Shown here: piece after piece, positions 1 to 64,000 of the stretch
Layout: each line of letters opens with the position of its first letter
Position numbering within the stretch: position 1 is the first letter of the stretch
Assembly: GCF_039649665.1 (NCBI RefSeq)
Contig: NZ_JBDJAW010000007.1
Coordinates: 124,001-188,000 of the forward strand
Direction of reading: 5' to 3'
DNA from: Microbispora sp. ZYX-F-249
Lineage (GTDB): Bacteria; Actinomycetota; Actinomycetes; Streptosporangiales; Streptosporangiaceae
Length of the DNA stretch: 64,000 nucleotides
The notes under the pieces: model-generated
Databases searched by the model: none
The model's input: the letters and a program-made list of their open reading frames with translations, nothing else
What the model was told of the DNA's origin: nothing
Translations under genes and position numbers: made by a program

Positions 1-325
1 GGCGCCGCAGGCAGTCATCCACCAGGCGGTGGTCGCGGCGCAGTTCCTCCAGCACCGGGCGCAGCTCGGGGAACCGCCGGGCGAGTTCGGGGAACGCCCC
101 GTCGTCCTCACCGGTGTGGTGGCGGTCCAGCGCCGAGCAGAAGGCGAGGCAGTGGGCCCGCAGTTCGCGGGGGCGGGCGCCTCCGGCGAGGTGGGCGTCG
201 ATGTCCTCGCGCAGCGCCGCGAGCTCCTCGCGGAGCCAGATGTGCACGTCGATCAACTGGTTGCCGAACGCCCTCAGGCGTCCATGCGATGTCGTCAAGG
301 TCGTCCCTTGTACCGGCGCCTCCAT
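1..325 (-). CDS. Hemerythrin-like (HHE) domain protein, C-terminus cut by window edge
   Basis: Reading leftward from the ATG at 325 gives 108 open codons that run off the left edge, so the protein is partial. AAGGAG lies 12 nt upstream of the start. The visible helices carry the spaced histidines and acids of HHE-type cation-binding domains: H28 in DVHIWLREEL, H58, the HHTGEDD cluster at 69-75 followed by FPEL, and H99 in LRRDHRLVDD. The family binds a di-iron or other metal centre in a four-helix bundle and is linked to oxygen or NO sensing or storage; the specific role here is unknown. The gene is 71 nt downstream of the GNAT gene on the same strand. Confidence 0.72.
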   Translation of the reverse strand, partial: MEAPVQGTTLTTSHGRLRAFGNQLIDVHIWLREELAALREDIDAHLAGGARPRELRAHCLAFCSALDRHHTGEDDGAFPELARRFPELRPVLEELRRDHRLVDDCLRR

Positions 326-396
326 GCCCTCGGCGGTCTCCTTGCCGGGTGCACCGCGACGCTGGGAGAGGGTCTATCACCAGGCCGCCCGACGCG

Positions 397-828
397 TCAA
401 CGGTGCGGGGACCGGCGGTAGCGGACCTCGGTCAGCGGAAAGCCGTCCGACTCGTCCCGCTGCACGGCCCCGTCGGGGCGCCAGCCGCCGCGCTCGTAGA
501 ACCGCCGGGCCCGGCTGTTCCCCTCGACGACCCAGAGAATGGCCTGCTCGTACCCGGCGGCGGCGAGGCCGTCCAGCGCGGCGGACATGAGCCGCCCGCC
601 GACCCCGGCGCCCCACACCTCGGGCACCAGGTAGATCGCCGAAACCTCCGCCACCGAGGCGGGGTCGACGTCGTCGTCCCGGCCGGGGCCGAACGCGGCG
701 AATCCGGCGACGGAGCCGTCCACCTCCGCGACGAGGACCTCCGTACGCCGCGGGGACTCACCCAGGAGCCGCTCCCACACCGGCAGGCGCATGGCGGGGG
801 TGAGGCCGTCGAGATGGGCCTGGGGCAT
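397..828 (-). CDS. GNAT family N-acetyltransferase (start uncertain, probably extends to about 915)
   Basis: Acetyl-CoA-dependent N-acetyltransferase of unknown substrate. The GNAT core is clear: beta strand VSAIYLVPEVWGAGVGGRLM with the pyrophosphate-binding loop, then AILWVVEGNSRARRFYERGGW. The first ATG is at 828, which would delete the usual first strand and helix. The frame continues upstream and encodes a typical GNAT N-terminus (IIIRRAEPADAGAIAAVHVR, then SWQAAYPGL) back to three ATC codons at 915-907. A TAA at 927-925 closes the frame. AAGGAG at 926-921 sits 5-8 nt before the ATC codons. So the gene either starts at ATC, is frameshifted near the start, or contains a sequencing error. 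Confidence 0.8.
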   Translation of the reverse strand: MPQAHLDGLTPAMRLPVWERLLGESPRRTEVLVAEVDGSVAGFAAFGPGRDDDVDPASVAEVSAIYLVPEVWGAGVGGRLMSAALDGLAAAGYEQAILWVVEGNSRARRFYERGGWRPDGAVQRDESDGFPLTEVRYRRSPHR

Positions 829-1086
829 CAGCCCGGGGTAGGCGGCCTGCCACGACCGTACGTGTACGGCGGCGATCGCCCCGGCGTCCGCCGGTTCGGC
901 GCGTCTGATGATGATGCACGCTCCTTATCCGCTTTCGGCCGCCGGTCCCGGCACCGGGTAATACGTCTCGCGGCACGGCCGGGCGAGCGACGGCTCTCCA
1001 TAATGCGCCGCATCGTACGCAAAGGGCGAATCGTTATTGCTAAAAGCCTTTTGCGCGCACTTTGCTCTGGTTTACCCTCGTCGTCC

Positions 1087-1857
1087 GTGAAACTCGCCAT
1101 CATCGCGCTCGCCGGTTCGGTGACGCTGGGGCTCGTCCCTGCCGTCTCCTCCCCTGCCGCCGCCCACCCCATCAAGAACAGCACCCTCACCGGCAACCGC
1201 CTGTACAAGGCGGGGCCTCTGCCGACCACCTCCTGCCGGGAACGTCCGGTGAAGAAGAACGACTCGGCGTCGGCCAAGAGCTATCTCGCCGGTGTGCTCA
1301 AATGTGTCGACCGCACCTGGACCGCCCAATTGCGTGAGGCGGGCCTGAAGCGGTCCCGGATGAAGCTCACCTACGCCGACAAAGTGCCGGCGAAGTTCTG
1401 CGGCCTGAAGTGGCGCAAGGACGATTTCAACGCCTACTACTGTGACGAGACCCATACGCTCCTGATCGTGCTCTCGAAGGAGCTCCTGGAGGATCCGGGG
1501 GACCTCTTCCTGTTCAACCTGGTGGCGACGTACTACGGGGAGCACGTGCAGAACTCCGCCGGCATCTACCGGGCCTGGATCAACCTCGACTCCCGGAACA
1601 AGGCCGAGCTCGCCGAGCAGAACCGGCGCTACAACCTGCAGGCCTACTGCTTCGGCGGAGCCTTCATCCACAGCGTCTGGAAGTCCCTCCACCGCGGCCC
1701 CGAGGACTGGGACGACCTGCTCTACTACCTGCGCGGGTGGGCGGGCAAGGACGGCGGCAGCAGGAAGTCGATCACCTACTGGGCCGGCGCCGGGTTCAAG
1801 TCCGGCGACCCCGGCTCCTGCAACACCTGGGCCGCGCCGTCCTCGAAGGTGGCGTGA
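1087..1857 (+). CDS. Secreted neutral-zinc-metallopeptidase-like protein lacking catalytic residues
   Basis: From the GTG at 1087 the product is 256 aa with a Sec signal: K2, a hydrophobic core over residues 3-20, and cleavage likely after PAAA. An in-frame ATG at 1003 would add 28 residues; neither start has a strong RBS. The body aligns by eye with the YpfJ-type putative neutral zinc metallopeptidases (PF04228): CxLKW...AYYC...LLIVLSKELL, then the position of HEYGHHVQ, then LQADC. Here the zinc motif reads T148-Y-Y-G-E-H153 and the later acid is Y187 (QAYC). All three HExxH residues are therefore gone. I expect a non-catalytic extracellular protein. Confidence 0.6.
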   Translation: MKLAIIALAGSVTLGLVPAVSSPAAAHPIKNSTLTGNRLYKAGPLPTTSCRERPVKKNDSASAKSYLAGVLKCVDRTWTAQLREAGLKRSRMKLTYADKVPAKFCGLKWRKDDFNAYYCDETHTLLIVLSKELLEDPGDLFLFNLVATYYGEHVQNSAGIYRAWINLDSRNKAELAEQNRRYNLQAYCFGGAFIHSVWKSLHRGPEDWDDLLYYLRGWAGKDGGSRKSITYWAGAGFKSGDPGSCNTWAAPSSKVA

Positions 1858-2012
1858 CGCGTGCTGCGGCATCGGCCGACCGGGCCGGCAGCCGGTCCGG
1901 TCAGCCGGTGCGACTCGATCGCCGGCCCGTCGTGACCTGACATTTCGCGGCGCTGTTCTGTCGTATCGGTGAGAACCCGGACTTGCACACCGAATCGAAG
2001 GGATGGGTGACG

Positions 2013-2453
2013 ATGCCCACGCGACGCGAGGAAGACGAAGCCACGATCAGGCGGCAGATCGGCAGGATCGTCGAGGGGATCCGGGCCGGGGATCTCGAGG
2101 GCCTGCGGCGGCTCTACGCGACGGACGTCGTGTCCTTCGACGTCGAGCCGCCGCTGCAGCACGTGGGGATAGACGCGAAGTTGAAGAACTGGGCCAACGT
2201 GTTCGGGTTCTTCCAGGAGGTGGATTACGAGGTTCGCGACCTGACCCTCACGGTGGGCGATGAGGTGGCGTTCGGTCACTGCTTCGGCCGGCTCAGCGGC
2301 ACGCTGAGGAACGGGACCGCGACGAGCGGCATGTGGGTCCGGGGCACTTTCTGCTTCCGGAAGACCGACGGCGAATGGTTGATCGCGCACGACCAGGTCT
2401 CCGTGCCGCTCGACATGGCGAGCGGCCGGGGAGTGACCGACCTCGAGCCCTGA
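2013..2453 (+). CDS. SnoaL-like / NTF2-like domain protein
   Basis: Encodes 146 aa from the ATG at 2013 (AAGGGA 8 nt upstream); GTG 2007 and TTG 1983 are alternatives. The pattern of an N-terminal helix with IRAGDLEGLRRLYATDVVSFDVEPP, then GFFQEVDYEVRDLTLTVGDEVAFGHCFGRL, then MWVRGTFCFRKTDGEWLIAHDQVSVP matches the calcium/calmodulin-kinase-association / ketosteroid-isomerase-like SnoaL fold. Members are small binding or isomerase domains, often stress-associated. No substrate can be assigned. The gene stands alone between two unrelated genes. Confidence 0.75.
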   Translation: MPTRREEDEATIRRQIGRIVEGIRAGDLEGLRRLYATDVVSFDVEPPLQHVGIDAKLKNWANVFGFFQEVDYEVRDLTLTVGDEVAFGHCFGRLSGTLRNGTATSGMWVRGTFCFRKTDGEWLIAHDQVSVPLDMASGRGVTDLEP

Positions 2454-2552
2454 CGCGGGCGGTGCCGCCGGTGACGCCTCGGTCCGCGCTGACCGCGGCG
2501 GCACCGGAGCCGCGTATCCATGGCAGACGGACCGGGTTCCCGCCGCCGCCCG

Positions 2553-3845
2553 TCAGGAGGGGGTCGAGCCGGAGGTCCGCGCGCGAAGGCCGCTCACGCG
2601 GCGCAGGATGTCCCACCAGAACGGCGCGCCGAACAGCAGGGCCACCAGGGTGATGAGGAATCCCGGCCAGTGGCCCGGCGACGTGAGCCGGCCCCACCAG
2701 TCCCCGCCGCGCCAGGCCCAGGCCGGGCCACCGGAGGCGTCCATCGTGACGCTCACCGGGGCGTGCGTGAAGATCTGCACGAACGCCGGAGTGCTCAGCA
2801 CGTCGGTGACGCACGCGTAGGGGTCCCGGCCCGGCTCGCACTGCTCGCGCAGGGGCTCCAGCGCCTGCGTGCCGGACTGGCCGAACGCGGTCACCGCGCT
2901 GCGGTAGGCGTTGTCACGCAGCAGGCTCTTGCCGTACTCCAGGGAGTCCATGCTGAACACCAGCGTCACGACGAGGCCGAGCGCGACGAGGACCCAGCGG
3001 ACGTAGCGGCGGTAGAGCAGGCTGAGCCGCTCCATCTCGCCGTCGAACCAGTCCTCCACGCCCCGCCGGAACGCCTCCAGGTCGTGACTGGCCCTGTCCC
3101 ACACGGCCTTGAGCGGCCGGGAGAAGGGGCTCTTGAGCGCGTCGAGGTCCCGCATGAGGGTCTCCACGCCGCCGTGCTCGGTGGCGATCTCCAGGACGGC
3201 GACGGCGAAGCGCGCGGGCGGGATGTCGGCGATGCTCGTCCGCCCGCGCTTGGCGTGGTCGATCTCCTGCAGGCGCTCGTGGAGCAGCTCGGCCATCGAC
3301 TTGCCCTGGCCGGGCGGAAGCACGGCCGACACGTCCGCGGCGAGGACGGCCGCCTCCACGGGATCGGCCTGCTCCGCCGGATGCGCGGGGTCGACCCGCG
3401 CGTCCGAGGGGACCGGGTCCGCCGCCATCTGCTCGGCGGCCACGGAGCCCGCGGCGGCGGCGAGCGGCGGGCTCTCCACGGGCGGCGGCTGGCGGCTGAA
3501 GGCGGGCCGCGGGTCCCGGCCGAACGGCAGCCGCGCGAACACCCCCATGACACTGGCGGGCAGGCGCGAGCGGCCCTCCTCCGGCGTGACCGCCTGCGTC
3601 GGCCGCGGCCTCGCCCCGCGCCCGAACCTCTTCAGCACGTCGAGGACGCGGTCGAGCCGGGAGGTCCCGTCCGACGTCTCCGCGCCGTCGAGGGTGTCGC
3701 GCAGGTACGCCCACAGGAACTTGCTGCGGATACCGAGCAGCCTGACGATGCCCTCGTTGACGCCGCTGACGAGAAGCGACAGCAGCAGGAAGGCCAGGAC
3801 CAGCCCGATGGCCAGATCGGCGTAATACGAGATCAAAGAGATCAC
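2553..3845 (-). CDS. Membrane protein of unknown function
   Basis: About 430 aa from the GTG at 3845, chosen because homologue-like sequence starts VISLISYYADLAIGLVLAF directly there; a TTG at 3911 would add 22 residues. The first membrane span is at the N-terminus, followed by a long cytoplasmic segment with a low-complexity Pro/Ala linker (about residues 105-170) and an alpha-helical part. A second span (RWVLVALGLVVTLVFSMDSL) leads into an extracytoplasmic Cys-containing segment (REQCEPGRDPYACVTDVL). A final span lies near the C-terminus (GFLITLVALLFGAPFWWDIL). No enzymatic motif is visible. It is divergent from the methyltransferase gene. Confidence 0.7.
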   Translation of the reverse strand: MISLISYYADLAIGLVLAFLLLSLLVSGVNEGIVRLLGIRSKFLWAYLRDTLDGAETSDGTSRLDRVLDVLKRFGRGARPRPTQAVTPEEGRSRLPASVMGVFARLPFGRDPRPAFSRQPPPVESPPLAAAAGSVAAEQMAADPVPSDARVDPAHPAEQADPVEAAVLAADVSAVLPPGQGKSMAELLHERLQEIDHAKRGRTSIADIPPARFAVAVLEIATEHGGVETLMRDLDALKSPFSRPLKAVWDRASHDLEAFRRGVEDWFDGEMERLSLLYRRYVRWVLVALGLVVTLVFSMDSLEYGKSLLRDNAYRSAVTAFGQSGTQALEPLREQCEPGRDPYACVTDVLSTPAFVQIFTHAPVSVTMDASGGPAWAWRGGDWWGRLTSPGHWPGFLITLVALLFGAPFWWDILRRVSGLRARTSGSTPS

Positions 3846-3977
3846 CCGTACCGTTGATACAGCGTGCCCCCTGCAAGGGCAATGCTTTCCGCGACCCTCA
3901 ATCTTGATCAAACGGCCCGGGCGCGATTGGACAAATGGATAAGATCAGATAAAACCACGTCCCTTTGGAGTACGGCA

Positions 3978-4790
3978 ATGGCCGACGAGACGTCCCCTCC
4001 CACGAGGCTCAACACCTCGGTGCCCCATCCCGCCCGGGTGTACGACTACTGGCTGGGCGGCAAGGACAACTTCGCGGCCGACCGCGAGGTCGCGGAAGCG
4101 GTCAAGTCCGCTTCCCCCGGGGTCGTCCAGGGAGTCCGGGACAACCGCGCTTTCCTCGGCCGGGCCGTACGGTTCCTCGCGGAGGAGGGCATCACCCAGT
4201 TTCTGGACATCGGCACCGGCATCCCGACCCGGGGCAACACCCACGAGGTCGCCCAGGCCGTGAATCCGGCGGCCAGGGTCGTCTACGTCGACAACGATCC
4301 CATCGTGATGGTCCACGCCCGCGCGCTGCTGCGCAGCGCGCCGGAGGGCAGGACCGCCTACGTCGAGGCCGATCTGCGCGATCCGGACGCCATCCTGGAG
4401 CATCCGGACACGCTGGCGACGCTCGACTTCGGCCGGCCGATCGGCCTGGTGATCGTGGGCACGCTGATGTACATCAAGGACGAGGACGACCCGTTCGGCG
4501 TCGTCAAGCGCTACACCGACGCGCTCGTGCCCGGCAGCTACCTCGCCGTCTCCCACGTCACCGGCGACTTCGCCCCCGAGAGCCTGACGGCCTTCGCCGA
4601 GGCGTACAACGCCGGGTCCGTACCGCTCGTCCTGCGGACCGGCGCCGAGATCAGCCGGTTCTTCGAGGGCTTCGAGCTCGTGGAACCCGGCCTGGCCGCG
4701 CTCGGCGAGTGGCGTCCGGCCCCGGACGACGTCCCTCTCCCTGCCGACCACGTGCACGGCGCGTACGGGGTCGTGGGCCGCAAGCTCTGA
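3978..4790 (+). CDS. SAM-dependent methyltransferase, DUF574 (PF04672) family
   Basis: Encodes 270 aa from the ATG at 3978, with TTTGGAG 7 nt upstream. It has the DUF574 hallmarks: N-terminal HPARVYDYWLGGKDNFAADRE, the AdoMet-binding strand QFLDIGTGIPTRGNTHEVAQ, the acidic ribose-binding end VVYVDNDPIV, and GLVIVGTLMYI. The family is greatly expanded in actinomycetes and its substrates are mostly unknown. No neighbour suggests a pathway. The gene is convergent with glnE. Confidence 0.9.
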   Translation: MADETSPPTRLNTSVPHPARVYDYWLGGKDNFAADREVAEAVKSASPGVVQGVRDNRAFLGRAVRFLAEEGITQFLDIGTGIPTRGNTHEVAQAVNPAARVVYVDNDPIVMVHARALLRSAPEGRTAYVEADLRDPDAILEHPDTLATLDFGRPIGLVIVGTLMYIKDEDDPFGVVKRYTDALVPGSYLAVSHVTGDFAPESLTAFAEAYNAGSVPLVLRTGAEISRFFEGFELVEPGLAALGEWRPAPDDVPLPADHVHGAYGVVGRKL

Positions 4791-4809
4791 CCGGCCCACT
4801 CCCCCGCGC

Positions 4810-7800
4810 TCAATCCTCGTAGAAGACGCGCTCGACCACGGTCCTGGCCCGCCGGGTGGCGCGCCGGTAGTCCTCGATGAAGTCCTCGGTGCCCTCCGGC
4901 GGATAGCCGAGGGCCCGCGCGAGCAGCACGCGCTCCTTCACCGGGGTGGGGATGCTGTCGGCCGCCCGGCCGCGCACCAGCATGAGGGCGTCGCGGATGC
5001 GCGAGGCGAACAGCCACGCCTCCGCCAGCACCGCCTCGTCGGCCGGGTCGAGCAGGCCCTCTCCCGCCGCCGCGCGCAGCGCGTCCAGGGTGCGCGTGGT
5101 GCGCAGCGCCGGTACGGCTCCCGCGTGCCGCAGCTGGATCAGCTGGGCCACCCACTCCACGTCGCTCAGCCCGCCCCTGCCGAGCTTGGTGTGCAGGGCC
5201 GGGTCGGCCCCGCGCGGCAGCCGCTCGGCCTCCATCCGGGCCTTGAGCTTGCGGATCTCGCGTACGGCGTCGGCGGAGATGCCCTCGGCCGGGTAGCGCA
5301 GCGGCTCGACGAGCGCGACGAACTCGCGGCCGAGCTCGGCGTCGCCCGCGCAGAACCGGGCCCGCAGCAGCGCCTGGGCCTCCCAGTGCGAGGCCCAGCG
5401 GTCGTAGTAGGCCCGGTAGGAGGCGATCGTCCGCACGAGCGGCCCCTGCCGCCCCTCCGGCCGCAGGCTCGCGTCGATCTGCAGCGGCGGATCCGGGGCC
5501 GGCAGCGCGAGCAGCCTGCGCGTCTCCTCGGCGACCGCGTGCGCGGCGTCGGTCGCGTCCCGCTCGGCCACCCCCGGCAGCGGCGCGTGCACGAACATGA
5601 CGTCGGCGTCGCTGGCGTAGGAGCTCTCCAGGCCGCCGAGGCGGCCCATCGCGATCACCGCGATCCGGGTCGGGAACGCGGCCCGCCGCTCCAGCGTGAC
5701 CTTGTTGATCGCCGTCTCCAGCGCCGCCTGGATCGTGACGTCGTTGAGGGACGAGAGCGCCTGGCCGACCGCCTCGATGTCGATCAGCCCGGACAGGTCG
5801 GCGCAGGCCGTGCGGAGCAGTTCCCTGCGGCGCAGGGCCCGGACGGCGGCGACGGCGGTCTCGGCGCTCCCCGCGTGGCGGCCCACCGCGGCGGCGGCCT
5901 CCGCGGCGAGCGTCGCGGCGGGCCGTACGGCCAGCTCGGCGGGAGAGCCCAGCATCGCGACGGCCTCGGGCGCGTGCAGCAGCAGCCCGGTGACGTAGCG
6001 GCTGGTGCCGAGCAGGTGGGCGAGCCGCTCGGCCACGGCGGTCTCGTCGCGCAGCAGGCGCAGATACCAGGGCGTGGTGCCGAGCTTGTCGCTCACCTGG
6101 CGGAAGCCGAGCAGGCCGGCGTCGGGGTCGGGGGCGTCGGCGAACCAGCCGAGCATGACCGGCAGCAGCGTCCGCTGGATGGCCGCGCGGCGGGAGACGC
6201 CGCTGGTGAGCGCGGCGATGTGGCGCAGCGCGCCCTCGGGGTCGGCGTATCCGAGGGCCTCCAGCCGCGCGGTGGCCGCGGCCGTGGACAGGCGGGCCTC
6301 GGTCTCCGGCAGCCGGGCGACGGCCTGCAGCAGCGGCCGGTAGAACAGCTTCTCGTGGAGCCGCCGCACCTCCAGCGCGTGCCGCCGCCAGGTGGTGGTG
6401 AACTCCCCCACCGGGTCGGTGGTCATGCCCAGCCCCCTGCCGAGCCGCCGCAGGTCGGCGGTGTCCGACGGCACCACGTGGGTGCGGCGCAGCCGGTGGA
6501 GCTGGAGCATGTGCTCGACCTGGCGCAGGAAGGTGTAGGCCTCGGCGAGCGACTTTGCGTCGTCGCGGCCGACGTAGCCGCCTCTGGAGAGCGCGGCGAG
6601 GGCCGACAGCGTGGCCCGGCGGCGCAGCAGCGGGTCGGACCGGCCGTGCACGAGCTGCAGGAGCTGGACGGCGAACTCGATGTCCCGCAGGCCGCCCGGC
6701 CCGAGCTTGATCTGCCGGTCGGCCTCGCCCGCGGGCACGTGCGCCTCCACGCGGCGCCGCATGGACTGCACGTCCTCGACGAACTTGGGCCGGGCCGCGG
6801 CCTGCCACACCAGCTCGTTGACCGCGGCCACGTACTGCTGGCCGAGCTCCAGGTCGCCGGCGACCGGTCGTGCCTTGAGCAGCGCCTGGAACTCCCAGGT
6901 CTTGGCCCACCGCCGGTAGTAGGCCAGGTGGCTCTCCATGCTGCGCACGAGCGGGCCCATCTTGCCCTCGGGGCGCAGGTTGGCGTCCACCTCCCACAGC
7001 GCGCCCTCGGGGGTGCTCGCCGAGCAGGCCCGCATCATGCCCTGCGCCAGGCGCGTGGCGGTCTGCAGCGCCTTGGTCTCGTCCACGCCCTCCTTGGGCT
7101 CGGCCACGAAGACGACGTCGACGTCGGAGATGTAGTTCAGTTCGCGGGCGCCGCACTTGCCCATGCCGATCACGGCCAGCCGTACGTCGCCCGCGTCGGC
7201 CACCTCGGCCCTGGCGATCGCGAGTGCGGCCTCCAGCGCGGCCGAAGCCAGGTCGGCCAGCGCGGCGGCGACCTCGGCGAGCGTGCACTCGCCGGTCACG
7301 TCCCGCGTGGCCAGGTGCAGCAGGCGGCCGCGGTAGGCGACGCGCAGCGCGTCCATCGCCGGGCCCGGCTCGGTGGCCGTGGTCCCCCCGGTCGCGTCCG
7401 CGGCCACCGGCTCGGCGTCGTCCGGGTCCGCGCCGACCGCGAGCAGCATCTCCTCACGCAGCTCGCCGGTCGCGGGCCACCGGGTCCACCCCGTCGAGGC
7501 CAGGCACTCGGGGTGCCGTACGACGTGCTCGCCGAGCGCCGCGCTGAGCCCGAACACGCCGAGCAGCCTGCGGCGCAGGTCCGGGTCCGCGCGGAACGCC
7601 CCGAGCACGCTCGGGTCCCGCTCGACCAGCCGGCTCAGCGTGGTGAGCGCCAGGTCCGGGTCGGCGGCCCGGACGAGGTCGTCGAGCAGCGCGAAGTCGC
7701 CGACCGCCTCGGGACCGAGCTCGTCGAGCAGCCTCTCGGCCCGCGCGCCGTCGGCGAATCCGAGCGCCGCCAGGCGCCCTGCCGTCGTCTGTATCCGAGG

Positions 7801-7812
7801 CGCGGCGTTCAC
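4810..7812 (-). CDS. glnE: Bifunctional glutamine-synthetase adenylyltransferase/deadenylase GlnE
   Basis: Encodes 1000 aa, the usual length. Two nucleotidyltransferase halves are visible: the deadenylylase half with GMGKCGARELNYISDVDVVF near residues 216-236 and the adenylylase half with AMGRLGGLESSYASDADVMF near 715-735. Each is followed by a GPGGLRDIEF or GRGGLSDVEW signature. GTG 7812 is preferred because AGGAAGGA precedes it by about 4 nt. GlnE attaches AMP to, and removes it from, a tyrosine of type I-beta glutamine synthetase. The synthetase in this window lacks that tyrosine, so the likely substrate GlnA is encoded elsewhere. Confidence 0.95.
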   Translation of the reverse strand: MNAAPRIQTTAGRLAALGFADGARAERLLDELGPEAVGDFALLDDLVRAADPDLALTTLSRLVERDPSVLGAFRADPDLRRRLLGVFGLSAALGEHVVRHPECLASTGWTRWPATGELREEMLLAVGADPDDAEPVAADATGGTTATEPGPAMDALRVAYRGRLLHLATRDVTGECTLAEVAAALADLASAALEAALAIARAEVADAGDVRLAVIGMGKCGARELNYISDVDVVFVAEPKEGVDETKALQTATRLAQGMMRACSASTPEGALWEVDANLRPEGKMGPLVRSMESHLAYYRRWAKTWEFQALLKARPVAGDLELGQQYVAAVNELVWQAAARPKFVEDVQSMRRRVEAHVPAGEADRQIKLGPGGLRDIEFAVQLLQLVHGRSDPLLRRRATLSALAALSRGGYVGRDDAKSLAEAYTFLRQVEHMLQLHRLRRTHVVPSDTADLRRLGRGLGMTTDPVGEFTTTWRRHALEVRRLHEKLFYRPLLQAVARLPETEARLSTAAATARLEALGYADPEGALRHIAALTSGVSRRAAIQRTLLPVMLGWFADAPDPDAGLLGFRQVSDKLGTTPWYLRLLRDETAVAERLAHLLGTSRYVTGLLLHAPEAVAMLGSPAELAVRPAATLAAEAAAAVGRHAGSAETAVAAVRALRRRELLRTACADLSGLIDIEAVGQALSSLNDVTIQAALETAINKVTLERRAAFPTRIAVIAMGRLGGLESSYASDADVMFVHAPLPGVAERDATDAAHAVAEETRRLLALPAPDPPLQIDASLRPEGRQGPLVRTIASYRAYYDRWASHWEAQALLRARFCAGDAELGREFVALVEPLRYPAEGISADAVREIRKLKARMEAERLPRGADPALHTKLGRGGLSDVEWVAQLIQLRHAGAVPALRTTRTLDALRAAAGEGLLDPADEAVLAEAWLFASRIRDALMLVRGRAADSIPTPVKERVLLARALGYPPEGTEDFIEDYRRATRRARTVVERVFYED

Positions 7813-7904
7813 CGTTCCTTCCTCCACCCCGACGTCGATCACGTCGGCCCCCCGAGACAAACCCTCCCAGTAACGGTACACATGGGATGGAAGCCTCCTC
7901 GCAG

Positions 7905-7932
7905 AGATCGGTCCCCTCCGGGGAGCCGATCT
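7905..7932 (-). promoter_or_regulatory. Strong hairpin in the glnE leader
   Basis: AGATCGG-t-CCCC, loop TCC, GGGG-ag-CCGATCT forms a nearly perfect stem of 11 pairs. It lies 93 nt upstream of glnE and 148 nt downstream of the amidotransferase stop, both genes on the minus strand. It could be the terminator of the amidotransferase gene or a leader structure of glnE. No U-tract follows in either direction. The rest of the 7813-8079 gap shows no gene. Confidence 0.45.
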
Positions 7933-8079
7933 TGACCGTCCGGCCCGGCGCGTGCCGGGCTCAGGCGCACACGCTAACCCTCAGGGTTGTGCGCGTCCTT
8001 AGCGGTTTCTCTGCGTAATCATCCCATCACGCGTTTTGGCCGCGCACCCGCGCACCGGCGCGCCGTCGGCCCAGGGAGG

Positions 8080-8817
8080 TCAGGACCGGGCGACCAGGGC
8101 CGCGAACGCCTCGGCCAGCGGCCTCCACGTGCGTCTCAGCTCGTCCTCGGCCGACTCGACCCGCGCGTTCAGCTCCGCGGCCCGCTCCGGCGGCAGCGCG
8201 CCGCCGGCGGTCCAGGAGGCGAAGATCGCGGGCGTGGCCTCGGGGTGGAACTGCACGGCCCAGGCGCGGTCGCCGAGCCGGTACGCCTGGTTGGCGTACA
8301 TCGTGCCGGCGGCCAGCCGTACCGCGCCCGCGGGCAGGGACGTCATGGCGTCGTAGTGGTACTGGACGGCCCTGACCCGGCCACCGGGAAGCCCGGACAG
8401 CCCGGACAGTACGGACAGCCCGGGCAGCGCGGACAGCAGCGGGTCGGCGGCGGCCGCGGGCAGCGGCTCGATCTCCCCCAGCCCGATCTCCAGGCCCGCC
8501 GCGCCGCGCTCGACCGTGCCGCCGCAGGCCATCGTCATGAGCTGGGCGCCGAGGCAGACGCCGAGCGTCGGCACGCCCTCGTCCACGGCGCGCGCGAGCA
8601 GGTCCCTGGTGGCCGGGAGCCAGCCGTACCCCTCGTCGTCCCACGCCGCCGCGGAGCCGCCGAGGACCAGCAGCCCGGCGGGGGCACGGCCGGGCACCGG
8701 CTCCCCCTTGTACGGCCGGACGACCTCCGCCTCGACACCCGCGGCCTCCAGCCAGCCGGCGAAGAAGCCCAGGCCGGCGTCGGCCTCGTGCTCGATGACG
8801 ATCAGACGTTCACCCAT
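8080..8817 (-). CDS. Class I glutamine amidotransferase domain protein
   Basis: Encodes 245 aa and is a stand-alone GATase-1 of the GMP-synthase/GAT1 type. The nucleophile elbow is GVCLGAQLM (Cys about residue 92) and the catalytic dyad is in AVQFHPEATPAIF. Early residues RLIVIEHEADAGLGFFAGWL match stand-alone amidotransferases annotated as GMP-synthase-like. The acceptor or partner is unknown; such proteins often act on glutathione-like or gamma-glutamyl compounds. A short Leu/Ser/Gly/Pro repeat (LSALPGLSVLSGLSGLPGG) interrupts the middle. The gene is divergent from the hydrolase at 8886. Confidence 0.85.
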   Translation of the reverse strand: MGERLIVIEHEADAGLGFFAGWLEAAGVEAEVVRPYKGEPVPGRAPAGLLVLGGSAAAWDDEGYGWLPATRDLLARAVDEGVPTLGVCLGAQLMTMACGGTVERGAAGLEIGLGEIEPLPAAAADPLLSALPGLSVLSGLSGLPGGRVRAVQYHYDAMTSLPAGAVRLAAGTMYANQAYRLGDRAWAVQFHPEATPAIFASWTAGGALPPERAAELNARVESAEDELRRTWRPLAEAFAALVARS

Positions 8818-8873
8818 GGGGCAGAGCTTAAAGACGCATATCGGGACAGGCGATACCTGAGAGGGTCGTACCG

Positions 8874-8879
8874 TACAGT
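8874..8879 (+). promoter_or_regulatory. Candidate -10 element for leaderless transcription
   Basis: The hexamer TACAGT is followed by six C residues and then directly by the ATG of the alpha/beta hydrolase at 8886. The 6-nt gap would place the transcription start on the A of the ATG. There is no Shine-Dalgarno sequence, which fits a leaderless mRNA. No convincing -35 box is visible. Confidence 0.35.
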
Positions 8880-8885
8880 CCCCCC

Positions 8886-9743
8886 ATGAACATCGACGAG
8901 GTCGCCGTCCCCGGCGGACGGCTGCGGATCGCCCGGTTCGGCGGCGGTCCCCGCGTGATCATCGCGGCGCACGGCATCACCGCCTCCCTCATGGCGTGGC
9001 GGGGTGTGGCCGAGGCGCTGCCGCCCGGCTGGTCGCTGGTCGCCGTGGACCTGCGCGGGCGCGGCCACAGCGCCGGCCTGCCCGGCCCGTACGGCCTGGA
9101 CCGGCACGCCGAGGACCTGGAACGGGTGGCGGAGCACGTCGGCGCGGACGGCACGAGCGTGCTCACCGGCCACTCGATGGGCGCCTACGTCGCGGCCCTG
9201 CACGGCGCGCGGCGGCGCTACGCCCGGGTGGTGCTCGTGGACGGCGGCCTGCCGCTGCCGCTGCCGGACGGCGCCGACCCCGACGAGGTGCTGGAGGCGA
9301 CGCTCGGCCCGGCCATCGCCCGGCTCTCCCAGACCTATCCGAGCGTGGAGGCCTACCTCGGCTTCTTCCGCGCCCATCCCGCGCTCGCCCGGGACTGGTC
9401 CCCGCTCGTCGAGGAGTACGTCCGCTACGACGCCACCGGGCCGGACGGAGCCGTCCGCTCACGCGCCCGCGAGGACGCCGTACGGCAGGACGGCCGCTGG
9501 CTGCTCACCGAGCACGAGGCGATCATGGCGGCCCTGAAGGCCGTGGAACCGGCTCCGCTCCTGCTCCGCGCGCCGCGAGGCCTGCTCAACCAGGACGTCG
9601 GGATGCTCCCGGACGACCTCACTGCGCGGTGGGCGGCGGAACTGCCCGGCCTGCGCGACGAGGTCGTGCCGGACTGCAACCACTACACGATCCTGTTCGA
9701 CCCCCGCTGCGCCGCGGTGGTGGCCGCCCGCCTCACCGGATGA
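8886..9743 (+). CDS. Alpha/beta hydrolase
   Basis: Encodes 285 aa with a complete alpha/beta-hydrolase set: oxyanion segment AAHGITASLMAW, strand LVAVDLRGRGHSAG, nucleophile elbow LTGHSMGAYVAAL (Ser about residue 99) and the C-terminal histidine in CNHYTILFDP. A cap region lies around residues 140-190. The substrate is unknown; ester or amide hydrolysis is likely. No RBS precedes the ATG, and a -10-like TACAGT sits 6 nt upstream, so the mRNA may be leaderless. Convergent with the hotdog-like gene. Confidence 0.88.
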   Translation: MNIDEVAVPGGRLRIARFGGGPRVIIAAHGITASLMAWRGVAEALPPGWSLVAVDLRGRGHSAGLPGPYGLDRHAEDLERVAEHVGADGTSVLTGHSMGAYVAALHGARRRYARVVLVDGGLPLPLPDGADPDEVLEATLGPAIARLSQTYPSVEAYLGFFRAHPALARDWSPLVEEYVRYDATGPDGAVRSRAREDAVRQDGRWLLTEHEAIMAALKAVEPAPLLLRAPRGLLNQDVGMLPDDLTARWAAELPGLRDEVVPDCNHYTILFDPRCAAVVAARLTG

Positions 9744-9789
9744 GAACCGCCGGGCGGTCACGGGTCACCCGCGGCCGCCCGTGGCGAAG

Positions 9790-9854
9790 TCACCGGGCGA
9801 ATTCACTGGGCGAAATCACCGGGCGGGATCACTGGTGTCGGATCACTGGCGGGG
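9790..9854. repeat. Degenerate 13-bp tandem repeat, five units
   Basis: Units TCACCGGGCGAAT, TCACTGGGCGAAA, TCACCGGGCGGGA, TCACTGGTGTCGGA and TCACTGGCGGGG follow one another. The last unit contains the stop codon (TGA read leftward) of the gene at 9843. The array fills much of the gap between two convergent genes. Confidence 0.7.
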
Positions 9855-10625
9855 CAGGATCCAGGTGGCCCTGGCGGCGGCGACGAGCGTGCCGTCCACC
9901 TCGTAGACCGCGCTCGTGCCGAACAGCTTGCGGCCGTCGCGGCCCTCGGCCCGGGCCACGACCGAATACCTGCCCATCGGGTAGACCCGGCGGAAGACCT
10001 GCCCGGTCAGCCGCCCGAGCAGCGGCGGCTGGATCGGCTCGCGGTCCGGGAAGCTGCGGTAGTGGGCCCATCCGGTGGCGCAGTCCAGCGCCGCCCAGAC
10101 GATCGAGTCGGGCACCACGCCCTGCTCGTCGGTCACGTTGAACGGCACCCGCCAGCCGGCGGCCACGAGCTCGGCGCCCGCCGCCGGGTCCTCCACCGCG
10201 CCCTCGACCGGGTCCTGCACGGGGCCGGGGAAGATCCGCAGCCCGTCACCCGGCTCGCGCAGCCCGCAGGCGAAGCAGCCCGCGATGGCGTGGCCGTTCC
10301 TGCCCGGGAAACCCGCCTCCGCGCGGGCCGCGTCGGTGAACCGCACGAACGGCGGCGGCGTCAGCGTCTCGGCGACGGGGATCGCCTCGACGAGATGGCT
10401 GTCGCCCGCGCTGAGGACGACGGCGTTGCCGACGTGTTCGACCGCCAGGGCGGTCTCCAGCGGGACCGGTCTGCGGAGGGTGACCTCCACCGGACAGTCG
10501 TGACCGCCCCCGGTCAGCGTGCCGGCGAGGGTGCCCGCGATCCATCCGCCGTTGGCGGTGCCCTCCGGTCCCCGGAAACGCTTCGGTACGGTCAGAACGG
10601 TCTGCAGCCCCGCAGCCGCCGTCAT
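9843..10625 (-). CDS. Predicted hotdog-fold (thioesterase-like) protein
   Basis: Encodes 260 aa from the ATG at 10625, with GGGAGG about 9 nt upstream; a GTG 24 nt earlier is possible. The sequence GCFACGLREPGDGLRIFPGP resembles the GCFVCG-x-GL motif found in many stand-alone hotdog proteins. It is preceded by a first half-domain (ANGGWIAGTLAGTL...VEVTLRRPVPLETAL) and followed by a second (DSIVWAALDCATGWAHY...GRLTGQVFRRVYPMGRYSVVARAEG). This suggests a double hotdog acting on acyl thioesters. Function is inferred from pattern only. Confidence 0.65.
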   Translation of the reverse strand: MTAAAGLQTVLTVPKRFRGPEGTANGGWIAGTLAGTLTGGGHDCPVEVTLRRPVPLETALAVEHVGNAVVLSAGDSHLVEAIPVAETLTPPPFVRFTDAARAEAGFPGRNGHAIAGCFACGLREPGDGLRIFPGPVQDPVEGAVEDPAAGAELVAAGWRVPFNVTDEQGVVPDSIVWAALDCATGWAHYRSFPDREPIQPPLLGRLTGQVFRRVYPMGRYSVVARAEGRDGRKLFGTSAVYEVDGTLVAAARATWILPRQ

Positions 10626-10796
10626 ATGGCCACGTCCTCCCTGAGTCACGCCTTGATACGGCTCACCGTAACAGTCGTAACAAGTGAGCCGATTTTACTG
10701 TTCCGGTGCAGGGACCAGCTAAACAAGGGCGAGTGTCAGGAAGATTTGCAGTCTGTAACGCCGCGGTGACGGATGACCTCCGTCACCGCACGGGCG

Positions 10797-12158
10797 TCAC
10801 AGCACGGGCAGGTAGCGGCCGAGCTCGTACTCGGTCACCTGGCGGCGGTAATCCTGCCACTCCGCGCGCTTGTTGCGCAGGAAGTAGTCGAAGACGTGCT
10901 CGCCCAGCGTCTCGGCGACCAGCTCGCTGCGCTCCATCGCCGTGATCGCCTCGTCCAGCGACTGGGGCAGCGGCTGGATGCCGAGCGCCCGCCGCTCCGC
11001 GCTGGTCAGCGCCCACACGTCGTCCTCGGCGCCCGGCGGCATCTCGTACCCCTCCTCGATGCCCTTGAGCCCGGCGGCCAGGATGACGGCGAAGGCGAGG
11101 TACGGGTTGCAGGAGGAGTCGACCGACCGGAACTCGATGCGGGTGGAACCGCCCTTGTGCGGCTTGTACATGGGCACGCGCACGAGCGCGGAGCGGTTGT
11201 TGTGCCCCCAGCAGATGTACGCGGGGGCCTCGCCGCCGGCGCCGGCGATGGCCTCCGCGCCGCCCCACAGCCGCTTGTAGGAGTTGACCCACTGGTTGCA
11301 GACCGCGGTGATCTCCGCGGCGTGCCTGAGCAGGCCGCCGATGAACGACCGGCCGATCTTGGAGAGCTGGTAGTCGGCGCCGGGCTCGTAGAAGGCGTTG
11401 CGGTCGCCCTCGAACAGCGACATGTGCGTGTGCATGCCGGACCCGGGGAAGTCGGTGAACGGCTTGGGCATGAACGAGGCCCACACGCCCTGCTCCAGCG
11501 CCACCTCCTTCATCACGAGGCGGAACGTCATGATGTTGTCGGCCGTGGTCAGCGCGTCCGCGTAGCGCAGGTCGATCTCCTGCTGACCCGGCGCGCCCTC
11601 GTGGTGGCTGTACTCCACCGAGATGCCCATCGACTCCAGCATCATGATCGCGTTGCGGCGGAAGTCGTGGCCCGCGCTGTGCGGGGTGTGGTCGAAGTAG
11701 CCGCCCTCGTCGATCGGCTCGGGCCGCTCGCCCTTCTCCGGCCGGTTGCGCAGCAGGAAGAACTCCACCTCGGGGTGGGTGTAGAACGTGAAGCCCATGT
11801 CGGCCGCCTTGGCGAGCGTCCGCTTGAGCACGAAGCGCGGGTCGGCGTGCGACGGCGAGCCGTCCGGCATCAGGATGTCGCAGAACATGCGGGCGGCGCC
11901 CGGCGACTCGCTGCGCCACGGCAGTATCTGGAACGTCGACGGGTCGGGCTTGGCCAGCATGTCCGACTCGTAGACCCGCGAGAAGCCCTCGATCGCCGAG
12001 CCGTCGAAGCCGATGCCCTCGGCGAAGGCGCCCTCCAGCTCGGCCGGCGCTATGGCCACCGACTTCAGGAAGCCGAGCACGTCGGTGAACCACAGCCGGA
12101 TGAACCGGATGTCTCGCTCTTCGAGCGTGCGGAGGACGAATTCCTGCTGGCGGTCCAA
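10797..12158 (-). CDS. glnA2: Type I glutamine synthetase, GlnA2-like (no adenylylation tyrosine)
   Basis: Encodes 453 aa of the GS-I fold. Beta-grasp motif DVLGFLKSVAIAPAELEGAF, GIGFDGSAIEGFSR, the metal-binding EVEFFLL and GAPGQQEIDLRY, SGMHTHMSLF, and the ATP/glutamate motif KRLWGGAEAI...NRSALVRVP...STRIEFRS are all present. TTG 12158 is the likely start (MDRQQEFVLRTLEERDIRF), with GTGAGG 6 nt upstream. The C-terminal region reads DDVWALTSAERRALGI where adenylylated enzymes have an NLYDLPPEE loop, so GlnE should not modify it. Actinomycete GlnA2-type enzymes have been linked to glutamine or polyamine metabolism; substrate preference cannot be read here. Confidence 0.92.
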   Translation of the reverse strand: MDRQQEFVLRTLEERDIRFIRLWFTDVLGFLKSVAIAPAELEGAFAEGIGFDGSAIEGFSRVYESDMLAKPDPSTFQILPWRSESPGAARMFCDILMPDGSPSHADPRFVLKRTLAKAADMGFTFYTHPEVEFFLLRNRPEKGERPEPIDEGGYFDHTPHSAGHDFRRNAIMMLESMGISVEYSHHEGAPGQQEIDLRYADALTTADNIMTFRLVMKEVALEQGVWASFMPKPFTDFPGSGMHTHMSLFEGDRNAFYEPGADYQLSKIGRSFIGGLLRHAAEITAVCNQWVNSYKRLWGGAEAIAGAGGEAPAYICWGHNNRSALVRVPMYKPHKGGSTRIEFRSVDSSCNPYLAFAVILAAGLKGIEEGYEMPPGAEDDVWALTSAERRALGIQPLPQSLDEAITAMERSELVAETLGEHVFDYFLRNKRAEWQDYRRQVTEYELGRYLPVL

Positions 12159-12401
12159 GGCGTACCTCACGGAGTTACAGGTCTGGTCGCCTACCAGTCT
12201 GCCTTGTGAGTGTTTCACAGGGGTTACGAGGAGGTGTGAGCCGGCCGTCCTGCGGATCACCACGGCGGGGGACGTGCCGCGCCGTCGCCACGCCGGCGGC
12301 GGGCACGGGAGCGACGTGACTAAGATCACACCGAACCAAACCCGCGGCCGGGGCGTCGTTGCTGTTGATCCGGCGTTGATCGGGCGTCGACTTGCGCGCC
12401 T

Positions 12402-12407
12402 TACCGT
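12402..12407 (+). promoter_or_regulatory. Candidate -10 element, leaderless start of histidine kinase gene
   Basis: TACCGT is followed by six C residues and the ATG at 12414, the same arrangement as at 8874-8886. No Shine-Dalgarno sequence is present. Confidence 0.35.
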
Positions 12408-12413
12408 CCCCCC

Positions 12414-14717
12414 ATGCCGGTGCAGAACCCGAAGGAGCCCCCGTCCGTGGCACGACCGCTGCTCGACACCGCGGAACCCCGGCGCGGCCCATCGGAGGAG
12501 GCGGCGCCCGGGTCCCCCCGCGCCGTGACCCGCCCCCGGGACGGCGTCGCGCCCGGCCGGGGGCCGGAGGCGGGCGCGGAGGGCGGCGTCGCGCCCGGCC
12601 GGGGGCCGGAGGCGGGCGCGGAGGGCGGCGTCGCGCCCGGCCGGGGGCCGGAGGCGGGCGCCGAGGGCGGCGTCGCGCACCCGCGCGCCGTCGACCGGCT
12701 GCGGCGGCTGCGCGCGCTCGACTGGCCGGGCCGGGTGCGGACGCTCGGGCCCACCGTCGCGGTGGCGATCGCCGGCGTGGCGATCTGCCTGGAACTGGCC
12801 GACATCTGGGTGACCGCACAGTTGCCGGACTCCCCCTCCACCCCGCTGCCGTTCGCGCCCGAGGACATCGCGGGCACCACGTTCCCGATCTTCGGCGCGC
12901 TGCTGGTGATCTCGCGGCCCCGGCTGCTGCTCGGCTGGCTGCTGTGCCTGGGCGGTCTGGGCTCGGCCGCCAACATCCTCGCCGCCAACCTGGCGGCCCT
13001 GCTCGTCCAGGACGGCGGCCATCCCCTGGTCCACCCGCTCTGGGTCTTCGCCGACGGCGTGTGGAACCTCACGACGTACGCGCTCGGGGTGCTGCTGCCG
13101 CTGCTGTATCCCACCGGGCGCATCCTGTCCAAGCGGTGGTGCGTGCCGGGGGGCGTGACCGCCACCGCCCTCGCCCTCGACTGGCTGTGCTCGCTGATCG
13201 CCCCGTCGAGCGTGCGCACCGGGTACAACGCGCTGGAGGTGGCGGCTTTCGCGCCGTACTACCAGGGCACCCGGCAGGTGCTGCACACGGTCGTCGCGGT
13301 GGGCATGGCGCTGGCGTTCTCCTCGCTCGTCGTCCGCTTCAACCGGGCGGACGGGATCGAGCGCCGCCAGATCCTGTGGCCGCTCGTGGCCATCGCCGGG
13401 GTGGTGGTCCCCTGGGTGATCGGCCCTCCGGTCTGGTGGACGGCCTCGCTCACCCTCCCCCTGGTGCCGGCCGCGATCGCGGTCGCCGTGCTGCGCTACC
13501 GGCTCTACGGCATCGACACGCTGATCAGCAGGACCCTGGTCGGCGCGGGCCTGGTCGGCGTCGTGGCCGCCGTCTACGTGCTCGTCGGGGCGGGCTCCAG
13601 CCTGATCCTGTCCGGCGTCGACCGGTTCGCCGGCCTGGCCGCGGCCCTGTTCGCCGGGGCGTTCTTCCACCCCATCCGCAACGTGCTGCAGCGCCTCGTC
13701 GACCGCGCGCTGTACGGCACGGGCGGCGACCCGCTCGCGCTCGCCGCCGGGCTGCGGCGGCGGCTGCAGCACGCCGACCCCGCGCACGCCCTGCTGGCCG
13801 CCCTGGAGGTGCTGCGCGAGGGCCTGTCGGTCACGGGCATCACGGTGGAGGTCGACGGGAACGTCACGACGTGCGGCCGGCCCGGGCCGGCCGCACGGGA
13901 GATGCCCCTGGTCTGGCACGGCGAGCCGGTCGGCCGCCTGCTGATCGGACCGCCGGGCGGGCGCCGCTTCCCCGCCGCCCACGACGAGCGTGTGATCGCG
14001 GTGCTCGCGCCGTACGTCGCCGACGCCGCCCACACGGTGTCGCTCACCACCGCGCTGCAGCGCTCCCGCGAGCGCATCCTGACGGCGCGGGAGGAGGAGC
14101 GGCGGCGGCTGCGCCGCGACCTGCACGACGGGCTCGGGCAGACGCTGGCCTCGATGGCGATGGCGATCAACATGGCGCGCCACACCCTGGAACGGTCCCC
14201 GGACACGGCCGACGCCCTGCTCCGGGACCTGCGGGAGGGCATGAACGGCGTCACCGCCGACGTCCGCCAGCTCGTGTACGGCCTGCGTCCCCCCGCCCTC
14301 GACGACCTCGGGCTGGCGGGAGCCGTGCGGGCCCTGGCGGAGGAGGCGCGTCCCGGGCTGGCGGCCGGCGAGGAGTCGGTGGCCGAGGTCGAGGTGACCG
14401 GCGACATGACGGGGCTGCCCGCCGCCGTGGAGGTGGCGGCCTACCGGATCGTCCAGGAGGCCCTGACGAACGTGCGCAAGCACGCGCGGGCCCGCCGCGT
14501 GCGGGTGGTCCTGCACCGGAACGGCGAGCTGCGGGTGACCGTGGCCGACGACGGCGTGGGGCTCCCGCCGGGCCGCAGGTCGGGCGTGGGGATGAGCTCG
14601 ATGACCGAGCGGGCGGCCGAGCTGGGCGGCACCTGCGCCGTCACCTCGGAACCCGGCCGCGGGACGACGGTCACGGCCCGGCTGCCCGCCGTACCCGCCC
14701 TGCCGGACCTGAGGTGA
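12414..14717 (+). CDS. Membrane sensor histidine kinase (HisKA_3 type) with N-terminal tandem repeat
   Basis: Encodes 767 aa. Residues 1-95 are cytosolic and low complexity, including three copies of a 14-residue unit containing GVAPGRGPEAGAEG. Several membrane spans follow up to about residue 430. A GAF-like segment leads to the dimerisation helix EEERRRLRRDLHDGLGQTLA with the phospho-accepting His. The HATPase_c domain has IVQEALTNVRKHA and ADDGVGLPPG. It is closely related to the kinase at 17265, sharing LRYRLYGIDT, VPLVWHGEPVGRLL-like and H-box segments. It lacks an adjacent response regulator; the fused regulator at 19573 is a candidate partner. Confidence 0.9.
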   Translation: MPVQNPKEPPSVARPLLDTAEPRRGPSEEAAPGSPRAVTRPRDGVAPGRGPEAGAEGGVAPGRGPEAGAEGGVAPGRGPEAGAEGGVAHPRAVDRLRRLRALDWPGRVRTLGPTVAVAIAGVAICLELADIWVTAQLPDSPSTPLPFAPEDIAGTTFPIFGALLVISRPRLLLGWLLCLGGLGSAANILAANLAALLVQDGGHPLVHPLWVFADGVWNLTTYALGVLLPLLYPTGRILSKRWCVPGGVTATALALDWLCSLIAPSSVRTGYNALEVAAFAPYYQGTRQVLHTVVAVGMALAFSSLVVRFNRADGIERRQILWPLVAIAGVVVPWVIGPPVWWTASLTLPLVPAAIAVAVLRYRLYGIDTLISRTLVGAGLVGVVAAVYVLVGAGSSLILSGVDRFAGLAAALFAGAFFHPIRNVLQRLVDRALYGTGGDPLALAAGLRRRLQHADPAHALLAALEVLREGLSVTGITVEVDGNVTTCGRPGPAAREMPLVWHGEPVGRLLIGPPGGRRFPAAHDERVIAVLAPYVADAAHTVSLTTALQRSRERILTAREEERRRLRRDLHDGLGQTLASMAMAINMARHTLERSPDTADALLRDLREGMNGVTADVRQLVYGLRPPALDDLGLAGAVRALAEEARPGLAAGEESVAEVEVTGDMTGLPAAVEVAAYRIVQEALTNVRKHARARRVRVVLHRNGELRVTVADDGVGLPPGRRSGVGMSSMTERAAELGGTCAVTSEPGRGTTVTARLPAVPALPDLR
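12543..12678. repeat. 42-bp in-frame tandem repeat, three units plus a partial fourth
   Basis: Units beginning GGCGTCGCGC start at 12543, 12585, 12627 and 12669 with an exact 42-bp period. The first three are nearly identical and the fourth diverges after about 10 bp. Because the period is a multiple of three, the array encodes repeated 14-residue peptides and can change copy number without a frameshift. Confidence 0.9.
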
Positions 14718-15680
14718 TCAGCAGACCGCGGCCAGCGACTCGCCGACCGGGGTCCGCCGGTAGAGCACCTCGCGGCCGAGCCGCCGCCGCACCACCAGGC
14801 CCGCGTCGGCCAGCACGGCGAGGTGCTGGCTGACCGCGCCCGGCGTGAGGCCGAGCCGCCGGGCGAGCCCGGTGGTCGAGCCGGGCTCGGCCAGCGCGGC
14901 GAGCACCTGCGCCCGGGTGCGGCCGATGAGCGCGGCCAGCGCCTCCGGGGTGCAGGGCGTGCCGTCCGACCACAGCGTCCCGACGCCCCGCGCCGGGTAG
15001 CACAGCATCGGCCGGTACGGCTCGTACATCACCGAGACGTCCGGCCAGCCGAAGGCGCTCGGCACGAGGACGAGGCCGTGCCCGCCGAGGTCGCCGTCGT
15101 AGGCGCAACTCTTGGCCGTGACGAGCCGGTCGCCGTGCCAGGCGACGGCCGGGTGCAGGTCGGCGAACAGCTCCCGCACTCCCCCTGCCGCCAGGGTGCG
15201 GGCCCGCCCCATGACGTCGGCCTCGAGCAGCGCGCGGATCCCGGGCCAGAACTCCTCGAACGCGACCGTCCAGTACTCCATCAGCCGGTCGGCCGCCCGC
15301 CGCACGCCCCGCGCCGGGTCGTCGGTGAACCGCCGCAGCGCCGCGGGATCGGGCGTCTCCACCCAGGCCGCCTCCTCGTACGCCGTGCCGGGCGGCGTGC
15401 CGCGCACCCGCTCCAGTTCGGCGGCGAAATCCGGCAACGGCGTGTCGGGCGGCGGAGTGAGGAAGTCGGGCATGTAGCCGCTCACCGGGACCAGCGCGAA
15501 CAGGTCGGTCAGATCCACCTCGCGCAGGCGCGGCCGTACGGCCCGCAGCCACGGCAGGTGCAGCGAGTGACGGCCCGGGGCGCGCAGCACCCGGAGGCTC
15601 GCCACCAGCTCCCACATCGGGGAGAACGCGAAACGCAGCCGCGCCACGTCGTCGGGCGTGAAACGCCACTCCACCGGCAC
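14718..15680 (-). CDS. ArsR-type winged-helix transcriptional regulator with large N-terminal domain
   Basis: Encodes 320 aa from the GTG at 15680, with GGGGGGAG 6-7 nt upstream. The C-terminal 65 residues are an ArsR-like winged helix: RTRAQVLAALAEPGSTTGLARRLGLTPGAVSQHLAVLADAGLVVRRRLGREVLYRRT. The long N-terminal part has no motif I recognise beyond similarity to DUF5937-type regulators. It is divergent from the MFS transporter at 15758, with an inverted repeat between them, so repression of that transporter is likely. Its stop directly abuts the stop of the kinase gene. Confidence 0.85.
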   Translation of the reverse strand: MPVEWRFTPDDVARLRFAFSPMWELVASLRVLRAPGRHSLHLPWLRAVRPRLREVDLTDLFALVPVSGYMPDFLTPPPDTPLPDFAAELERVRGTPPGTAYEEAAWVETPDPAALRRFTDDPARGVRRAADRLMEYWTVAFEEFWPGIRALLEADVMGRARTLAAGGVRELFADLHPAVAWHGDRLVTAKSCAYDGDLGGHGLVLVPSAFGWPDVSVMYEPYRPMLCYPARGVGTLWSDGTPCTPEALAALIGRTRAQVLAALAEPGSTTGLARRLGLTPGAVSQHLAVLADAGLVVRRRLGREVLYRRTPVGESLAAVC

Positions 15681-15698
15681 GGCCCGCTCCCCCCGATG

Positions 15699-15715
15699 TT
15701 TAAGCCAGGGCTAAA
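15699..15715. promoter_or_regulatory. Candidate operator between ArsR-type gene and MFS gene
   Basis: TTTAAGCCAGGGCTAAA is an imperfect palindrome (TTTA-GCC / GGC-TAAA) and an AT-rich island in GC-rich surroundings. It lies 18 nt upstream of the regulator start and 42 nt upstream of the transporter start, a typical position for autoregulation and transporter control. Confidence 0.45.
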
Positions 15716-15757
15716 AGATTGGCACGGCCCGCCCCCGGTGTCCAAGGGTGGACACCC

Positions 15758-16966
15758 GTGACCACTGTGATCAGCAGGACCGGCTTCATCCAGTCGAAGG
15801 TCGGCGGCCTGCCCCGGCCGTTCTGGGTGCTGTTCGGCGGATCGTTCGTCAACCGGCTCGGCACGATGGTGGAGCCGTTCATCGGCATCTACCTGACCCA
15901 GGCGCGCGGCGTCTCCCTCGCCACCGCGGGACTCGTCATGACCATGTTCGGCGTGGGGTCCCTGCTGTCGCAGCCGATCGCCGGATGGCTGGCCGACCGC
16001 CTCGGGCGCCGGGTCACGCTGACGGGCGGCATGGTCGCCACCGCCGTCACCATGGTCGCGCTCGGCTACACCACCAGCGTGCCGGGGCTCGTCGTGGGCA
16101 TGCTCGTGCTGGGCATCGTGGTGGACGCCTATCGCCCGGCCTCGCAGGCGATCGTCGCCGACCTGGTGCCGCCGGAGGACCGCCCCCGGGCGTTCGGGCT
16201 GCTGTTCTGGGCCATCAACCTCGGTTTCTCGGTCGCAATGGTGGCCGGGGGCTGGCTCGCCCGTTCGGGCTTCACGGTGCTGTTCTGGGTGGACGCCGTC
16301 ACCTGCCTGATCTTCGGCCTGCTCGTCTGGCGGGCGATCCCGGAGACCCGCCCGGCCCGCGAGGACGCCGAGCCCGGCGGGTTCGCCGACGTGCTGCGCG
16401 ACCGGCTCATGCTGGTCTTCGTGCTGGGCAACCTGGCGTACGCGCTGGTCTACCTTCAGGGGTACAGCACGCTGCCCCTCGCCATGACCGGGCAGGGGCT
16501 GTCCACGAGCGCGTACGGCATGGCGATGGCCGTCAACGGCCTGCTGATCGTGCTCGTCCAGCCGCTCACCAACGCGTGGCTGGCCAGGTTCGACCCGTCC
16601 AGGGTGCTCGCGGCGGGGTTCGCGCTCGTGGGGCTCGGGTTCGCGCTGACCTCTCTTGTGTCGTCGGCCGCGGGGCACGCGACGACCGTGGCCGTCTGGA
16701 CGCTCGGCGAGGTGCTCACGGCCGGGATCCCGGGGGCGATCGTCGCGGCGCTCGCACCGCCCCACCTGCGGGGACGCTACTCGGGCCTGTACGGCCTGTC
16801 CTGGTCGGCCGGAGCCCTGCTCGCGCCCCTGGTGGGCACCCGGCTGCTGGCCGCCGCCCCCGGCCTGGTGTGGCCCCTGTTCGGCGGCCTCGGCCTGCTC
16901 GCGGCCGCGGGCCAGCTCCTCATCGGCCGCGCCGTCCGCCGCCGCTCCGCCCCACCACTGCCGTGA
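15758..16966 (+). CDS. MFS transporter (drug/multidrug type)
   Basis: Encodes 402 aa and about 12 membrane spans. The MFS loop 2-3 motif is GWLADRLGRRVTLTGG and the motif-C-like segment is NLGFSVAMVAGGWLA. GTG 15758 follows AAGGG at 9 nt; upstream in-frame residues are proline-rich and not membrane-like. Likely a proton-driven exporter of small molecules, controlled by the divergent ArsR-type regulator. The stop codon lies inside the left arm of the inverted repeat at 16961. Confidence 0.88.
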   Translation: MTTVISRTGFIQSKVGGLPRPFWVLFGGSFVNRLGTMVEPFIGIYLTQARGVSLATAGLVMTMFGVGSLLSQPIAGWLADRLGRRVTLTGGMVATAVTMVALGYTTSVPGLVVGMLVLGIVVDAYRPASQAIVADLVPPEDRPRAFGLLFWAINLGFSVAMVAGGWLARSGFTVLFWVDAVTCLIFGLLVWRAIPETRPAREDAEPGGFADVLRDRLMLVFVLGNLAYALVYLQGYSTLPLAMTGQGLSTSAYGMAMAVNGLLIVLVQPLTNAWLARFDPSRVLAAGFALVGLGFALTSLVSSAAGHATTVAVWTLGEVLTAGIPGAIVAALAPPHLRGRYSGLYGLSWSAGALLAPLVGTRLLAAAPGLVWPLFGGLGLLAAAGQLLIGRAVRRRSAPPLP

Positions 16967-17198
16967 TCTTGCAGTTTGTCGCACAGAAACCGCTGACGTG
17001 CGCGTTTATCGTCGGTGATCATGCAATTTCTCGCACAAAGCCCAGCCGACATGCGCCCTCTTAGTTCGTGATCTTGCACTTGCAAGATCACGAATAGTGT
17101 TCTCCGAGGTCAGAGACGGCACACAAGAATACGTGCAAGATCACGCAAGGAAAAGACGCAGGTAGGCCGCTCATCTGCGACAAACTGCAAGATCACGG
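16961..17198. repeat. Cluster of GTGATCTTGCA repeats in both orientations
   Basis: The gap between the MFS and kinase genes holds five copies of a GTGATCTTGCA-type element. A 23-bp arm at 16961-16983 is matched exactly in inverse orientation at 17176-17198. A degenerate copy (GTGATCATGCAATTTCTCGC) starts near 17015. A perfect 14-bp-arm palindrome with a 2-nt loop is at 17065-17094. A single inverted copy is at 17134-17145. The arms contain TTTGTCGCA or TTTCTCGCA extensions. I see no ORF or transposase, so this is a non-coding palindromic repeat cluster. Confidence 0.85.
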
Positions 17199-17264
17199 GA
17201 GAGGGGTGGGGTGGGTGGGGATTGCTGGCAGGGGGGATCGGGACGGGACATAATCCATCTCAGG

Positions 17265-19286
17265 ATGGACGAGAACCCCCCAGCCTTTCCCGCGCGGGCG
17301 GTGGCCTGGGCGATGGCGGCCGCGGCGCTGCTCCTGACCCTCCTGGGAGTGCTGGTCCAGGCCGGCCTCCCCGCGCAGTGGCAGCCGAAGCCCCCGCTCA
17401 CGCCGGACTTCGGCGTCGCGCTCACGTTCCCCGTCACGGGAGCGTTCCTGGTGTCCCAGCGGCCCCGGCTCAGCCTCGCGTGGCTGATCTGCGCGGGCGG
17501 GCTGCTCGGCTCGGGAAACGTCGCCTTCACCGCGCTCTCCTTCCACTGGGCATGGCAGGGCGAGATGGGAGCGGCCAACGCGGGCCGCGTGATCGCCATC
17601 GTGTGCTGGGCGGTGGCGGGGCTCATGCTGGCGATCCTGCTCCCGCTCTGCTCGCCCAACGGACGGCTCCCCTCGCGCCGCTGGCTCTGGGTGGTCGTGC
17701 TGGGCGCCGCCGCCACGGTCACCGAGGTCGTCCTGGCCCTGCTGCGGCCCGACCCCGCCCGCGCGGCGTACGCCTGGCCCGAGGTGATCCACAATCCGCT
17801 GGAGGTCAGGGCCCTCGTCCCCTACTACACGACGGCGTGGACGGTGCTCGACTACACGGTCCGGACTTGTGTGGTCGCGGCGTTCGCCTCGCTCGTGCTG
17901 CGGCTGCGGCGCGCCGATCCCGTGACGCGGCGGCAGATCGCGTGGCCCCTCACCGCCTTCGCGGGGTATGTCGCGCTGTACCTGATGGGCGAGTCGTGGT
18001 GGGTGCCCGCGACGCTGTGGACGGCGCTCATCCCGTTCGCGATCCTCTTCGCGGCGCTGCGCTACCGGCTGTACGGCATCGACACGGTGATCAGCCGGAC
18101 CTTCGTCACCGCCGGGCTCCTGGTCGTGGTCAGTGCCGTCTACTTCGGCGCGGGGGCGGTCTCCAGCCTGGTCGTCTCCGGATACCACCAGGTGGCCGGG
18201 CTCGCGGCGGCGCTGTTCGCGGGCGGGTTCTTCCAGCCGCTGCGCCGCGCTCTGCTGCGCGTGGCCGACCGCGCGCTGTACGGCAGGGTGGGCGATCCCG
18301 CGCTGCTCGCCGAACGACTGACGCAGGAGGTGCGGCGGGCCGACCCCGCCGACGCGCTGGCGTCGGTGGTGACGGTCGTGCGCGAGGGCCTGGCCGTGGA
18401 GGGGGTCGCCGTCGAGATCGCCGACGGCAGGCCCCGCTACGTGGAGAGCGGCCATGTGGGGCCGACGCCGCGCGAGGTGCCGCTGGTCTGGCACGGCGAG
18501 CCGGTGGGCCGGCTGCTCCTCGGCCCGCCGGGTGCCCGGCGGTTCGCCGCCGCCCACGACGAGCGGGTGCTCGGCACGCTGCTGCCCTACGTGGCCGATG
18601 TCGCCCACGCCGTACGGATGGCCGCCGACCTCCAGCGCTCGCGCGAGCGCATCCTCGCCGCCCGCGAGGAGGAGCGCCGGCGGCTGCGCCGCGACCTGCA
18701 CGACGGGCTCGGCCAGACGCTCGGGGCGATGGCGATGACGATCAACATGGCCAGGGTCAACCTGGCCAAGTCCCCGGCCACGGCCGACGACCTGCTGCGG
18801 GACCTGCGGAGCGGCATGGACGCGGTGGCCGGCGACATCCGCGAGCTCGTGTACGGCCTGCGGCCCCCGGCCCTCGACGACCTGGGGCTGGCGGGAGCCG
18901 TACGGGCACTGGCGGAGGAGACCCTGCCCGCGGGGACGGACGGCGTCGAGGACGTCTCGGTGCGGGTGGAGGGCGATCTCACCGGGCTCCCGGCCGCCGT
19001 GGAGGTCGCGGTCTACCGCATCGTGCAGGAGGCGCTGAACAACGTGCGCCGTCATGCCCGGGCCACCCGGGTCAAAGTGGGCGTCACCCGCGCCCCGGCC
19101 GGGGACGGCGGCGAGCTGCGGGTGCGGGTCGCCGACGACGGCATCGGCCCGCCCGCCCGGCTGCGCGCGGGAGTGGGCATGTCCTCGATGCGCGAGCGCG
19201 CGGCCGAGCTGGGCGGAAGCTGCGTGGTCACCGCGCCGGAGACCGGCGGCACCGTCGTCGAGGCCCGGTTCCCCCTCGCCGCCTGA
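17265..19286 (+). CDS. Membrane sensor histidine kinase (HisKA_3 type), paralogue of the kinase at 12414
   Basis: Encodes 673 aa from the ATG at 17265; an ATG at 17211 is possible but the added residues are unlike a membrane N-terminus. Multiple spans run to about residue 340, then a cytosolic segment, the H-box EEERRRLRRDLHDGLGQTLG, and a HATPase_c domain with IVQEALNNVRRHA and ADDGIGPPARLRAGVGMSSM. Unlike its paralogue it lacks the N-terminal repeat region. The SARP/response-regulator fusion follows 286 nt downstream on the same strand and is the obvious phosphotransfer partner. Confidence 0.9.
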   Translation: MDENPPAFPARAVAWAMAAAALLLTLLGVLVQAGLPAQWQPKPPLTPDFGVALTFPVTGAFLVSQRPRLSLAWLICAGGLLGSGNVAFTALSFHWAWQGEMGAANAGRVIAIVCWAVAGLMLAILLPLCSPNGRLPSRRWLWVVVLGAAATVTEVVLALLRPDPARAAYAWPEVIHNPLEVRALVPYYTTAWTVLDYTVRTCVVAAFASLVLRLRRADPVTRRQIAWPLTAFAGYVALYLMGESWWVPATLWTALIPFAILFAALRYRLYGIDTVISRTFVTAGLLVVVSAVYFGAGAVSSLVVSGYHQVAGLAAALFAGGFFQPLRRALLRVADRALYGRVGDPALLAERLTQEVRRADPADALASVVTVVREGLAVEGVAVEIADGRPRYVESGHVGPTPREVPLVWHGEPVGRLLLGPPGARRFAAAHDERVLGTLLPYVADVAHAVRMAADLQRSRERILAAREEERRRLRRDLHDGLGQTLGAMAMTINMARVNLAKSPATADDLLRDLRSGMDAVAGDIRELVYGLRPPALDDLGLAGAVRALAEETLPAGTDGVEDVSVRVEGDLTGLPAAVEVAVYRIVQEALNNVRRHARATRVKVGVTRAPAGDGGELRVRVADDGIGPPARLRAGVGMSSMRERAAELGGSCVVTAPETGGTVVEARFPLAA

Positions 19287-19330
19287 CAACCGCAGGACCA
19301 TCGCGGGCGGCCCCTCCCCGGCGAGGCCGC

Positions 19331-19450
19331 GGACGCGTCGCGAACCGGCCCGCGAGCGCGTGGCGCCCCAGCCCGGGCGCGCGTCACGAACCCGCCCGCG
19401 GACGTGTGACGAACCGCCCGGGGACGCGTCGCGAACCGGCCTGCGGGCGC
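19331..19450. repeat. Degenerate GC-rich repeat between kinase and regulator genes
   Basis: GGACGCGTCGCGAACCGGCC occurs exactly at 19331-19350 and 19422-19441. Related copies between them (CGCGTCACGAACCCGCCC, GACGTGTGACGAACCGCCC) give about five units of 22-26 bp. The remaining gap to 19572 shows no gene. Confidence 0.6.
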
Positions 19451-19572
19451 CGCGAGCCGCGACCGGCGCCGGGTCCGCGACCGGCGGTCATGACCCGGCC
19501 GCCCGCCTCGTGACCCAACCGAGAGGCGGCCGGCACGCCCGGGGCGGTCAGTGCCCTTACGCTTACCGTGCG

Positions 19573-21069
19573 ATGGTGACTTTTCGTGCTCTTGGGCCGT
19601 TCGAGGCGATTGCCGATGGCGAGACGCTCGACCTCGGCGGGCAGCGGCAGCAGGCCGTGCTCGCCCGGTTGCTCGTGGCCGGAGGGCGCGCCGTACCGGT
19701 GAGCGTGCTGATCGACGAGCTGTGGCCGGGCGGGCCGCCCGCCCAGGCGCTGTCCACGATCCAGGGGTACGTCTCCCGCCTGCGGCGGGCCCTCGAACCC
19801 CACCGCGCGCCGCGCGAGGAGGCGGGCGTCCTGGTGTCCGCCCCGCCCGGTTACGCGCTGCGGGCGAAGGTCGAGGACGTGGACTCCTGGCGCTTCGAGC
19901 ACCTGGTCAAGAGCGACCACGACGGCCCTGCCGCGACGCTGGAGCGGATGGAGACGGCCCTCTCCCTGTGGCGCGGGCCGGCGCTGGCCGGGTTCCAGGA
20001 GCTCATGTGGGCGCAGACCGAGGCCACACGGCTGGACGAGCTTCGCCTGCTCGCCGTGGAGCGCCGCGCGGACGCCGCGCTGCGGCTGGGCCGCACCGGC
20101 CCGATGATCCCCGACCTGGAGGCGCACGCCTCGGCGTACCCGTTGCGGGAGGAGGCCTGGCGGCTTCTCGCGCTCGCGCTCTACCGCGCGGGACGGCAGG
20201 GCGACGCGCTCGGCGCGCTGCGGCGCGCCAGGGAGGCGCTGCGCGACGAGCTCGGGCTCGACCTCGGCCCCACCCTGCAGCGGCTGGAGCAGGACATCCT
20301 CGTCCAGGCCGGGCATCTGGACGCCCCGGCCCCGGCCGCCGGCGGACAGGTCGTGGGGGGCTCCGCGCCCGCGCCGTCCGGCCCGGCCGCGCCCGAAGGG
20401 CTGTCCGCCGGCCCGGGGGCGCTGCGCGTGGTGATCGCCGACGACCAGGCCCTGGTGCGCACCGGTCTCAAGGTCATCCTCGACAGCGAGCCGGGGCTCG
20501 ACCTCGTCGGGGAGGCGGAGAACGGCGAGCAGGCGATCTCGCTCGTCCAGTCGGCACGGCCCGACGTGGTGCTCATGGACATCCAGATGCCGCGGCTGGA
20601 CGGGCTGGCGGCGGCCCGGCGGATCCTCGCGGCGGAGGCGCCGCCGAAGGTGATCATGATGACCACGTTCGGCACCGACGAGAACCTCTACGCGGCGCTG
20701 CGGGCCGGCGTGAGCGGCTTCGTGCTGAAGACCTCCGCCCCCGAGCAGCTCATCGCGGCGATCCGCGCCGCCGTCGCGGGTGACGCGCTGCTCGACCCGG
20801 CGGTCACCACGCATCTCATCGCGGCCTTCGCCGGGCGGCGGGACCCGGCGGCCCCGGAGGGCCTGTCCGACTCCGACATCGACCTGATCAAGCTCGTCGC
20901 CCGGGGCTTCACCAACCGGCAGATCGCGATGACGCTGGCCGTGCCGGAACAGGAGGTCGCCGACGAGGTCACGGCGCTGCTGCGCGGCCTGGGCCTGGTC
21001 GACCGCGCCCAGCTCGTGGTCCTGGCGTACGAAAGAGGGCTGGTCAGCCCCGGGTCACCGGGCGACTGA
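19573..21069 (+). CDS. SARP-family regulator fused to a response regulator (wHTH-BTAD-REC-HTH)
   Basis: Encodes 498 aa. Residues 1-95 are an OmpR-type winged helix of the SARP kind (LLVAGGRAVPVSVLIDELWP...IQGYVSRLRRAL). Residues 100-245 are a bacterial transcriptional activation domain (WRGPALAGF...LREEAWRLLALALYRAGRQGDAL). After a 35-residue linker, residues 284-400 are a receiver domain with D290/D291, phospho-accepting D336 (VVLMDIQMP) and K386. Residues 430-493 resemble a LuxR HTH but begin LSDSDIDLIKLVARGFTNRQIA, so the domain is degenerate. The protein thus has two DNA-binding modules around a phosphorylation switch. The histidine kinase gene is immediately upstream. Confidence 0.9.
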   Translation: MVTFRALGPFEAIADGETLDLGGQRQQAVLARLLVAGGRAVPVSVLIDELWPGGPPAQALSTIQGYVSRLRRALEPHRAPREEAGVLVSAPPGYALRAKVEDVDSWRFEHLVKSDHDGPAATLERMETALSLWRGPALAGFQELMWAQTEATRLDELRLLAVERRADAALRLGRTGPMIPDLEAHASAYPLREEAWRLLALALYRAGRQGDALGALRRAREALRDELGLDLGPTLQRLEQDILVQAGHLDAPAPAAGGQVVGGSAPAPSGPAAPEGLSAGPGALRVVIADDQALVRTGLKVILDSEPGLDLVGEAENGEQAISLVQSARPDVVLMDIQMPRLDGLAAARRILAAEAPPKVIMMTTFGTDENLYAALRAGVSGFVLKTSAPEQLIAAIRAAVAGDALLDPAVTTHLIAAFAGRRDPAAPEGLSDSDIDLIKLVARGFTNRQIAMTLAVPEQEVADEVTALLRGLGLVDRAQLVVLAYERGLVSPGSPGD

Positions 21070-21119
21070 GCCTTATCGTCGCTTTGACGACAAATAATCG
21101 GACACCTTAGGGTGGGACC

Positions 21120-22868
21120 GTGGCTCAACTGCGTATCGCTCTCGCCCAGACCAATCCGGTCGTCGGTGACATCGCCGGCAACGCCGACATGCTCGTCGAG
21201 TGGACCCGCAGGGCCGCCGGCCGCGGCGCGCACCTCGTGGTGTTCCCCGAGATGTTCCTGACCGGCTACCCGGCCGAGGACCTGGTGCTCCGGTCCTCGT
21301 TCGTGGAGGCGTCGATCACGGCGCTGTCGAAGGCGGCCGCGCGCCTCGCCGGCGAGGGCCTCGGGGACATCCCCGTGGTGGTGGGCTACCTCGACCGCGC
21401 CGACCTCGCCCCGCGCGTCGGCCAGCCCAAGGGCGCCCCGCTCGACGCGGTCGCCCTGCTGCACGAGGGCCGGGTGGTGACGAAGTCGGCCAAGCACCAC
21501 CTGCCGAACTACGGGGTGTTCGACGAGTACCGCTACTTCGTGCGCGGCGACCGCCTGCCGATCTTCCGCCTGCACGGCGTGGACGTCGCCGTGGCCGTGT
21601 GCGAGGACCTGTGGCAGGACGGCGGTCCCGTCTCCGTGGTCGCCGAGGCCGGCGCCGGGCTGCTCGTCGTCCCCAACGGCTCGCCGTACGAGACGAACAA
21701 GGACGACGTGCGGCTGGAGCTGTGCGCGCGGCGGGCCCGCGAGGCGGGCTGCGCGCTGGCGTACGTGAACATGGTCGGCGGCCAGGACGAGCTGGTCTTC
21801 GACGGCGACTCTCTCGTCGTGGACGCCTCCGGGGAACTGGTCGCCCGCGCGCCGCAGTTCGAGGAGGACCTGTTCGTCACCGACCTGGAGCTCCCGGAGG
21901 GCACGGGCGAGCTCGGCGAGTCCCGCCACGACGCGCACGACGGCACGGTCATCACGGTCGAGCGGGTGCTGCTGTCCGCCGCGCCCGTCGAGCCGTACGA
22001 GCCGGAGACGCCGGTCGTCGCCGAGCGGCTGGACGACCTGGCGGAGATCTACCAGGCGCTCGTGCTCGGCGTGCGCGACTACGTGCGCAAGAACGGCTTC
22101 CGGTCGGTCATCCTCGGTCTGTCCGGCGGCATCGACTCCGCCCTCGTCGCCACGATCGCCGCCGACGCCGTCGGGCCCGAGCGGGTCCATGTGGTGCTCA
22201 TGCCCTCGCGCTACTCCTCGGACCACTCGATCACCGACGCGGAGGAGCTGGTGCGCCGCCAGGGGGTCAACGCGCAGGTCGTCCCGATCGCCGACATCGT
22301 CTCGGCGTTCGAGAAGGAGATCGAGCTGCACGGCCTGGCGGCCGAGAACCTGCAGGCCCGCGTGCGCGGCATGCTGCTGATGAGCCTGTCGAACGAGCAC
22401 GGGCACCTGGTGCTGACCACCGGCAACAAGAGCGAGCTGGCGACCGGCTACTCCACGTTGTACGGCGACTCGGCGGGCGGGTTCGCCCCCATCAAGGACG
22501 TCCTCAAGAGCGTGGTCTGGAAGCTCGCGGAGTGGCGCAACGCCCAGCCCGGGCAGCCCCCGATCCCGGAGAACTCCATCACCAAGGAGCCGAGCGCGGA
22601 GCTGCGGCCCGACCAGCGCGACACCGACTCCCTCCCGCCGTACGACGTGCTCGACCGGCTGCTGCGCGACTACGTCGAGCGGGACATGGGCCGGGACGAG
22701 CTGGTCGCCGCCGGCCACGACCCCGAGCTGGTCACGAAGATCATCCGCCTGGTGGACCTCGCGGAGTACAAGCGCCGCCAGTACCCGCCGGGTCCCAAGA
22801 TCACGCCGAAGAACTTCGGCCGCGACCGCCGCCTGCCCATCACGACCCGCTGGCGCGAGCGGCTCTAG
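21120..22868 (+). CDS. nadE: Glutamine-dependent NAD+ synthetase
   Basis: Encodes 582 aa of the two-domain enzyme that amidates deamido-NAD+ with glutamine-derived ammonia and ATP. The N-terminal nitrilase-type glutaminase shows its triad: Glu in VVFPEMFLTGYP, Lys in TKSAKHHLPNYG, Cys in AVAVCEDLWQDGG. The C-terminal synthetase has the ATP-pyrophosphatase loop GLSGGIDSALVA and LTTGNKSELATGYSTLYGD. The GTG start follows AGGGTGGG. Glutamine dependence links it to the nearby GlnE and glutamine synthetase genes. Confidence 0.96.
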   Translation: MAQLRIALAQTNPVVGDIAGNADMLVEWTRRAAGRGAHLVVFPEMFLTGYPAEDLVLRSSFVEASITALSKAAARLAGEGLGDIPVVVGYLDRADLAPRVGQPKGAPLDAVALLHEGRVVTKSAKHHLPNYGVFDEYRYFVRGDRLPIFRLHGVDVAVAVCEDLWQDGGPVSVVAEAGAGLLVVPNGSPYETNKDDVRLELCARRAREAGCALAYVNMVGGQDELVFDGDSLVVDASGELVARAPQFEEDLFVTDLELPEGTGELGESRHDAHDGTVITVERVLLSAAPVEPYEPETPVVAERLDDLAEIYQALVLGVRDYVRKNGFRSVILGLSGGIDSALVATIAADAVGPERVHVVLMPSRYSSDHSITDAEELVRRQGVNAQVVPIADIVSAFEKEIELHGLAAENLQARVRGMLLMSLSNEHGHLVLTTGNKSELATGYSTLYGDSAGGFAPIKDVLKSVVWKLAEWRNAQPGQPPIPENSITKEPSAELRPDQRDTDSLPPYDVLDRLLRDYVERDMGRDELVAAGHDPELVTKIIRLVDLAEYKRRQYPPGPKITPKNFGRDRRLPITTRWRERL

Positions 22869-22894
22869 GGAGGTGTCCGCGAGCCGGGCCCGGG

Positions 22895-22974
22895 CCGCGA
22901 ACACCGTGACCCGACCGCGAACACCGTGACCCGGCCGCGAACGCCGTGACCCGGCCGCGAACACCGTGACCGGT
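22895..22974. repeat. 20-bp tandem repeat, four units
   Basis: Unit CCGCGAACACCGTGACCCGA repeats exactly every 20 bp at 22895, 22915, 22935 and 22955 with one or two changes per copy. It begins 26 nt after the nadE stop and runs into the terminator hairpin. There are no spacers, so it is not CRISPR. Confidence 0.85.
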
Positions 22975-23001
22975 GCCGGGCAGGCGTCCGGCACCGGTCA
23001 C
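22966..23001. terminator. Bidirectional hairpin between nadE and tetR
   Basis: GTGACCGGTGCCGG and CCGGCACCGGTCAC form a perfect 14-bp stem around an 8-nt loop. It lies between two convergent genes. No U-tract is present, as is common in actinomycete terminators. Confidence 0.7.
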
Positions 23002-23055
23002 GGCGTCACGTCAGGGCGTCGCCGGCGACATCCGCCGACGGGGTGAGGGGCCCGG

Positions 23056-23685
23056 TTACGGCTCGGGAGTGGAGGGCCGGGGCCGGAAGCCCTTGAGCGC
23101 CTCGTCGACGATCCGCTCGGGCAGGTCGGCCTGGTGGTCGCCGGAGTGAGACCACTTCGTGGACCAGATCATGGCCCCGCTGAGCAGCGCCAGCGCCATG
23201 TCGACGTCGAGGTCCGCGCGCAGTTCGCCGGTCTCCATGCCTCGGCGCAGGACGGCCGCCACGACCGCCCTGCGCGGCTCCACGGCCAGCTCGCGGAACC
23301 GCTCCGCCAGCCGGGGATGCCGCTCGGAGTCGCTCATGGCGATGTTCATGATGCAGCGGGTGCGGTGGTGGCGGGACTCCTCCTGGATCACCCGGAGATA
23401 GGTCACCAGGTCGTCCCGCACGGTTCCGCCCTGCGGCAGCGGGATCGGCGGCTTGAGCGTCGCCAGGGCGTCCACCACCAGGTCCTCCTTGTTGGACCAC
23501 CGGCGATAGATCGTGGTCTTCCCGACACCGGCGCGGCCGGCGATCGACTCGATGGACAGCTCCGAAACCCCGATGCCCTCACCGAGCAGTTCGAGAGTGG
23601 CCTCGATGATCGACCGATCCGCCTTCTCGCTGCGCGGGCGGCCCGCCGGGCGGGCCACCCCTTCAGCCGTCTGCTGCGTCTTCAT
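23056..23685 (-). CDS. TetR-family transcriptional regulator
   Basis: Encodes 209 aa. The N-terminal TetR helix-turn-helix spans about residues 24-70 (LSIESIAGRAGVGKTTIYRRWSNKEDLVVDAL), and the C-terminal ligand domain is of the TetR_C type. The start is 7 nt beyond the stop of the MFS gene on the same strand, so the two are almost certainly co-transcribed. It is the likely repressor of that drug exporter. Confidence 0.93.
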   Translation of the reverse strand: MKTQQTAEGVARPAGRPRSEKADRSIIEATLELLGEGIGVSELSIESIAGRAGVGKTTIYRRWSNKEDLVVDALATLKPPIPLPQGGTVRDDLVTYLRVIQEESRHHRTRCIMNIAMSDSERHPRLAERFRELAVEPRRAVVAAVLRRGMETGELRADLDVDMALALLSGAMIWSTKWSHSGDHQADLPERIVDEALKGFRPRPSTPEP

Positions 23686-23692
23686 GGCGAGT

Positions 23693-25255
23693 TCACACTA
23701 CCGCCGTCTCCTTTTCGGTCTCAGCCGTGGGGACCACGGCCTCGACCGAAGCCTTGCCCGGCATCCAGCGGGCCACCACGAGGGTGCCGACGAGGGCGAC
23801 GAAGGCCGATCCGAGGGCCGCCCAGTGGACGCCGGTGACGAACGCGGCGTTCGCGGCGTCGAGCAGGCTCGCGCCCCGCGCGCCCAGGTTGCCGGCGACG
23901 CCGGCCGCACCCGAGATGGACTCGATCACGACGTGGCGCAGCTGCTCCGGCAGGGCGGTGACCTTGTCCTCCATGTCGCTGCGGTAGCTGGCGGACAGGA
24001 CCGCGCCGAGGATGGCGATGCCCAGTGTGCCGCCGACCTGCCGGACGACGTTGCTCATCGAGGAGCCCACACCGGCCTTCTCCCGCGGCAGCGCGTTCAT
24101 GATGGCCGTGGTCGCCGGGGGCATGATGTTGGCCATCGCCGCACCCTGGACGAAGCCGAGGGCCAGCAGGATCCAGATCGGCGTGTCCACCTCCACCAGG
24201 GCGTACGCCGCGAGGACCAGCGTGATGACGAGCATCGCGACCGTGCCGACGGCCCGCGCGCCGTACTTCTGCACCATGCGCGCGCTCTGCGGCGCGAAGA
24301 TCAGCTGGGCGGCCGCGAACGGCAGCACGAGCGCACCCGACTGCAGCGGCGAGTAGCCCCGGACGATCTGCCAGTAGAAGGCCAGGAAGAACATCACACC
24401 CATGGCCGCGAAGAACACGAGGCCGACGGTGGCGATCGCGGTGGAGAAGCCGGCGTTGCGGAAGTTGCGCACGTCGAAGGCGGGGTGGTCGATCCGGCTC
24501 TCGTACCAGACGAACGCGGCGAGGATCGCCAGACCCAGCAGCGTCGGCACGATGACCGAGACGTCGGCGACGGTGCCGAGGTCGCTGATGCGGACGATGC
24601 CGTAGACGAGGCTGATCAGGCCGAGAATGGACAGCAGCACGCCGACCGGGTCGAGGCCGGCCTTGTTGGGGTCCTTGGAGTCGGGCACGATCGTGGCGAT
24701 CAGCGCGAGACCGACGAGCACGATGGGCACGTTGACAAGGAAGACCGAACCCCACCAGAAGTGCTCGAGCAGCACGCCCCCCGTGATCGGGCCGATCGCC
24801 ACGGCGATGCCGACGCCGCCGGCCCAGATGCCGATCGCCTTGCCCCGCTCGTGGATCGGGAAGACGTTCGAGATGACCGCCAGCGTCGCCGGCATGATGG
24901 CGGCGCCGCCGAGGCCCATCAGCGCCCTCGCCGCGATGAGCTGCATCGGGTCCTGGGCGTAGGCGCTGGCGAGGGAGGCCAGCCCGAACAGGACCATGCC
25001 GGTCATGAGCATCCGCTTACGCCCGTAGCGGTCGCCCAGCACCCCGAAGGTGAACAGCAGGCCGGCGAACACCAGCGTGTAGGAGTTCATCGCCCATTCG
25101 AGCTCGCTCTGCGTCGCGCCCAGGCCGTGAACGGGATCGGCGATCGTCTTGATCGCCACGTTGAGGATGGTGTTGTCGAGGACGACTGCCAGCAGGCTGA
25201 ACACCATCACGCCGAGGACCTGCCATCGGCGTGGGTGACCGTTGTGTGCTTCCAC
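23693..25255 (-). CDS. DHA2-family (EmrB/QacA-like) MFS multidrug exporter
   Basis: Encodes 520 aa and about 14 spans from the GTG at 25255 (GGGGGA 3-4 nt upstream). The first span carries the DHA2 motif [15 protein letters not shown]. Motif A is [18 protein letters not shown] and motif C-like residues are GPITGGVLL. Likely exports drugs or dyes by proton antiport. It is the first gene of a two-gene unit with tetR. Confidence 0.93.
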
Positions 25256-25270
25256 AAATCCCCCATGATT

Positions 25271-25283
25271 TCGATACGATCGA
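25271..25283. promoter_or_regulatory. Candidate TetR operator upstream of the MFS gene
   Basis: TCGAT-ACG-ATCGA is a palindrome 15 nt upstream of the MFS start. The motif CGATACG recurs near 25316 within an AT-richer stretch that contains TTTCATAATC. This is the only promoter-like region before the MFS-tetR unit. Confidence 0.35.
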
Positions 25284-25430
25284 GTTTCGCAACGCAAGCG
25301 TAGCGCCAGGCATTCCGATACGCAACGGGCTCGTTTCATAATCCCGGCGGTGCCGCCATATCCGCTGGTCGATCGGGCGGAGGACGGATCCGGCCGTGAC
25401 CCGCGCGCTCGGGCCGCGCACGGCCACACA

Positions 25431-25475
25431 GGGTCGGGCAGGGTCGGGCAGGGTCGGGCAGGGTCGGGCAGGGTC
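25431..25475. repeat. 10-bp tandem repeat GGGTCGGGCA
   Basis: Four exact units (25431, 25441, 25451, 25461) and a partial fifth lie in the 383-nt gap between two MFS genes (25256-25638). Apart from this array and the promoter-like segment at 25270-25350, the gap holds nothing I can assign. Confidence 0.9.
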
Positions 25476-25638
25476 ACACCGGCGCCGCGGGGACGTCGCG
25501 GCGCGGCGCGCACCCCCTGTACATCCGCGCGGGGACCGGTTCTATTCCCGGTTGGGGGCGTGTCCCATCTCGGGGCGTACGGCGCACTTGGGGAGACCCG
25601 GCGGGAGAAGGGCCGGTTCTTCCACTCCCCGGCCTGTC

Positions 25639-26943
25639 CTACTCCCCGGCCGGGGCGGACGCGGAGGGTTCGGGTACGGGGGTCGCCGGCCCCGGAGTCG
25701 CGGGCACGGGGGTCGCCTGCACTGGGGTCGCCGGCACGGGGGTCACCGGCACGGGGACGGTCCCTTCCGCCTCGGCGGCGGCCGGAGCCTTCCGCCATAC
25801 GAGCCCGGCGAGCAGGGCCAGCGCGAGGCCGACCGCCCCGGCCACGGCGAAGGCCCAGGCGGGGCCGTGGGAGTCCAGGAGCCCGCCGGCGAGGGGCCCG
25901 GCCAGGGCGCCGCCGATCGTCAGCGAGGTGCCGTGCAGGCCCATCGCCTCCCCCCGGGCCGCCGCCGGGACGCGCCGGTTGACGGCGTCCACGGTGGACG
26001 ACAGCGCCGGTGCGCACAGCAGCCCGCCCGGCACCAGCGCCAGGCACAGCCAGCCCCAGCCCCCGCCGACCAGGCCCACCGGCGCGGTCAGCACGCACAG
26101 CCCGCCCGCGAGCAGCGCGGGCGACAGCCCCCGGGGCAGCGCGCCGTACACGAATCCGCCCACGAGCGAGAAGCCGCACCACAACGCGATGACCAGCCCG
26201 GTCCAGGCGGTCGCGCCGCCGGCCTTGAGCATCGCCACGACGCTCAGCTCGGTCGCGGTGAGCACGAAGGTCAGCCCGGACACCAGGCCGAGCAGGGCGA
26301 GCAGACCGGGCCGCAGCCACTGCCGCCGGGGGACCGCGATCGCCTGGCCCGCGTTCTCCTCGGCCGACCGCGTGGGCGGGTCGAGCAGGTACAGCGCCAC
26401 TCCCGAGCCCACGAGACCGGCGGCCACGCCGTACATCGTCGCGGTGCTGCCGAACGCGGTCACGCTCGCCACGGCGAGGGCGGGACCCACCATGTACGAC
26501 AACTCCACGCCCATCGAGTCGAGGGCGAAGCCGGTCTGGTGGTTCTCCACCGGCACCATCGCGGCGATGCACTGCCGGACGGCCCCGAACACGGGCTGGC
26601 TGAACAGCCCCCCGATCAGCGCCCCCGGCAGCAGCACGGCGTACGGCATCGACGGCGCGGCGCACCACACGCACAGTTGCACGACGGTCGTCACGGCCAT
26701 CACCGGGCGCAGCCCGCGGCGGTCGACCAAGCGCCCGACGAGCGGCGAGCCGACCGCGGCGCCCGCCATCGAGGCGGTGCCGACCAGTCCCGCCTGGAGG
26801 AACCCCAGATGCTGGCTGTTCACCACGTGCAGGGTCAGCGTCATTCCGGTGCCGGTCAGGGGGATTCTCGCGATCATGCCGACCAGCAGCAACGCCCGCA
26901 CGCCCGGCAGGGCGAGCACCCGCCGGTAACGATCAAAAGCCAT
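25639..26943 (-). CDS. MFS transporter with Pro/Thr repeat tail
   Basis: Encodes 434 aa and about 12 spans; AAGGAAC precedes the ATG by 6 nt. The motif [15 protein letters not shown] follows span 2 and [18 protein letters not shown] resembles the motif-C region. The transported molecule is unknown. After the last span ([14 protein letters not shown]) the C-terminus consists of [23 protein letters not shown] repeats encoded by 15-bp DNA units. Divergent from panB. Confidence 0.87.
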
Positions 26944-27143
26944 TGTGGTTCCTTACCTCCGCACGGCATTGTGCCGGGCGCCTCCGACATCCCCGCCGCC
27001 GGGTCGCCCCATTTGCCCCATTTGCCGCATGAGTCGCACGGGCGGATTACCCCGCCCACTCGGGGTGTTCCAAGCCATGGCGACATGCAATGATCTGACT
27101 GTCCGGGGACGCCACAGGGGCGCCACGAGGCCTGGAGGTAGCC

Positions 27144-27989
27144 ATGTCCTCTGTTTCCGTTGTGTCCACGCCCGCCCTCTACGGCGGCGCCGTGGGGCGC
27201 AGGGTCACCGTCCGCGACATCGCGGCCGCCAAGGAGCGCCACGAGAAGTGGCCGATGGTGACGGCGTACGACGCCATGACCGCCAAGGTGTTCGACGAGG
27301 CCGGCATCCCGGTGATGCTCGTCGGCGACTCGGCCGCCATGGTCGTCTACGGCTACGACTCGACGCTGCCCGTCACGGTCGACGACCTCATCCCGCTCAC
27401 CGCCGCGGTCGTGCGCGGCTCGTCGCGGGCGATGGTCGTGGCCGACCTGCCGTTCGGCTCCTACCAGGCCTCACCCCAGCAGGCCCTGGAGACCGCGGCC
27501 CGCTTCGTGAAGGAGGCCGGCGCGCACGCCGTCAAGCTGGAGGGCGGCCACCGGGTCCTCCCGCAGGTGGAGATGCTCGTGTCGGCCGGAATCCCGGTCA
27601 TGGCCCACCTCGGCCTGACCCCCCAGTCGGTCAACGCCTTCGGCGGCTACCGGGTGCAGGGCCGCGGCCAGGCGGGTGACGAGCTCATGGCCGACGCCAA
27701 GGCGCTGGAGCACGCGGGCGCCTTCGCCGTCGTGCTGGAGTGCGTCCCCGCCGACCTCGCCCAGCGGGTCACCACGTCGCTGAGCATCCCCACGATCGGG
27801 ATCGGGGCCGGGCCGGACACCGACGCGCAGGTCCTCGTCTGGCAGGACCTGATGGGCCTGACCCCGCGGCCCGCGAAGTTCGTGAAGAAGTACTTCGACC
27901 TGGCCGGGGAGATGGACCGGGCGATCCGGGCGTACGCCGACGAGGTCGTCTCCGGCGCCTTCCCCAGGCCCGAGCACAGCTACCGCTGA
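27144..27989 (+). CDS. panB: 3-methyl-2-oxobutanoate hydroxymethyltransferase
   Basis: Encodes 281 aa. PanB makes ketopantoate from 2-oxoisovalerate and methylenetetrahydrofolate, the first step of pantothenate synthesis, in the cytosol. Signatures are [26 protein letters not shown], the Mg-binding [35 protein letters not shown] and [25 protein letters not shown] lies 6 nt upstream of the ATG. No other pan gene is adjacent. Confidence 0.97.
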
Positions 27990-27999
27990 CGCCCCGCCC

Positions 28000-28029
28000 G
28001 GGCGGCCGTGGCACCCGCCGCGGCCGCCC
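28000..28029. terminator. Hairpin between panB and the PLP enzyme gene
   Basis: GGGCGGCCG and CGGCCGCCC form a perfect 9-bp stem with a 12-nt loop, 11 nt after the panB stop and 17 nt before the convergent gene's stop. Confidence 0.6.
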
Positions 28030-28045
28030 TTCCCATGGAGGCGGG

Positions 28046-29224
28046 TCAGATCGCGTCGAGCGCCTGGGCGAAGTCGGCCCACAGGTCCTCGGCGTGCTCG
28101 ATGCCCACGGCCACCCGGACCGTTCCCTCGCCGATGCCCGCGGCGGCCAGGCCCGCGGCGCTCACCGTACGGTGCGACGTCGTGGCCGGGTGGAGGATCA
28201 GCGTCTCCACGCCGCCGAGCGAGGGCGCGAGCAGCGCGAGCCGGACGTTGCGCATGAACGCCTCGCCCGCCGGACGCCCTCCCGTCAGGTCGAAGGAGAA
28301 CACGCCGCCGAAGTCGGGCAGGAGCTTGGCGGCCAGCTCGTGCGACGGGTGGGAGGCCAGGCCCGGCCAGTGGACGGCGGCCACGGCCGGGTGCCCGGCG
28401 AGCCGCGTCGCGAGCACGCGGGCGTTGGCGCAGTGGCGCTCCATCCGCAGCGGCAGCGTCTGCATCCCCCGCAGGGTCAGCCACGCGGCGAACGGGTCGG
28501 CCGTCGCGCCGAGCTCCACCGCGTACGACCACACCCTGCGGTGCAGGTCCTCCGAGGCGAACACCGCGATCCCGCCGACGACGTCGGTGTGCCCGGACAG
28601 ATACTTGGTCACCGAATGCACGACGATGTCCGCGCCGTGCTCGATGGGGCGGCACAGGACCGGCGAGGCGAAGGTGTTGTCGACCACGGTGAGGATCCCG
28701 GCCTCGCGCGCCGCCGCGCACATCCCCGGCAGGTCGGCCACCTGCGTCATCGGGTTGGCGATGGTCTCCAGATACAGCAGCTTCGTCGCAGGCCGCACGG
28801 CGGCCCGTACGGCGGCGGGGTCGTCCTGCGGCACGTGGGTGACCTCGACGCCGAAGCGCTCCGCGAGGCTGTTCAGCGCCTGCGCGGTGGCGCCGTACAG
28901 CGCCGACTGGGCGATCACGTGGTCGCCCGACTTCAGCAGGCCGAGGAGCACCGCGTTGATCGCGCCCATGCCCGAGCCGGTGGCCACGGCGGCCACGCCG
29001 CCCTCCAGCCCGGCGACCGCCTCCTCCATGGCGCGGACGGTGGGATTGGAGAGCCGGCCGTACACGTACGCCCCGTCGGGCCGCCCCATGCCGTCGGCGA
29101 AGACGGCCGGGTCGTCGAAGACGAACCCCGAGGTCTGGTAGATCGGCATGGCGATCGGCCTGCTGCCCTCCGGGGTGGGCCGGGGCAGGTGGACGACGCG
29201 CGTTTCCGGATGCAGGGAGCTCAT
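28046..29224 (-). CDS. PLP-dependent trans-sulfuration enzyme (cystathionine gamma-synthase/lyase family)
   Basis: Encodes 392 aa of the Cys/Met metabolism PLP family. The N-terminal motif AYVYGRLSNPTVRAMEEAVAGLEGG, cofactor-binding ATGSGMGAI, DNTFASPVLCRPIEHGADIVVHSVTKYLSGHTD (Schiff-base Lys) and SLGGVETLILHPATTSH are all seen. Members interconvert cysteine, homocysteine and methionine derivatives. Gamma-lyase, gamma-synthase and sulfhydrylase cannot be told apart here, and no cognate acyltransferase gene is nearby. Confidence 0.92.
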   Translation of the reverse strand: MSSLHPETRVVHLPRPTPEGSRPIAMPIYQTSGFVFDDPAVFADGMGRPDGAYVYGRLSNPTVRAMEEAVAGLEGGVAAVATGSGMGAINAVLLGLLKSGDHVIAQSALYGATAQALNSLAERFGVEVTHVPQDDPAAVRAAVRPATKLLYLETIANPMTQVADLPGMCAAAREAGILTVVDNTFASPVLCRPIEHGADIVVHSVTKYLSGHTDVVGGIAVFASEDLHRRVWSYAVELGATADPFAAWLTLRGMQTLPLRMERHCANARVLATRLAGHPAVAAVHWPGLASHPSHELAAKLLPDFGGVFSFDLTGGRPAGEAFMRNVRLALLAPSLGGVETLILHPATTSHRTVSAAGLAAAGIGEGTVRVAVGIEHAEDLWADFAQALDAI

Positions 29225-29337
29225 GCCGTCCAGAATGACCCAGAAAAGCCGCTCTTGTCAGATTGGTCCATTGGCGATCGGTTACGCGTCGAGCGGAGGA
29301 GGGTTCCTTCTCCACCGCGCATGGTGAGGATGAGGTG

Positions 29338-30018
29338 GTGGATGTCAGCTTCCTCCTCGTGCACAGTCCCTCCGTCGGCCCCTCGACCTGGGCCCCGGTC
29401 GCCGAGACCCTGCGGGCGCGCGGGCACACCGCCGTGGTGCCCCCGCTGACCGACGTGACGACGGGCCCGCCGCCGTACTGGCCGAGGGTGGTGAGCGAGG
29501 TGGCGGCGAGCGCGCCGCGCGGGCCGCTCGCCGTCGTGGCGCACAGCAACGCCGGGCTGTTCGTGCCGCTGATCGCGCAGGCCCTCGCCGGGCAGGTCGC
29601 CGCGTGCCTGTTCGTCGACGCCGCCCTGCCGCCGCGCAGGGGCGTCTGCCGGGCGGCGGAGCCGGAGCACCTCGCCTTCCTGCGCGGCCTCGCCGACGAC
29701 GCGGGCGTCCTGCCCCGCTGGACCGACTGGTGGCCCGCGGACGACGTCGCCGCCCTCCTGCCCGACCCGGTGGTCCGGCAGGTGGTCGTGGCCGAGCAGG
29801 CGCGGCTGCCCCTCGCGTACTACCTGGAGGAGATCCCGGTGCCGGCCCGGTGGGACCATCTCAGGAGCGGCTACCTGTGGTTCGCGGACGCGTACGCCCC
29901 CCTCGCCCACGAGGCCGGGGAGCGGGGCTGGCCGGTGGCCCGCATCCCCGGTGAGCACCTGCACCAGCTCGTGGCCCCCGAGGCGGTGGCCGACTGGCTC
30001 GTCGCCACCGCCGTGTGA
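29338..30018 (+). CDS. Alpha/beta hydrolase (EstE/salicylate-esterase-like)
   Basis: About 226 aa from one of two adjacent GTG codons at 29335/29338 (TGAGGA 4-7 nt upstream). The N-terminus FLLVHSPSVGPSTWAPVAETLRARGH is typical of the methylesterase-like branch. The nucleophile elbow is VVAHSNAGLFVPLI, a Ser flanked by Asn rather than the usual Met, and the catalytic His is probably in GEHLHQLVAPE. Substrate unknown. Its stop lies 3 nt from the convergent F420 reductase stop. Confidence 0.8.
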   Translation: MDVSFLLVHSPSVGPSTWAPVAETLRARGHTAVVPPLTDVTTGPPPYWPRVVSEVAASAPRGPLAVVAHSNAGLFVPLIAQALAGQVAACLFVDAALPPRRGVCRAAEPEHLAFLRGLADDAGVLPRWTDWWPADDVAALLPDPVVRQVVVAEQARLPLAYYLEEIPVPARWDHLRSGYLWFADAYAPLAHEAGERGWPVARIPGEHLHQLVAPEAVADWLVATAV

Positions 30019-30021
30019 GGC

Positions 30022-30693
30022 TCAGACGTCGGTGACCCGGATGCCCGCGTGGGCCTTGTAGCGGCGGTTGATCGAGATCAGGTTCGCCGTGAACGCCTCG
30101 ACCTGCTGGGCGTTGCGCAGGCGGCCCGCGTAGACGCCGCGGGCGCCGGGGATGCGGCCGGCGAGCGCGCGCACCACGTCGGTGGCCTCGCGGTCGTCGC
30201 CGAGCACGAGCACGTCGAGGTCGATCTCCGCCACCGAGGGGTCGAGCAGCAGCACCGCCGACACGTGGTGGAAGGCCGCGACGACCCGGCTGCCGGTCAG
30301 CACCGCCGCCGCCTGCTGCGCCGCGCTCCCCTCCTCCACCGGCAGCGCGTACGCCCCCCGCTTGTCGAAGCCGAGCGGGTTGACGCAGTCCACCACGATC
30401 TTGCCGGTGAGCGGCTCGCGCAGGGACTCCAGCAGGGCCTTGTGCCCCTCCCAGGGCACCGCGACGATCACGACGTCCGCCTCGGCCGCCACCTCGGCGT
30501 TGGCGGCCCCGCGTACGCCGATCTCACGCGCCGCCTCCTCGGCGCGCTCGGCGCTGCGCGAGCCGATCAGCACGGTGTTTCCGGCCATCGAGAACCGGCG
30601 GGCCAGCCCCTTGCCCTGGTCGCCGGTCCCACCCAGGATGCCGATGGTCAGCGCGGAGACGTCCGGGAGATCTGCGGTGGTGTGCTCAGCCAT
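30022..30693 (-). CDS. npdG: F420H2:NADP oxidoreductase (NADPH-dependent F420 reductase)
   Basis: Encodes 223 aa. The N-terminal Rossmann motif TIGILGGTGDQGKGLARRF is followed by the NADP-phosphate-binding VLIGSRSAERAEEAA and VVIVAVPWEGHKALLESL. The middle segment VVDCVNPLGFDKRGAYALPVEEGSAAQQAAAVL and the C-terminal ARNAQQVEAFT-like helix match the F420-dependent NADP reductase family. The enzyme exchanges hydride between F420 and NADP in the cytosol and implies that the organism makes F420. Confidence 0.93.
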   Translation of the reverse strand: MAEHTTADLPDVSALTIGILGGTGDQGKGLARRFSMAGNTVLIGSRSAERAEEAAREIGVRGAANAEVAAEADVVIVAVPWEGHKALLESLREPLTGKIVVDCVNPLGFDKRGAYALPVEEGSAAQQAAAVLTGSRVVAAFHHVSAVLLLDPSVAEIDLDVLVLGDDREATDVVRALAGRIPGARGVYAGRLRNAQQVEAFTANLISINRRYKAHAGIRVTDV

Positions 30694-30792
30694 GGCTCAG
30701 ATCATGCCAGCAGGCCGCCGCCGGGAGCGGCCCGGGCCCGATCCGTGGGACCCGATCCGTGGAGACCCGAGAGGCACGGGCGGCCCGGTGCT

Positions 30793-31563
30793 TCACACGT
30801 CCAGACGGCGATACCCGGACACCGCGACGGCGATCAGGACGGCGGTCCACGCCGTGAGGAGCACCGCGCCGTGCACCGGTGTCACCGTGCCCGCTTCGTC
30901 GGCCGGTGGGAACCACATGGCGAATCCGGCACTGTCCGGAAGGTATTTCGCCGCGGAGACGTGGTCGCGCAGGAGCGGTCCGGCGATGAAGAGATAGCCC
31001 AGCAGGACGACGGCCGCCGCGAGCGTCCGGCGCACGAGGGCGCCGACGGCCGCGCTGATCAGCGTCGTCAGCGTGAGGTACGCGGCCGCACCGCTCAGCG
31101 CCCCCGCAGCACGGCCCGCGGTCACGGGCGCGGCGGTGCCGCCGAGCACGGCCGCCGCGATGACCACCCCGGACGCGGCCGCGATCGCCGCGGCGGGAAG
31201 CACGACGATCGCCAACGCGAGGTGCTTGGCGGTGAGCTGGAGGGCGCGGCGGGGCATCGCGGTCAGCGTGGTCCGGATCTGCCCGCCGGTGTACTCGGAG
31301 CAGGCGGCGAGCACACCGAGGATGACGAAGCCGGCCTGCGTGTAGCCGATCGGAGCCAGTCCGATGTCGGGGACGCTCGTGGTGCCGGTGGAACCGTGGA
31401 GACCGGCGGCCGTGTACGCGATCGCGAGGACCGGGTTCACCACCAGAGTGCCTCCCAGCGTCAGCCAGGTCGCCGGAAGGGACACGAGCTTCGACAGCTC
31501 CGCCACGAGCGCCTGAACCGCTTCCCTGCCGCGGGTGCGAGTCGCCTGCCTGGGAACGGTCAT
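30793..31563 (-). CDS. ABC-2-type permease subunit (last gene of exporter operon)
   Basis: Encodes 256 aa with about six spans. It carries the ABC-2 permease pattern LVAELSKLVSLPATWLTLGGTLV and SEYTGGQIRTTLTAMPRR. Its start overlaps the stop of the upstream permease gene by 4 nt (ATGA), indicating translational coupling. It pairs with that permease as the membrane part of an exporter of unknown substrate. Confidence 0.85.
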   Translation of the reverse strand: MTVPRQATRTRGREAVQALVAELSKLVSLPATWLTLGGTLVVNPVLAIAYTAAGLHGSTGTTSVPDIGLAPIGYTQAGFVILGVLAACSEYTGGQIRTTLTAMPRRALQLTAKHLALAIVVLPAAAIAAASGVVIAAAVLGGTAAPVTAGRAAGALSGAAAYLTLTTLISAAVGALVRRTLAAAVVLLGYLFIAGPLLRDHVSAAKYLPDSAGFAMWFPPADEAGTVTPVHGAVLLTAWTAVLIAVAVSGYRRLDV

Positions 31564-32324
31564 GCGTCCCTCCGCGTGAACGCGATCGCGGCGATCACGA
31601 GCAGCGCCGTCACCCAGGCGGTCATCACCAGGCCGCCGGTCAGCGGACCGATCTCGGCGGTGCTGCCGGCGAGATCACGGATGAACATGCGGACCCCGGC
31701 CATGTCCGGCAGGTAGTTCGCCGGCGGCGCGATCCTCGTCAGCAGGTAGGTGACGGAGACGACCGAGGTGTTCGCGACGAGCACCGCGAGCGGAACGACC
31801 CCGTGGCGGGTGAGCACGGTGATCCCGGCGGCGAGGAGCGCGGTGTACGTCCAGTAGCAGGCGACACCGGCCAGCCGTGGGACGTCGCCCGCTCCCAGTG
31901 CCGGGGCGTGCTCGCCGAGCACCACGCGGACGACGCCCATGGTGGTCCCCGCCGCGATGATCGCGAGCATCGCGGCGCCGATCGCGATCGCGGCCGTTTT
32001 CGCGAGCAGGAACCGGAGGCGGGAGGGGACGGCGGTCAGGCTGGTGGTGATCTGCCGCCCGCCTCCGGATTCCGCGCTCTCGGTGACGTACTCGCTGCTG
32101 ACCGCGACGACGCCGAGGATGATCGCCCCCACCACGCCGAAGGCCAGTTCCTGATAGCCGGTGTCGATCGGAGCGGTCACCGCGGCCCCCCGGTCGATCG
32201 CGCCGAGGGCCGAGGACGCGGTGATCGCGGCGACCACGCCCGGCACGAGCACCCCGGCCGCCGTCGCGGCCCACACCGCCGGCAGGGAGGCGAGCTTCGA
32301 GGCCTCGGCCGCGAGCGCCTTCAC
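31560..32324 (-). CDS. ABC-2-type permease subunit
   Basis: Encodes 254 aa with about six spans. The sequence AEASKLASLPAVWAATAAGVLVPGVV and the central SEYVTE...GRQITTSLTAVPSRLRFL mirror the downstream permease, so the two are diverged copies that likely form a heterodimer. Its start overlaps the ATPase stop by 4 nt. Confidence 0.85.
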   Translation of the reverse strand: MKALAAEASKLASLPAVWAATAAGVLVPGVVAAITASSALGAIDRGAAVTAPIDTGYQELAFGVVGAIILGVVAVSSEYVTESAESGGGRQITTSLTAVPSRLRFLLAKTAAIAIGAAMLAIIAAGTTMGVVRVVLGEHAPALGAGDVPRLAGVACYWTYTALLAAGITVLTRHGVVPLAVLVANTSVVSVTYLLTRIAPPANYLPDMAGVRMFIRDLAGSTAEIGPLTGGLVMTAWVTALLVIAAIAFTRRDA

Positions 32325-33025
32325 GGCGCACCACCGGTGGTGCGGGCGAAGAACGCGTCCTCGAGGGTGCGGTGGGTGCCGGTGACCTCGCCGAGGGTGC
32401 CGTCCGCCACGACCTTGCCCTCGTTGACGATCACGACGTCGTCCACCGTCTCCGCGAGTTCCCCGACCAGGTGGCTGGACAGCAGCACGGTCCCGCCGGA
32501 CGCGGCGCGTTCACGCAGGAAGGTCCTGATCCACCGGATGCCGTCCGGATCCAGCCCGTTCACCGGCTCGTCCAGCACCAGGATCTCCGGATCGCCGAGC
32601 AGCGCCGTCGCCAGCCCGAGCCGGCGCCCCATGCCGAGGGAGTAACCGCCGACCCGCTTCGACGCGGCGTTCGTCAGGCCCACGACCTCGAGCACCTCGT
32701 CGATACGCGCACGCGGCAGTCCCGCCGAGCGAGCCACCCAGCGCAGGTGCGCCCGGCCAGTCCGCGCCCGGTGCGCGCCGGAGCCGTCCAGCATGGCCCC
32801 GACCATGGACAGCGGGTCACGAAGCTTCGCGAACGGGACGGAACCGATGAGCGCCGTGCCGGAGGTCGCCCGGTCCAGGCCGAGCAGAATGCGCAACGTC
32901 GAGCTCTTGCCCGCACCGTTCGGGCCGAGGAATCCCGTCACCCTCCCGGGGCGGGCCCGGAAGCTGATGCCGCTCAGGATCTGCCGGGAACCGCGCCGCT
33001 TGACGAGGTGGTCGATCGTAATCAT
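32321..33025 (-). CDS. ABC transporter ATP-binding protein
   Basis: About 234 aa from the ATG at 33025 (MITIDHLVKRRGSRQILSG), with weak RBS evidence; an ATG at 33061 is an alternative. Walker A is GPNGAGKS, the signature loop is YSLGMGRRLGLA, Walker B is EILVLDEPVNGLDPDG, followed by an H-loop (LLSSHLVGEL). This is the drug/antibiotic exporter (DrrA/NatA-like) class. It is the first gene of the three-gene exporter operon and divergent from a two-component system that may regulate it. Confidence 0.92.
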   Translation of the reverse strand: MITIDHLVKRRGSRQILSGISFRARPGRVTGFLGPNGAGKSSTLRILLGLDRATSGTALIGSVPFAKLRDPLSMVGAMLDGSGAHRARTGRAHLRWVARSAGLPRARIDEVLEVVGLTNAASKRVGGYSLGMGRRLGLATALLGDPEILVLDEPVNGLDPDGIRWIRTFLRERAASGGTVLLSSHLVGELAETVDDVVIVNEGKVVADGTLGEVTGTHRTLEDAFFARTTGGAP

Positions 33026-33144
33026 GTCCACAGGTGTACGCGGAGCGTCGTCTCCGGTCATCGGCCCGACGACCGTACTCGTTCCCGCGGCTCGGACCCG
33101 GGCCTCTCGGACCCTGGTCCGATGTGCGGATCGAGCAGAGTCCT

Positions 33145-33150
33145 TAGATT
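33145..33150 (+). promoter_or_regulatory. Candidate -10 element, leaderless kinase gene
   Basis: TAGATT is followed by TGGAAC and the ATG at 33157, a 6-nt gap that would put the transcription start on the ATG. The upstream gap also serves the divergent ABC operon. Confidence 0.35.
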
Positions 33151-33156
33151 TGGAAC

Positions 33157-34023
33157 ATGGAGGCCGATCACGCGTTTCCGAGACATGGGCGGCGAGTCTG
33201 GCCACTGGCCGTCGCCGTCAACGTCGTGCTGTTGCTCGCCCTTCTCGCGGTCGGCCGCGGGGGTCTCGCCGCGGTCGTCCTCCCCGTCGTCATCGCCGCG
33301 CTGGCGTTGGCGGTCACCGTGTGGGCGGCGTCCGGCGCACGCCGGCAGCGGGTCGCGTACGAAGCGCGGCTCGCGGCGTGGGCCGGCGAACGCGCGGCAC
33401 AGGCCGAACGACTCCGGATCGCGCGGGAGCTGCACGACATCGTCTCCCACGGCCTCGGCCTGATCACCGTACGGGCGAGCGCGGCACGCTATCCCGGCAC
33501 CGGCGACGACGCCTCCGCGGCGCTGTCGGACATCGAGCGCATCGGACGGCAGACCACGACGGAGCTACGCCGCATGCTCAACGTGCTGCGTGACTCGGCC
33601 GCTGCGGCCGCACCCCTGCGGCCCGCGGACTCCCTCAGGGACCTGCCTGCCATCGTCGAGGACGCCGAGAGGGCGGGCCCGGCCGTCACTGTAGAACTCG
33701 GCGAGATCGACGACATCAGCTCCGGGGCACAGCTCGCGGTCTGCTCCGTCGTGCGCGAGGCCCTCACGAACACCGCGCGGCACGCGGGGCCGACCAGCGC
33801 GAACGTGTACGTCCATCGCGACGGCGACTGGATCGTCACCAGCGTCTGGGACGAAGGCCCGGTGGACGGATGGACCCCGCACGCGGGAGCCGGGCACGGA
33901 ATCGAGGGCCTGCGGGAACGCGTCACCGCGATCGGCGGGACCTTCGAAGCCGGGCGCGCCGGGAACGGTTTTCGCGTCACCGCCCGTATTCCCGAGGCTC
34001 GGATGCCATGGAAGACCGCGTGA
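33157..34023 (+). CDS. Sensor histidine kinase (HisKA_3/NarL-type)
   Basis: Encodes 288 aa. Two N-terminal spans (about residues 15-60) with a very short loop suggest sensing within the membrane. The H-box ERLRIARELHDIVSHGLGLI contains the phospho-His, and the C-terminal HATPase shows REALTNTARHAG and GAGHGIEGLRERV. The final codons overlap the start of the response regulator gene. Divergence from an ABC exporter suggests it responds to a drug or envelope stress handled by that exporter. Confidence 0.92.
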   Translation: MEADHAFPRHGRRVWPLAVAVNVVLLLALLAVGRGGLAAVVLPVVIAALALAVTVWAASGARRQRVAYEARLAAWAGERAAQAERLRIARELHDIVSHGLGLITVRASAARYPGTGDDASAALSDIERIGRQTTTELRRMLNVLRDSAAAAAPLRPADSLRDLPAIVEDAERAGPAVTVELGEIDDISSGAQLAVCSVVREALTNTARHAGPTSANVYVHRDGDWIVTSVWDEGPVDGWTPHAGAGHGIEGLRERVTAIGGTFEAGRAGNGFRVTARIPEARMPWKTA

Positions 34024-34682
34024 CTCCGATTCGCGTCGTCATCGCCGACGATCAGCCCCTGCTGCGCCACAGCCTCGCCGCCGTCATCGACGCCAATCAC
34101 GACATGACGGTGGCCGGTGAGGCGGGCACCGGCGACGAGGTCGTCAGGCTGAGCGCCGAACTGCGTCCCGACGTCGTGCTCATGGACATCCGGATGCCGG
34201 GTGCCGATGGAATCGCGGCCACCCGCCGCGTCATGGCCGACGCGGACGCCGGATCCGTGAAGGTCATCGTGCTCACGATGTTCGAGTTCGACGAGTATGT
34301 CCGCGCCGCTCTCCACGCCGGCGCCAGCGGCTTCCTCCTCAAGGATTCCCACCCCGACACGCTCCTTGACGCGATCCGCCGGACTCACCGGGGCGAGTCG
34401 CTGTTCGCCCCGCAGGTCCTCGCCCGCATGATCGAGGCCTACATCGCCCAGCCACCGCGCGCGAAGCCCGCGCGCCTGGACGCTCTCACCGAACGGGAGA
34501 CCGAGGTTCTCGCCCTGGTCGCTCACGGGCTGTCCAACGACGAGATCGCCGCGAGGCTCACGATCTCGATCAAGACCGTCAAGACCCACATCGGCAATCT
34601 GCTGAGCAAACTCCGGGCACGCGATCGCGCGCACCTGGTCATCGCGGCCTACGAGGCCGGCCTCGTCCGCGCGGCCCGCTGA
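34020..34682 (+). CDS. NarL/LuxR-type response regulator
   Basis: Encodes 220 aa from the GTG at 34020, which overlaps the kinase stop as GTGA; ATG 34008 is an alternative. The receiver domain has DDQ near the start, phospho-Asp in VVLMDIRMPGADG and Lys in FLLKDSHPD. The C-terminal LuxR HTH is LTERETEVLALVAHGLSNDEIAARLTISIKTVKTHIGNLLSKL. It is the cognate partner of the overlapping kinase gene and likely acts on the divergent ABC operon. Confidence 0.94.
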   Translation: MTPIRVVIADDQPLLRHSLAAVIDANHDMTVAGEAGTGDEVVRLSAELRPDVVLMDIRMPGADGIAATRRVMADADAGSVKVIVLTMFEFDEYVRAALHAGASGFLLKDSHPDTLLDAIRRTHRGESLFAPQVLARMIEAYIAQPPRAKPARLDALTERETEVLALVAHGLSNDEIAARLTISIKTVKTHIGNLLSKLRARDRAHLVIAAYEAGLVRAAR

Positions 34683-34706
34683 CGCGCGCGGGCGACCGGC
34701 CACCGG

Positions 34707-34736
34707 CCGGCGGTCCCACCTCCGGGAGACCGCCGG
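34707..34736. terminator. Hairpin between response regulator and lipase genes
   Basis: CCGGCGGTC and GACCGCCGG form a perfect 9-bp stem with a 12-nt loop between two convergent genes. Confidence 0.6.
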
Positions 34737-34749
34737 CGGGGACTCGGGG

Positions 34750-35898
34750 TCAGCAGTTGGGGATGGCGGGGAGGCCGGCGACGCGGGTGGCGAGCCAGGC
34801 GACCGCCAGCGGCCCGCCCTCGACCGCGCCGAGCACGTGGCTGCCGGCAGGCAGGCCGGTCCACAGGACGTTCACGCCCCGCGCGCAGTACTCCTTGCGC
34901 AGGGTCCTGCCCACCTCGTACGGGATGATCTCGTCGCCCTTGGCGTGGTAGAGGAACAGCGGCACCCGCGGCGCGGACGCGCCGAGGCGGTTCTCGGCGA
35001 GGCGGGCCCGCCAGTCCGGCAGGTTCATGACGTCGGCGGTGGTGAAGTCCGCCAGGCGCCGTCCGTCGAACCTGGCGCGCAGGTCGCTCACGCAGTCGTC
35101 GCGCGCGTCCCCGAACAGGGCCGCGCCCTCGGGGGTCAGGTAGCTCTCGAGGTTCAGCTCCGGATAGGCGGCGTCCAGCCCGATGCCGGCCGCCGCGGCG
35201 AGCCCGAAGTCGCCCGTGCCGTCCAGGTGATCGGCCACCGCCCGCAGGTCGGCGGGCACGCCGCCCGCCGCGACGCCCTTGAGCCGCAGTTCGGGCGCGT
35301 ACGACGGCTGCAGCTGGGCGGCCCAGGCCGCCGAGGCCCCGCCCTGCGAGTAGCCCATGACCACGACGGGGGCGGTGGCGGACAGGTTCGCGTCCGGCAC
35401 CCGCGCCGCCGCCCTGATGGAATCGAGCACGGCGTGCCCCTGGGACAGGCCCGCCATGTACGTGTGGTCGCCCGGCGTGCCGAGACCCTCGTAGTCGGTC
35501 ATCGCGACGGCCCAGCCCTTGAGCAGCATCAGGCTCACGATGGCGAGCTCGGCCTCGGTGCCGTTCGCCATGGCGGCCGACGGCGCGCACCGGTCGCCCA
35601 TGCCGTGCGTCCCGACGGCGTACCCGGCGATGGGCCGCTTGCCGAGCGGATACGGGGCGTCGGGAACGAGCAGGGTGCCCGAGACGACGTTCGGCTCCCC
35701 GGTGGCGGACGTGGACCGGTAGCGGAGATGCCAGGCCTTCACCGGCACCTCCAGCAGCTTGCCGGGGAGGAGATAGACGGTCGTGCGGCCGGCTTCGACG
35801 ACGTCCCCGGCGGAGGTCGCGTGTGCGGTGCCGATGAGCGCGGGCAGCAGGAGAAGAGCCCCGATCATGGACAGGGTGGCGCGAACACGAAGGTTCAT
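34750..35898 (-). CDS. Secreted LIP-family lipase/esterase
   Basis: Encodes 382 aa from the ATG at 35898 (GGAAGG about 8 nt upstream). A Sec signal peptide (MNLRVRATLSMIGALLLLPALIGTAHA) precedes a secretory-lipase (PF03583-like) domain. The catalytic elbow is VVVMGYSQGGASAAWAA. The acid is probably in FLYHAKGDEIIPYEVG and the histidine in LPAGSHVLGAV. Cysteines at DDCVSDL, KEYCARG and the C-terminal PNC may form disulfides. It likely hydrolyses extracellular lipids or esters. Confidence 0.9.
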   Translation of the reverse strand: MNLRVRATLSMIGALLLLPALIGTAHATSAGDVVEAGRTTVYLLPGKLLEVPVKAWHLRYRSTSATGEPNVVSGTLLVPDAPYPLGKRPIAGYAVGTHGMGDRCAPSAAMANGTEAELAIVSLMLLKGWAVAMTDYEGLGTPGDHTYMAGLSQGHAVLDSIRAAARVPDANLSATAPVVVMGYSQGGASAAWAAQLQPSYAPELRLKGVAAGGVPADLRAVADHLDGTGDFGLAAAAGIGLDAAYPELNLESYLTPEGAALFGDARDDCVSDLRARFDGRRLADFTTADVMNLPDWRARLAENRLGASAPRVPLFLYHAKGDEIIPYEVGRTLRKEYCARGVNVLWTGLPAGSHVLGAVEGGPLAVAWLATRVAGLPAIPNC

Positions 35899-35952
35899 AG
35901 AGCCGCCTTCCGGCTGTTGGATCACATTCCAAAATCGGCGCCGTGGGCTGAT

Positions 35953-35970
35953 CGTTACCTGGGGGTAACG
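35953..35970. promoter_or_regulatory. Perfect inverted repeat between lipase and SIS-like genes
   Basis: CGTTACC-TGGG-GGTAACG sits 54 nt upstream of the lipase start and 50 nt upstream of the divergent gene. Its position suits an operator for either gene. Confidence 0.45.
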
Positions 35971-36020
35971 GTGTGTCAAGGACCCAATCGGCGGGACTTC
36001 ACGCGCTTGTGTCAGGCACC

Positions 36021-36608
36021 ATGGCGGTCATGGACGCCGCATCGGTGAACCTGCTGCGCGAGGTGCTCGCCTCCACCGGATGGGTCGAACGCACCCGGGA
36101 GCTCGGCCTGGCCCTGCGGGCCACCCGGTCGGCCGGGGGGCTCCTCGTCGTCGGCACCCCCGAGGACGAGCCGTGGCACGTCACCGCCCATCTCGCCGAC
36201 GAGGCCCGGCTGTCGGGGCTCGCCCAGCTCTCCCCCACGCTCGTCCGCTGGGCGCCGCCGCCCGGCGCGCCCGCCCACCTGCGGGTCGGTATGGAGCGGC
36301 TGCGCGGGACCGGCAGGGGCGAGACGCTCTTCGTGGTCGCCGAGCAACGGGCGCCCGTGCCCCTGCTGGAGCGGGTGGACGACGCCCGCCGCAGCGGCGC
36401 CACGGTCCTCGCCGTGGACGGCGGCGACCCCGAGCTGGAGTCGCTGGCCCACGACGCGATCGCCGTACCGGCCGGGGAGGCCGCCTTGAGTTTCGACGCG
36501 GCGCAGCACCTGGTGAGCAGCGCCGCCGGGGACGTGCGGCGGCTCGGCCTGCGGGAGCGGCTCGCCCGCCTGGCCGACCGGATCACCGGCCCCCAGGTGA
36601 GTGACTGA
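36021..36608 (+). CDS. SIS-like conserved hypothetical protein
   Basis: About 195 aa from the ATG at 36021; ATG 36030 is also possible. It shows the order GLLVVGTPEDEPWHVTAHLADEAR, TLVRWAPPP, RGETLFVVAEQRAPVPLLERVDDARRSGATVLAVDGGDPELESLAHDAIAVP. The last part resembles a sugar-isomerase (SIS) phosphosugar-binding fold. I do not recognise a characterised family. There is no membrane segment or signal peptide. It may be a cytosolic binding protein. Confidence 0.7.
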   Translation: MAVMDAASVNLLREVLASTGWVERTRELGLALRATRSAGGLLVVGTPEDEPWHVTAHLADEARLSGLAQLSPTLVRWAPPPGAPAHLRVGMERLRGTGRGETLFVVAEQRAPVPLLERVDDARRSGATVLAVDGGDPELESLAHDAIAVPAGEAALSFDAAQHLVSSAAGDVRRLGLRERLARLADRITGPQVSD

Positions 36609-36629
36609 GGTGAGCGACTGCGACTGAGG

Positions 36630-36649
36630 CCCCCGGCGTCCGCCGGGGG
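36630..36649. terminator. Hairpin between SIS-like gene and lysR
   Basis: CCCCCGGC-GTCC-GCCGGGGG is a perfect 8-bp GC stem directly abutting the LysR stop codon, between convergent genes. Confidence 0.75.
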
Positions 36650-37609
36650 TCAGGACGCGGGCGGACCGAGCGGGGCGCGGCTGAGCTCGCCCACCCGCCG
36701 GTCCACCGCCTCGGCCGCCTCGCGCAGCACCTCGATCACCACGGCCTGCATCGGGTCGGGCTCCCCCGACGTCGTACGGCTCACCCTGGTCAGCGCCTCG
36801 ATCCTGCGGCTGCCCACGCCGCGGATGCCGGTGACGACCACCTCGCCCGGCGGCACGTCGAGCAGCGCCAGCGACGGCACGATCGCCACGCCGTGCCCCG
36901 CCGAGACCAGCCCCAGCACGGGCGGGAACTCCGCGATCAGGTGCACGCGGCGCGGGACGAACCCGTGGAGCTGGGCGAGCCGTTCGAGCGCCTGCCCGCA
37001 CGCCTGGTCGGGCACGCCGGCGACCCACGGCAGGTCGACGAGGTCGGCGACGGTGGCGGGCACCCGGTCCCACGACGGCGGGGCCACGATGCGGTACTCG
37101 TCGTCGTGGAGCCGGTGCCGGGACATCGACTGCAGGGACGCGGCGGGCCGGCTCATGTCCCGTTCCGTCACCACCAGGTCCACGCCGCCGAGGCGCAGCT
37201 CCTGCACCGCGCCCGGCCCGAACAGCTCGTGGATGACGGGAGTGATCCGCGGGTGCCGTACGGCCAGCTCGCGCAGGGCGGGGACGAGCAGATGCCGGAT
37301 CACGGTCGGGAACGCCGCGATCGTGACCGGCCCGGACAGCCGCTCGGCGAACCGGTTGAGCTCCTGCCTCGCCTCGGTGAGCTGCTCCTCGATGCGTTCG
37401 GCGTACGCCGCCAGCACCCGGCCGGCGGGGGTCAGCGTGACCCTGCGCTGTGATCGGTCGAACAGCGCGAGGCCGACCTCCCGTTCCAGCTGGGCGAGCT
37501 GCTGGGAGACGGCCGAGGGCGTGAGGTGCAGCGCCTGGGCGGCTTTCATGACGCCGCCTCTGCGGGACACCTCGTGCAGGATCCGCAGCCGTCGCGGGTC
37601 GATATCCAT
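36650..37609 (-). CDS. LysR-family transcriptional regulator
   Basis: Encodes 319 aa. The N-terminal winged HTH is RRLRILHEVSRRGGVMKAAQALHLTPSAVSQQLAQLEREVGLALFDRS. The remainder is a LysR substrate-binding fold (GPVTIAAFPTVIRHLLVPALREL and later GLVSAGHGVAIVPSLALLD). It is divergent from the small membrane protein at 37714, with an inverted repeat between them. The effector is unknown. Confidence 0.94.
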   Translation of the reverse strand: MDIDPRRLRILHEVSRRGGVMKAAQALHLTPSAVSQQLAQLEREVGLALFDRSQRRVTLTPAGRVLAAYAERIEEQLTEARQELNRFAERLSGPVTIAAFPTVIRHLLVPALRELAVRHPRITPVIHELFGPGAVQELRLGGVDLVVTERDMSRPAASLQSMSRHRLHDDEYRIVAPPSWDRVPATVADLVDLPWVAGVPDQACGQALERLAQLHGFVPRRVHLIAEFPPVLGLVSAGHGVAIVPSLALLDVPPGEVVVTGIRGVGSRRIEALTRVSRTTSGEPDPMQAVVIEVLREAAEAVDRRVGELSRAPLGPPAS

Positions 37610-37627
37610 ACAGCAGATCTTATGTGT

Positions 37628-37640
37628 GGATTAAGAATCC
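37628..37640. promoter_or_regulatory. Candidate LysR operator
   Basis: GGATT-AAG-AATCC is a perfect inverted repeat 19 nt upstream of the LysR start, within the divergent promoter region. It sits in an AT-rich stretch. Confidence 0.4.
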
Positions 37641-37681
37641 TTCACTTGCTCTTCACACTTCGTGGGCAGCATCATCGCACC

Positions 37682-37714
37682 ATGACCACTTCCGGGGACG
37701 GCGAGCCGTCCTGA
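37682..37714 (+). CDS. Possible 10-residue leader peptide overlapping the next start
   Basis: ATG ... TGA encodes MTTSGDGEPS; its TGA shares one base with the ATG at 37714 (TGATG). This suggests translational coupling to the membrane protein. The RBS is weak. It could also be chance. Confidence 0.3.
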   Translation: MTTSGDGEPS

Positions 37715-37995
37715 TGTCCACGTTCATCACGATCATCGGCACCGCGGGCGCCGTCGTCCTCCTGCTCGCGTACGCGATGGTGTCGTCCGGCAGGATGTCC
37801 GGGGAAGGCCTGCCCTACCAGCTGCTCAACTTCGGCGGGGCGGTCACCTTGATGGTCAACAGCGCGTACCACTCCGCCTGGCCCTCCGCGATCCTCAACC
37901 TGGTGTGGAGCGGCATCGGCGTGTGGACGCTCGGCCGCTTCGTCGCCCGCCGCGCGGCGGGACGCCGGTCCGCGGACTCGGCCGCGATCGGCTGA
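37714..37995 (+). CDS. Small membrane protein (CBU_0592-like)
   Basis: Encodes 93 aa with three predicted spans: ITIIGTAGAVVLLLAYAMV, YQLLNFGGAVTLMVNSAY and SAILNLVWSGIGVWTLGRF. The pattern fits the CBU_0592-type family of small membrane proteins of unknown function. It lies opposite the LysR gene and is a likely target of it. The start overlaps a 10-codon leader ORF. Confidence 0.75.
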   Translation: MSTFITIIGTAGAVVLLLAYAMVSSGRMSGEGLPYQLLNFGGAVTLMVNSAYHSAWPSAILNLVWSGIGVWTLGRFVARRAAGRRSADSAAIG

Positions 37996-38111
37996 ACCTC
38001 CGGGCACGTCTCGCGGGCGGCGCGCGTGTCCCCGGCCCGGCCGGGCGGACAGGGCGGGCCGGTGCCGGGGAGAAGCCGGCGGGAGCGCCGGGCCGGGGAG
38101 GGGTCAGGGGA

Positions 38112-38294
38112 TCAGTCGTCCCATTCCTTGTCCTGCTCGCTCCAGCGCTGGTTGCGCTCGGCCGCCGTCTGCAGGGCCTGGGCGGCGGCGTCGTGGGAGT
38201 CGTAGGGGCCGAGCCGGTCCTTGTTCGGGCAGCCCTTCTCGGGCTCGACGGTCATGTGCTTCAGGCAGAACCACCATTGATCGCTCACGCCCAT
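38112..38294 (-). CDS. Small conserved protein (about 60 aa, Cys/His-containing)
   Basis: From the ATG at 38294, with AAGGGGGC 6 nt upstream, the product begins MGVSDQWWFCLKHMTVEPEK, continues with a second Cys (GCPNKDRLGPY), and ends in a charged helix (RNQRWSEQDKEWDD). It resembles a small actinomycete protein annotated as SPOR-domain or hypothetical; the CxxH...C arrangement could bind a metal. It is divergent from map, 37 nt apart. Confidence 0.8.
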   Translation of the reverse strand: MGVSDQWWFCLKHMTVEPEKGCPNKDRLGPYDSHDAAAQALQTAAERNQRWSEQDKEWDD

Positions 38295-38331
38295 AATCGT
38301 GCCCCCTTGACGCGCAACTAGACTTGGCCGC

Positions 38332-39180
38332 ATGACCACGCTGCTCCGCCCCGGGCGGATCTCGCCCACCCGTAAGGTTCCCGCCCACATCCCCCGCCCC
38401 GAGTACGTGGGGAAGGCCGAGCCCAAGAAGGGCGACAGCGACGTCAAAACCCCCGAGACCATCGAGAAGATGCGGATCGCGGGCCGGATCGCCGCGCAGG
38501 CGCTGGAGGAGGTCGGCAGGCACGTCGCCCCCGGCGTGACGACCGACGAGCTCGACCGGATCGGCCACGAGTTCCTCTGCGATCACGGCGCCTATCCCTC
38601 GACGCTCGGCTACCGCGGCTACCCGAAGTCGCTGTGCACCTCGATCAACGAGGTGATCTGCCACGGGATCCCGGACGACACCGTGCTGCGCGACGGTGAC
38701 ATCGTCAACGTGGACATCACCGCCTACATCGGCGGCGTGCACGGCGACACCGACGCCACCTTCCTGGTCGGAGAGGTCGACGAGGAATCCCGCCTGCTGG
38801 TCGAGCGGACCCGCGAGGCGATGATGCGGGCGATCAAGGCGGTCGCGCCCGGCCGCCAGCTCAACATCGTCGGCCGGGTCATCGAGGCGTACGCCAAGCG
38901 CTTCGGCTACGGCGTCGTCCGCGACTTCACCGGCCACGGCATCGGAGCCTCGTTCCACTCCGGGCTCATCGTCCCCCACTACGACGATCCCTCGCTGTCG
39001 GTGACCCTGGTGCCGGGCATGACGTTCACGATCGAGCCCATGCTCACGCTCGGCACGATCGACTACGACATCTGGCCGGACAAGTGGACCGCGGTGACCA
39101 AGGACCGCAAGCGGACCGCGCAGTTCGAGCACACCATCGTGGTGACCGAGACGGGTCACGAGATCCTGACCCTGCCCTAG
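38332..39180 (+). CDS. map: Methionine aminopeptidase, type I
   Basis: Encodes 282 aa; removes the initiator methionine from nascent proteins. The 36-residue N-terminal extension ([19 protein letters not shown]) is typical of actinomycete MapA forms and may contact the ribosome. The pita-bread fold supplies metal ligands: Asp in [11 protein letters not shown], Asp in GDTDATF, His in FTGHGIG, Glu in FTIEPML and Glu in [22 protein letters not shown] is the substrate-histidine segment. Confidence 0.96.
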
Positions 39181-39249
39181 CGGCACCGTGGACGGCGCGG
39201 CGCCTCGCCGGTTCCGGCCTGGCGCGCACCGCTCGTCGCGCATCGATCG

Positions 39250-39268
39250 GCGCCGGCAGAGCCGGCGC
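39250..39268. terminator. Hairpin between map and the CopD-CtaG gene
   Basis: GCGCCGGC-AGA-GCCGGCGC is a perfect 8-bp stem between convergent genes, 5 nt from the stop of the membrane protein. Confidence 0.65.
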
Positions 39269-39273
39269 GCCGC

Positions 39274-41268
39274 CTACTCGGCGGCCGTGTCCCGCTTGTT
39301 GAGCTTCGCCAGATAGTCGTTGTAGGCGTCCAGCTCCGCGTCCCCGGTGCCGCCGGACTTGGCCGCGGCGGCGTCGGCGCGGCGGTCGGTGCGGCGCGCG
39401 ACGCGCTCGTCGTCGCGCCACCACTGGAAACCGAGCGCGAGCAGCACGATCAGCGTGGGGATCTCACCGAACGCCCAGGCGATCGCGCCGCCCGACTGCT
39501 GGTCGGCCAGTGAGGAGGCGCCCCAGGTGCGCCCGAGCTGTTCGTAGTAGGACGACGCGAGCACCGTGCCCATGCTCATCAGGGCGATTCCGAAGAACGC
39601 GTGGAACGGCATGGTCACCATGAGCAGCAGCAGCCGCCCGTAGTGGGGCAGCTTGTGCGGCGCGGGGTCCACTCCGATGATCACCCAGAAGAACAGGGAG
39701 CCGCTGAGCAGGAAGTGCACGGTCATCGCGATATGACCGAGGTGCTCCTCCATCGCGGCGGCGAACAGCGGGGTGAAGTACAGGGCGAAGGTCGACACCA
39801 CGAAGATCGCCGTCGCGATCGCGGGATGGCTGACGAACTTCACGACCCTGCTGTGCAGGATCACCGTGATCCACTCGCGTGGTCCCCGGTCGCCCCGGCG
39901 GACGGCGGGCTTGAGCGCGCGCAGCGCCAGCGTCACCGGCGCGCCGAGCACCAGGAAGATCGGGACCAGCATGGACAGGACCATGTGCTCGGTCATGTGC
40001 ACGCTGAACAGCACCGGCGCGTAGCGCGCCACACCGGTCTGCGTGCTGAGCACGAGGATGACCACGCCGAGATACCAGCTGACCGTGCGGCCCACGGGCC
40101 ACCGGTCGCCCCGGCGGGTCAGCCGGACGAGCCCCGCGCCGTACAGACCGGCCATGACGGCGGCGAGTACGGCGAAGAACAGGTCGAACCACCACAGCGT
40201 CACGAGGTTGCCGAGCGAGATCGGCGGCGGCACGAGGTAGCCGAGCAGCTCGAACGCACGGTCGACCGGGGTGTCGACGGGCGGCGGGGCGGTCCGGGAC
40301 AGCGCCACGGCGAGGCCGATCGTCGCCCCCATCAGCACGACCTCGCCGAGGGCGAGGCGGAGGAAGGCGTGCGGCTCCCCCGCCGACAGCCGCGGCAGCG
40401 TACGGCCTCGGTGACGCCAGCCGAAGAACCCGAGCACGGCGAACGCGACGATCTTGGCCAGCAGGAGCAGGCCGTAGTTCGAGGTGAACAGCTCGCCGAC
40501 CGAGGTGAGGCGCGAGGCGGCGGCGGCGAGCCCGGAGACGCCGACCCCGGCGAAGCACCACAGAGCCATGCGGGAGAAACGCGCGGCGGCCACGTCCAGG
40601 AGGGGCTGCCCGCGCAGCGCGTGGATGCAGACCACCCCGAGGCCGCCCACCCAAAGCGCCAGGAAGAGCAGGTGCATGGCCACCGAGGTGGTGGCCAGCC
40701 CGTGGTTGGGCGAAGAGGAGGAGTGCCCGGTGAGGGCCGGCGGCAGGAGCGTCACGAGCGCGAAGACCAGCAGCCCGGCGGCGGCCCCGGCGGTGATCGC
40801 ACCGCGGGCGAACAACGCGATGGCGACGGCGAACAGCACGACCAGGGTCAGCGCGATGCCCTGCGGCACCTGGCTGGCGTAGCTGGTGAGCTCGTTGCCG
40901 GCGAGGACCTCGCCCACCGGCATGCCGAGCGTCTCCGACAGGCTGAAGACCAGCGCCACCGCCGCGGCGACGGCCCAGGCGAGCGCGGACCACGACGCGC
41001 CCTTGACGTAGCTCTGCGCGGATTTGCCGAGCAGGCCCTTGTCGCCGGGCAGGAACACCGCGGCCGCGGCCAGCAGCCCGACGGTCAGCACGCCGGAGAC
41101 GTCCATCGCGAGCTTCGACAGCGGCAGCATCCAGCGCGTGAGAGTGCCCTCGTCGGGCAGGCCGGGAATGATCCGCGGCGTCGCGGCGCCGCCGAGCACC
41201 ATGGCGACGACGAGTGCGCCGACTGCCGCGCAGAGCGCGGCGGCGGTGAGGCGCGCCGCCCTGCTCAC
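39274..41268 (-). CDS. CopD / CtaG (cytochrome c oxidase assembly) fusion membrane protein
   Basis: Encodes 664 aa with some 13-14 spans. The N-terminal half is a CopD-type copper-import domain (SKLAMDVSGVLTVGLLAAA; SPNHGLATTSVAMHLLFLALWVGGLG). The C-terminal half is a CtaG/Caa3 assembly domain (VHMTEHMVLSMLVPIFLVLGAPVTLALRAL; MTVHFLLSGSLFFWVIIGVDP; LMVTMPFHAFFGIALMSM). Histidines in these helices are plausible copper ligands. It overlaps the CopC stop by 4 nt, so CopC is likely to deliver copper to it in the cell envelope. Confidence 0.92.
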   Translation of the reverse strand: MSRAARLTAAALCAAVGALVVAMVLGGAATPRIIPGLPDEGTLTRWMLPLSKLAMDVSGVLTVGLLAAAAVFLPGDKGLLGKSAQSYVKGASWSALAWAVAAAVALVFSLSETLGMPVGEVLAGNELTSYASQVPQGIALTLVVLFAVAIALFARGAITAGAAAGLLVFALVTLLPPALTGHSSSSPNHGLATTSVAMHLLFLALWVGGLGVVCIHALRGQPLLDVAAARFSRMALWCFAGVGVSGLAAAASRLTSVGELFTSNYGLLLLAKIVAFAVLGFFGWRHRGRTLPRLSAGEPHAFLRLALGEVVLMGATIGLAVALSRTAPPPVDTPVDRAFELLGYLVPPPISLGNLVTLWWFDLFFAVLAAVMAGLYGAGLVRLTRRGDRWPVGRTVSWYLGVVILVLSTQTGVARYAPVLFSVHMTEHMVLSMLVPIFLVLGAPVTLALRALKPAVRRGDRGPREWITVILHSRVVKFVSHPAIATAIFVVSTFALYFTPLFAAAMEEHLGHIAMTVHFLLSGSLFFWVIIGVDPAPHKLPHYGRLLLLMVTMPFHAFFGIALMSMGTVLASSYYEQLGRTWGASSLADQQSGGAIAWAFGEIPTLIVLLALGFQWWRDDERVARRTDRRADAAAAKSGGTGDAELDAYNDYLAKLNKRDTAAE

Positions 41269-41831
41269 GGCTTCTTCCGCAGGCTCAGGAACATCCCTAT
41301 GCCGACGCCGGCGATCCCGAAGATCACTGCCCAGATCCAGCCGGGCACACCCGTCCGCCCGGCGCTCCCGGCCTCGGTGGCCTGCGCCGTCGCGGCCGAG
41401 GAGGGCGCCGCCGCGGAGGCGGAGTCCCCGGGAGCGGCGGCCGAGGTCGCCGCGCCGAGCGACTGGGCGCCGATCACGGTGAACGGGATCTCGCCCTCCA
41501 GCGGGTGTCCGTCGGGCGAGACCACCCGCCAGGCGATCGTGTAGCGGCCGGGGGGCACGGGCTCGGTCACCGCCTGGGTGACCTTGGGCCCGTCCACGGC
41601 CGGTGCGCCGCTCTCGTAACGCTTGCCGTCCTCGCCGCGGACGACCACGACCGGAAACTGAACGGAGTCCGCGAATTCGAGCGTGACCTTCTGCAAGGTC
41701 TTGACCTGGGCGTTCTTCTGCGGGTCGCTACTCTTGAGCGAGGTGTGCGCCTGGGCCGGCAGGACCGGCGCGGCACACAGCAGGAGAGCCGTCAGGAGCG
41801 CGGCGAAGGCGGCGAGGAAGGGTCTCTTCAT
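41265..41831 (-). CDS. copC: CopC-domain copper-binding protein with C-terminal membrane anchor
   Basis: Encodes 188 aa. Signal peptide MKRPFLAAFAALLTALLLCAAPVLPAQA is cleaved before HTSLKSSDP, so the mature N-terminal His can bind Cu(II) as in CopC. The beta-sandwich shows VTLEFADSVQFPVVVV and YTIAWRVVSPDGHPLEGEIPFTV with a second His. An Ala/Ser/Thr-rich linker and a C-terminal span (GWIWAVIFGIAGVGIGMFLSL) anchor it outside the membrane. Co-translated with the CopD-CtaG gene. Confidence 0.92.
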   Translation of the reverse strand: MKRPFLAAFAALLTALLLCAAPVLPAQAHTSLKSSDPQKNAQVKTLQKVTLEFADSVQFPVVVVRGEDGKRYESGAPAVDGPKVTQAVTEPVPPGRYTIAWRVVSPDGHPLEGEIPFTVIGAQSLGAATSAAAPGDSASAAAPSSAATAQATEAGSAGRTGVPGWIWAVIFGIAGVGIGMFLSLRKKP

Positions 41832-42052
41832 GACACCCCCAGGCTACCGACGCGGGGCTCCGGTCCGTACCCCAGACCGTCGGTACAGCACGATCACGGA
41901 ATGAGGGCAGGTCCGGCGGCCGCGGGGGCCTCGGGAGATCGAAAGTCTCCAGGCAGTCCGCGGGAGCGGCCCGGCGCCGCCGATCCGCTCGCGGCGCCGC
42001 TCTCGCCCGCGCCTCCGGGCATTCGGGGGTCCGGGGGAAGCGGCACACGACG

Positions 42053-42081
42053 CGGGCCGGAGGCGAGCGGCCTCCGGCCCG
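42053..42081. terminator. 12-bp hairpin downstream of the XRE-TPR gene
   Basis: CGGGCCGGAGGC and GCCTCCGGCCCG pair perfectly around a 5-nt loop, 44 nt past the regulator's stop. The rest of the 41832-42124 gap has no gene I can support. Confidence 0.7.
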
Positions 42082-42124
42082 GCGACTCCCTTCGCGCCTG
42101 TGCGCCCGATGGTCGGGCGGGCGA

Positions 42125-43417
42125 TCAGAGCCCGGCGCAGGCGAGGGCGCGCTGATAGGCCGCCACGCTCTGCGTGTCGTCGCCGATGCGCCGCCGCATC
42201 TCCGCCACGTTCATCCAGTCCTCGGCGGCCTTCAGGGTCTGCGGCGCCTCCTCCAGCCAGCCGGTGACCAGGTCGAGCGCCGCTGCCGCGTCCCCGTCCT
42301 GGTGGAGCAGGAAGTACGCCTGGCCGAGCAGGAGGTTGGCGCGGCCCAGAAGGCCGCTGTCGGTGTGCTGAACCTGCGCCAGCGCGTCCCTGAGGTGGTC
42401 GACGGCCTTGTCCGGGCGGTCGAGGACGATCTCCGCCATGGCAAGGACGCAGGCGGTCCGCGCCCGGTCGAAGGCGCTGGTGGCGGAGGCCTCGTGCTCC
42501 CGCTGGGCCCGCAGGAGCAGCTCTTGTGCCTGCTCCGCCTCCTCGGGACGCACCCGCAGCATCATGGTGGCGTAGGCCTGGCGCAGCCGCGCGAGGTTGC
42601 GGGGCTCGCCGTTCTCCGACTGGTGGGCGAGCGCCCGTTCGAGGAGCGTCATGCCCTCCTCGCCCCGGCCGGTCTTCTCCAGCACCTGCGCCGCGTTCCA
42701 GCACGACGCCACGGTCGCTCTCGGTGTGCCGAGGGTCTCGGCCGCGGCCAGCAGCTCGTTCGCGAAGTGGCCCGCGCGCAGCAGGTCTCCACGCACCAAG
42801 TACGCCGCCAGAAGGGTGGCGCCGAGCTCGACCAGCTCGTCGGTCCAGCCGTTGCGCGCGAACGTGGCGAGCGCCTGCTCGCCCACCTGCACGGCGGCGG
42901 AGAAGTCGCCCCGCTCACGGTGGCACCGGCACAGCGCCAGCGCCACGGCTATCTTGCGCTCCTGCGGCGTCGCCTCCGCCTCGGAGCCGTTCAGCTCCTC
43001 GAAGACCGCGATCGCCTCGCCCAGCTCTCCGCACGCCTCCAGGGCCAGGGCGTACCCGTAGCGGGCCTCCACCCTGAGCGCGGTGAGACCCAGCAGGTTG
43101 TTGTCCGCGAGCAGTTCGGCATACCTGCGGCGGGCCTCGGCGACCTCGCCGTTCTCGAGTGCCATGCGCGCGAAGCTGAGGCCGACCTCGAGGTCCTCCA
43201 TCTGCTCGGCCGTCACACCGTTCACGAGGTAGGTGAGTGAGCAGTCGAGCTTCTGGGCGAGCAGTTCGAGAACGGCCGGCGTCGGAGTCCTCTTGCCGCT
43301 CTCGATGAGCGATACGTAACTGTCGGAAAGTTCAGGATGCGCCAACTGCGCTTGCGAGAGCCCACGCTGCCGTCGTATCGCCTTGATGCGCTGTCCGACC
43401 AGATCTTGCGCGGCCAT
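42125..43417 (-). CDS. XRE-family HTH regulator with C-terminal TPR domain (RRNPP-like candidate)
   Basis: Encodes 430 aa from the ATG at 43417 (AGGAG 6 nt upstream). Residues 1-65 are a Cro/C1-type HTH: GQRIKAIRRQRGLSQAQLAHPELSDSYVSLIESGKRTPTPAVLELLAQKL. The rest is a chain of helical pairs with TPR character (ARYGYALALEACGELGEAIAVF; CRCHRERGDFSAAVQVGEQAL; AEIVLDRPDKAVDHLRDAL; GDDTQSVAAYQRALA). HTH plus TPR is the build of Rgg/PlcR/NprR/AimR peptide receptors. A gene for a small exported peptide starts 54 nt away on the opposite strand. Confidence 0.92.
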   Translation of the reverse strand: MAAQDLVGQRIKAIRRQRGLSQAQLAHPELSDSYVSLIESGKRTPTPAVLELLAQKLDCSLTYLVNGVTAEQMEDLEVGLSFARMALENGEVAEARRRYAELLADNNLLGLTALRVEARYGYALALEACGELGEAIAVFEELNGSEAEATPQERKIAVALALCRCHRERGDFSAAVQVGEQALATFARNGWTDELVELGATLLAAYLVRGDLLRAGHFANELLAAAETLGTPRATVASCWNAAQVLEKTGRGEEGMTLLERALAHQSENGEPRNLARLRQAYATMMLRVRPEEAEQAQELLLRAQREHEASATSAFDRARTACVLAMAEIVLDRPDKAVDHLRDALAQVQHTDSGLLGRANLLLGQAYFLLHQDGDAAAALDLVTGWLEEAPQTLKAAEDWMNVAEMRRRIGDDTQSVAAYQRALACAGL

Positions 43418-43471
43418 TGGCAACTCCTGAAATATTGTAGGCCTGGCAGTCCGAGTTGAGGGAGATCCATA

Positions 43472-43606
43472 GTGCGCCGCCCAGCCTCGTATCTACTTAC
43501 CGCCCTGATTGTGGCCCTTGTGACCTTCGGTGGCAATGCTACGGCCAACAGTGCCGCTCCGTCTCCTCTGCAGCGTGGCTGGGCCGACGGCTCCCTCTGC
43601 TGCTGA
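43472..43606 (+). CDS. 44-residue exported peptide precursor, candidate signalling peptide
   Basis: GTG 43472 follows GAGGGAGA at 7-8 nt, a strong RBS. The peptide starts VRRPASYLLTALIVALVTFG, a basic n-region and hydrophobic core, then GNATA (a probable signal-peptidase site after residue 25). The exported tail is about 19 residues ending RGWADGSLCC at a TGA. Being divergent from an HTH-TPR gene, signal-bearing and Cys-Cys-terminated, it looks like a pheromone precursor. No family assignment is possible. It is too short for routine gene calling. Confidence 0.72.
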   Translation: MRRPASYLLTALIVALVTFGGNATANSAAPSPLQRGWADGSLCC

Positions 43607-44715
43607 CCCGCGTAGTTGCTGCTGATAGCGGGACGGACCATCCCCGGCGGACGACCCGGCCGCCGGGGAGCGGCCGTCCGCCCGGCCCGGGGCGTACGGC
43701 GGACAATCGATCGAGCGGGGAACGGGGCCGGCGTTCTTGACCGGCTCCGTTCACGCTCCGGGTCACGATTTCTGACGGGAGCGCGGTCGGAAGCCGGAAT
43801 ACAGCGGCAGCAATGACGCTTTCCCATTTCCGCATCACGTTGCAAAGCCGCGGTCCGGAAAATGCAATTCACGCGGACGCCGACTCGGCAGGCTTTTTTT
43901 GAAATCCCCGCCACACCGATGCCCCCAAGGACGTGGTGAATTTGCGAGGGCGAGCGGATGCCGGGTCGGGCATGACACGGAGCGCGTGACGCCCGGCGCG
44001 TGTCAGGCTTCTCCGCCACCACCGACCCTCCCGAGAACACGGGGGGCGGCCGCGGGCCCGGCTTGGAGGGCGGCCGACGCGAACCCGCGCCCCCGGCGGC
44101 AAAGTGGCGGGCGAATCCAACAGTCCGCCCAACGGGCGAAGGGGCCCCTTCGTCATCGGAGCCTTCCACGCGTCGCGTCCGTACGACCGGCGGCCCCGGG
44201 CCGAGGCCGGGCGGGAACGGCGAACGACCGGCCGGTCCCGGAACAAGGCAGGTCAACGCCGAATAGAGCGTGCGGCGGCGAGCGGCGCGGCGGGCGTGGC
44301 CTCCGTCGGGGCGGCGTTGGCCGGCGTCGCTCCCCGCCACGGCACCGAGGCTCCCCGCACTGCGGCCCGTAACCCTCCGAGCGTCCGGGCAGGTCAAAGG
44401 TGTGACAGGCGGGCTTACCCGCGAGTAGGGAATTCCGGCCCGCTGGAATCGGCGGATTATCCGAGGCGTCTAGACAATATCTAGACGGAAGATGGCATAT
44501 TTGATGCTCTGCCGGAACAGGCCCGACGGCGTGCCTGATGACCGGCGAACACGGGGATGCCACGCGAAGCCGCAGTTTTGGGGGAACCGCCGGGGTGCAG
44601 TCGCGACGAGTGCAGCGGCGACTCATGGCGTGTACCGGGCGCGGGAGCGGCATTTCGCCCGATCACGGTGATCCACAGATTGCATCTACGCCGTTACCAG
44701 GTGGAGTTCAGACGT
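43607..44715. other. Gene-poor intergenic region of about 1.1 kb
   Basis: No open frame here has an RBS, protein-like composition and consistent codon use. AT-richer islands occur at about 43740-43960 and 44380-44520, including a run of seven T at 43894-43900. The downstream end contains the palindrome at 44467 and promoter-like AT-rich sequence before the SARP gene. It may hold promoters, a non-coding RNA or decayed coding sequence; I cannot decide which. Confidence 0.5.
44467..44487. promoter_or_regulatory. Perfect palindrome upstream of the SARP operon
   Basis: CGTCTAGA-CAATA-TCTAGACG has 8-bp arms and a 5-nt spacer and is strikingly AT-rich for this genome. It lies about 230 nt upstream of the first SARP/NB-ARC gene. 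It is a good operator candidate for the XRE-TPR regulator or for a SARP. Confidence 0.55.
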
Positions 44716-47634
44716 ATGGATAGCGCGAATCAGCGTAAAACGTCCGTGTACTCACCCTGCCGCCTGCGGATGCTCGGCCCCCTGGCCGCATGGCGCGACG
44801 GACGGAGCGTCGACCTCGGACCTCCTCTGCAGCGCGCGGCCCTGTGCGTGCTCGCCGCGCAGACGGGACAGGTCGTGACCAAGGAGGCCCTGATCGGCGG
44901 GCTCTGGGGGGAACGCCCGCCGAACACCGCCGAGCAGAGCGTCTACACCTACATCGCCGGACTGCGGCGGATCCTGGAACCCAAAAGCAGCCGGCGGGGC
45001 TCCTACTCGGTCCTGCTGTCCCGGTCGGGCGGCTACGTCCTGGCCCACGGGCCGATCGAGGTGGACGTCGAGGACTTCGAGCGCCATCTGGCCGAGGCCC
45101 GCCGGCTGGACGTCGACGGCGACCCGCGCGGCTGCCTCCGGGCACTGGACGCCGCCGTGGGGTCCTGGTCGGGCCCCGCCCTGTGCGGCGTCCCGGGGCC
45201 GTTCGCCGAGGCGGAGCGGGCCCGCCTCGAGGAGTTGCGCTTGTCGGCTCGGGAGGACCGCGCCGACGTGCTGCTCCACCTGAATCTGCACCAGGAGGCG
45301 GCGTCCGCCCTGACCGAACTGGTCGGCGAGGCCCCCCTGCGGGAGCGCGCCCGCGCCCTGCTCATGCTCGCGCTCTACCGGTGCGGCAGACAGGCCGACG
45401 CCCTGCACACGTACATGGACGTCAAACGGCTCCTGGCGGAGCGGCTCGGGGTCGATCCCGGCAGGACGCTGCGGGAACGGTACGAGCTGATACTGCGGGC
45501 CGATCCCTCGCTCACGCCGACGGGCGAGAGGGCGGCCGGTCCCGATGCCCGGTCTCCGCGCACTCCGCGCCAGTTGCCCCGCGCGGTGAACTGCTTCGTC
45601 GGCCGGGCCGAGGAGATGGTCCGCCTGCGATCGCTGCTCGCCCCCTGGGACGGCGCGCCCCCGCAGGCGGTGGTCGCCATCACCGGCGCCCCCGGAGCGG
45701 GAAAGTCCGCCCTGGCGGTCCACGCCGCCCACGCCGCCGTCCACGCGTTCCCGGACGGGCAGCTCTATGTGAATCTCCTGGGAGCGACCCCGGGCGTGGA
45801 GTGGCTCAAGCCGATCGATGTGCTCGGCAGGCTCCTGCGCGCCCTGGGACTGCCCGGCGAGGCCGTGCCCGCCGATGCGGACGAGGCCGCCGCCATGCTG
45901 CGCGACCGGTTGGAGGGCCGCAGGACCCTCATCCTGCTCGACGACGCGGCGGGGCCCGAGCAGGTACGCCCTCTCCTGGGCCTGCCGGCCGGCACCAGCG
46001 TGCTGATCACGAGCCGGGAGTCGTTCGCCGTGATCGACGACTGCGTCCAGTTCGTCCTCGGCAGCATGCTGCGGTCGGAGGCCGTCACCGTACTCGCGAA
46101 GCTCGTGGGGGCCGAGCGGATCGCGGCCGACCCGGCGGCGGGCCGGCTGGCGGACCTGTGCGGCGGGCTGCCGCTGGCTCTCCGCCTGGCCGCCGCACGG
46201 CTTCTGGACCGGCCGCAGTGGACGCCCACGGAGCTGGTCGACCGGCTGGAGGACCGGCGGCGCACACTGCACGAACTGGAGGCGGGCCAGACCGCCGTGC
46301 GTTCCAGCCTCGAGCTCAGCTACGAGAGCCTCGCCCGCGGCGCATCCGCCCTCGACCGGTCGGCGGCCCGAGTCCTGTGCCATCTCGGCCTTCTCCATGT
46401 GGCGGATGTGACGGCGCACGTCGTGGCCGCCCTCGTGGACGAGCCCGCCGACGCCGCGGAGCGCGCGCTCGACCGCCTCGTACGCGCGCACCTGCTGGAG
46501 CCCGCGAGCACCGGCCGGTTCCGCATGCACGACCTCGTACGCCTCTACACGATCGAGCTTGCGGACACCCGCCTCGCGCCCGAGGCCCGCGCGGGCGCCC
46601 TCCTGCGAGCGCTCGGGTTCTACGGCGCGACGGCACGGCGGGCCAGCTCCGTGCTGGATCCGCACCGCGTGCAGCTCCCCTGGCCCGCCGTGCCGCAACG
46701 CCCCCTCGCACTCACCTCTCCCGCCGAGGCCAGGAACTGGCTGGAGGACGAGCTGGCGAACGTGGTGGCGGCCGCCTCGCAGGCGCTGGTGAGCGAGGAC
46801 GAAGAGATCGCACGCATGGGAGTTCGCGTGGGGTTCGCCCTGTACTGGCAGCTGTCGAGGGGCGCGCACCGCCGCGAGCACCTCCGCCTGAGCAGGCAGG
46901 CGCTGGCTGTGGGCGAGCGGGCCGGCGACCTGGAGTTGATGTCCCTGGCACACGGTCAGCTCGCCACCGCCCTGCTTCAAATCGGCCGGGCCGCCGACGC
47001 GATGCCGCACCAGCGGGCCGAGCTGGAACTCAGACGTGAGCTGAAGGACCGGTTCGGCGAGATGCGGGCGCTGGGCAACCTGGCCGCCACTCACGTGACT
47101 CTCAAGCAGTACGCGCGGGCGCGCGAGTGCACCGAGACACAGCGGACGATCGCCAGGGAGATCGGTTCCGACGTCGGTGAGCGTCATTCGCTGCTGATCG
47201 GGGGAAGGGCCTGCGAAGGGCTGGGTGACGTCGCCGAGGCCATCAGCCTGATGAGCGAAGGGCTCGCGCTCGCCCAGGCCGCGGAGGATCGCTACCAGGA
47301 GAGCGCGGCTCTGGTGATGCTCGCCAAGCTGCACCTGGACCGCGACGACGCACTCACGGCGAAAACCCACCTGGAGCGCGGCCTGCGATGCGCGATCGAG
47401 ATCGGCCACCGGGCCTACGAGTGCCGGTCCCTCACCCTGCTCGCCAGAGCCCACCGCCTCCTCGGTGATCCGGAGCAGGCCCTGGCCTGTGCCCGGAGGG
47501 CGCTGCCGATCGCACAGTCGTACGGGGACGAGGAACTCCGTGAGGTGGAGGCGGAGCTGCGGGCCATCCAGCCGGTTTTCCCCTGTGCGGACTCCGCCCG
47601 GCCCTTTCCGGCTCACCTCACGTTGGTCCGCTGA
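44716..47634 (+). CDS. AfsR/SARP-like regulator: wHTH-BTAD-NB-ARC-TPR
   Basis: Encodes 972 aa from the ATG at 44716 (GGTGGAG 9 nt upstream). The order is: OmpR-type winged helix (about 15-100; EQSVYTYIAGLRRIL), BTAD (about 110-255; RERARALLMLALYRCGRQADAL), NB-ARC ATPase with P-loop GAPGAGKSALAVHAA and LILLDDAAGPEQVRPLL, a winged-helix relay, and C-terminal TPRs (about 690-950). Such STAND-type proteins activate secondary-metabolite or developmental genes after ATP-driven assembly. A close paralogue follows 27 nt downstream. Confidence 0.93.
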   Translation: MDSANQRKTSVYSPCRLRMLGPLAAWRDGRSVDLGPPLQRAALCVLAAQTGQVVTKEALIGGLWGERPPNTAEQSVYTYIAGLRRILEPKSSRRGSYSVLLSRSGGYVLAHGPIEVDVEDFERHLAEARRLDVDGDPRGCLRALDAAVGSWSGPALCGVPGPFAEAERARLEELRLSAREDRADVLLHLNLHQEAASALTELVGEAPLRERARALLMLALYRCGRQADALHTYMDVKRLLAERLGVDPGRTLRERYELILRADPSLTPTGERAAGPDARSPRTPRQLPRAVNCFVGRAEEMVRLRSLLAPWDGAPPQAVVAITGAPGAGKSALAVHAAHAAVHAFPDGQLYVNLLGATPGVEWLKPIDVLGRLLRALGLPGEAVPADADEAAAMLRDRLEGRRTLILLDDAAGPEQVRPLLGLPAGTSVLITSRESFAVIDDCVQFVLGSMLRSEAVTVLAKLVGAERIAADPAAGRLADLCGGLPLALRLAAARLLDRPQWTPTELVDRLEDRRRTLHELEAGQTAVRSSLELSYESLARGASALDRSAARVLCHLGLLHVADVTAHVVAALVDEPADAAERALDRLVRAHLLEPASTGRFRMHDLVRLYTIELADTRLAPEARAGALLRALGFYGATARRASSVLDPHRVQLPWPAVPQRPLALTSPAEARNWLEDELANVVAAASQALVSEDEEIARMGVRVGFALYWQLSRGAHRREHLRLSRQALAVGERAGDLELMSLAHGQLATALLQIGRAADAMPHQRAELELRRELKDRFGEMRALGNLAATHVTLKQYARARECTETQRTIAREIGSDVGERHSLLIGGRACEGLGDVAEAISLMSEGLALAQAAEDRYQESAALVMLAKLHLDRDDALTAKTHLERGLRCAIEIGHRAYECRSLTLLARAHRLLGDPEQALACARRALPIAQSYGDEELREVEAELRAIQPVFPCADSARPFPAHLTLVR

Positions 47635-47661
47635 CGCCACGCCACGAAAGGAGGGACACCC

Positions 47662-50544
47662 ATGGCCAGCGAGGGATCCGGTGCGAGGCAGGCCGGTATC
47701 CGCCTCCGGGTCCTCGGACCGGTGACCGCGTCGCTCGACGACCGGCAGCTGAACCTGGGACCTCCGCTGCAGCGGGCCACCCTGTGCGTGCTCGCCGCCA
47801 GGGCCGGGCAGATCGTTTCGAAGGAACAACTCATCGACGACCTGTGGGGTGGCGCCGCCCCGAAGACGGCCGAGCAGAGCGTCTACACCTACGTGGCCGG
47901 GCTGAGGCGCCTACTCGAACCGGATCGAGGCAGGCGTGGGCCGTTCAGGCTGCTCACCCACTCCGCGAGCGGATACAGCCTGGCACGGTCCGCGTGCCGC
48001 ACGGACGCCGAGGAGTTCGAGCAGCGCGTCGCCGAGGCTCGCCGCTTCCAGGCCAAGGAGGACCTCGGCGCTTGGCTGCGCGAGCTGGAGGCCGCGCTGG
48101 GACTGTGGGCGGGCACCGCCCTGGGCGGCCTTCCCGGCCCTTTCTGCGAGACGGAACGGGCCCGGCTGGAGGGCATGCGCCTCACCGTGCGGGAGGACCA
48201 GGCCGACGCGCTGCTGCGGCTGGGCCGGCGCCAGGAGTCGCTCGAGGTGCTCGTCGGGCTGACCACGGAGGCTCCACTGCGGGAGCGGGCCAGGGAACTG
48301 CAGATGCTCGCGCTCTACCGCTGCGGACGGCAGGCAGAGGCACTGGAGGTCTTCCACGACGCCAGGCGTCTGCTCGCCGAACGGCTCGGCGTCGATCCGG
48401 GCGAGTCCCTGCGGCGGGCGTACGAGCTCATCCTGCGCGCGGACCCCTCTCTCGGGGTGTCGCCGTCCCCCGCGACCGCCGCCGCTCCCGCGGAGGTCGT
48501 CCGGCCGCGTCAGCTCCCGCGCGATCCGCAGGTCTTCGTGGGGCGGACGGACACGGTGGTGCGCCTGCGCGCGCTGCTCGCGCCCTGGGACGGAAGCGAG
48601 CCGCAGGCGGTGGTGGCCGTCACCGGCACGGCGGGAGCGGGGAAGTCGACCCTCGCCGTACGCGCCGCCCACATGGTGAGCGATCACTATCCGGACGGCC
48701 AGCTGTACCTGAACATGTTGGGGGCGACGCCCGGAGTCGGGCGGCTCAACCCCCTCGACCTGCTCGGGAGGCTGCTGCGGAGCCTGGGGGTGCGCCCGGA
48801 GGCGGTCCCGTCCGATCAGGACGAGGCCACGGCGATGCTCAGGGACCGCCTGGCGGGCCGGCGCACGCTGATCGTGCTCGACGACGCGGCCGGCCCGGAA
48901 CAGGTCCGCCCTCTGCTGGGTCTGCCGGCCGGGAACGCCCTGCTCGTGACGAGCCGGGAGTCGTTCGCGGCGGCCGACGACTGCGTCCAGCTCGTCCTCG
49001 GCAGGATGCAGCGGTCGGAGTCGGTCGCCATGCTCGCGAAACTGATCGGCGCCGAGCGGGTCGCCGCCGATCCGGCCGCCGCCGCCGAACTGGCCGGCCT
49101 GTGCGGGGGGCTGCCCCTCGCCCTGCGCCTCGCGGCGGCGCGTCTGGCGGAGAACCGCCACACGCCCCTGGCCGAGCTGAACGCCCGGCTGCGCGACGAA
49201 CGGCGGGCGCTGCACGAGCTGGAGTCGGGCGACCTCGCGGTCCGGGCGAGCCTGCAGCTCAGTTACGACCTGCTCGCGACCAGCCCGCACGATCTCGACC
49301 GCACGGCGGCCGCGGCCCTGTGCCATCTGGGCGTCCTGCGCACGCCGGACGCGACCCCCGAGGTCGTGGCGGCCCTCCTCGACGTGCCGCTGGCCGCGGC
49401 GGACAGAGCGGTGGCCCGGCTGGTGCGCGCCCATCTGGCCGAGCCCGACGACCACGCGCGTTTCCGTCTGCACGACCTGGTCCGGCTGTTCGCGATGGAA
49501 CTGGCCGAGCGGCACCTTGGCCCAGAGGCCCGCGACGAGGCGCTCGACCGCGTTCTCGGCCTGTACGGGTCGAGCGTCCGTCTGGCCATGCGGCTGCTCG
49601 ACCCGCACCGGGTGCACCCGCCGCACGAGTTCGCCGAGCGCGAGCCGTTCACCCTGACGGACGGCGACGGCGCGTCCGTGTGGCTGGAGCGGGAACGCCC
49701 GAACCTCCTCGCCACGGCCGCGCAGGGAATGGTCTCGCCGGACCCGTCGCTCGCGCGCTCCGGTGCCTACCTCTGCTTCTCCTTCCACTGGCCGCTCACG
49801 TTCATGAGCCACCACGCCGACCTGCTGATCCTCAACGGCCGGGCACTCGAGGTGGGCGAGCGGCTGGCGGACCAGGAGATCTCGGCTCTCGCGCACGGAT
49901 ACATCGCCATGAGCCTGGGGAATGCGGGGCGCTACGACGAAGCCCTCGTCCACCAGCGTGCCGAGGTGGAGCTACGGCGCACGGTCGGCGACCCCTTCTC
50001 GCGGATGAGGGCCCTGGGCAACCTCTCCGTCGTGCTCAACTCGTTGCACCGGTACGAGGAAGCCCTGCCGTCGGCGCGCGAGCAGTTGCGGCTCGCCAGG
50101 GAGATCGGGACGGAGGTGGGCGAGCGTCACGCTCTCATGGTCGTCGGCGCCGCCCAGCTCGGCCTGGGGGACGTGGCGGCCGCGAGGGCCGCGTACGCCG
50201 AGATGGGAGCCCTCGCGAGAGAGGCCGGAGACGCCATGCACGAAGGAGAGGCGCTCATAGGCATGGCCAAGGTGCACATGCACCGCGGCGACCCCTGGTC
50301 CGCCGCGATCCTTCTCGAGAAGGTCCTCCTGTCGGTCCGCGAGAGCCGTCATCGCGCCATGGAGGTGAGGTGCCTCGGCCACCTGGGCCGCGCCGCACGG
50401 CTCATGGGCAGATACGGAAAGGCTCGCGCGTACCTGCTGGAGACCCTGGACGTCGCGGAGAAGTACGGCGCGGGTTACTGGGTGGGCTTCGCGCGCGAGG
50501 AGCTGGCCCTGCTCGACCGCGGGCACGCCGCCGCGGGCGACTGA
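47662..50544 (+). CDS. AfsR/SARP-like regulator: wHTH-BTAD-NB-ARC-TPR, tandem paralogue
   Basis: Encodes 960 aa; AAAGGAGGG lies 8 nt upstream of the ATG. It has the same architecture as the gene at 44716 and long near-identical blocks (LGPPLQRATLCVLAARAGQ, EQSVYTYVAGLRRLLEP, GPEQVRPLLGLPAG). P-loop GTAGAGKSTLAVRAA, LIVLDDAAGPEQ and C-terminal TPRs are intact. The 27-nt gap means one operon. The pair probably arose by tandem duplication; differences concentrate in the TPR part, which senses or recruits partners. Confidence 0.93.
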   Translation: MASEGSGARQAGIRLRVLGPVTASLDDRQLNLGPPLQRATLCVLAARAGQIVSKEQLIDDLWGGAAPKTAEQSVYTYVAGLRRLLEPDRGRRGPFRLLTHSASGYSLARSACRTDAEEFEQRVAEARRFQAKEDLGAWLRELEAALGLWAGTALGGLPGPFCETERARLEGMRLTVREDQADALLRLGRRQESLEVLVGLTTEAPLRERARELQMLALYRCGRQAEALEVFHDARRLLAERLGVDPGESLRRAYELILRADPSLGVSPSPATAAAPAEVVRPRQLPRDPQVFVGRTDTVVRLRALLAPWDGSEPQAVVAVTGTAGAGKSTLAVRAAHMVSDHYPDGQLYLNMLGATPGVGRLNPLDLLGRLLRSLGVRPEAVPSDQDEATAMLRDRLAGRRTLIVLDDAAGPEQVRPLLGLPAGNALLVTSRESFAAADDCVQLVLGRMQRSESVAMLAKLIGAERVAADPAAAAELAGLCGGLPLALRLAAARLAENRHTPLAELNARLRDERRALHELESGDLAVRASLQLSYDLLATSPHDLDRTAAAALCHLGVLRTPDATPEVVAALLDVPLAAADRAVARLVRAHLAEPDDHARFRLHDLVRLFAMELAERHLGPEARDEALDRVLGLYGSSVRLAMRLLDPHRVHPPHEFAEREPFTLTDGDGASVWLERERPNLLATAAQGMVSPDPSLARSGAYLCFSFHWPLTFMSHHADLLILNGRALEVGERLADQEISALAHGYIAMSLGNAGRYDEALVHQRAEVELRRTVGDPFSRMRALGNLSVVLNSLHRYEEALPSAREQLRLAREIGTEVGERHALMVVGAAQLGLGDVAAARAAYAEMGALAREAGDAMHEGEALIGMAKVHMHRGDPWSAAILLEKVLLSVRESRHRAMEVRCLGHLGRAARLMGRYGKARAYLLETLDVAEKYGAGYWVGFAREELALLDRGHAAAGD

Positions 50545-50550
50545 CCGCAG

Positions 50551-50577
50551 CGGCCGGCCGGTGGGAGTGGCCGGCCG
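50551..50577. terminator. Hairpin between SARP operon and pucR
   Basis: CGGCCGGCC and GGCCGGCCG pair perfectly around a 9-nt loop between convergent genes. Confidence 0.65.
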
Positions 50578-50589
50578 GCGCGGAAGTGG

Positions 50590-52146
50590 CTAGCCGGCGC
50601 GGAGGGCGAGGAACAGGTCGACCCGGTCGGCCATGGACGACAGGTCCTTGCCCGTCAGCTCCTCGACCCTTCTGATCCGGTAGCGCACCGTGTTGACGTG
50701 GACGTGCAGCCGTTCGGCGCAGGCGTTCCACGACCCGGTGCAGTCGAGGAAGGCGCCGAGCGTGCGCACCAGCTCGGCGCCGTGCCGCCGGTCGTAGTCG
50801 AACAGCGGTCCCAGCAGCCGCCCGGCGAACGAGGAGCGCACGTCGCCGGGCACGGTCGCCAGCAGCAGCGCGTGCGTGTAGATCTCGTCGCTGGTGACCA
50901 CTCCCCCGCCGCGCGCCTCGGCCATCCGCCGGGCGTGGCCGGCCTCGTCCACGCCGCCCCGGATGGCCTGCGGCCCGGTCAGCGCGCCGCTCACCCCGGC
51001 CGAGACCCGGATTCCCGGCAGCCCTGCGGCGAGCACCGCCGTACGGGCGCGCAGCAGCGCCGCGAGCGCGTCGCGGTCGCCCCAGAGGGTGCCGTCGCGC
51101 AGCGGGACCAGCGCCACGGACGCGTCGGCGCCCGCCGCGGCCACCACCCGGCGGTCCAGCAGCTCCTCCGTCACCTGCCCGCCCAGCAGGGCGGGGTCGG
51201 GACCGTCCGTCGCCCCGGGCCTGCTCGCCGTGACGGTCACCACGGCGTACGGCTCGGCCGGGTCGATGCCGCAGGTCCGCAGCCGGGCCGACAACTCGGC
51301 GAGGTCGCCGCCCGCGCAGGCCAGCGCGATGAGCTGCTCGGCCAGCCGGCGCTCCACCCGGCGGCCCTCCTCCGCCCGGGTCCGCTCCATGGCGACGCAC
51401 GCCGCCAGCTCGTAGCCGATCTCCGCGTCGACCTCGCCCCGGCAGACCAGGGCCCAGCCGGCGGCCCGGTGCGAACGGTCCACGGCGAACAGCGTGAACG
51501 GCCCGCCGCGGTCCACGACGACGGGCAGGCGGACGGCGGCGAGGTAGTCGCGCGCCAGCCGTACGGCCCGCTCCTCGGGCAGGGCGCCCGCGACGACCGT
51601 GCCGCAGGCGGAGACGACGGCGGCCGTGACGCCGAGCTCGGCCTCGACCAGGGCGAACAGCTCGCCGAGCCCGGCCCCTTCGGCCACGGCCGCGACGATC
51701 CTGCGGTGCCGCCCGAGCGCGCCCCGCAGGTCGCCCGCCTGGGCGGCGGCGGCGCGCCTGGCGACGAGCTCGGTGACCGCCCCGAACGACACCTCGACCG
51801 GCACCTCGAACAGCGGCAGCCCGTGCGCGCGGCAGGCGTCCACCAGGTCGTCCGGCACCATGCCGAGCCGCGCGTCGCCGGCGCCGAGCGCGGCCACGCC
51901 TGCCTCGGCCAGGGCCTGCACGAACCGGGCGGAGTCGGCGGGCGACTGGCGCCACATCAGGCCGGTCAGCACCAGCTCGCCGCCCGACAGGTACCGCCGG
52001 GGATCGGGCAGGTCGGTGATGAGCACGCCCTCGATCTCGCGGTCCAGCCGCTCGTCGCCCGTGAGCAGGGCGAGCCGCAGTTCCGGGGAGGCGAGCAGAT
52101 CTTGCAACAGCACGACAGAAGCGTATTTGGAGATATATACAAGCAT
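50590..52146 (-). CDS. PucR-family transcriptional regulator
   Basis: Encodes 518 aa from the ATG at 52146. The N-terminal PucR domain (VVLLQDLLASPELRLALLTGDERLDREIEGVLITDLPDPRRYL) is followed by a GGDEF-like central region and a C-terminal HTH_30 (CAERLHVHVNTVRYRIRRVEELTGKDL). The family controls purine or other nitrogen-compound catabolism. The first codons (ATGCTTGTATATATCTCC) are unusually AT-rich, which keeps the start site unstructured. It is divergent from the xanthine-dehydrogenase subunit gene, its probable target. Confidence 0.93.
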   Translation of the reverse strand: MLVYISKYASVVLLQDLLASPELRLALLTGDERLDREIEGVLITDLPDPRRYLSGGELVLTGLMWRQSPADSARFVQALAEAGVAALGAGDARLGMVPDDLVDACRAHGLPLFEVPVEVSFGAVTELVARRAAAAQAGDLRGALGRHRRIVAAVAEGAGLGELFALVEAELGVTAAVVSACGTVVAGALPEERAVRLARDYLAAVRLPVVVDRGGPFTLFAVDRSHRAAGWALVCRGEVDAEIGYELAACVAMERTRAEEGRRVERRLAEQLIALACAGGDLAELSARLRTCGIDPAEPYAVVTVTASRPGATDGPDPALLGGQVTEELLDRRVVAAAGADASVALVPLRDGTLWGDRDALAALLRARTAVLAAGLPGIRVSAGVSGALTGPQAIRGGVDEAGHARRMAEARGGGVVTSDEIYTHALLLATVPGDVRSSFAGRLLGPLFDYDRRHGAELVRTLGAFLDCTGSWNACAERLHVHVNTVRYRIRRVEELTGKDLSSMADRVDLFLALRAG

Positions 52147-52195
52147 CGACCCCGGCCGTCGCCGGGTTTCATGGCCGCGCCGATAGGCCCCGCCC

Positions 52196-54487
52196 GTGCC
52201 CGGTTGCTGTACTACGACGGTGGAGCGGCGCACGACGACTGAGACGGCGGCGGGGAGCGGGCGGCTTTCGGGCCTCGGCGAGAGCGCGCGGCGCCCCGAC
52301 GGCACGCTGAAGGTGACCGGGGAGTTCGCCTACTCCTCGGACCTGTGGCTGGAGGGCATGCTCTGGGGCGCCACGCTGCGCAGCCCGCACCCGTCCGCGT
52401 GGATCCGCTCGATCGACACCGGCCCCGCGCTCGCGATGCCCGGCGTCTTCGCCGTGCTGACCCACGAGGACGTGCCCGGCGAGAAGTTCTACGGACTGGA
52501 CATCCGCGACCAGCCGGTGCTCGCCGTCGACCAGGTCCGCCACCAGGGCGAGCCCGTGGCGATCGTGGCCGCCGACCATCCGGAGACCGCCCGCCGCGCC
52601 GCCGCCGCGATCGTCGTGGACTACGAGGAGCGCGAAGCGGTGACCGACCCGCGCCGGGCCGCCTTCGACCCCTCCTGCCCCGCCGTCCATCCGCGGGGGA
52701 ACCTCGTACGGCACCAGCCGGTCAGGGTGGGGAGCACCTTCGAGGCCGACGTGGTCGTCACCGGCGAGTACGAGGTCGGCATGCAGGACCAGGCGTTCCT
52801 CGGGCCCGAGTCGGGCCTCGCCGTGCCCGCCGAGGACGGCGGGGTGGACCTGTTCGTCGCCACCCAGTGGCTGCACGTCGACCAGGACCAGGTGGCGCCG
52901 TGCCTGGGCCTGCCGAAGGACAAGGTGCGGCTGACGCTCGCCGGGGTCGGCGGCGCCTTCGGCGCCAGGGAGGACCTGTCGATGCAGGTCCACGCCTCGA
53001 TGCTGGCGCTGCGGACGGGCCGCCCGGTCAAGATGGTGTACGGCCGCGAGGAGTCGTTCTTCGGCCACGTCCACCGGCATCCCGCCCGGATGCGCTACGA
53101 GCACGGCGCGACGGCCGACGGGCGGCTCGTCTACGTGAAGGCCGAGATCCTGCTCGACGGCGGCGCCTACTGCTCCTCCACCCCCGCCGTGGTCGGCAAC
53201 GCCGCGTCGCTGGGCGTCGGGCCGTACGAGGTGGGCAACGTGTGGATCGACGCGTACGGCGTCTACACCAACAACCCGCCCTGCGGGGCGATGCGCGGGT
53301 TCGGGGCGGTGCAGGCCTGCTACGCCTACGAGTCCCAGATGGACCGCCTGGCCGCGGCCTGCGGGCTGTCGCCGGTCGAGATCCGCGTCCGCAACGCGGT
53401 GTCACAGGGGTCGCGCCTGGCCACCGGGCAGGTGATCGACACCCCCGCGCCGCTGGCGGACATGCTCGCGGAACTGGCCGCGATGCCGCTGCCGCCGCCC
53501 GCCTCCCCGGACCTGCGGGCGCTGCCGGGCGGCGTCGCGCAGACGACGCACGGCGAGGGCGTGCGGCGCGGCGTGGGCTACGGCGTCGGCATCAAGAACA
53601 TCTGCTTCTCCGAGGGCTTCGACGACTACTCGACGGCACGGGTGCGCGTCGAGCTCGCCGGGGACGAACCGCACGTGCTCGTCCACACCGCCGCCGCCGA
53701 GGTGGGCCAGGGGCTCGTGACCGTCCAGGCCCAGATCGCGCGTACGGAGCTCGGGATCGGCAGGGTCACGGTCGCCCCGGCCGACACCGCGGTCGGCTCC
53801 GCCGGGTCCTCCTCGGCGTCCCGCCAGTCGTACGTCACCGGCGGGGCGGTCAAGACGGCGTGCGAGGCGGTGCGGGCGCGGCTCGACGCGCTGCGGGCGG
53901 CCCATCCGGACCTGTCCCTGGAGGAGGTGCTCGAGCGGTTCGGGCCGGTCGAGGAGACACGGGAGTACCGCCACCGGCCCACGTTCCCGATGGACCCCGT
54001 CACGGGCCAGGGCGACTCCCACACGCAGCTCGCGTTGTGCGTGCACCGGGCGGTCGTCGACGTCGACGCCGACCTGGGCCTGGTCAAGGTGGTCGAGCTG
54101 GCCGCCGTGCAGGACGTCGGGAAGATCCTCAACCCCCTGGCCCTGGAGGGGCAGATCCACGGCGGCTCCGCGCAGGGCCTGGGCCTGGCGCTGATGGAGG
54201 AGATCCAGGTCAGGGACGGCCGGGTGCTCAACCCCTCGTTCACCGACTACCTGATCCCCACCATCCTCGACATGCCGCCGATGCGGCTGTCCATCCTGGA
54301 GAACCCCGACCCCCACGCGCCGTACGGCCTGCGGGGCGCGGGCGAGCCGCCCACGCTCTCGTCGACCCCCGCGGTGGCCGCGGCGGTCAGGGCCGCGACC
54401 GGGCTGGATCTCCCCCGGGTCCCGATCCGGCCCGAGGACATCGCGCTGGCGCCCGCTCCCGCGGCCGGCGCTCAGTCGGCGATGTAG
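52196..54487 (+). CDS. Xanthine dehydrogenase-type molybdenum-binding subunit
   Basis: Encodes up to 763 aa; the GTG at 52220 is an alternative start and neither has a strong RBS. Two aldehyde/xanthine oxidoreductase domains are visible: an N-terminal a/b hammerhead (GTLKVTGEFAYSSD) and the Mo-binding region (GGAFGAREDLSMQVHASMLAL; CGAMRGFGAVQACYAYESQMD; AEVGQGLVTVQAQIARTEL). The catalytic Glu lies in LRGAGEPPTLSSTPAV. No FAD or 2Fe-2S subunit gene is next to it, so the enzyme must draw partners from elsewhere. PucR control suggests purine catabolism. Its 3' end overlaps the next convergent gene by 16 nt. Confidence 0.9.
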   Translation: MPGCCTTTVERRTTTETAAGSGRLSGLGESARRPDGTLKVTGEFAYSSDLWLEGMLWGATLRSPHPSAWIRSIDTGPALAMPGVFAVLTHEDVPGEKFYGLDIRDQPVLAVDQVRHQGEPVAIVAADHPETARRAAAAIVVDYEEREAVTDPRRAAFDPSCPAVHPRGNLVRHQPVRVGSTFEADVVVTGEYEVGMQDQAFLGPESGLAVPAEDGGVDLFVATQWLHVDQDQVAPCLGLPKDKVRLTLAGVGGAFGAREDLSMQVHASMLALRTGRPVKMVYGREESFFGHVHRHPARMRYEHGATADGRLVYVKAEILLDGGAYCSSTPAVVGNAASLGVGPYEVGNVWIDAYGVYTNNPPCGAMRGFGAVQACYAYESQMDRLAAACGLSPVEIRVRNAVSQGSRLATGQVIDTPAPLADMLAELAAMPLPPPASPDLRALPGGVAQTTHGEGVRRGVGYGVGIKNICFSEGFDDYSTARVRVELAGDEPHVLVHTAAAEVGQGLVTVQAQIARTELGIGRVTVAPADTAVGSAGSSSASRQSYVTGGAVKTACEAVRARLDALRAAHPDLSLEEVLERFGPVEETREYRHRPTFPMDPVTGQGDSHTQLALCVHRAVVDVDADLGLVKVVELAAVQDVGKILNPLALEGQIHGGSAQGLGLALMEEIQVRDGRVLNPSFTDYLIPTILDMPPMRLSILENPDPHAPYGLRGAGEPPTLSSTPAVAAAVRAATGLDLPRVPIRPEDIALAPAPAAGAQSAM

Positions 54488-55194
54488 CCGATGGAGGTCA
54501 CCTCGTAGCCGCGGCTCTTCGAGCCGCGGACGTGCATGAACATGGCGCCGCCCTCGTAGGAGTAGGCGCATCCGTAGCCCTTGGGCTCCGGGTTGCAGCC
54601 CTGGAAGAAGTACTTGACGCCCTTCGGGTCGTGCTTCGTCCGGAACAGCGTCTTGACCGCCGTGGCCGAGGCGATCTCCAGGCCGCGGTTGCGGTCGCCC
54701 TTGCGCCAGGCCTCGAACAGGTGCTTTGCCGCGGCGGACGGCGTGACAAGGTGGCGGGACTCGTACACCTTCGTGACCTTCGCTCCGGACACGACCATCA
54801 GGAGGCCGTCGAGCCCGCCCGGTACGCGCACGCTGGTGTGGACGAACCGGCAGGAGTTGCCCGAGCAGCCCGCGAACTCGTCCGGAGCCCGGTAGGGGTA
54901 GGAGAAGAGCGTGGAGACCGCGCCGGCGGTGGCGACCCGGGAGGCCGCGTGGCGATCGCCGCGCAGCCAGGCGCGGAACAGCTTCTTGGCGACCGTCGCC
55001 GGTGCGGGCTCGGCCCTCACGACGGACTGGGCGCCGGACTGTGTGGTGGCCTGCGCGGTGGCCTGGGCGGTGGCCTGAGCCGGGGCCTGGGCCGCGTGCG
55101 CGAGCGCCGGACCCGCGGCGAGCAGGGAGGCGGGGAGCAGGAACGCGGCGGTCACGGCCGTGGCGGCCGCGCCTCGCAACGATGGTGCTGACAC
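54472..55194 (-). CDS. Secreted protein with two related domains, function unknown
   Basis: About 240 aa from the GTG at 55194. The Sec signal is VSAPSLRGAAATAVTAAFLL and the following PASLLAAGPALAHA. A short AQATAQATAQATTQ repeat follows. Two homologous domains then appear: AKKLFRAWLRGDRHAASRVA...FAGCSGNSCRFVHT and AKHLFEAWRKGDRNRGLEIA...FQGCNPEPKGYGCAYSY. Each begins with the same helix and ends in a Cys-x-Cys pair likely to be disulfide-bonded. No family is recognised. The stop overlaps the XDH gene tail. Confidence 0.75.
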   Translation of the reverse strand: MSAPSLRGAAATAVTAAFLLPASLLAAGPALAHAAQAPAQATAQATAQATTQSGAQSVVRAEPAPATVAKKLFRAWLRGDRHAASRVATAGAVSTLFSYPYRAPDEFAGCSGNSCRFVHTSVRVPGGLDGLLMVVSGAKVTKVYESRHLVTPSAAAKHLFEAWRKGDRNRGLEIASATAVKTLFRTKHDPKGVKYFFQGCNPEPKGYGCAYSYEGGAMFMHVRGSKSRGYEVTSIGYIAD

Positions 55195-55330
55195 ACGCCG
55201 TACGTTAGAGGAATCCCCTTGCACCCGGATTGCCCCCGGCTTGCACGCCGGCCTCCGGTCCGGCCGGTCTCCCGGCACCGGACCGGCTCCCCGCGCCGCC
55301 CCGGGGGAAACCGCTCCCCCGGGGACGAAC

Positions 55331-56782
55331 TCACTGGAACTGCTCGATCGTGGGCTGGCCGCCGCCGGGCTGCGTCCCACCCTGCTGAGTCCCACCCTGC
55401 TGCGTCCCGCCGGGCTGGGTCCCGCCCTGCTGCGTGCCGTCCGGCTGGGTGCCCCCTTGCTGCGTCCCGCCGGGCTGCGTCCCGCCCTGCTGGGTGCCGT
55501 CCGGCTGGGTGCCACCGCCACCGGGCTGCCCGGCGTCGGCGGCGGAGGGCGAGGCGGCCGGGTTCGGCTGCTGTCCCGCGGGGGCGGAGCCGGTCAGCAG
55601 GGCCATGATCGCGTCGGCCTGCGCCTTGTCGAAGCCCGCGATGCCGAGGCTGTCCTGGGTGATCTCCTGGGCGACCCGCGGGGCGGCCACCACCTTCTCC
55701 CCCACCACGACGGCGAGTTGCTGCTTGACCGTCTCGCGGGTGAGCGCGGCGATCTGCTCCTGGCTGGAGGGGGACAGCACGAGCCGGATCGAATAGGTGC
55801 CGTCGCTCTCCGGCACCTCCTCGATCTTCTGCACCGTGGTGACCGTGACCCCCGGATCGAGCTGGTAGCAGGAAGTGCCCTTGTCGTCGGGGATCGCGTC
55901 CGTCCCCGTGCACGGCGCCGGTCCCACCCCGGTGACCGGAGCGAAGTGCACCGGCGTCAGCAGGGTGCGTACGGATGTCTGCTTGAGCGGCGGGGCGTCC
56001 GGGTTGCGGGTCATGATCACGGCGACGGCGCCGAGGACGCCGGACATGACGACCACCAGCACGAGGGCGACGACGAGGGCGATCGTGGTCCCCCTGGCCG
56101 CCCTCGGCTCCGAGGGGCCGGCGGGGGCGGGCGGCCCGTCGCCCGGACCGTCCGCTCCGCCCTCGGCCGGGCCGCCGGGCACCGCGGGCAGGTCGGGCGG
56201 GACCGGCTCCACCGGCTCGTCGAGCGGGGCGAGCGGGGCGCCGGGAACCTCACCGGGTACGGTCACGCCCAGCGGGTCGTCGAACCGGCCCGCGCCACCG
56301 GGCTCGCCCGGCACACCGCCGGGCCCCAGCAGCGGGTCACGGAGCGGGTCACCGGGCACGCCGAGGGGGTCGACAGGCTCGTGGGGCGCAGGAGGCACGC
56401 CGAGCGGGTCGCCGAGCGGGTCGTCGAACCGGCCCGCGCCACCGGGCCCGGGCAGCGGGTCACGGAGCGGGTCGTCGAACCGGCCCGCGGCACTGGGCTC
56501 GCCCGGCACACCGCCGGGCCCGGGCAGCGGGTCACGGAGGGGGTCGCCGGGCACGCGGACCGGCCCGGTCAGCGTGTCGTCCCGCCCCCCACCGCCGGCG
56601 GCGGGCAGAACGGACGTCTCTCCCTCGGCCCCGGGGCCAGCGAACCAGTCGTACTCGCCGGGCGCGCCGCCGCGGCCCTCGGAGCCGACCGGCTTCGGCA
56701 TGGGCGCCGTCTCGGCTCCCGATGTCAGGCCGCCGGGCCACGGACCGGGCTCCTCGTTCCCCGGCACGGGCGCGTTGTGCAT
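55331..56782 (-). CDS. Single-span membrane protein with SecD-like extracytoplasmic domain and repeat tails
   Basis: About 483 aa from the ATG at 56782 (GAGG 5 nt upstream; GTG 56788 also possible). The cytoplasmic N-terminal 230 residues are Pro/Gly/Asp-rich with repeated RDPLPGPGG and GRFDDPL units. One span (TIALVVALVLVVVMSGVLGAV) leads to a domain reading CYQLDPGVTVTTVQKIEEVPESDGTYSIRLVLSPSSQEQIAALT and ending ITQDSLGIAGFDKAQADAIMALL, reminiscent of the SecD/SecDF-P1-head fold. A GGTQP/GGTQQ/DGTQQ tail ends the protein. Function unknown. Confidence 0.78.
   Translation of the reverse strand: MHNAPVPGNEEPGPWPGGLTSGAETAPMPKPVGSEGRGGAPGEYDWFAGPGAEGETSVLPAAGGGGRDDTLTGPVRVPGDPLRDPLPGPGGVPGEPSAAGRFDDPLRDPLPGPGGAGRFDDPLGDPLGVPPAPHEPVDPLGVPGDPLRDPLLGPGGVPGEPGGAGRFDDPLGVTVPGEVPGAPLAPLDEPVEPVPPDLPAVPGGPAEGGADGPGDGPPAPAGPSEPRAARGTTIALVVALVLVVVMSGVLGAVAVIMTRNPDAPPLKQTSVRTLLTPVHFAPVTGVGPAPCTGTDAIPDDKGTSCYQLDPGVTVTTVQKIEEVPESDGTYSIRLVLSPSSQEQIAALTRETVKQQLAVVVGEKVVAAPRVAQEITQDSLGIAGFDKAQADAIMALLTGSAPAGQQPNPAASPSAADAGQPGGGGTQPDGTQQGGTQPGGTQQGGTQPDGTQQGGTQPGGTQQGGTQQGGTQPGGGQPTIEQFQ
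55371..55512. repeat. 15-bp in-frame repeat encoding [G/D]GTQ[P/Q]
   Basis: About ten 15-bp units encode the C-terminal pentapeptide repeat of the membrane protein on the minus strand. Units alternate as two-copy blocks (GGTQPDGTQQ, GGTQPGGTQQ), indicating a higher-order 30-bp or 60-bp period. Confidence 0.8.
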
Positions 56783-56959
56783 TCCCACCTCGATCCCTTA
56801 CACCGCTCGCAGAGCCTACCGAGGTCTGCCAACCGCGGGTAACCGGGCGACCATGGAACGCTCAACCCGCTCTCTTGCTGACAATTTGTCATGAATACCC
56901 GCCAAATGGTTGCCCGTTGCCCGATGCCATGCGGAAGGCCGAGAGCAGACAGTGAAGAC

Positions 56960-58078
56960 ATGAAGGTGGGAGTTCCCCGAGAGATCAAGACGCACGAATA
57001 CCGGGTCGCGCTCACACCCGCGGGGGTCAACGAGTTCGTCCGCAAGGGTCACCGGGTCCTCGTCGAGAAGGGCGCGGGACAGGGGTCGGCGATCCCCGAC
57101 GAGGACTTCGCCGCCGCCGGGGCCGTCATCCTCGGCACGGCGGACGAGGTGTGGGGCGAGGGCGACCTGATCCTGAAGGTCAAGGAACCGGTGCCGGACG
57201 AGTATCACCGGATGCGCAAGGGCCAGGTGCTGTTCACCTATCTCCACCTGGCCGCTTCGGAGCCGTGCACCCGGGCCATGCTGGAGTCGGGCGTGACGGG
57301 CATCGCGTACGAGACCGTGCAGAAACCCGACCGCACGCTGCCGCTGCTCGCTCCCATGTCGGAGGTCGCCGGACGGCTGGCGCCGCAGGTGGGCGCCTAC
57401 CATCTCATGCGCCAGGGCGGCGGCCGCGGAGTGCTGATGAGCGGCGTCCCCGGCACCTACCCGGCCAAGGTGGCGGTGATCGGCGCGGGTGTGTCGGGCA
57501 TGAACGCCGCCGCGGTCGCCATGGGCATGCGGGCCCAGGTGCTGCTGCTGGACCGCGACGTCGACCGGCTGCGCCACGCCGACCTCGTCTACCGGGGAGG
57601 CTGCCAGACCGTGGCGTCCAACGCGTACGAGATCGAGCGGGCGGTGGTGGACGCGGACATGGTGATCGGCGCGGTGCTCGTGCCGGGCGCCAAGGCGCCG
57701 ACCCTGGTGAGCAACGACCTCGTCTCCCGGATGAAGCCGGGGTCGGTGCTCGTGGACATCTCCATCGACCAGGGCGGCTGCTTCGAGGACTCACGGCCGA
57801 CCACGCACGCCGACCCGGTCTACCGCGTGCACGGGTCGGTGTTCTACTGCGTGGCCAACATGCCGGGGGCGGTGCCGCACACCTCGACGTACGCGCTGAC
57901 CAACGTCACCCTGCCGTACGCGCTGGCGATCGCGGACATGGGCTGGCGCGAGGCGCTGACCGCCGACCCCGCGCTCGCCCTCGGTCTGAGCACCCACCAG
58001 GGGCATCTCACGAGCCGCCCGGTGGCCGAGGCCCACGGGCTGGAAGCCGTGCCCGTGGACCGCGTGCTGGTTTCCTGA
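56960..58078 (+). CDS. ald: Alanine dehydrogenase
   Basis: Encodes 372 aa, the standard length, from the ATG at 56960 ([20 protein letters not shown]). It catalyses reversible NAD-dependent oxidative deamination of L-alanine to pyruvate and ammonia. Catalytic and binding residues appear as [18 protein letters not shown] (His), the Rossmann motif [17 protein letters not shown], and [19 protein letters not shown] (Asp). An in-frame upstream ATG at 56891 adds 23 unlikely residues. It fits with the window's other nitrogen genes. Confidence 0.96.
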
Positions 58079-58094
58079 CGTCCGCCGGGAAACC

Positions 58095-58778
58095 TCAGTT
58101 GGACGGCGCCGTGCTCGCCATCGGCTCCTGCGGGTTGCCCGACGCCGACGGCTCCGGCGGGAGCGGCTGCTCCGAGGTGGTGCCGATGCCGCCCGTGCAG
58201 GACGCGCCGTACTCGGGGGTGGTGGTCGGGTTCTGCTTGTACTTCTTCACGAACTGCGTCAGCCGGGGGTCGTCCGCGGAGTTCAGCGTGACCTGGTGGT
58301 TCCAGGAGCTGGCCACGATCTTGGTGGGCAGGCCCGGGTAGGGGCTCAGCAGCATGTAGTCCGCGGAGGCGATGGTCTTCAGCTTGTCCACCTCGGCCTT
58401 GGGCAGGTCGGGGCTGTAGGTGATCCACACCGCGCCGTGCTCAAGGGAGTGGACACCATGCTCGTTGTGGATCGGCTTGTCGTAGATGCCGCAGTTCTGC
58501 CAGTAGTAGTTGTGCGGGCCGCCGACGGGCGGGTTCTCCTTGTAGGAGACCTTGGTCCACGAGTGGTCGGAACCCTTGTACGTGTAGGTCTTCACCGCGT
58601 CGAGCGACTTGGCCGAGCGGTCCTTGACCACCCACACCGCGACGAGGGCGACAAGGACGACGATCACGAGGCCGCCTATACCCCACATGAGAAGCGCGGC
58701 GCGCCGCTCCTTGCGCTTCTGCTCGGCGCGCATGCGAGCGAGGTGCTCACGCCTCGCCTGCGTCTTCTCCTTGGTCAT
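58095..58778 (-). CDS. DUF3105 membrane-anchored protein
   Basis: Encodes 227 aa. A charged N-terminus ([24 protein letters not shown]) precedes one span ([21 protein letters not shown]), then the DUF3105 domain outside the cell: [37 protein letters not shown], rich in His. The tail is Pro/Ser-rich. Function is not established; the conserved His and Cys suggest metal binding. It is divergent from the DUF305 gene, 106 nt apart, an arrangement often seen in actinomycetes. Confidence 0.9.
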
Positions 58779-58871
58779 CGCTCCTCCATCCGCAGATCAC
58801 TTACACCCCCGCTGCGTATGGAGAATAGTGGCTAAAGGTATCGCTTCGGGCAGGGCGCGGGCGGCGGCGAG

Positions 58872-58877
58872 TAGCCT
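58872..58877 (+). promoter_or_regulatory. Candidate -10 element, leaderless DUF305 gene
   Basis: TAGCCT precedes the ATG at 58885 by 7 nt, with no Shine-Dalgarno sequence. This matches the spacing seen at 8874, 12402 and 33145. Confidence 0.3.
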
Positions 58878-58884
58878 GTTGGCG

Positions 58885-59553
58885 ATGAGCACTGACATCG
58901 ACGCTCCTGTGGAGACCGCTCGCCCGGCCCGGCGCTCCCTTTCCGCCCTCGGACTGGTCGCCGTCCTCCTCGCGGTGGCGGCGCTCGTGGTGTTCTTCAC
59001 CAGGTCCGGGACGCCGGGGGACGCCTCCCCCGAGGCCGGTTTCGCCAGGGACATGGGAGTCCACCACGCCCAGGCGGTGGAGATGTCCTTCGTCCTCAGG
59101 GACAAGACCTCCGACGAGCCGCTGCGCAGCCTGGCGTACGACATCATCACGACGCAGAGCACGCAGCGTGGAATTTTCATGGGCTGGCTCCAGCAGTGGG
59201 GCCTGGACCAGAGCTCCGGCCGTCCCGCGATGGCCTGGATGTCCGGGCACGGGCACGGCGGGCCGGCCTCCTCCGCCACCACGCCGGCCGCGGCGATGCC
59301 CGGCATGGCGACGGAGGAGGAGATGAACCGGCTCCGCCAGGCCACGGGCAGGGACGCCGAGGTGCTCTTCCTCCAGCTCATGATCCGCCATCACCAGGGC
59401 GGCGTGGAGATGGCCGAGGGCCTGCTCAAGTTGTCGGACCGCGACGAGGTGCGCGCGCTCGCCCAGCACATCGTGGACGGCCAGAACGCCGAGATCCGCA
59501 TGATGAAGGACCTGCTGGCCAAGCGGGGAGCCCAGCCGCTCCCCGCACCGTAG
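58885..59553 (+). CDS. DUF305 secreted/membrane-anchored ferritin-like protein
   Basis: Encodes 222 aa. A short cytoplasmic segment and one span (LSALGLVAVLLAVAALVVFF) anchor it. The DUF305 domain has two halves with matching metal-type motifs: DMGVHHAQAVEMSFVLRDKT and MIRHHQGGVEMAEGLLKL, separated by a His/Gly/Met-rich linker (MSGHGHGGPASS; AAMPGMATEEEM). Paired HHxxxxEM motifs in a four-helix bundle suggest copper or iron binding. It may work with the divergent DUF3105 protein. Confidence 0.92.
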   Translation: MSTDIDAPVETARPARRSLSALGLVAVLLAVAALVVFFTRSGTPGDASPEAGFARDMGVHHAQAVEMSFVLRDKTSDEPLRSLAYDIITTQSTQRGIFMGWLQQWGLDQSSGRPAMAWMSGHGHGGPASSATTPAAAMPGMATEEEMNRLRQATGRDAEVLFLQLMIRHHQGGVEMAEGLLKLSDRDEVRALAQHIVDGQNAEIRMMKDLLAKRGAQPLPAP

Positions 59554-59566
59554 CGACCCCCGCTCA

Positions 59567-59593
59567 CGGCCCGTCCGGCCGGGGCACGGGCCG
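59567..59593. terminator. Hairpin between DUF305 gene and amt
   Basis: CGGCCCGT and ACGGGCCG form an 8-bp stem with an 11-nt loop, 13 nt past the DUF305 stop, between convergent genes. Confidence 0.55.
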
Positions 59594-59652
59594 GGAGGTC
59601 CGGGCGGGCGCGACCGGGGCCGTCCGCGCCACGGCCCGCGTGATTGCGGTGT

Positions 59653-60984
59653 CTACGTCGCCGGTCGCGGGTCCTGCGCACGCTCGTGGTTCCGGGCGCG
59701 CTCGCGCAGCGCCGTGACCGGGCCCATCCGGACGGCGTGGTCGAGCACGCCGTGGTCGTACGCGGTCTCCGCATGCAGTGCCAGATCGACACCGGACATC
59801 TCGTCCTCCTCGCTCACCCGGAAACCCATCAGCCGGTGGATCAGCCTGCCGATCGCATAGGTGACCGCGAAGGCGTACACCGCGACCACCACGATCGCCA
59901 CGGCCTGCTTGCCCAGCTGGGCGAGCCCGCCCCCGTACAGCAGGCCCCGCGGGCCGTCGGCGCCGGTGAGCGACCGGGTGGCCAGCAGCCCGATCAGCAG
60001 GGTGCCGACGATGCCGCCGACCAGATGGACCCCGACCACGTCCAGAGAGTCGTCGTAGCCGTGCCGGAACTTCCAGCCGACCGCCTGCGAACAGATCATC
60101 CCGGCGGCCAGACCGATCACCAGGGCGCCCAGCACGTCGACGGAGCCGCACGACGGCGTGATCGCGACCAGTCCGGCCACGATGCCCGAGGCGACCCCGA
60201 ACGTGGTGGGACGGCCGTCGCGGCGCCGCTCCACCAGCAGCCAGCCCAGCAGTCCGGTGCAGCCCGCGGCCAGGGTGTTGAGGAAGACGGCGGCGGCGGT
60301 GCCGTCGGCCGCGAGCGCCGAACCCGCGTTGAAGCCGAACCACCCGAACCACAGCAGCCCCGCGCCGAGCAGCACCAGGGGCAGGTTGTGCGGTCGCATG
60401 GCCTCGGCCTTGAACCCGATGCGGGGCCCGAGCACCAGCGCCATGGCCAGCCCGGAGGCGCCCGAGGCGATCTCCACGACCAGGCCGCCCGCGTAGTCGA
60501 GGGTGCCCATGCCGTGGATCCAGCCTCCGGGACCCCACACCCAGTGCGCGATGGGGGCGTAGACCACGAGCGCCCATACAGGGACGAAGACCATCCAGGC
60601 GGAGAAGTTCGCGCGGTCGGCGATGGCACCGCTGATCAGCGCGGCGGTGATGACGGCGAAGGTGAGCTGGAAGGTGGCGAACAGAAGCGTCGGCACCTGC
60701 CCGGTGACCGATCTCGTGGTGATGCCGTGCAGCCCGAGATGGTCGAGGCCGCCGATCAGTCCCAGGCCGCCGAGGTCGTCGCCGAACACCAGGCTGTAGC
60801 CGGCGGCGAGCCACGCGATGGTGACCAGGGCGATCGAGACGAAGCTCATCATGATCATGTTGAGCACGCTCTTCGTCCGGACCATGCCGCCGTAGAAGAA
60901 GGCCAGGCCCGGCGTCATCAGCAGGACGAGCGCGGTACAGGCCAGGAGCCATGCGGTCGCACCGCTGTCCGTGTTCACCGGCAT
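59653..60984 (-). CDS. amt: Ammonium transporter (Amt/MEP family)
   Basis: Encodes 443 aa with 11 spans from the ATG at 60984 (GAGG 7 nt upstream). Typical segments are LALVLLMTPGLAFFYGGMVRTKSVLNMIMMS-like in span 1-2, DYAGGLVVEIASGASGLAMALVLGPR, the pore region GLLWFGWFGFNAGSALAADG, and DDSLDVVGVHLVGGIVGTLLIGL with the conserved pore His. The C-terminal cytoplasmic tail has RVSEEDEMSGVDLALHAETAYDHG. No glnK or glnD follows it, unlike the common actinomycete amtB-glnK-glnD order. Confidence 0.95.
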   Translation of the reverse strand: MPVNTDSGATAWLLACTALVLLMTPGLAFFYGGMVRTKSVLNMIMMSFVSIALVTIAWLAAGYSLVFGDDLGGLGLIGGLDHLGLHGITTRSVTGQVPTLLFATFQLTFAVITAALISGAIADRANFSAWMVFVPVWALVVYAPIAHWVWGPGGWIHGMGTLDYAGGLVVEIASGASGLAMALVLGPRIGFKAEAMRPHNLPLVLLGAGLLWFGWFGFNAGSALAADGTAAAVFLNTLAAGCTGLLGWLLVERRRDGRPTTFGVASGIVAGLVAITPSCGSVDVLGALVIGLAAGMICSQAVGWKFRHGYDDSLDVVGVHLVGGIVGTLLIGLLATRSLTGADGPRGLLYGGGLAQLGKQAVAIVVVAVYAFAVTYAIGRLIHRLMGFRVSEEDEMSGVDLALHAETAYDHGVLDHAVRMGPVTALRERARNHERAQDPRPAT

Positions 60985-61107
60985 GTCATCGCCTCGCACT
61001 TCTCCACACCTGTGGTGATCGCACCCGGGAGCATCACGAGACTCGCCAATGGCCGTTTCACGGCGTATTCGCGCGAGTTACCGCTGTGTTTCGTATTGCT
61101 CACCTCT

Positions 61108-61156
61108 CGGCGAGCCGTTCAGTCCGCTCGCCGGCGCCCCCGGTGAGAGGGGCGCC
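61108..61156. promoter_or_regulatory. Two adjacent hairpins between threonine aldolase gene and amt
   Basis: CGGCGAGC/GCTCGCCG (61108-61133) and GGCGCCCC/GGGGCGCC (61133-61156) form adjoining 8-bp stems. They lie 60-170 nt beyond the aldolase stop and upstream of amt on the same strand. They could terminate the aldolase message or form an amt leader structure. Confidence 0.45.
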
Positions 61157-61219
61157 CGGCGGCAGCGCATGACGGGGATGCGAACGTGAAGACGAGAACC
61201 CTCGTAAGGGTGGGAGCGG

Positions 61220-62293
61220 TCAGGCGCGCAGTTCCTCGGCCAGCGCCGCGGCGAACGCGTCCACGTCGGCCTCGGTGGTGTCGAAGGCGCACATCCACCG
61301 CACCTCGACCATGCCCCCGCCGACCTGCTCGTTCCAGTTGTAGAACCGGAACCGCTTGCGCAGCCGGTCGGCCACGTCGGCCGGCAGGACCGCGAAGACC
61401 GCGTTGGCCTCGACCGGGCGCGGCACGCTCACCCCGGGCAGGCCGCGTACGGCGTCCGCGAGCCGCCGGGCCATGGCGTTGGCCTGGCGGGCGTTGCGCA
61501 GCCACAGGTCGCCCCCGAGCAGCGCCTCGAACTGCACCGAGACGAAGCGCATCTTCGAGGCGAGCTGCATGCTCGTCTTGCGCAGGTACGGCAGGCCCCG
61601 CGACGCCGCCGGATTCAGCACGACGACGGCCTCGCCCAGCAGCAGGCCGATCTTGGTGCCGCCGAAGGACAGGACGTCGACCCCCGCGTCCGTGGTCAGG
61701 GCGCGCAGCGGCACGTCGAGCGCGGCGGCGGCGTTGGTGATCCGCGACCCGTCGAGGTGGACGAACATCCCCAGCTCGTGGGCGTGGTCGCAGATCGCCC
61801 TGATCTCGGCCGGCGTGTACAGCGTGCCCAGCTCGGTCGCGTTGGAGATCGACACCACCCGCGGCTGCGCGCGGTGCACGTCGCCGAAGCCCCAGGCCTG
61901 CCGGTCGATCAGGTCCGGCGTGAGCTTGCCGTCCGGGGTGGCGACCGGCAGCAGCTTCAGGCCGCCGGTGACCTCGGGGGCGCCGCCCTCGTCGGTGTTG
62001 ATGTGCGCGGTCTCGGGGCAGACCACGGCCTCCCAGCGCGCGCACATCGAGCGCAGCGACACGACGTTCGCCGCCGTGCCGTTGAACACGGGGAAGATCT
62101 CGGCCTGCTCGCCGAAGTGCCCGCGGAAGACGCCGCGGACCGCCTCGGTGTAGGCGTCGTCGCCGTAGGAGACCTGGTGGCCCCCGTTGGCGAGGGCGAT
62201 CGCCTCCAGGATCTCGGGGTGCACCCCCGCGTAGTTGTCGCTGGCGAACGTCCGGCTCGCCGGGTCATGCCGCCGTACGGCATCGGTTGTCAC
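61220..62293 (-). CDS. ltaE: Low-specificity L-threonine aldolase
   Basis: Encodes 357 aa of the PLP fold-type I aldolase family that cleaves L-threonine to glycine and acetaldehyde. Cofactor-binding features are FNGTAANVVSLRSM, HINTDEGGAPE, FVHLDGSRITNAAAA and the Schiff-base Lys in VLSFGGTKIGLLLGEAVV. The C-terminal FYNWNEQVGGGMVEVRWMCAFDTTEADV is typical. It is the third gene of a unit with an SDR and a DUF6421 gene on the same strand. Confidence 0.93.
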   Translation of the reverse strand: MTTDAVRRHDPASRTFASDNYAGVHPEILEAIALANGGHQVSYGDDAYTEAVRGVFRGHFGEQAEIFPVFNGTAANVVSLRSMCARWEAVVCPETAHINTDEGGAPEVTGGLKLLPVATPDGKLTPDLIDRQAWGFGDVHRAQPRVVSISNATELGTLYTPAEIRAICDHAHELGMFVHLDGSRITNAAAALDVPLRALTTDAGVDVLSFGGTKIGLLLGEAVVVLNPAASRGLPYLRKTSMQLASKMRFVSVQFEALLGGDLWLRNARQANAMARRLADAVRGLPGVSVPRPVEANAVFAVLPADVADRLRKRFRFYNWNEQVGGGMVEVRWMCAFDTTEADVDAFAAALAEELRA

Positions 62294-62371
62294 GAGATGT
62301 CTCCCCAGTCGCGGTTCGGACCCGCGGCCGGCTCTCCAGAGCCGGCCGCGGGTCCGGATCAGCAGCGTAGA

Positions 62372-63025
62372 TCAGGGGGTGAGGTCGATCCTGCGGCCGT
62401 TGACCGCCGCCGGCTCCTCATCCCACAGGCCCGCGACCGCCGCCGCCAGGTCCTTCACATCGGTGAAGGTCCGGTACGGCTTGTCCGGGTTCGCGGCCCT
62501 CATCTCATCGTGCACCAGTGCGTTGACCACCAGGACCACCGCGGCGGCGGAGGTGTCCTTCAGCGCGTCGGCCAGCGACAGCGTCCACGCCTCGGCGGCG
62601 GCCTTGGCGGCGGCGTACGCCGCGCCGCCCTGGGTCGGCTTCTGGGCGGCCCGGGCCGACACGATCGCGAACCGGCCGTTGCCGCTCGCCCGCAGCAGCG
62701 GCTCGAACTCCAGCGACACGTTCTGCAGGGTCCTGATCAGCAGGTCGTGCAGCAGGTCCCAGTCGTCCAGCGAGGTGTCGGCGAAGGTCTTCGACCCGCG
62801 CCAGCCGCCGACCAGGTGGACGACGCCGTCCACCCGGCCGTGCTCGGCCCGCAGCCGCTCGGCCAGGCCGCGTACGGCGTCCCGGTCGAGCAGGTCGACG
62901 GCCAGGCAGCCCTCGGCACCGGACTTGTCCACGCCGATGACCGTGTCGCCGAGCTCGGCGAACTTCCCGGCGACGGCCCGGCCTGCCGGGCCGCCCGCTC
63001 CCGTGACCACGATCACCCTGCTCAT
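62372..63025 (-). CDS. Short-chain dehydrogenase/reductase (SDR)
   Basis: Encodes 217 aa. The nucleotide-binding motif is VIVVTGAGGPAGRAVAGKF, followed by VHLVGGWRGSKTF (an NAG-like position reading LVGG) and the catalytic Ser/Tyr-x3-Lys (AIVSARAAQKPTQGGAAYAAAKAAAEAW). The C-terminal part is shorter than usual. The substrate is unknown. It lies between the aldolase and DUF6421 genes. Confidence 0.9.
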   Translation of the reverse strand: MSRVIVVTGAGGPAGRAVAGKFAELGDTVIGVDKSGAEGCLAVDLLDRDAVRGLAERLRAEHGRVDGVVHLVGGWRGSKTFADTSLDDWDLLHDLLIRTLQNVSLEFEPLLRASGNGRFAIVSARAAQKPTQGGAAYAAAKAAAEAWTLSLADALKDTSAAAVVLVVNALVHDEMRAANPDKPYRTFTDVKDLAAAVAGLWDEEPAAVNGRRIDLTP

Positions 63026-63062
63026 CGCACGCTCCTCCAGATCTCGCCCACGCCGTCCGTGC

Positions 63063-64000
63063 TCACGCCCGGATGCCTCGGGTCGACTCCACCACGTCGG
63101 TGAGCTTACGGCGCAGGGCCTCGTAGAACATGCTCAGGGGGAACTCGTCGGGCAGGACGGCGTCGACCATGGCCTTCTGCTCCGTGGGCAGCGCCTGGAC
63201 GCCCTGCTTCCACACCGAGGCCGGGTCGGGCTCGACGTACGCCGCGACCAGCTCGTGCGCGGCGAGCCAGTGCGCGCGCTTGGACCGGTCGATGCCGTCG
63301 CGGTAGAGCTTCTCCACCTCGCCGCGCAGGTCGGCGACGCCGTCGGCGACCCGCGACCAGTCGATGGTGAGCCGGTTGTCGGTCCACCGCACGATGCCCT
63401 GCCGGTGCAGGTAGGCGAACAGCAGCTGGCCGCCGAGCCCGTCGTAGTTGCGCACCCGGTCACCGGTGATCGGGAAGCGGAACAGCCGGTCGAACAGGAT
63501 GGCGTACTGGACGTACCGCGCGTGCGGCACGCCCGCCGCCTCCAGCTTCACGGCCTCGCCGTACGCCGTGAGGTCGCAGCGCAGCTCCTCCAGGCTGTAG
63601 AGCCAGTACGGCATGCGCTGCTTGATCATGAACGGGTCGAACGGCAGGTCGCCGTGGCTGTGCGTGCGGTCGTGGACGAGGTCCCACAGCACGAACGTGT
63701 CCTGGGCGAGGTCCTGGGACGCCAGCAGCCGGGCGGCGTCCGGCGGAAGCTCCAGCTTCAGCGTGGCCGCGGCGGCCTCGCTGACCCGGCGGAACCGGGC
63801 CGCCTCGCGGTCGCAGAAGATGCCGCCCCAGGTGAACTTCGGCGGGGTCTGGCGCACGACCACGGTCTCGGGGAACAGCACGGCCGAGTTGGTGTCGTAG
63901 CCGGAGGTGAAGTCGACGAACGTGATCGGCACGAACATGGGGTTGTCGTAGCCGCCCGCCTCCAGCTCGGCGAGCCACTGGGGCCACACCACCCGGATCC
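63063..64000 (-). CDS. DUF6421 family protein, N-terminus beyond the window
   Basis: The frame is open to the right edge, so the start is not in the window; about 312 C-terminal residues are visible. Segments include WPQWLAELEAGGYDNPMFVP, FTWGGIFCDREAARFRRVSE, LASQDLAQDTFVLWDLVHDRTHSHGDLPFDPFMIKQRMPYWLYSLEELRCDLTAYGEAVKLEAAG, and a helical C-terminus. HDRTHSHGDLPFDPF and EELRCDLTAYGE could be metal-binding like a peptidase HExxH-type core, but this is speculation. The family is actinomycete and uncharacterised. It is the first visible gene of the SDR/aldolase unit. Confidence 0.8.
   Translation of the reverse strand, partial: IRVVWPQWLAELEAGGYDNPMFVPITFVDFTSGYDTNSAVLFPETVVVRQTPPKFTWGGIFCDREAARFRRVSEAAAATLKLELPPDAARLLASQDLAQDTFVLWDLVHDRTHSHGDLPFDPFMIKQRMPYWLYSLEELRCDLTAYGEAVKLEAAGVPHARYVQYAILFDRLFRFPITGDRVRNYDGLGGQLLFAYLHRQGIVRWTDNRLTIDWSRVADGVADLRGEVEKLYRDGIDRSKRAHWLAAHELVAAYVEPDPASVWKQGVQALPTEQKAMVDAVLPDEFPLSMFYEALRRKLTDVVESTRGIRA

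Follow-up and report, generated by a model that had tools for sequence, protein, structure and literature searches.

Does the small gene that lies back to back with an XRE-TPR regulator in the soil actinomycete Microbispora sp. ZYX-F-249 encode a signal for that regulator? A sequence-only reading of a 64,000-nucleotide stretch of this genome (the window) had proposed that the two form a peptide signalling module of the RRNPP kind. We compared the locus with related loci (L-numbers) and genomes (G-numbers) in the host family, Streptosporangiaceae, and beyond.

Layout of the receptor-peptide locus

The coordinates and domains given by the sequence-only reading were confirmed. The 430-aa regulator, here called the receptor, is encoded on the minus strand at 42125-43417 with an ATG start and carries an HTH_3 domain at residues 11-64 followed by TPR repeats (Pfam; TPR_12). 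In the AlphaFold model (pLDDT 90.6) the HTH occupies approximately residues 8-64 and a TPR superhelix residues 70-430. A 54-nt gap (43418-43471), which presumably holds overlapping promoters, contains an imperfect 16-bp palindrome, CCTGAAATATTGTAGG, at 43426-43441 and separates the receptor gene from a divergent plus-strand ORF at 43472-43606. This ORF starts with GTG and encodes a 44-aa putatively exported pro-peptide that has an Arg-rich start, a hydrophobic leader with an Ala-x-Ala-like end and the C-terminus RGWADGSLCC, with the Cys-Cys (CC) codons at 43598-43603; leaders were called by hydropathy and by eye, the leader end here by eye. It had been credited with a strong ribosome binding site, and GGGAG is present upstream on the plus strand at 43460-43464.

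A profile search against solved structures matched the receptor to PlcR (2qfc, E 5.9e-8, residues 5-187) and to NprR (E 1.5e-5 and 3.9e-5), with designed and eukaryotic TPR proteins scoring equally well. Among fold matches to the model, the unrelated eukaryotic TPR proteins LGN and APPBP2 were equally good, and no RNPP-named family was present among the Pfam and NCBIfam matches (E 0.001).

The small gene looks coding and its mature part mostly diversifies

Across six frames of the 64-kb window, 43472-43606 is the sole ORF of 25-95 aa with both a hydrophobic leader (score >1.9) and a C-terminal CC. No such ORF occurs in the 64,071 bases around a ~33%-identical XRE-TPR paralogue at 15 loci in the same Microbispora genomes. 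The gene looks coding because it is intact in 15/15 Microbispora, its pooled leader pN/pS is 0.55, its Cys codons change synonymously and its stop codons differ. We calculated pN/pS as uncorrected proportions over overlapping pairs in 10 groups of close relatives, comprising 44 of 85 peptides; the pooled value for the mature part without CC is 1.08, and values for individual groups range from 0.05 to 1.37 for the mature part and from 0.24 to 1.00 for the leader where defined. Leaders are thus conserved and mature parts mostly diversify. TGCTGC encodes the CC in 73 of 76 peptide genes, the other 3 having TGT variants, and in 20 of 24 distant ORFs; stop codons vary among the peptide genes. In six genomes of one clade the last seven residues are the same, GPRVHCC, encoded by six nucleotide versions behind differing leaders. 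A database search with the peptide alignment (A1) returned 1142 candidates, none with E ≤1, an outcome that we attribute to an alignment too short for scoring against a protein database of this size.

The pair recurs across actinomycete families

A receptor orthologue was found in 15/15 Microbispora genomes searched (58-100% identical), each with a divergent small ORF ending in CC; the two genes start 54-58 nt apart. The mechanically called ORF is longer at L014 and L016, where it begins at an upstream TTG or ATG; there the inner start was taken and both were trimmed for alignment. Eight columns of the Microbispora peptide alignment are invariant: M1, R2, R3, L9, T24, S31 and the two cysteines. 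The constancy of CC is unbiased only in this genus, since CC was the search criterion elsewhere. A paralogous XRE-TPR subfamily (L002, L018-L031; 15 Microbispora) has no CC peptide and adjoins a conserved ORF starting MLLTTGLITRKVAMMPL.

Within the host family, the receptor was found in 127 of 200 genomes and 37 of 68 genera (E 1e-45). Our first set comprised 97 loci with 102 receptor genes, of which 76 have, no more than 350 nt away, a divergent CC ORF that encodes a hydrophobic leader; CC ORFs were found in 2 of 918 control segments of the same 97 loci and in 0 of 2040 mononucleotide shuffles of the upstream sequences. Ten of eleven more receptors (L242-L252) also have a CC peptide, giving 86 of 113. 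A further 17 receptors outside the 113 include four with CC (L122, L125, L126, L146), three with a peptide of a second, W-P type (L127, L128, L131) and ten without CC (L132-L134, L185-L191), for a host-family total of 90/130.

Receptors lacking any adjacent signal-peptide ORF had been named in advance as evidence against the pair, and such receptors do occur in part. The 27 host-family receptors of the 113 without a CC peptide divide into 18 with no peptide in the sequence read and nine with a peptide of another class, which has the same kind of leader and ends in GWNHPG, WNGPW, WNQPG and similar, or in one case LNNAE. Downstream sequence added for 13 of the 15 loci holding peptide-less receptors of the first set yielded no CC peptide. 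One receptor clade (L085, L088, L091-L097 and kin) keeps the leader with a peptide that ends W-N-x-P without Cys. Two other loci, L073 (G111) and L075 (G132), hold tandem receptor copies with one peptide each, ending GKDIACC and GEPLCC in the former and AKDIFCC and DAPRCC in the latter, a pattern that would fit duplication and divergence of whole signal-receptor pairs.

A search of the class found the receptor in 59 of 394 genomes (E 1e-40), 40 of them outside the host family, with identities of 31-43%. Taking the best receptor from each of these 40 genomes, we observed a CC ORF with a hydrophobic leader near 33 (25 of 31, then 8 of 9); of the seven receptors with no such ORF, two (L141, L165) are close to the end of a contig. 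The 33 pairs span seven families, one of them Jiangellaceae, and the peptide ORF either diverges from the receptor gene, converges on it from beyond its far end, or lies upstream in the same direction. Recurrence of the same pair in the genus, the host family and these other families supports the RRNPP-like reading. L154 and L256 have, in addition to the divergent ORF, a second CC-ending exported-type ORF (GGSDYCC, GGSDFCC) on the far side of the receptor in convergent orientation, raising the question of whether one receptor has two peptides there.

Receptor matches also occur on mobile elements. They were found in 27 plasmid records, 20 of them from Streptomyces, and six were examined. The CC peptide is present on a Nonomuraea gerenzanensis plasmid (L146) and at two of five Streptomyces plasmid loci, where its annotation reads hypothetical protein (WP_123083198.1, WP_331750220.1), ends in DIPLCC or DLPLCC, and lies 0.14 and 1.9 kb past the receptor gene. 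In Streptomyces sp. ADI95-16 (L147:5831-6043) the CC peptide adjoins another small annotated protein, which has an export-like leader and the C-terminus FDPREKM; the gene after it encodes a BTAD-domain regulator. Among 50,697 phage records there was one match (an unannotated 11.9-kb record, 34.8% identity over 81%), and a phylum search with the L144 receptor (198 genomes, E 1e-45) returned G000 only.

Receptor TPR residues covary with the peptide C-terminus

We aligned receptors with CC peptides (103 rows), W-P peptides (9) or no peptide (33) and paralogues (6, of which L186, L189 and L190 were labelled by hand). The exact signature T201/A237/N241/E268/N274 (codons for residues 201-274 at 42596-42817, minus strand) was found in 84/103 CC receptors, 0/9 W-P receptors, 1/33 peptide-less receptors and 0/6 paralogue rows, three of the six being hand-placed. 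The lone peptide-less receptor with the signature is L141, which has only ~235 nt of contig upstream. Five of the nine W-P receptors have QLGER at these positions, and E268 fails to separate CC from W-P receptors; the best separators of CC from other receptors over all 430 positions are 274, 281, 201, 237, 236 and 241. With G210-D211 and G250, which we take to be motif positions 15/16 and 15 by canonical numbering, T201, A237 and N241 would be motif positions 6, 2 and 6 of consecutive A helices and should line the groove. At least four of the five signature residues were present in 19/21 CC receptors and 1/5 others among those fetched later, these later rows being kin of the first. Over 11 tree-independent pairs the signature was favoured by 7.0 to 0.2 with a median p of 0.016, which is optimistic because the positions were picked on the same data.

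Among TPR positions, residue 241 has the highest mutual information with peptide position -3, followed by 208 and 204. In 122 receptor-peptide pairs (two CC receptors, L139 and L161, were left out of 124 because the ORF filter missed their peptide), 13 combine Glu241 with His at -3, none has Glu241 with another residue, one has His without Glu (L261) and 108 have neither. Relatedness makes a Fisher p meaningless here, so we counted change events on the tree: His at -3 changes four times and Glu241 three times in separate places, each Glu241 together with His. A sign test on four tree-independent pairs gives p 0.25. One switch is recent, with L052 (Asn241, peptide ending YCC) and L059 (Glu241, HCC) being 87% identical. 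Of the 35 receptors without a peptide, 12 have Glu241 as well; a tree that includes these needs four changes. The twelve (L100, L102, L107, L109, L114, L115, L117, L118, L132-L134, L252) may perhaps be relics of His-Cys-Cys pairs or receptors for peptides made elsewhere. In the sequences compared, receptor and peptide C-terminus covary at TPR positions. This is the outcome of the check that the sequence-only reading had suggested for the peptide's last residues, of which CC itself is constant in Microbispora.

Candidate outputs and neighbouring genes

The sequence-only reading had pointed to a palindrome near 44467 and to tandem SARP genes next door as outputs of the pair, and both features exist. 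The palindrome, TCTAGACAATATCTAGA (TCTAGA-N5-TCTAGA), lies at 44469-44485, where it may be an operator, 230 nt before a plus-strand gene for a SARP/AfsR-like regulator (44716-47634; Trans_reg_C, BTAD, NB-ARC and TPR by Pfam). A second, tandem SARP/AfsR-like regulator of 960 aa, assigned by reading, is encoded on the same strand at 47662-50544. By reading, these are followed at 50590-54487 by a PucR-like regulator (minus strand) and a gene for a xanthine/CO dehydrogenase-like large subunit.

Thirteen of the 15 Microbispora genomes have an AfsR-like SARP gene after the peptide gene, preceded in all 13 by TCTAGA-N5-TCTAGA with no more than two changes; no SARP was found within ~5 kb in L196 and L197, the remaining two. 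The 8.78-Mb assembly has a single exact copy of the palindrome and no further match at one mismatch, compared with five matches at one mismatch for the control pattern read backwards. Before the SARP gene an exact copy is present in 11 of the 15 Microbispora genomes, with three other occurrences in all. L043 and L045 have the palindrome both in the receptor-peptide gap and before a SARP gene. In Microbispora, this regulator or one linked to it likely targets the SARP pair, given the retention of SARP and palindrome in 13/15 genomes, the near-uniqueness of the palindrome and the double sites of L043 and L045.

The proposed output thus holds in part and does not extend far beyond Microbispora. 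We rejected the SARP as a general output, with long matches outside Microbispora found only at L043, L045, L125 and L146 and short or 30%-identical matches at L128-L131 and L206. No SARP was found at ten other host-family loci with 5-6 kb upstream (L198-L205, L210, L211), and many loci were covered with 1.5 kb flanks only; no general output was found across genera. A single operator common to the gap and the SARP promoter was also rejected, as L043 and L045 are the only loci with both sites (≤2 changes). The gap of most genera retains a site at the palindrome position without the palindrome itself, and we therefore do not claim a shared operator. In two Microbispora (L192, L193) a site of the same palindrome form, TCTAGACTCTTTCTAGA, lies near a TetR-like ORF (by reading) and is possibly a second target.

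On the other side of the receptor gene, the minus strand encodes a CopC-domain protein (41265-41831) and an adjoining CopD/CtaG (Caa3_CtaG) membrane protein (39274-41268), both identified by domain search. CopC was found in 46/80 loci and CtaG in 47/80; by group, CopC is present in 46/49 host-family loci searched versus 0/31 other-family loci. A redox or copper link drawn from these neighbours and the paired cysteines is speculation.

A proposed signalling mechanism and its alternatives

We consider it very probable that the peptide and the receptor are a signalling pair that works like RRNPP systems. The small gene would produce a pro-peptide with a Sec-type leader, and the part under selection appears to be its C-terminal end, which is Cys-Cys in most receptor lineages and covaries with the neighbouring XRE-TPR protein at TPR positions that should line the groove. 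The leader would be cut off outside the cell, at a site that we can only guess, and a C-terminal fragment of perhaps 7-16 residues, again a guess, would be re-imported by an oligopeptide permease; candidate fragments run from GSLCC to APSPLQRGWADGSLCC. The fragment may dock with its CC end by T201/A237/N274 and its -3 residue by 241/204/208, and docking would change HTH binding to the common 54-nt promoter region and, in Microbispora, perhaps also to the palindrome before the tandem SARPs. Among the points that weigh against the pair are the 27/113 host-family and 7/40 other receptors without a CC peptide in the sequence read, the equally good fold matches of unrelated eukaryotic TPR proteins, the Glu241 of receptors without a peptide, the small number of tree-independent comparisons and the spread of mature pN/pS between groups.

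Bacteriocins are small exported peptides in which a diversifying mature part is typical, and the pooled mature pN/pS of ~1.1 would also suit an exported bacteriocin or other bioactive product whose production the XRE-TPR protein merely regulates without binding it. However, the neighbours identified in the host family are CopC and CtaG, and the TPR residues track the peptide C-terminus, including the E241/His -3 match in three places, which would be needless for a pure regulator. We regard such a product as quite unlikely. It is very unlikely that the two genes are simply syntenic, co-inherited with unrelated functions. The host-family locus is indeed one inherited neighbourhood with CopC/CtaG (46/49), but other families have convergent or co-directional gene orders with CopC near none of 31 such loci, the tandem receptor copies of L073 and L075 own separate peptides, and the covariation reaches single residues.

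Cys-rich leader ORFs are known attenuators in actinobacteria, so the CC codons could in principle belong to a cysteine-sensing uORF that is no source of peptide. We think this hardly credible: the export leader is conserved, the next downstream gene in the window starts 1.1 kb away, Rfam has no match at 43000-45000, and one receptor clade has the same leader on W-P type peptides, which lack Cys. That 43472-43606 is a chance ORF, as its shortness and GTG start might hint, we give practically no weight in view of 76/102 receptors against 2/918 control segments and 0/2040 shuffles and of the synonymous changes beneath the constant GPRVHCC.

If peptide and receptor are a signalling pair, then its recurrence in several families of actinomycetes, with changes that match on both sides, points to a peptide language that has gone unnoticed in this antibiotic-producing group and would add genetically encoded, synthesisable signals. 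SARP regulators are known switches of antibiotic clusters, so the candidate output in Microbispora, the tandem SARP pair, is a regulator of the antibiotic-switch type. The E241/His pairing would be a specificity rule testable by two point changes. A broader proposal, to which we assign a low though not negligible chance, is a class-wide language of mostly Cys-Cys-ended words read by one receptor family with a code at residue 241 (usually Asn, with Glu where the peptide has His at -3), in which the vicinal cysteines may be chemically active. If so, disulfide- or Cu(I)-bound cysteines may let the signal report redox state or copper in addition to density, and the CopC/CtaG neighbours would fit.

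Comparison with known signalling systems

Population signalling in Streptomyces is known through gamma-butyrolactones, which can act via SARP-type regulators. Both would be actinomycete signalling, but a gamma-butyrolactone is an enzyme-made small molecule and not a genetically encoded peptide. Among peptide systems, PlcR-PapR of the Bacillus cereus group combines an HTH-TPR regulator with a short pro-peptide that is exported and supplies the signal from its C-terminal end. The Microbispora locus likewise has an HTH-TPR regulator beside a short pro-peptide, and among natural bacterial regulators PlcR scores best in the solved-structure profile search. It differs from PlcR-PapR in its actinomycete host, its receptor of 430 aa versus 293, the Cys-Cys end of its peptide and its mostly divergent genes, and it is known here from sequence. 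Rap proteins have no HTH DNA-binding domain. To the receptors of NprR-NprX and Rap-Phr, both from Bacillus, our receptor is 14% identical in both alignments, and unrelated eukaryotic TPR proteins align equally well.

In the parts of the source available to us, RRNPP_detector uses a size rule of a 250-500 aa receptor with TPR and an adjacent exported pro-peptide of 10-100 aa, and was applied to complete genomes of Firmicutes and viruses (PMC10075063). The Microbispora pair fits this printed rule, and it is by the rule, not by the peptides themselves, that we set it beside the candidate subfamilies (PMC10075063). The available text of the RRNPP surveys deals with Firmicutes (PMC10075063, PMC9765709), and no actinomycete RRNPP-like pair is mentioned in the available portions of PMC10075063, PMC9765709, PMC6540685, PMC13220807, PMC12715929, PMC11343458 and PMC3601965. 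The sequence-only reading had known of no Cys-Cys example in actinomycetes; our search of the open literature, with subscription papers mostly and bioRxiv outside its scope, likewise found none, nor any actinomycete RRNPP-like pair.

The locus has the RRNPP traits of an N-terminal HTH with a C-terminal TPR superhelix and an adjacent short pro-peptide gene with an export leader. The traits of the paralogue group, which has no adjacent CC peptide and other signature residues, are not shared by the CC receptor. Our pairs come from Actinomycetes, outside the Firmicutes range of the RRNPP surveys as far as their available text goes. Firmicutes is a matter of range and not of mechanism, and we therefore describe the pair as probably working like RRNPP systems rather than assign it to a known subfamily.
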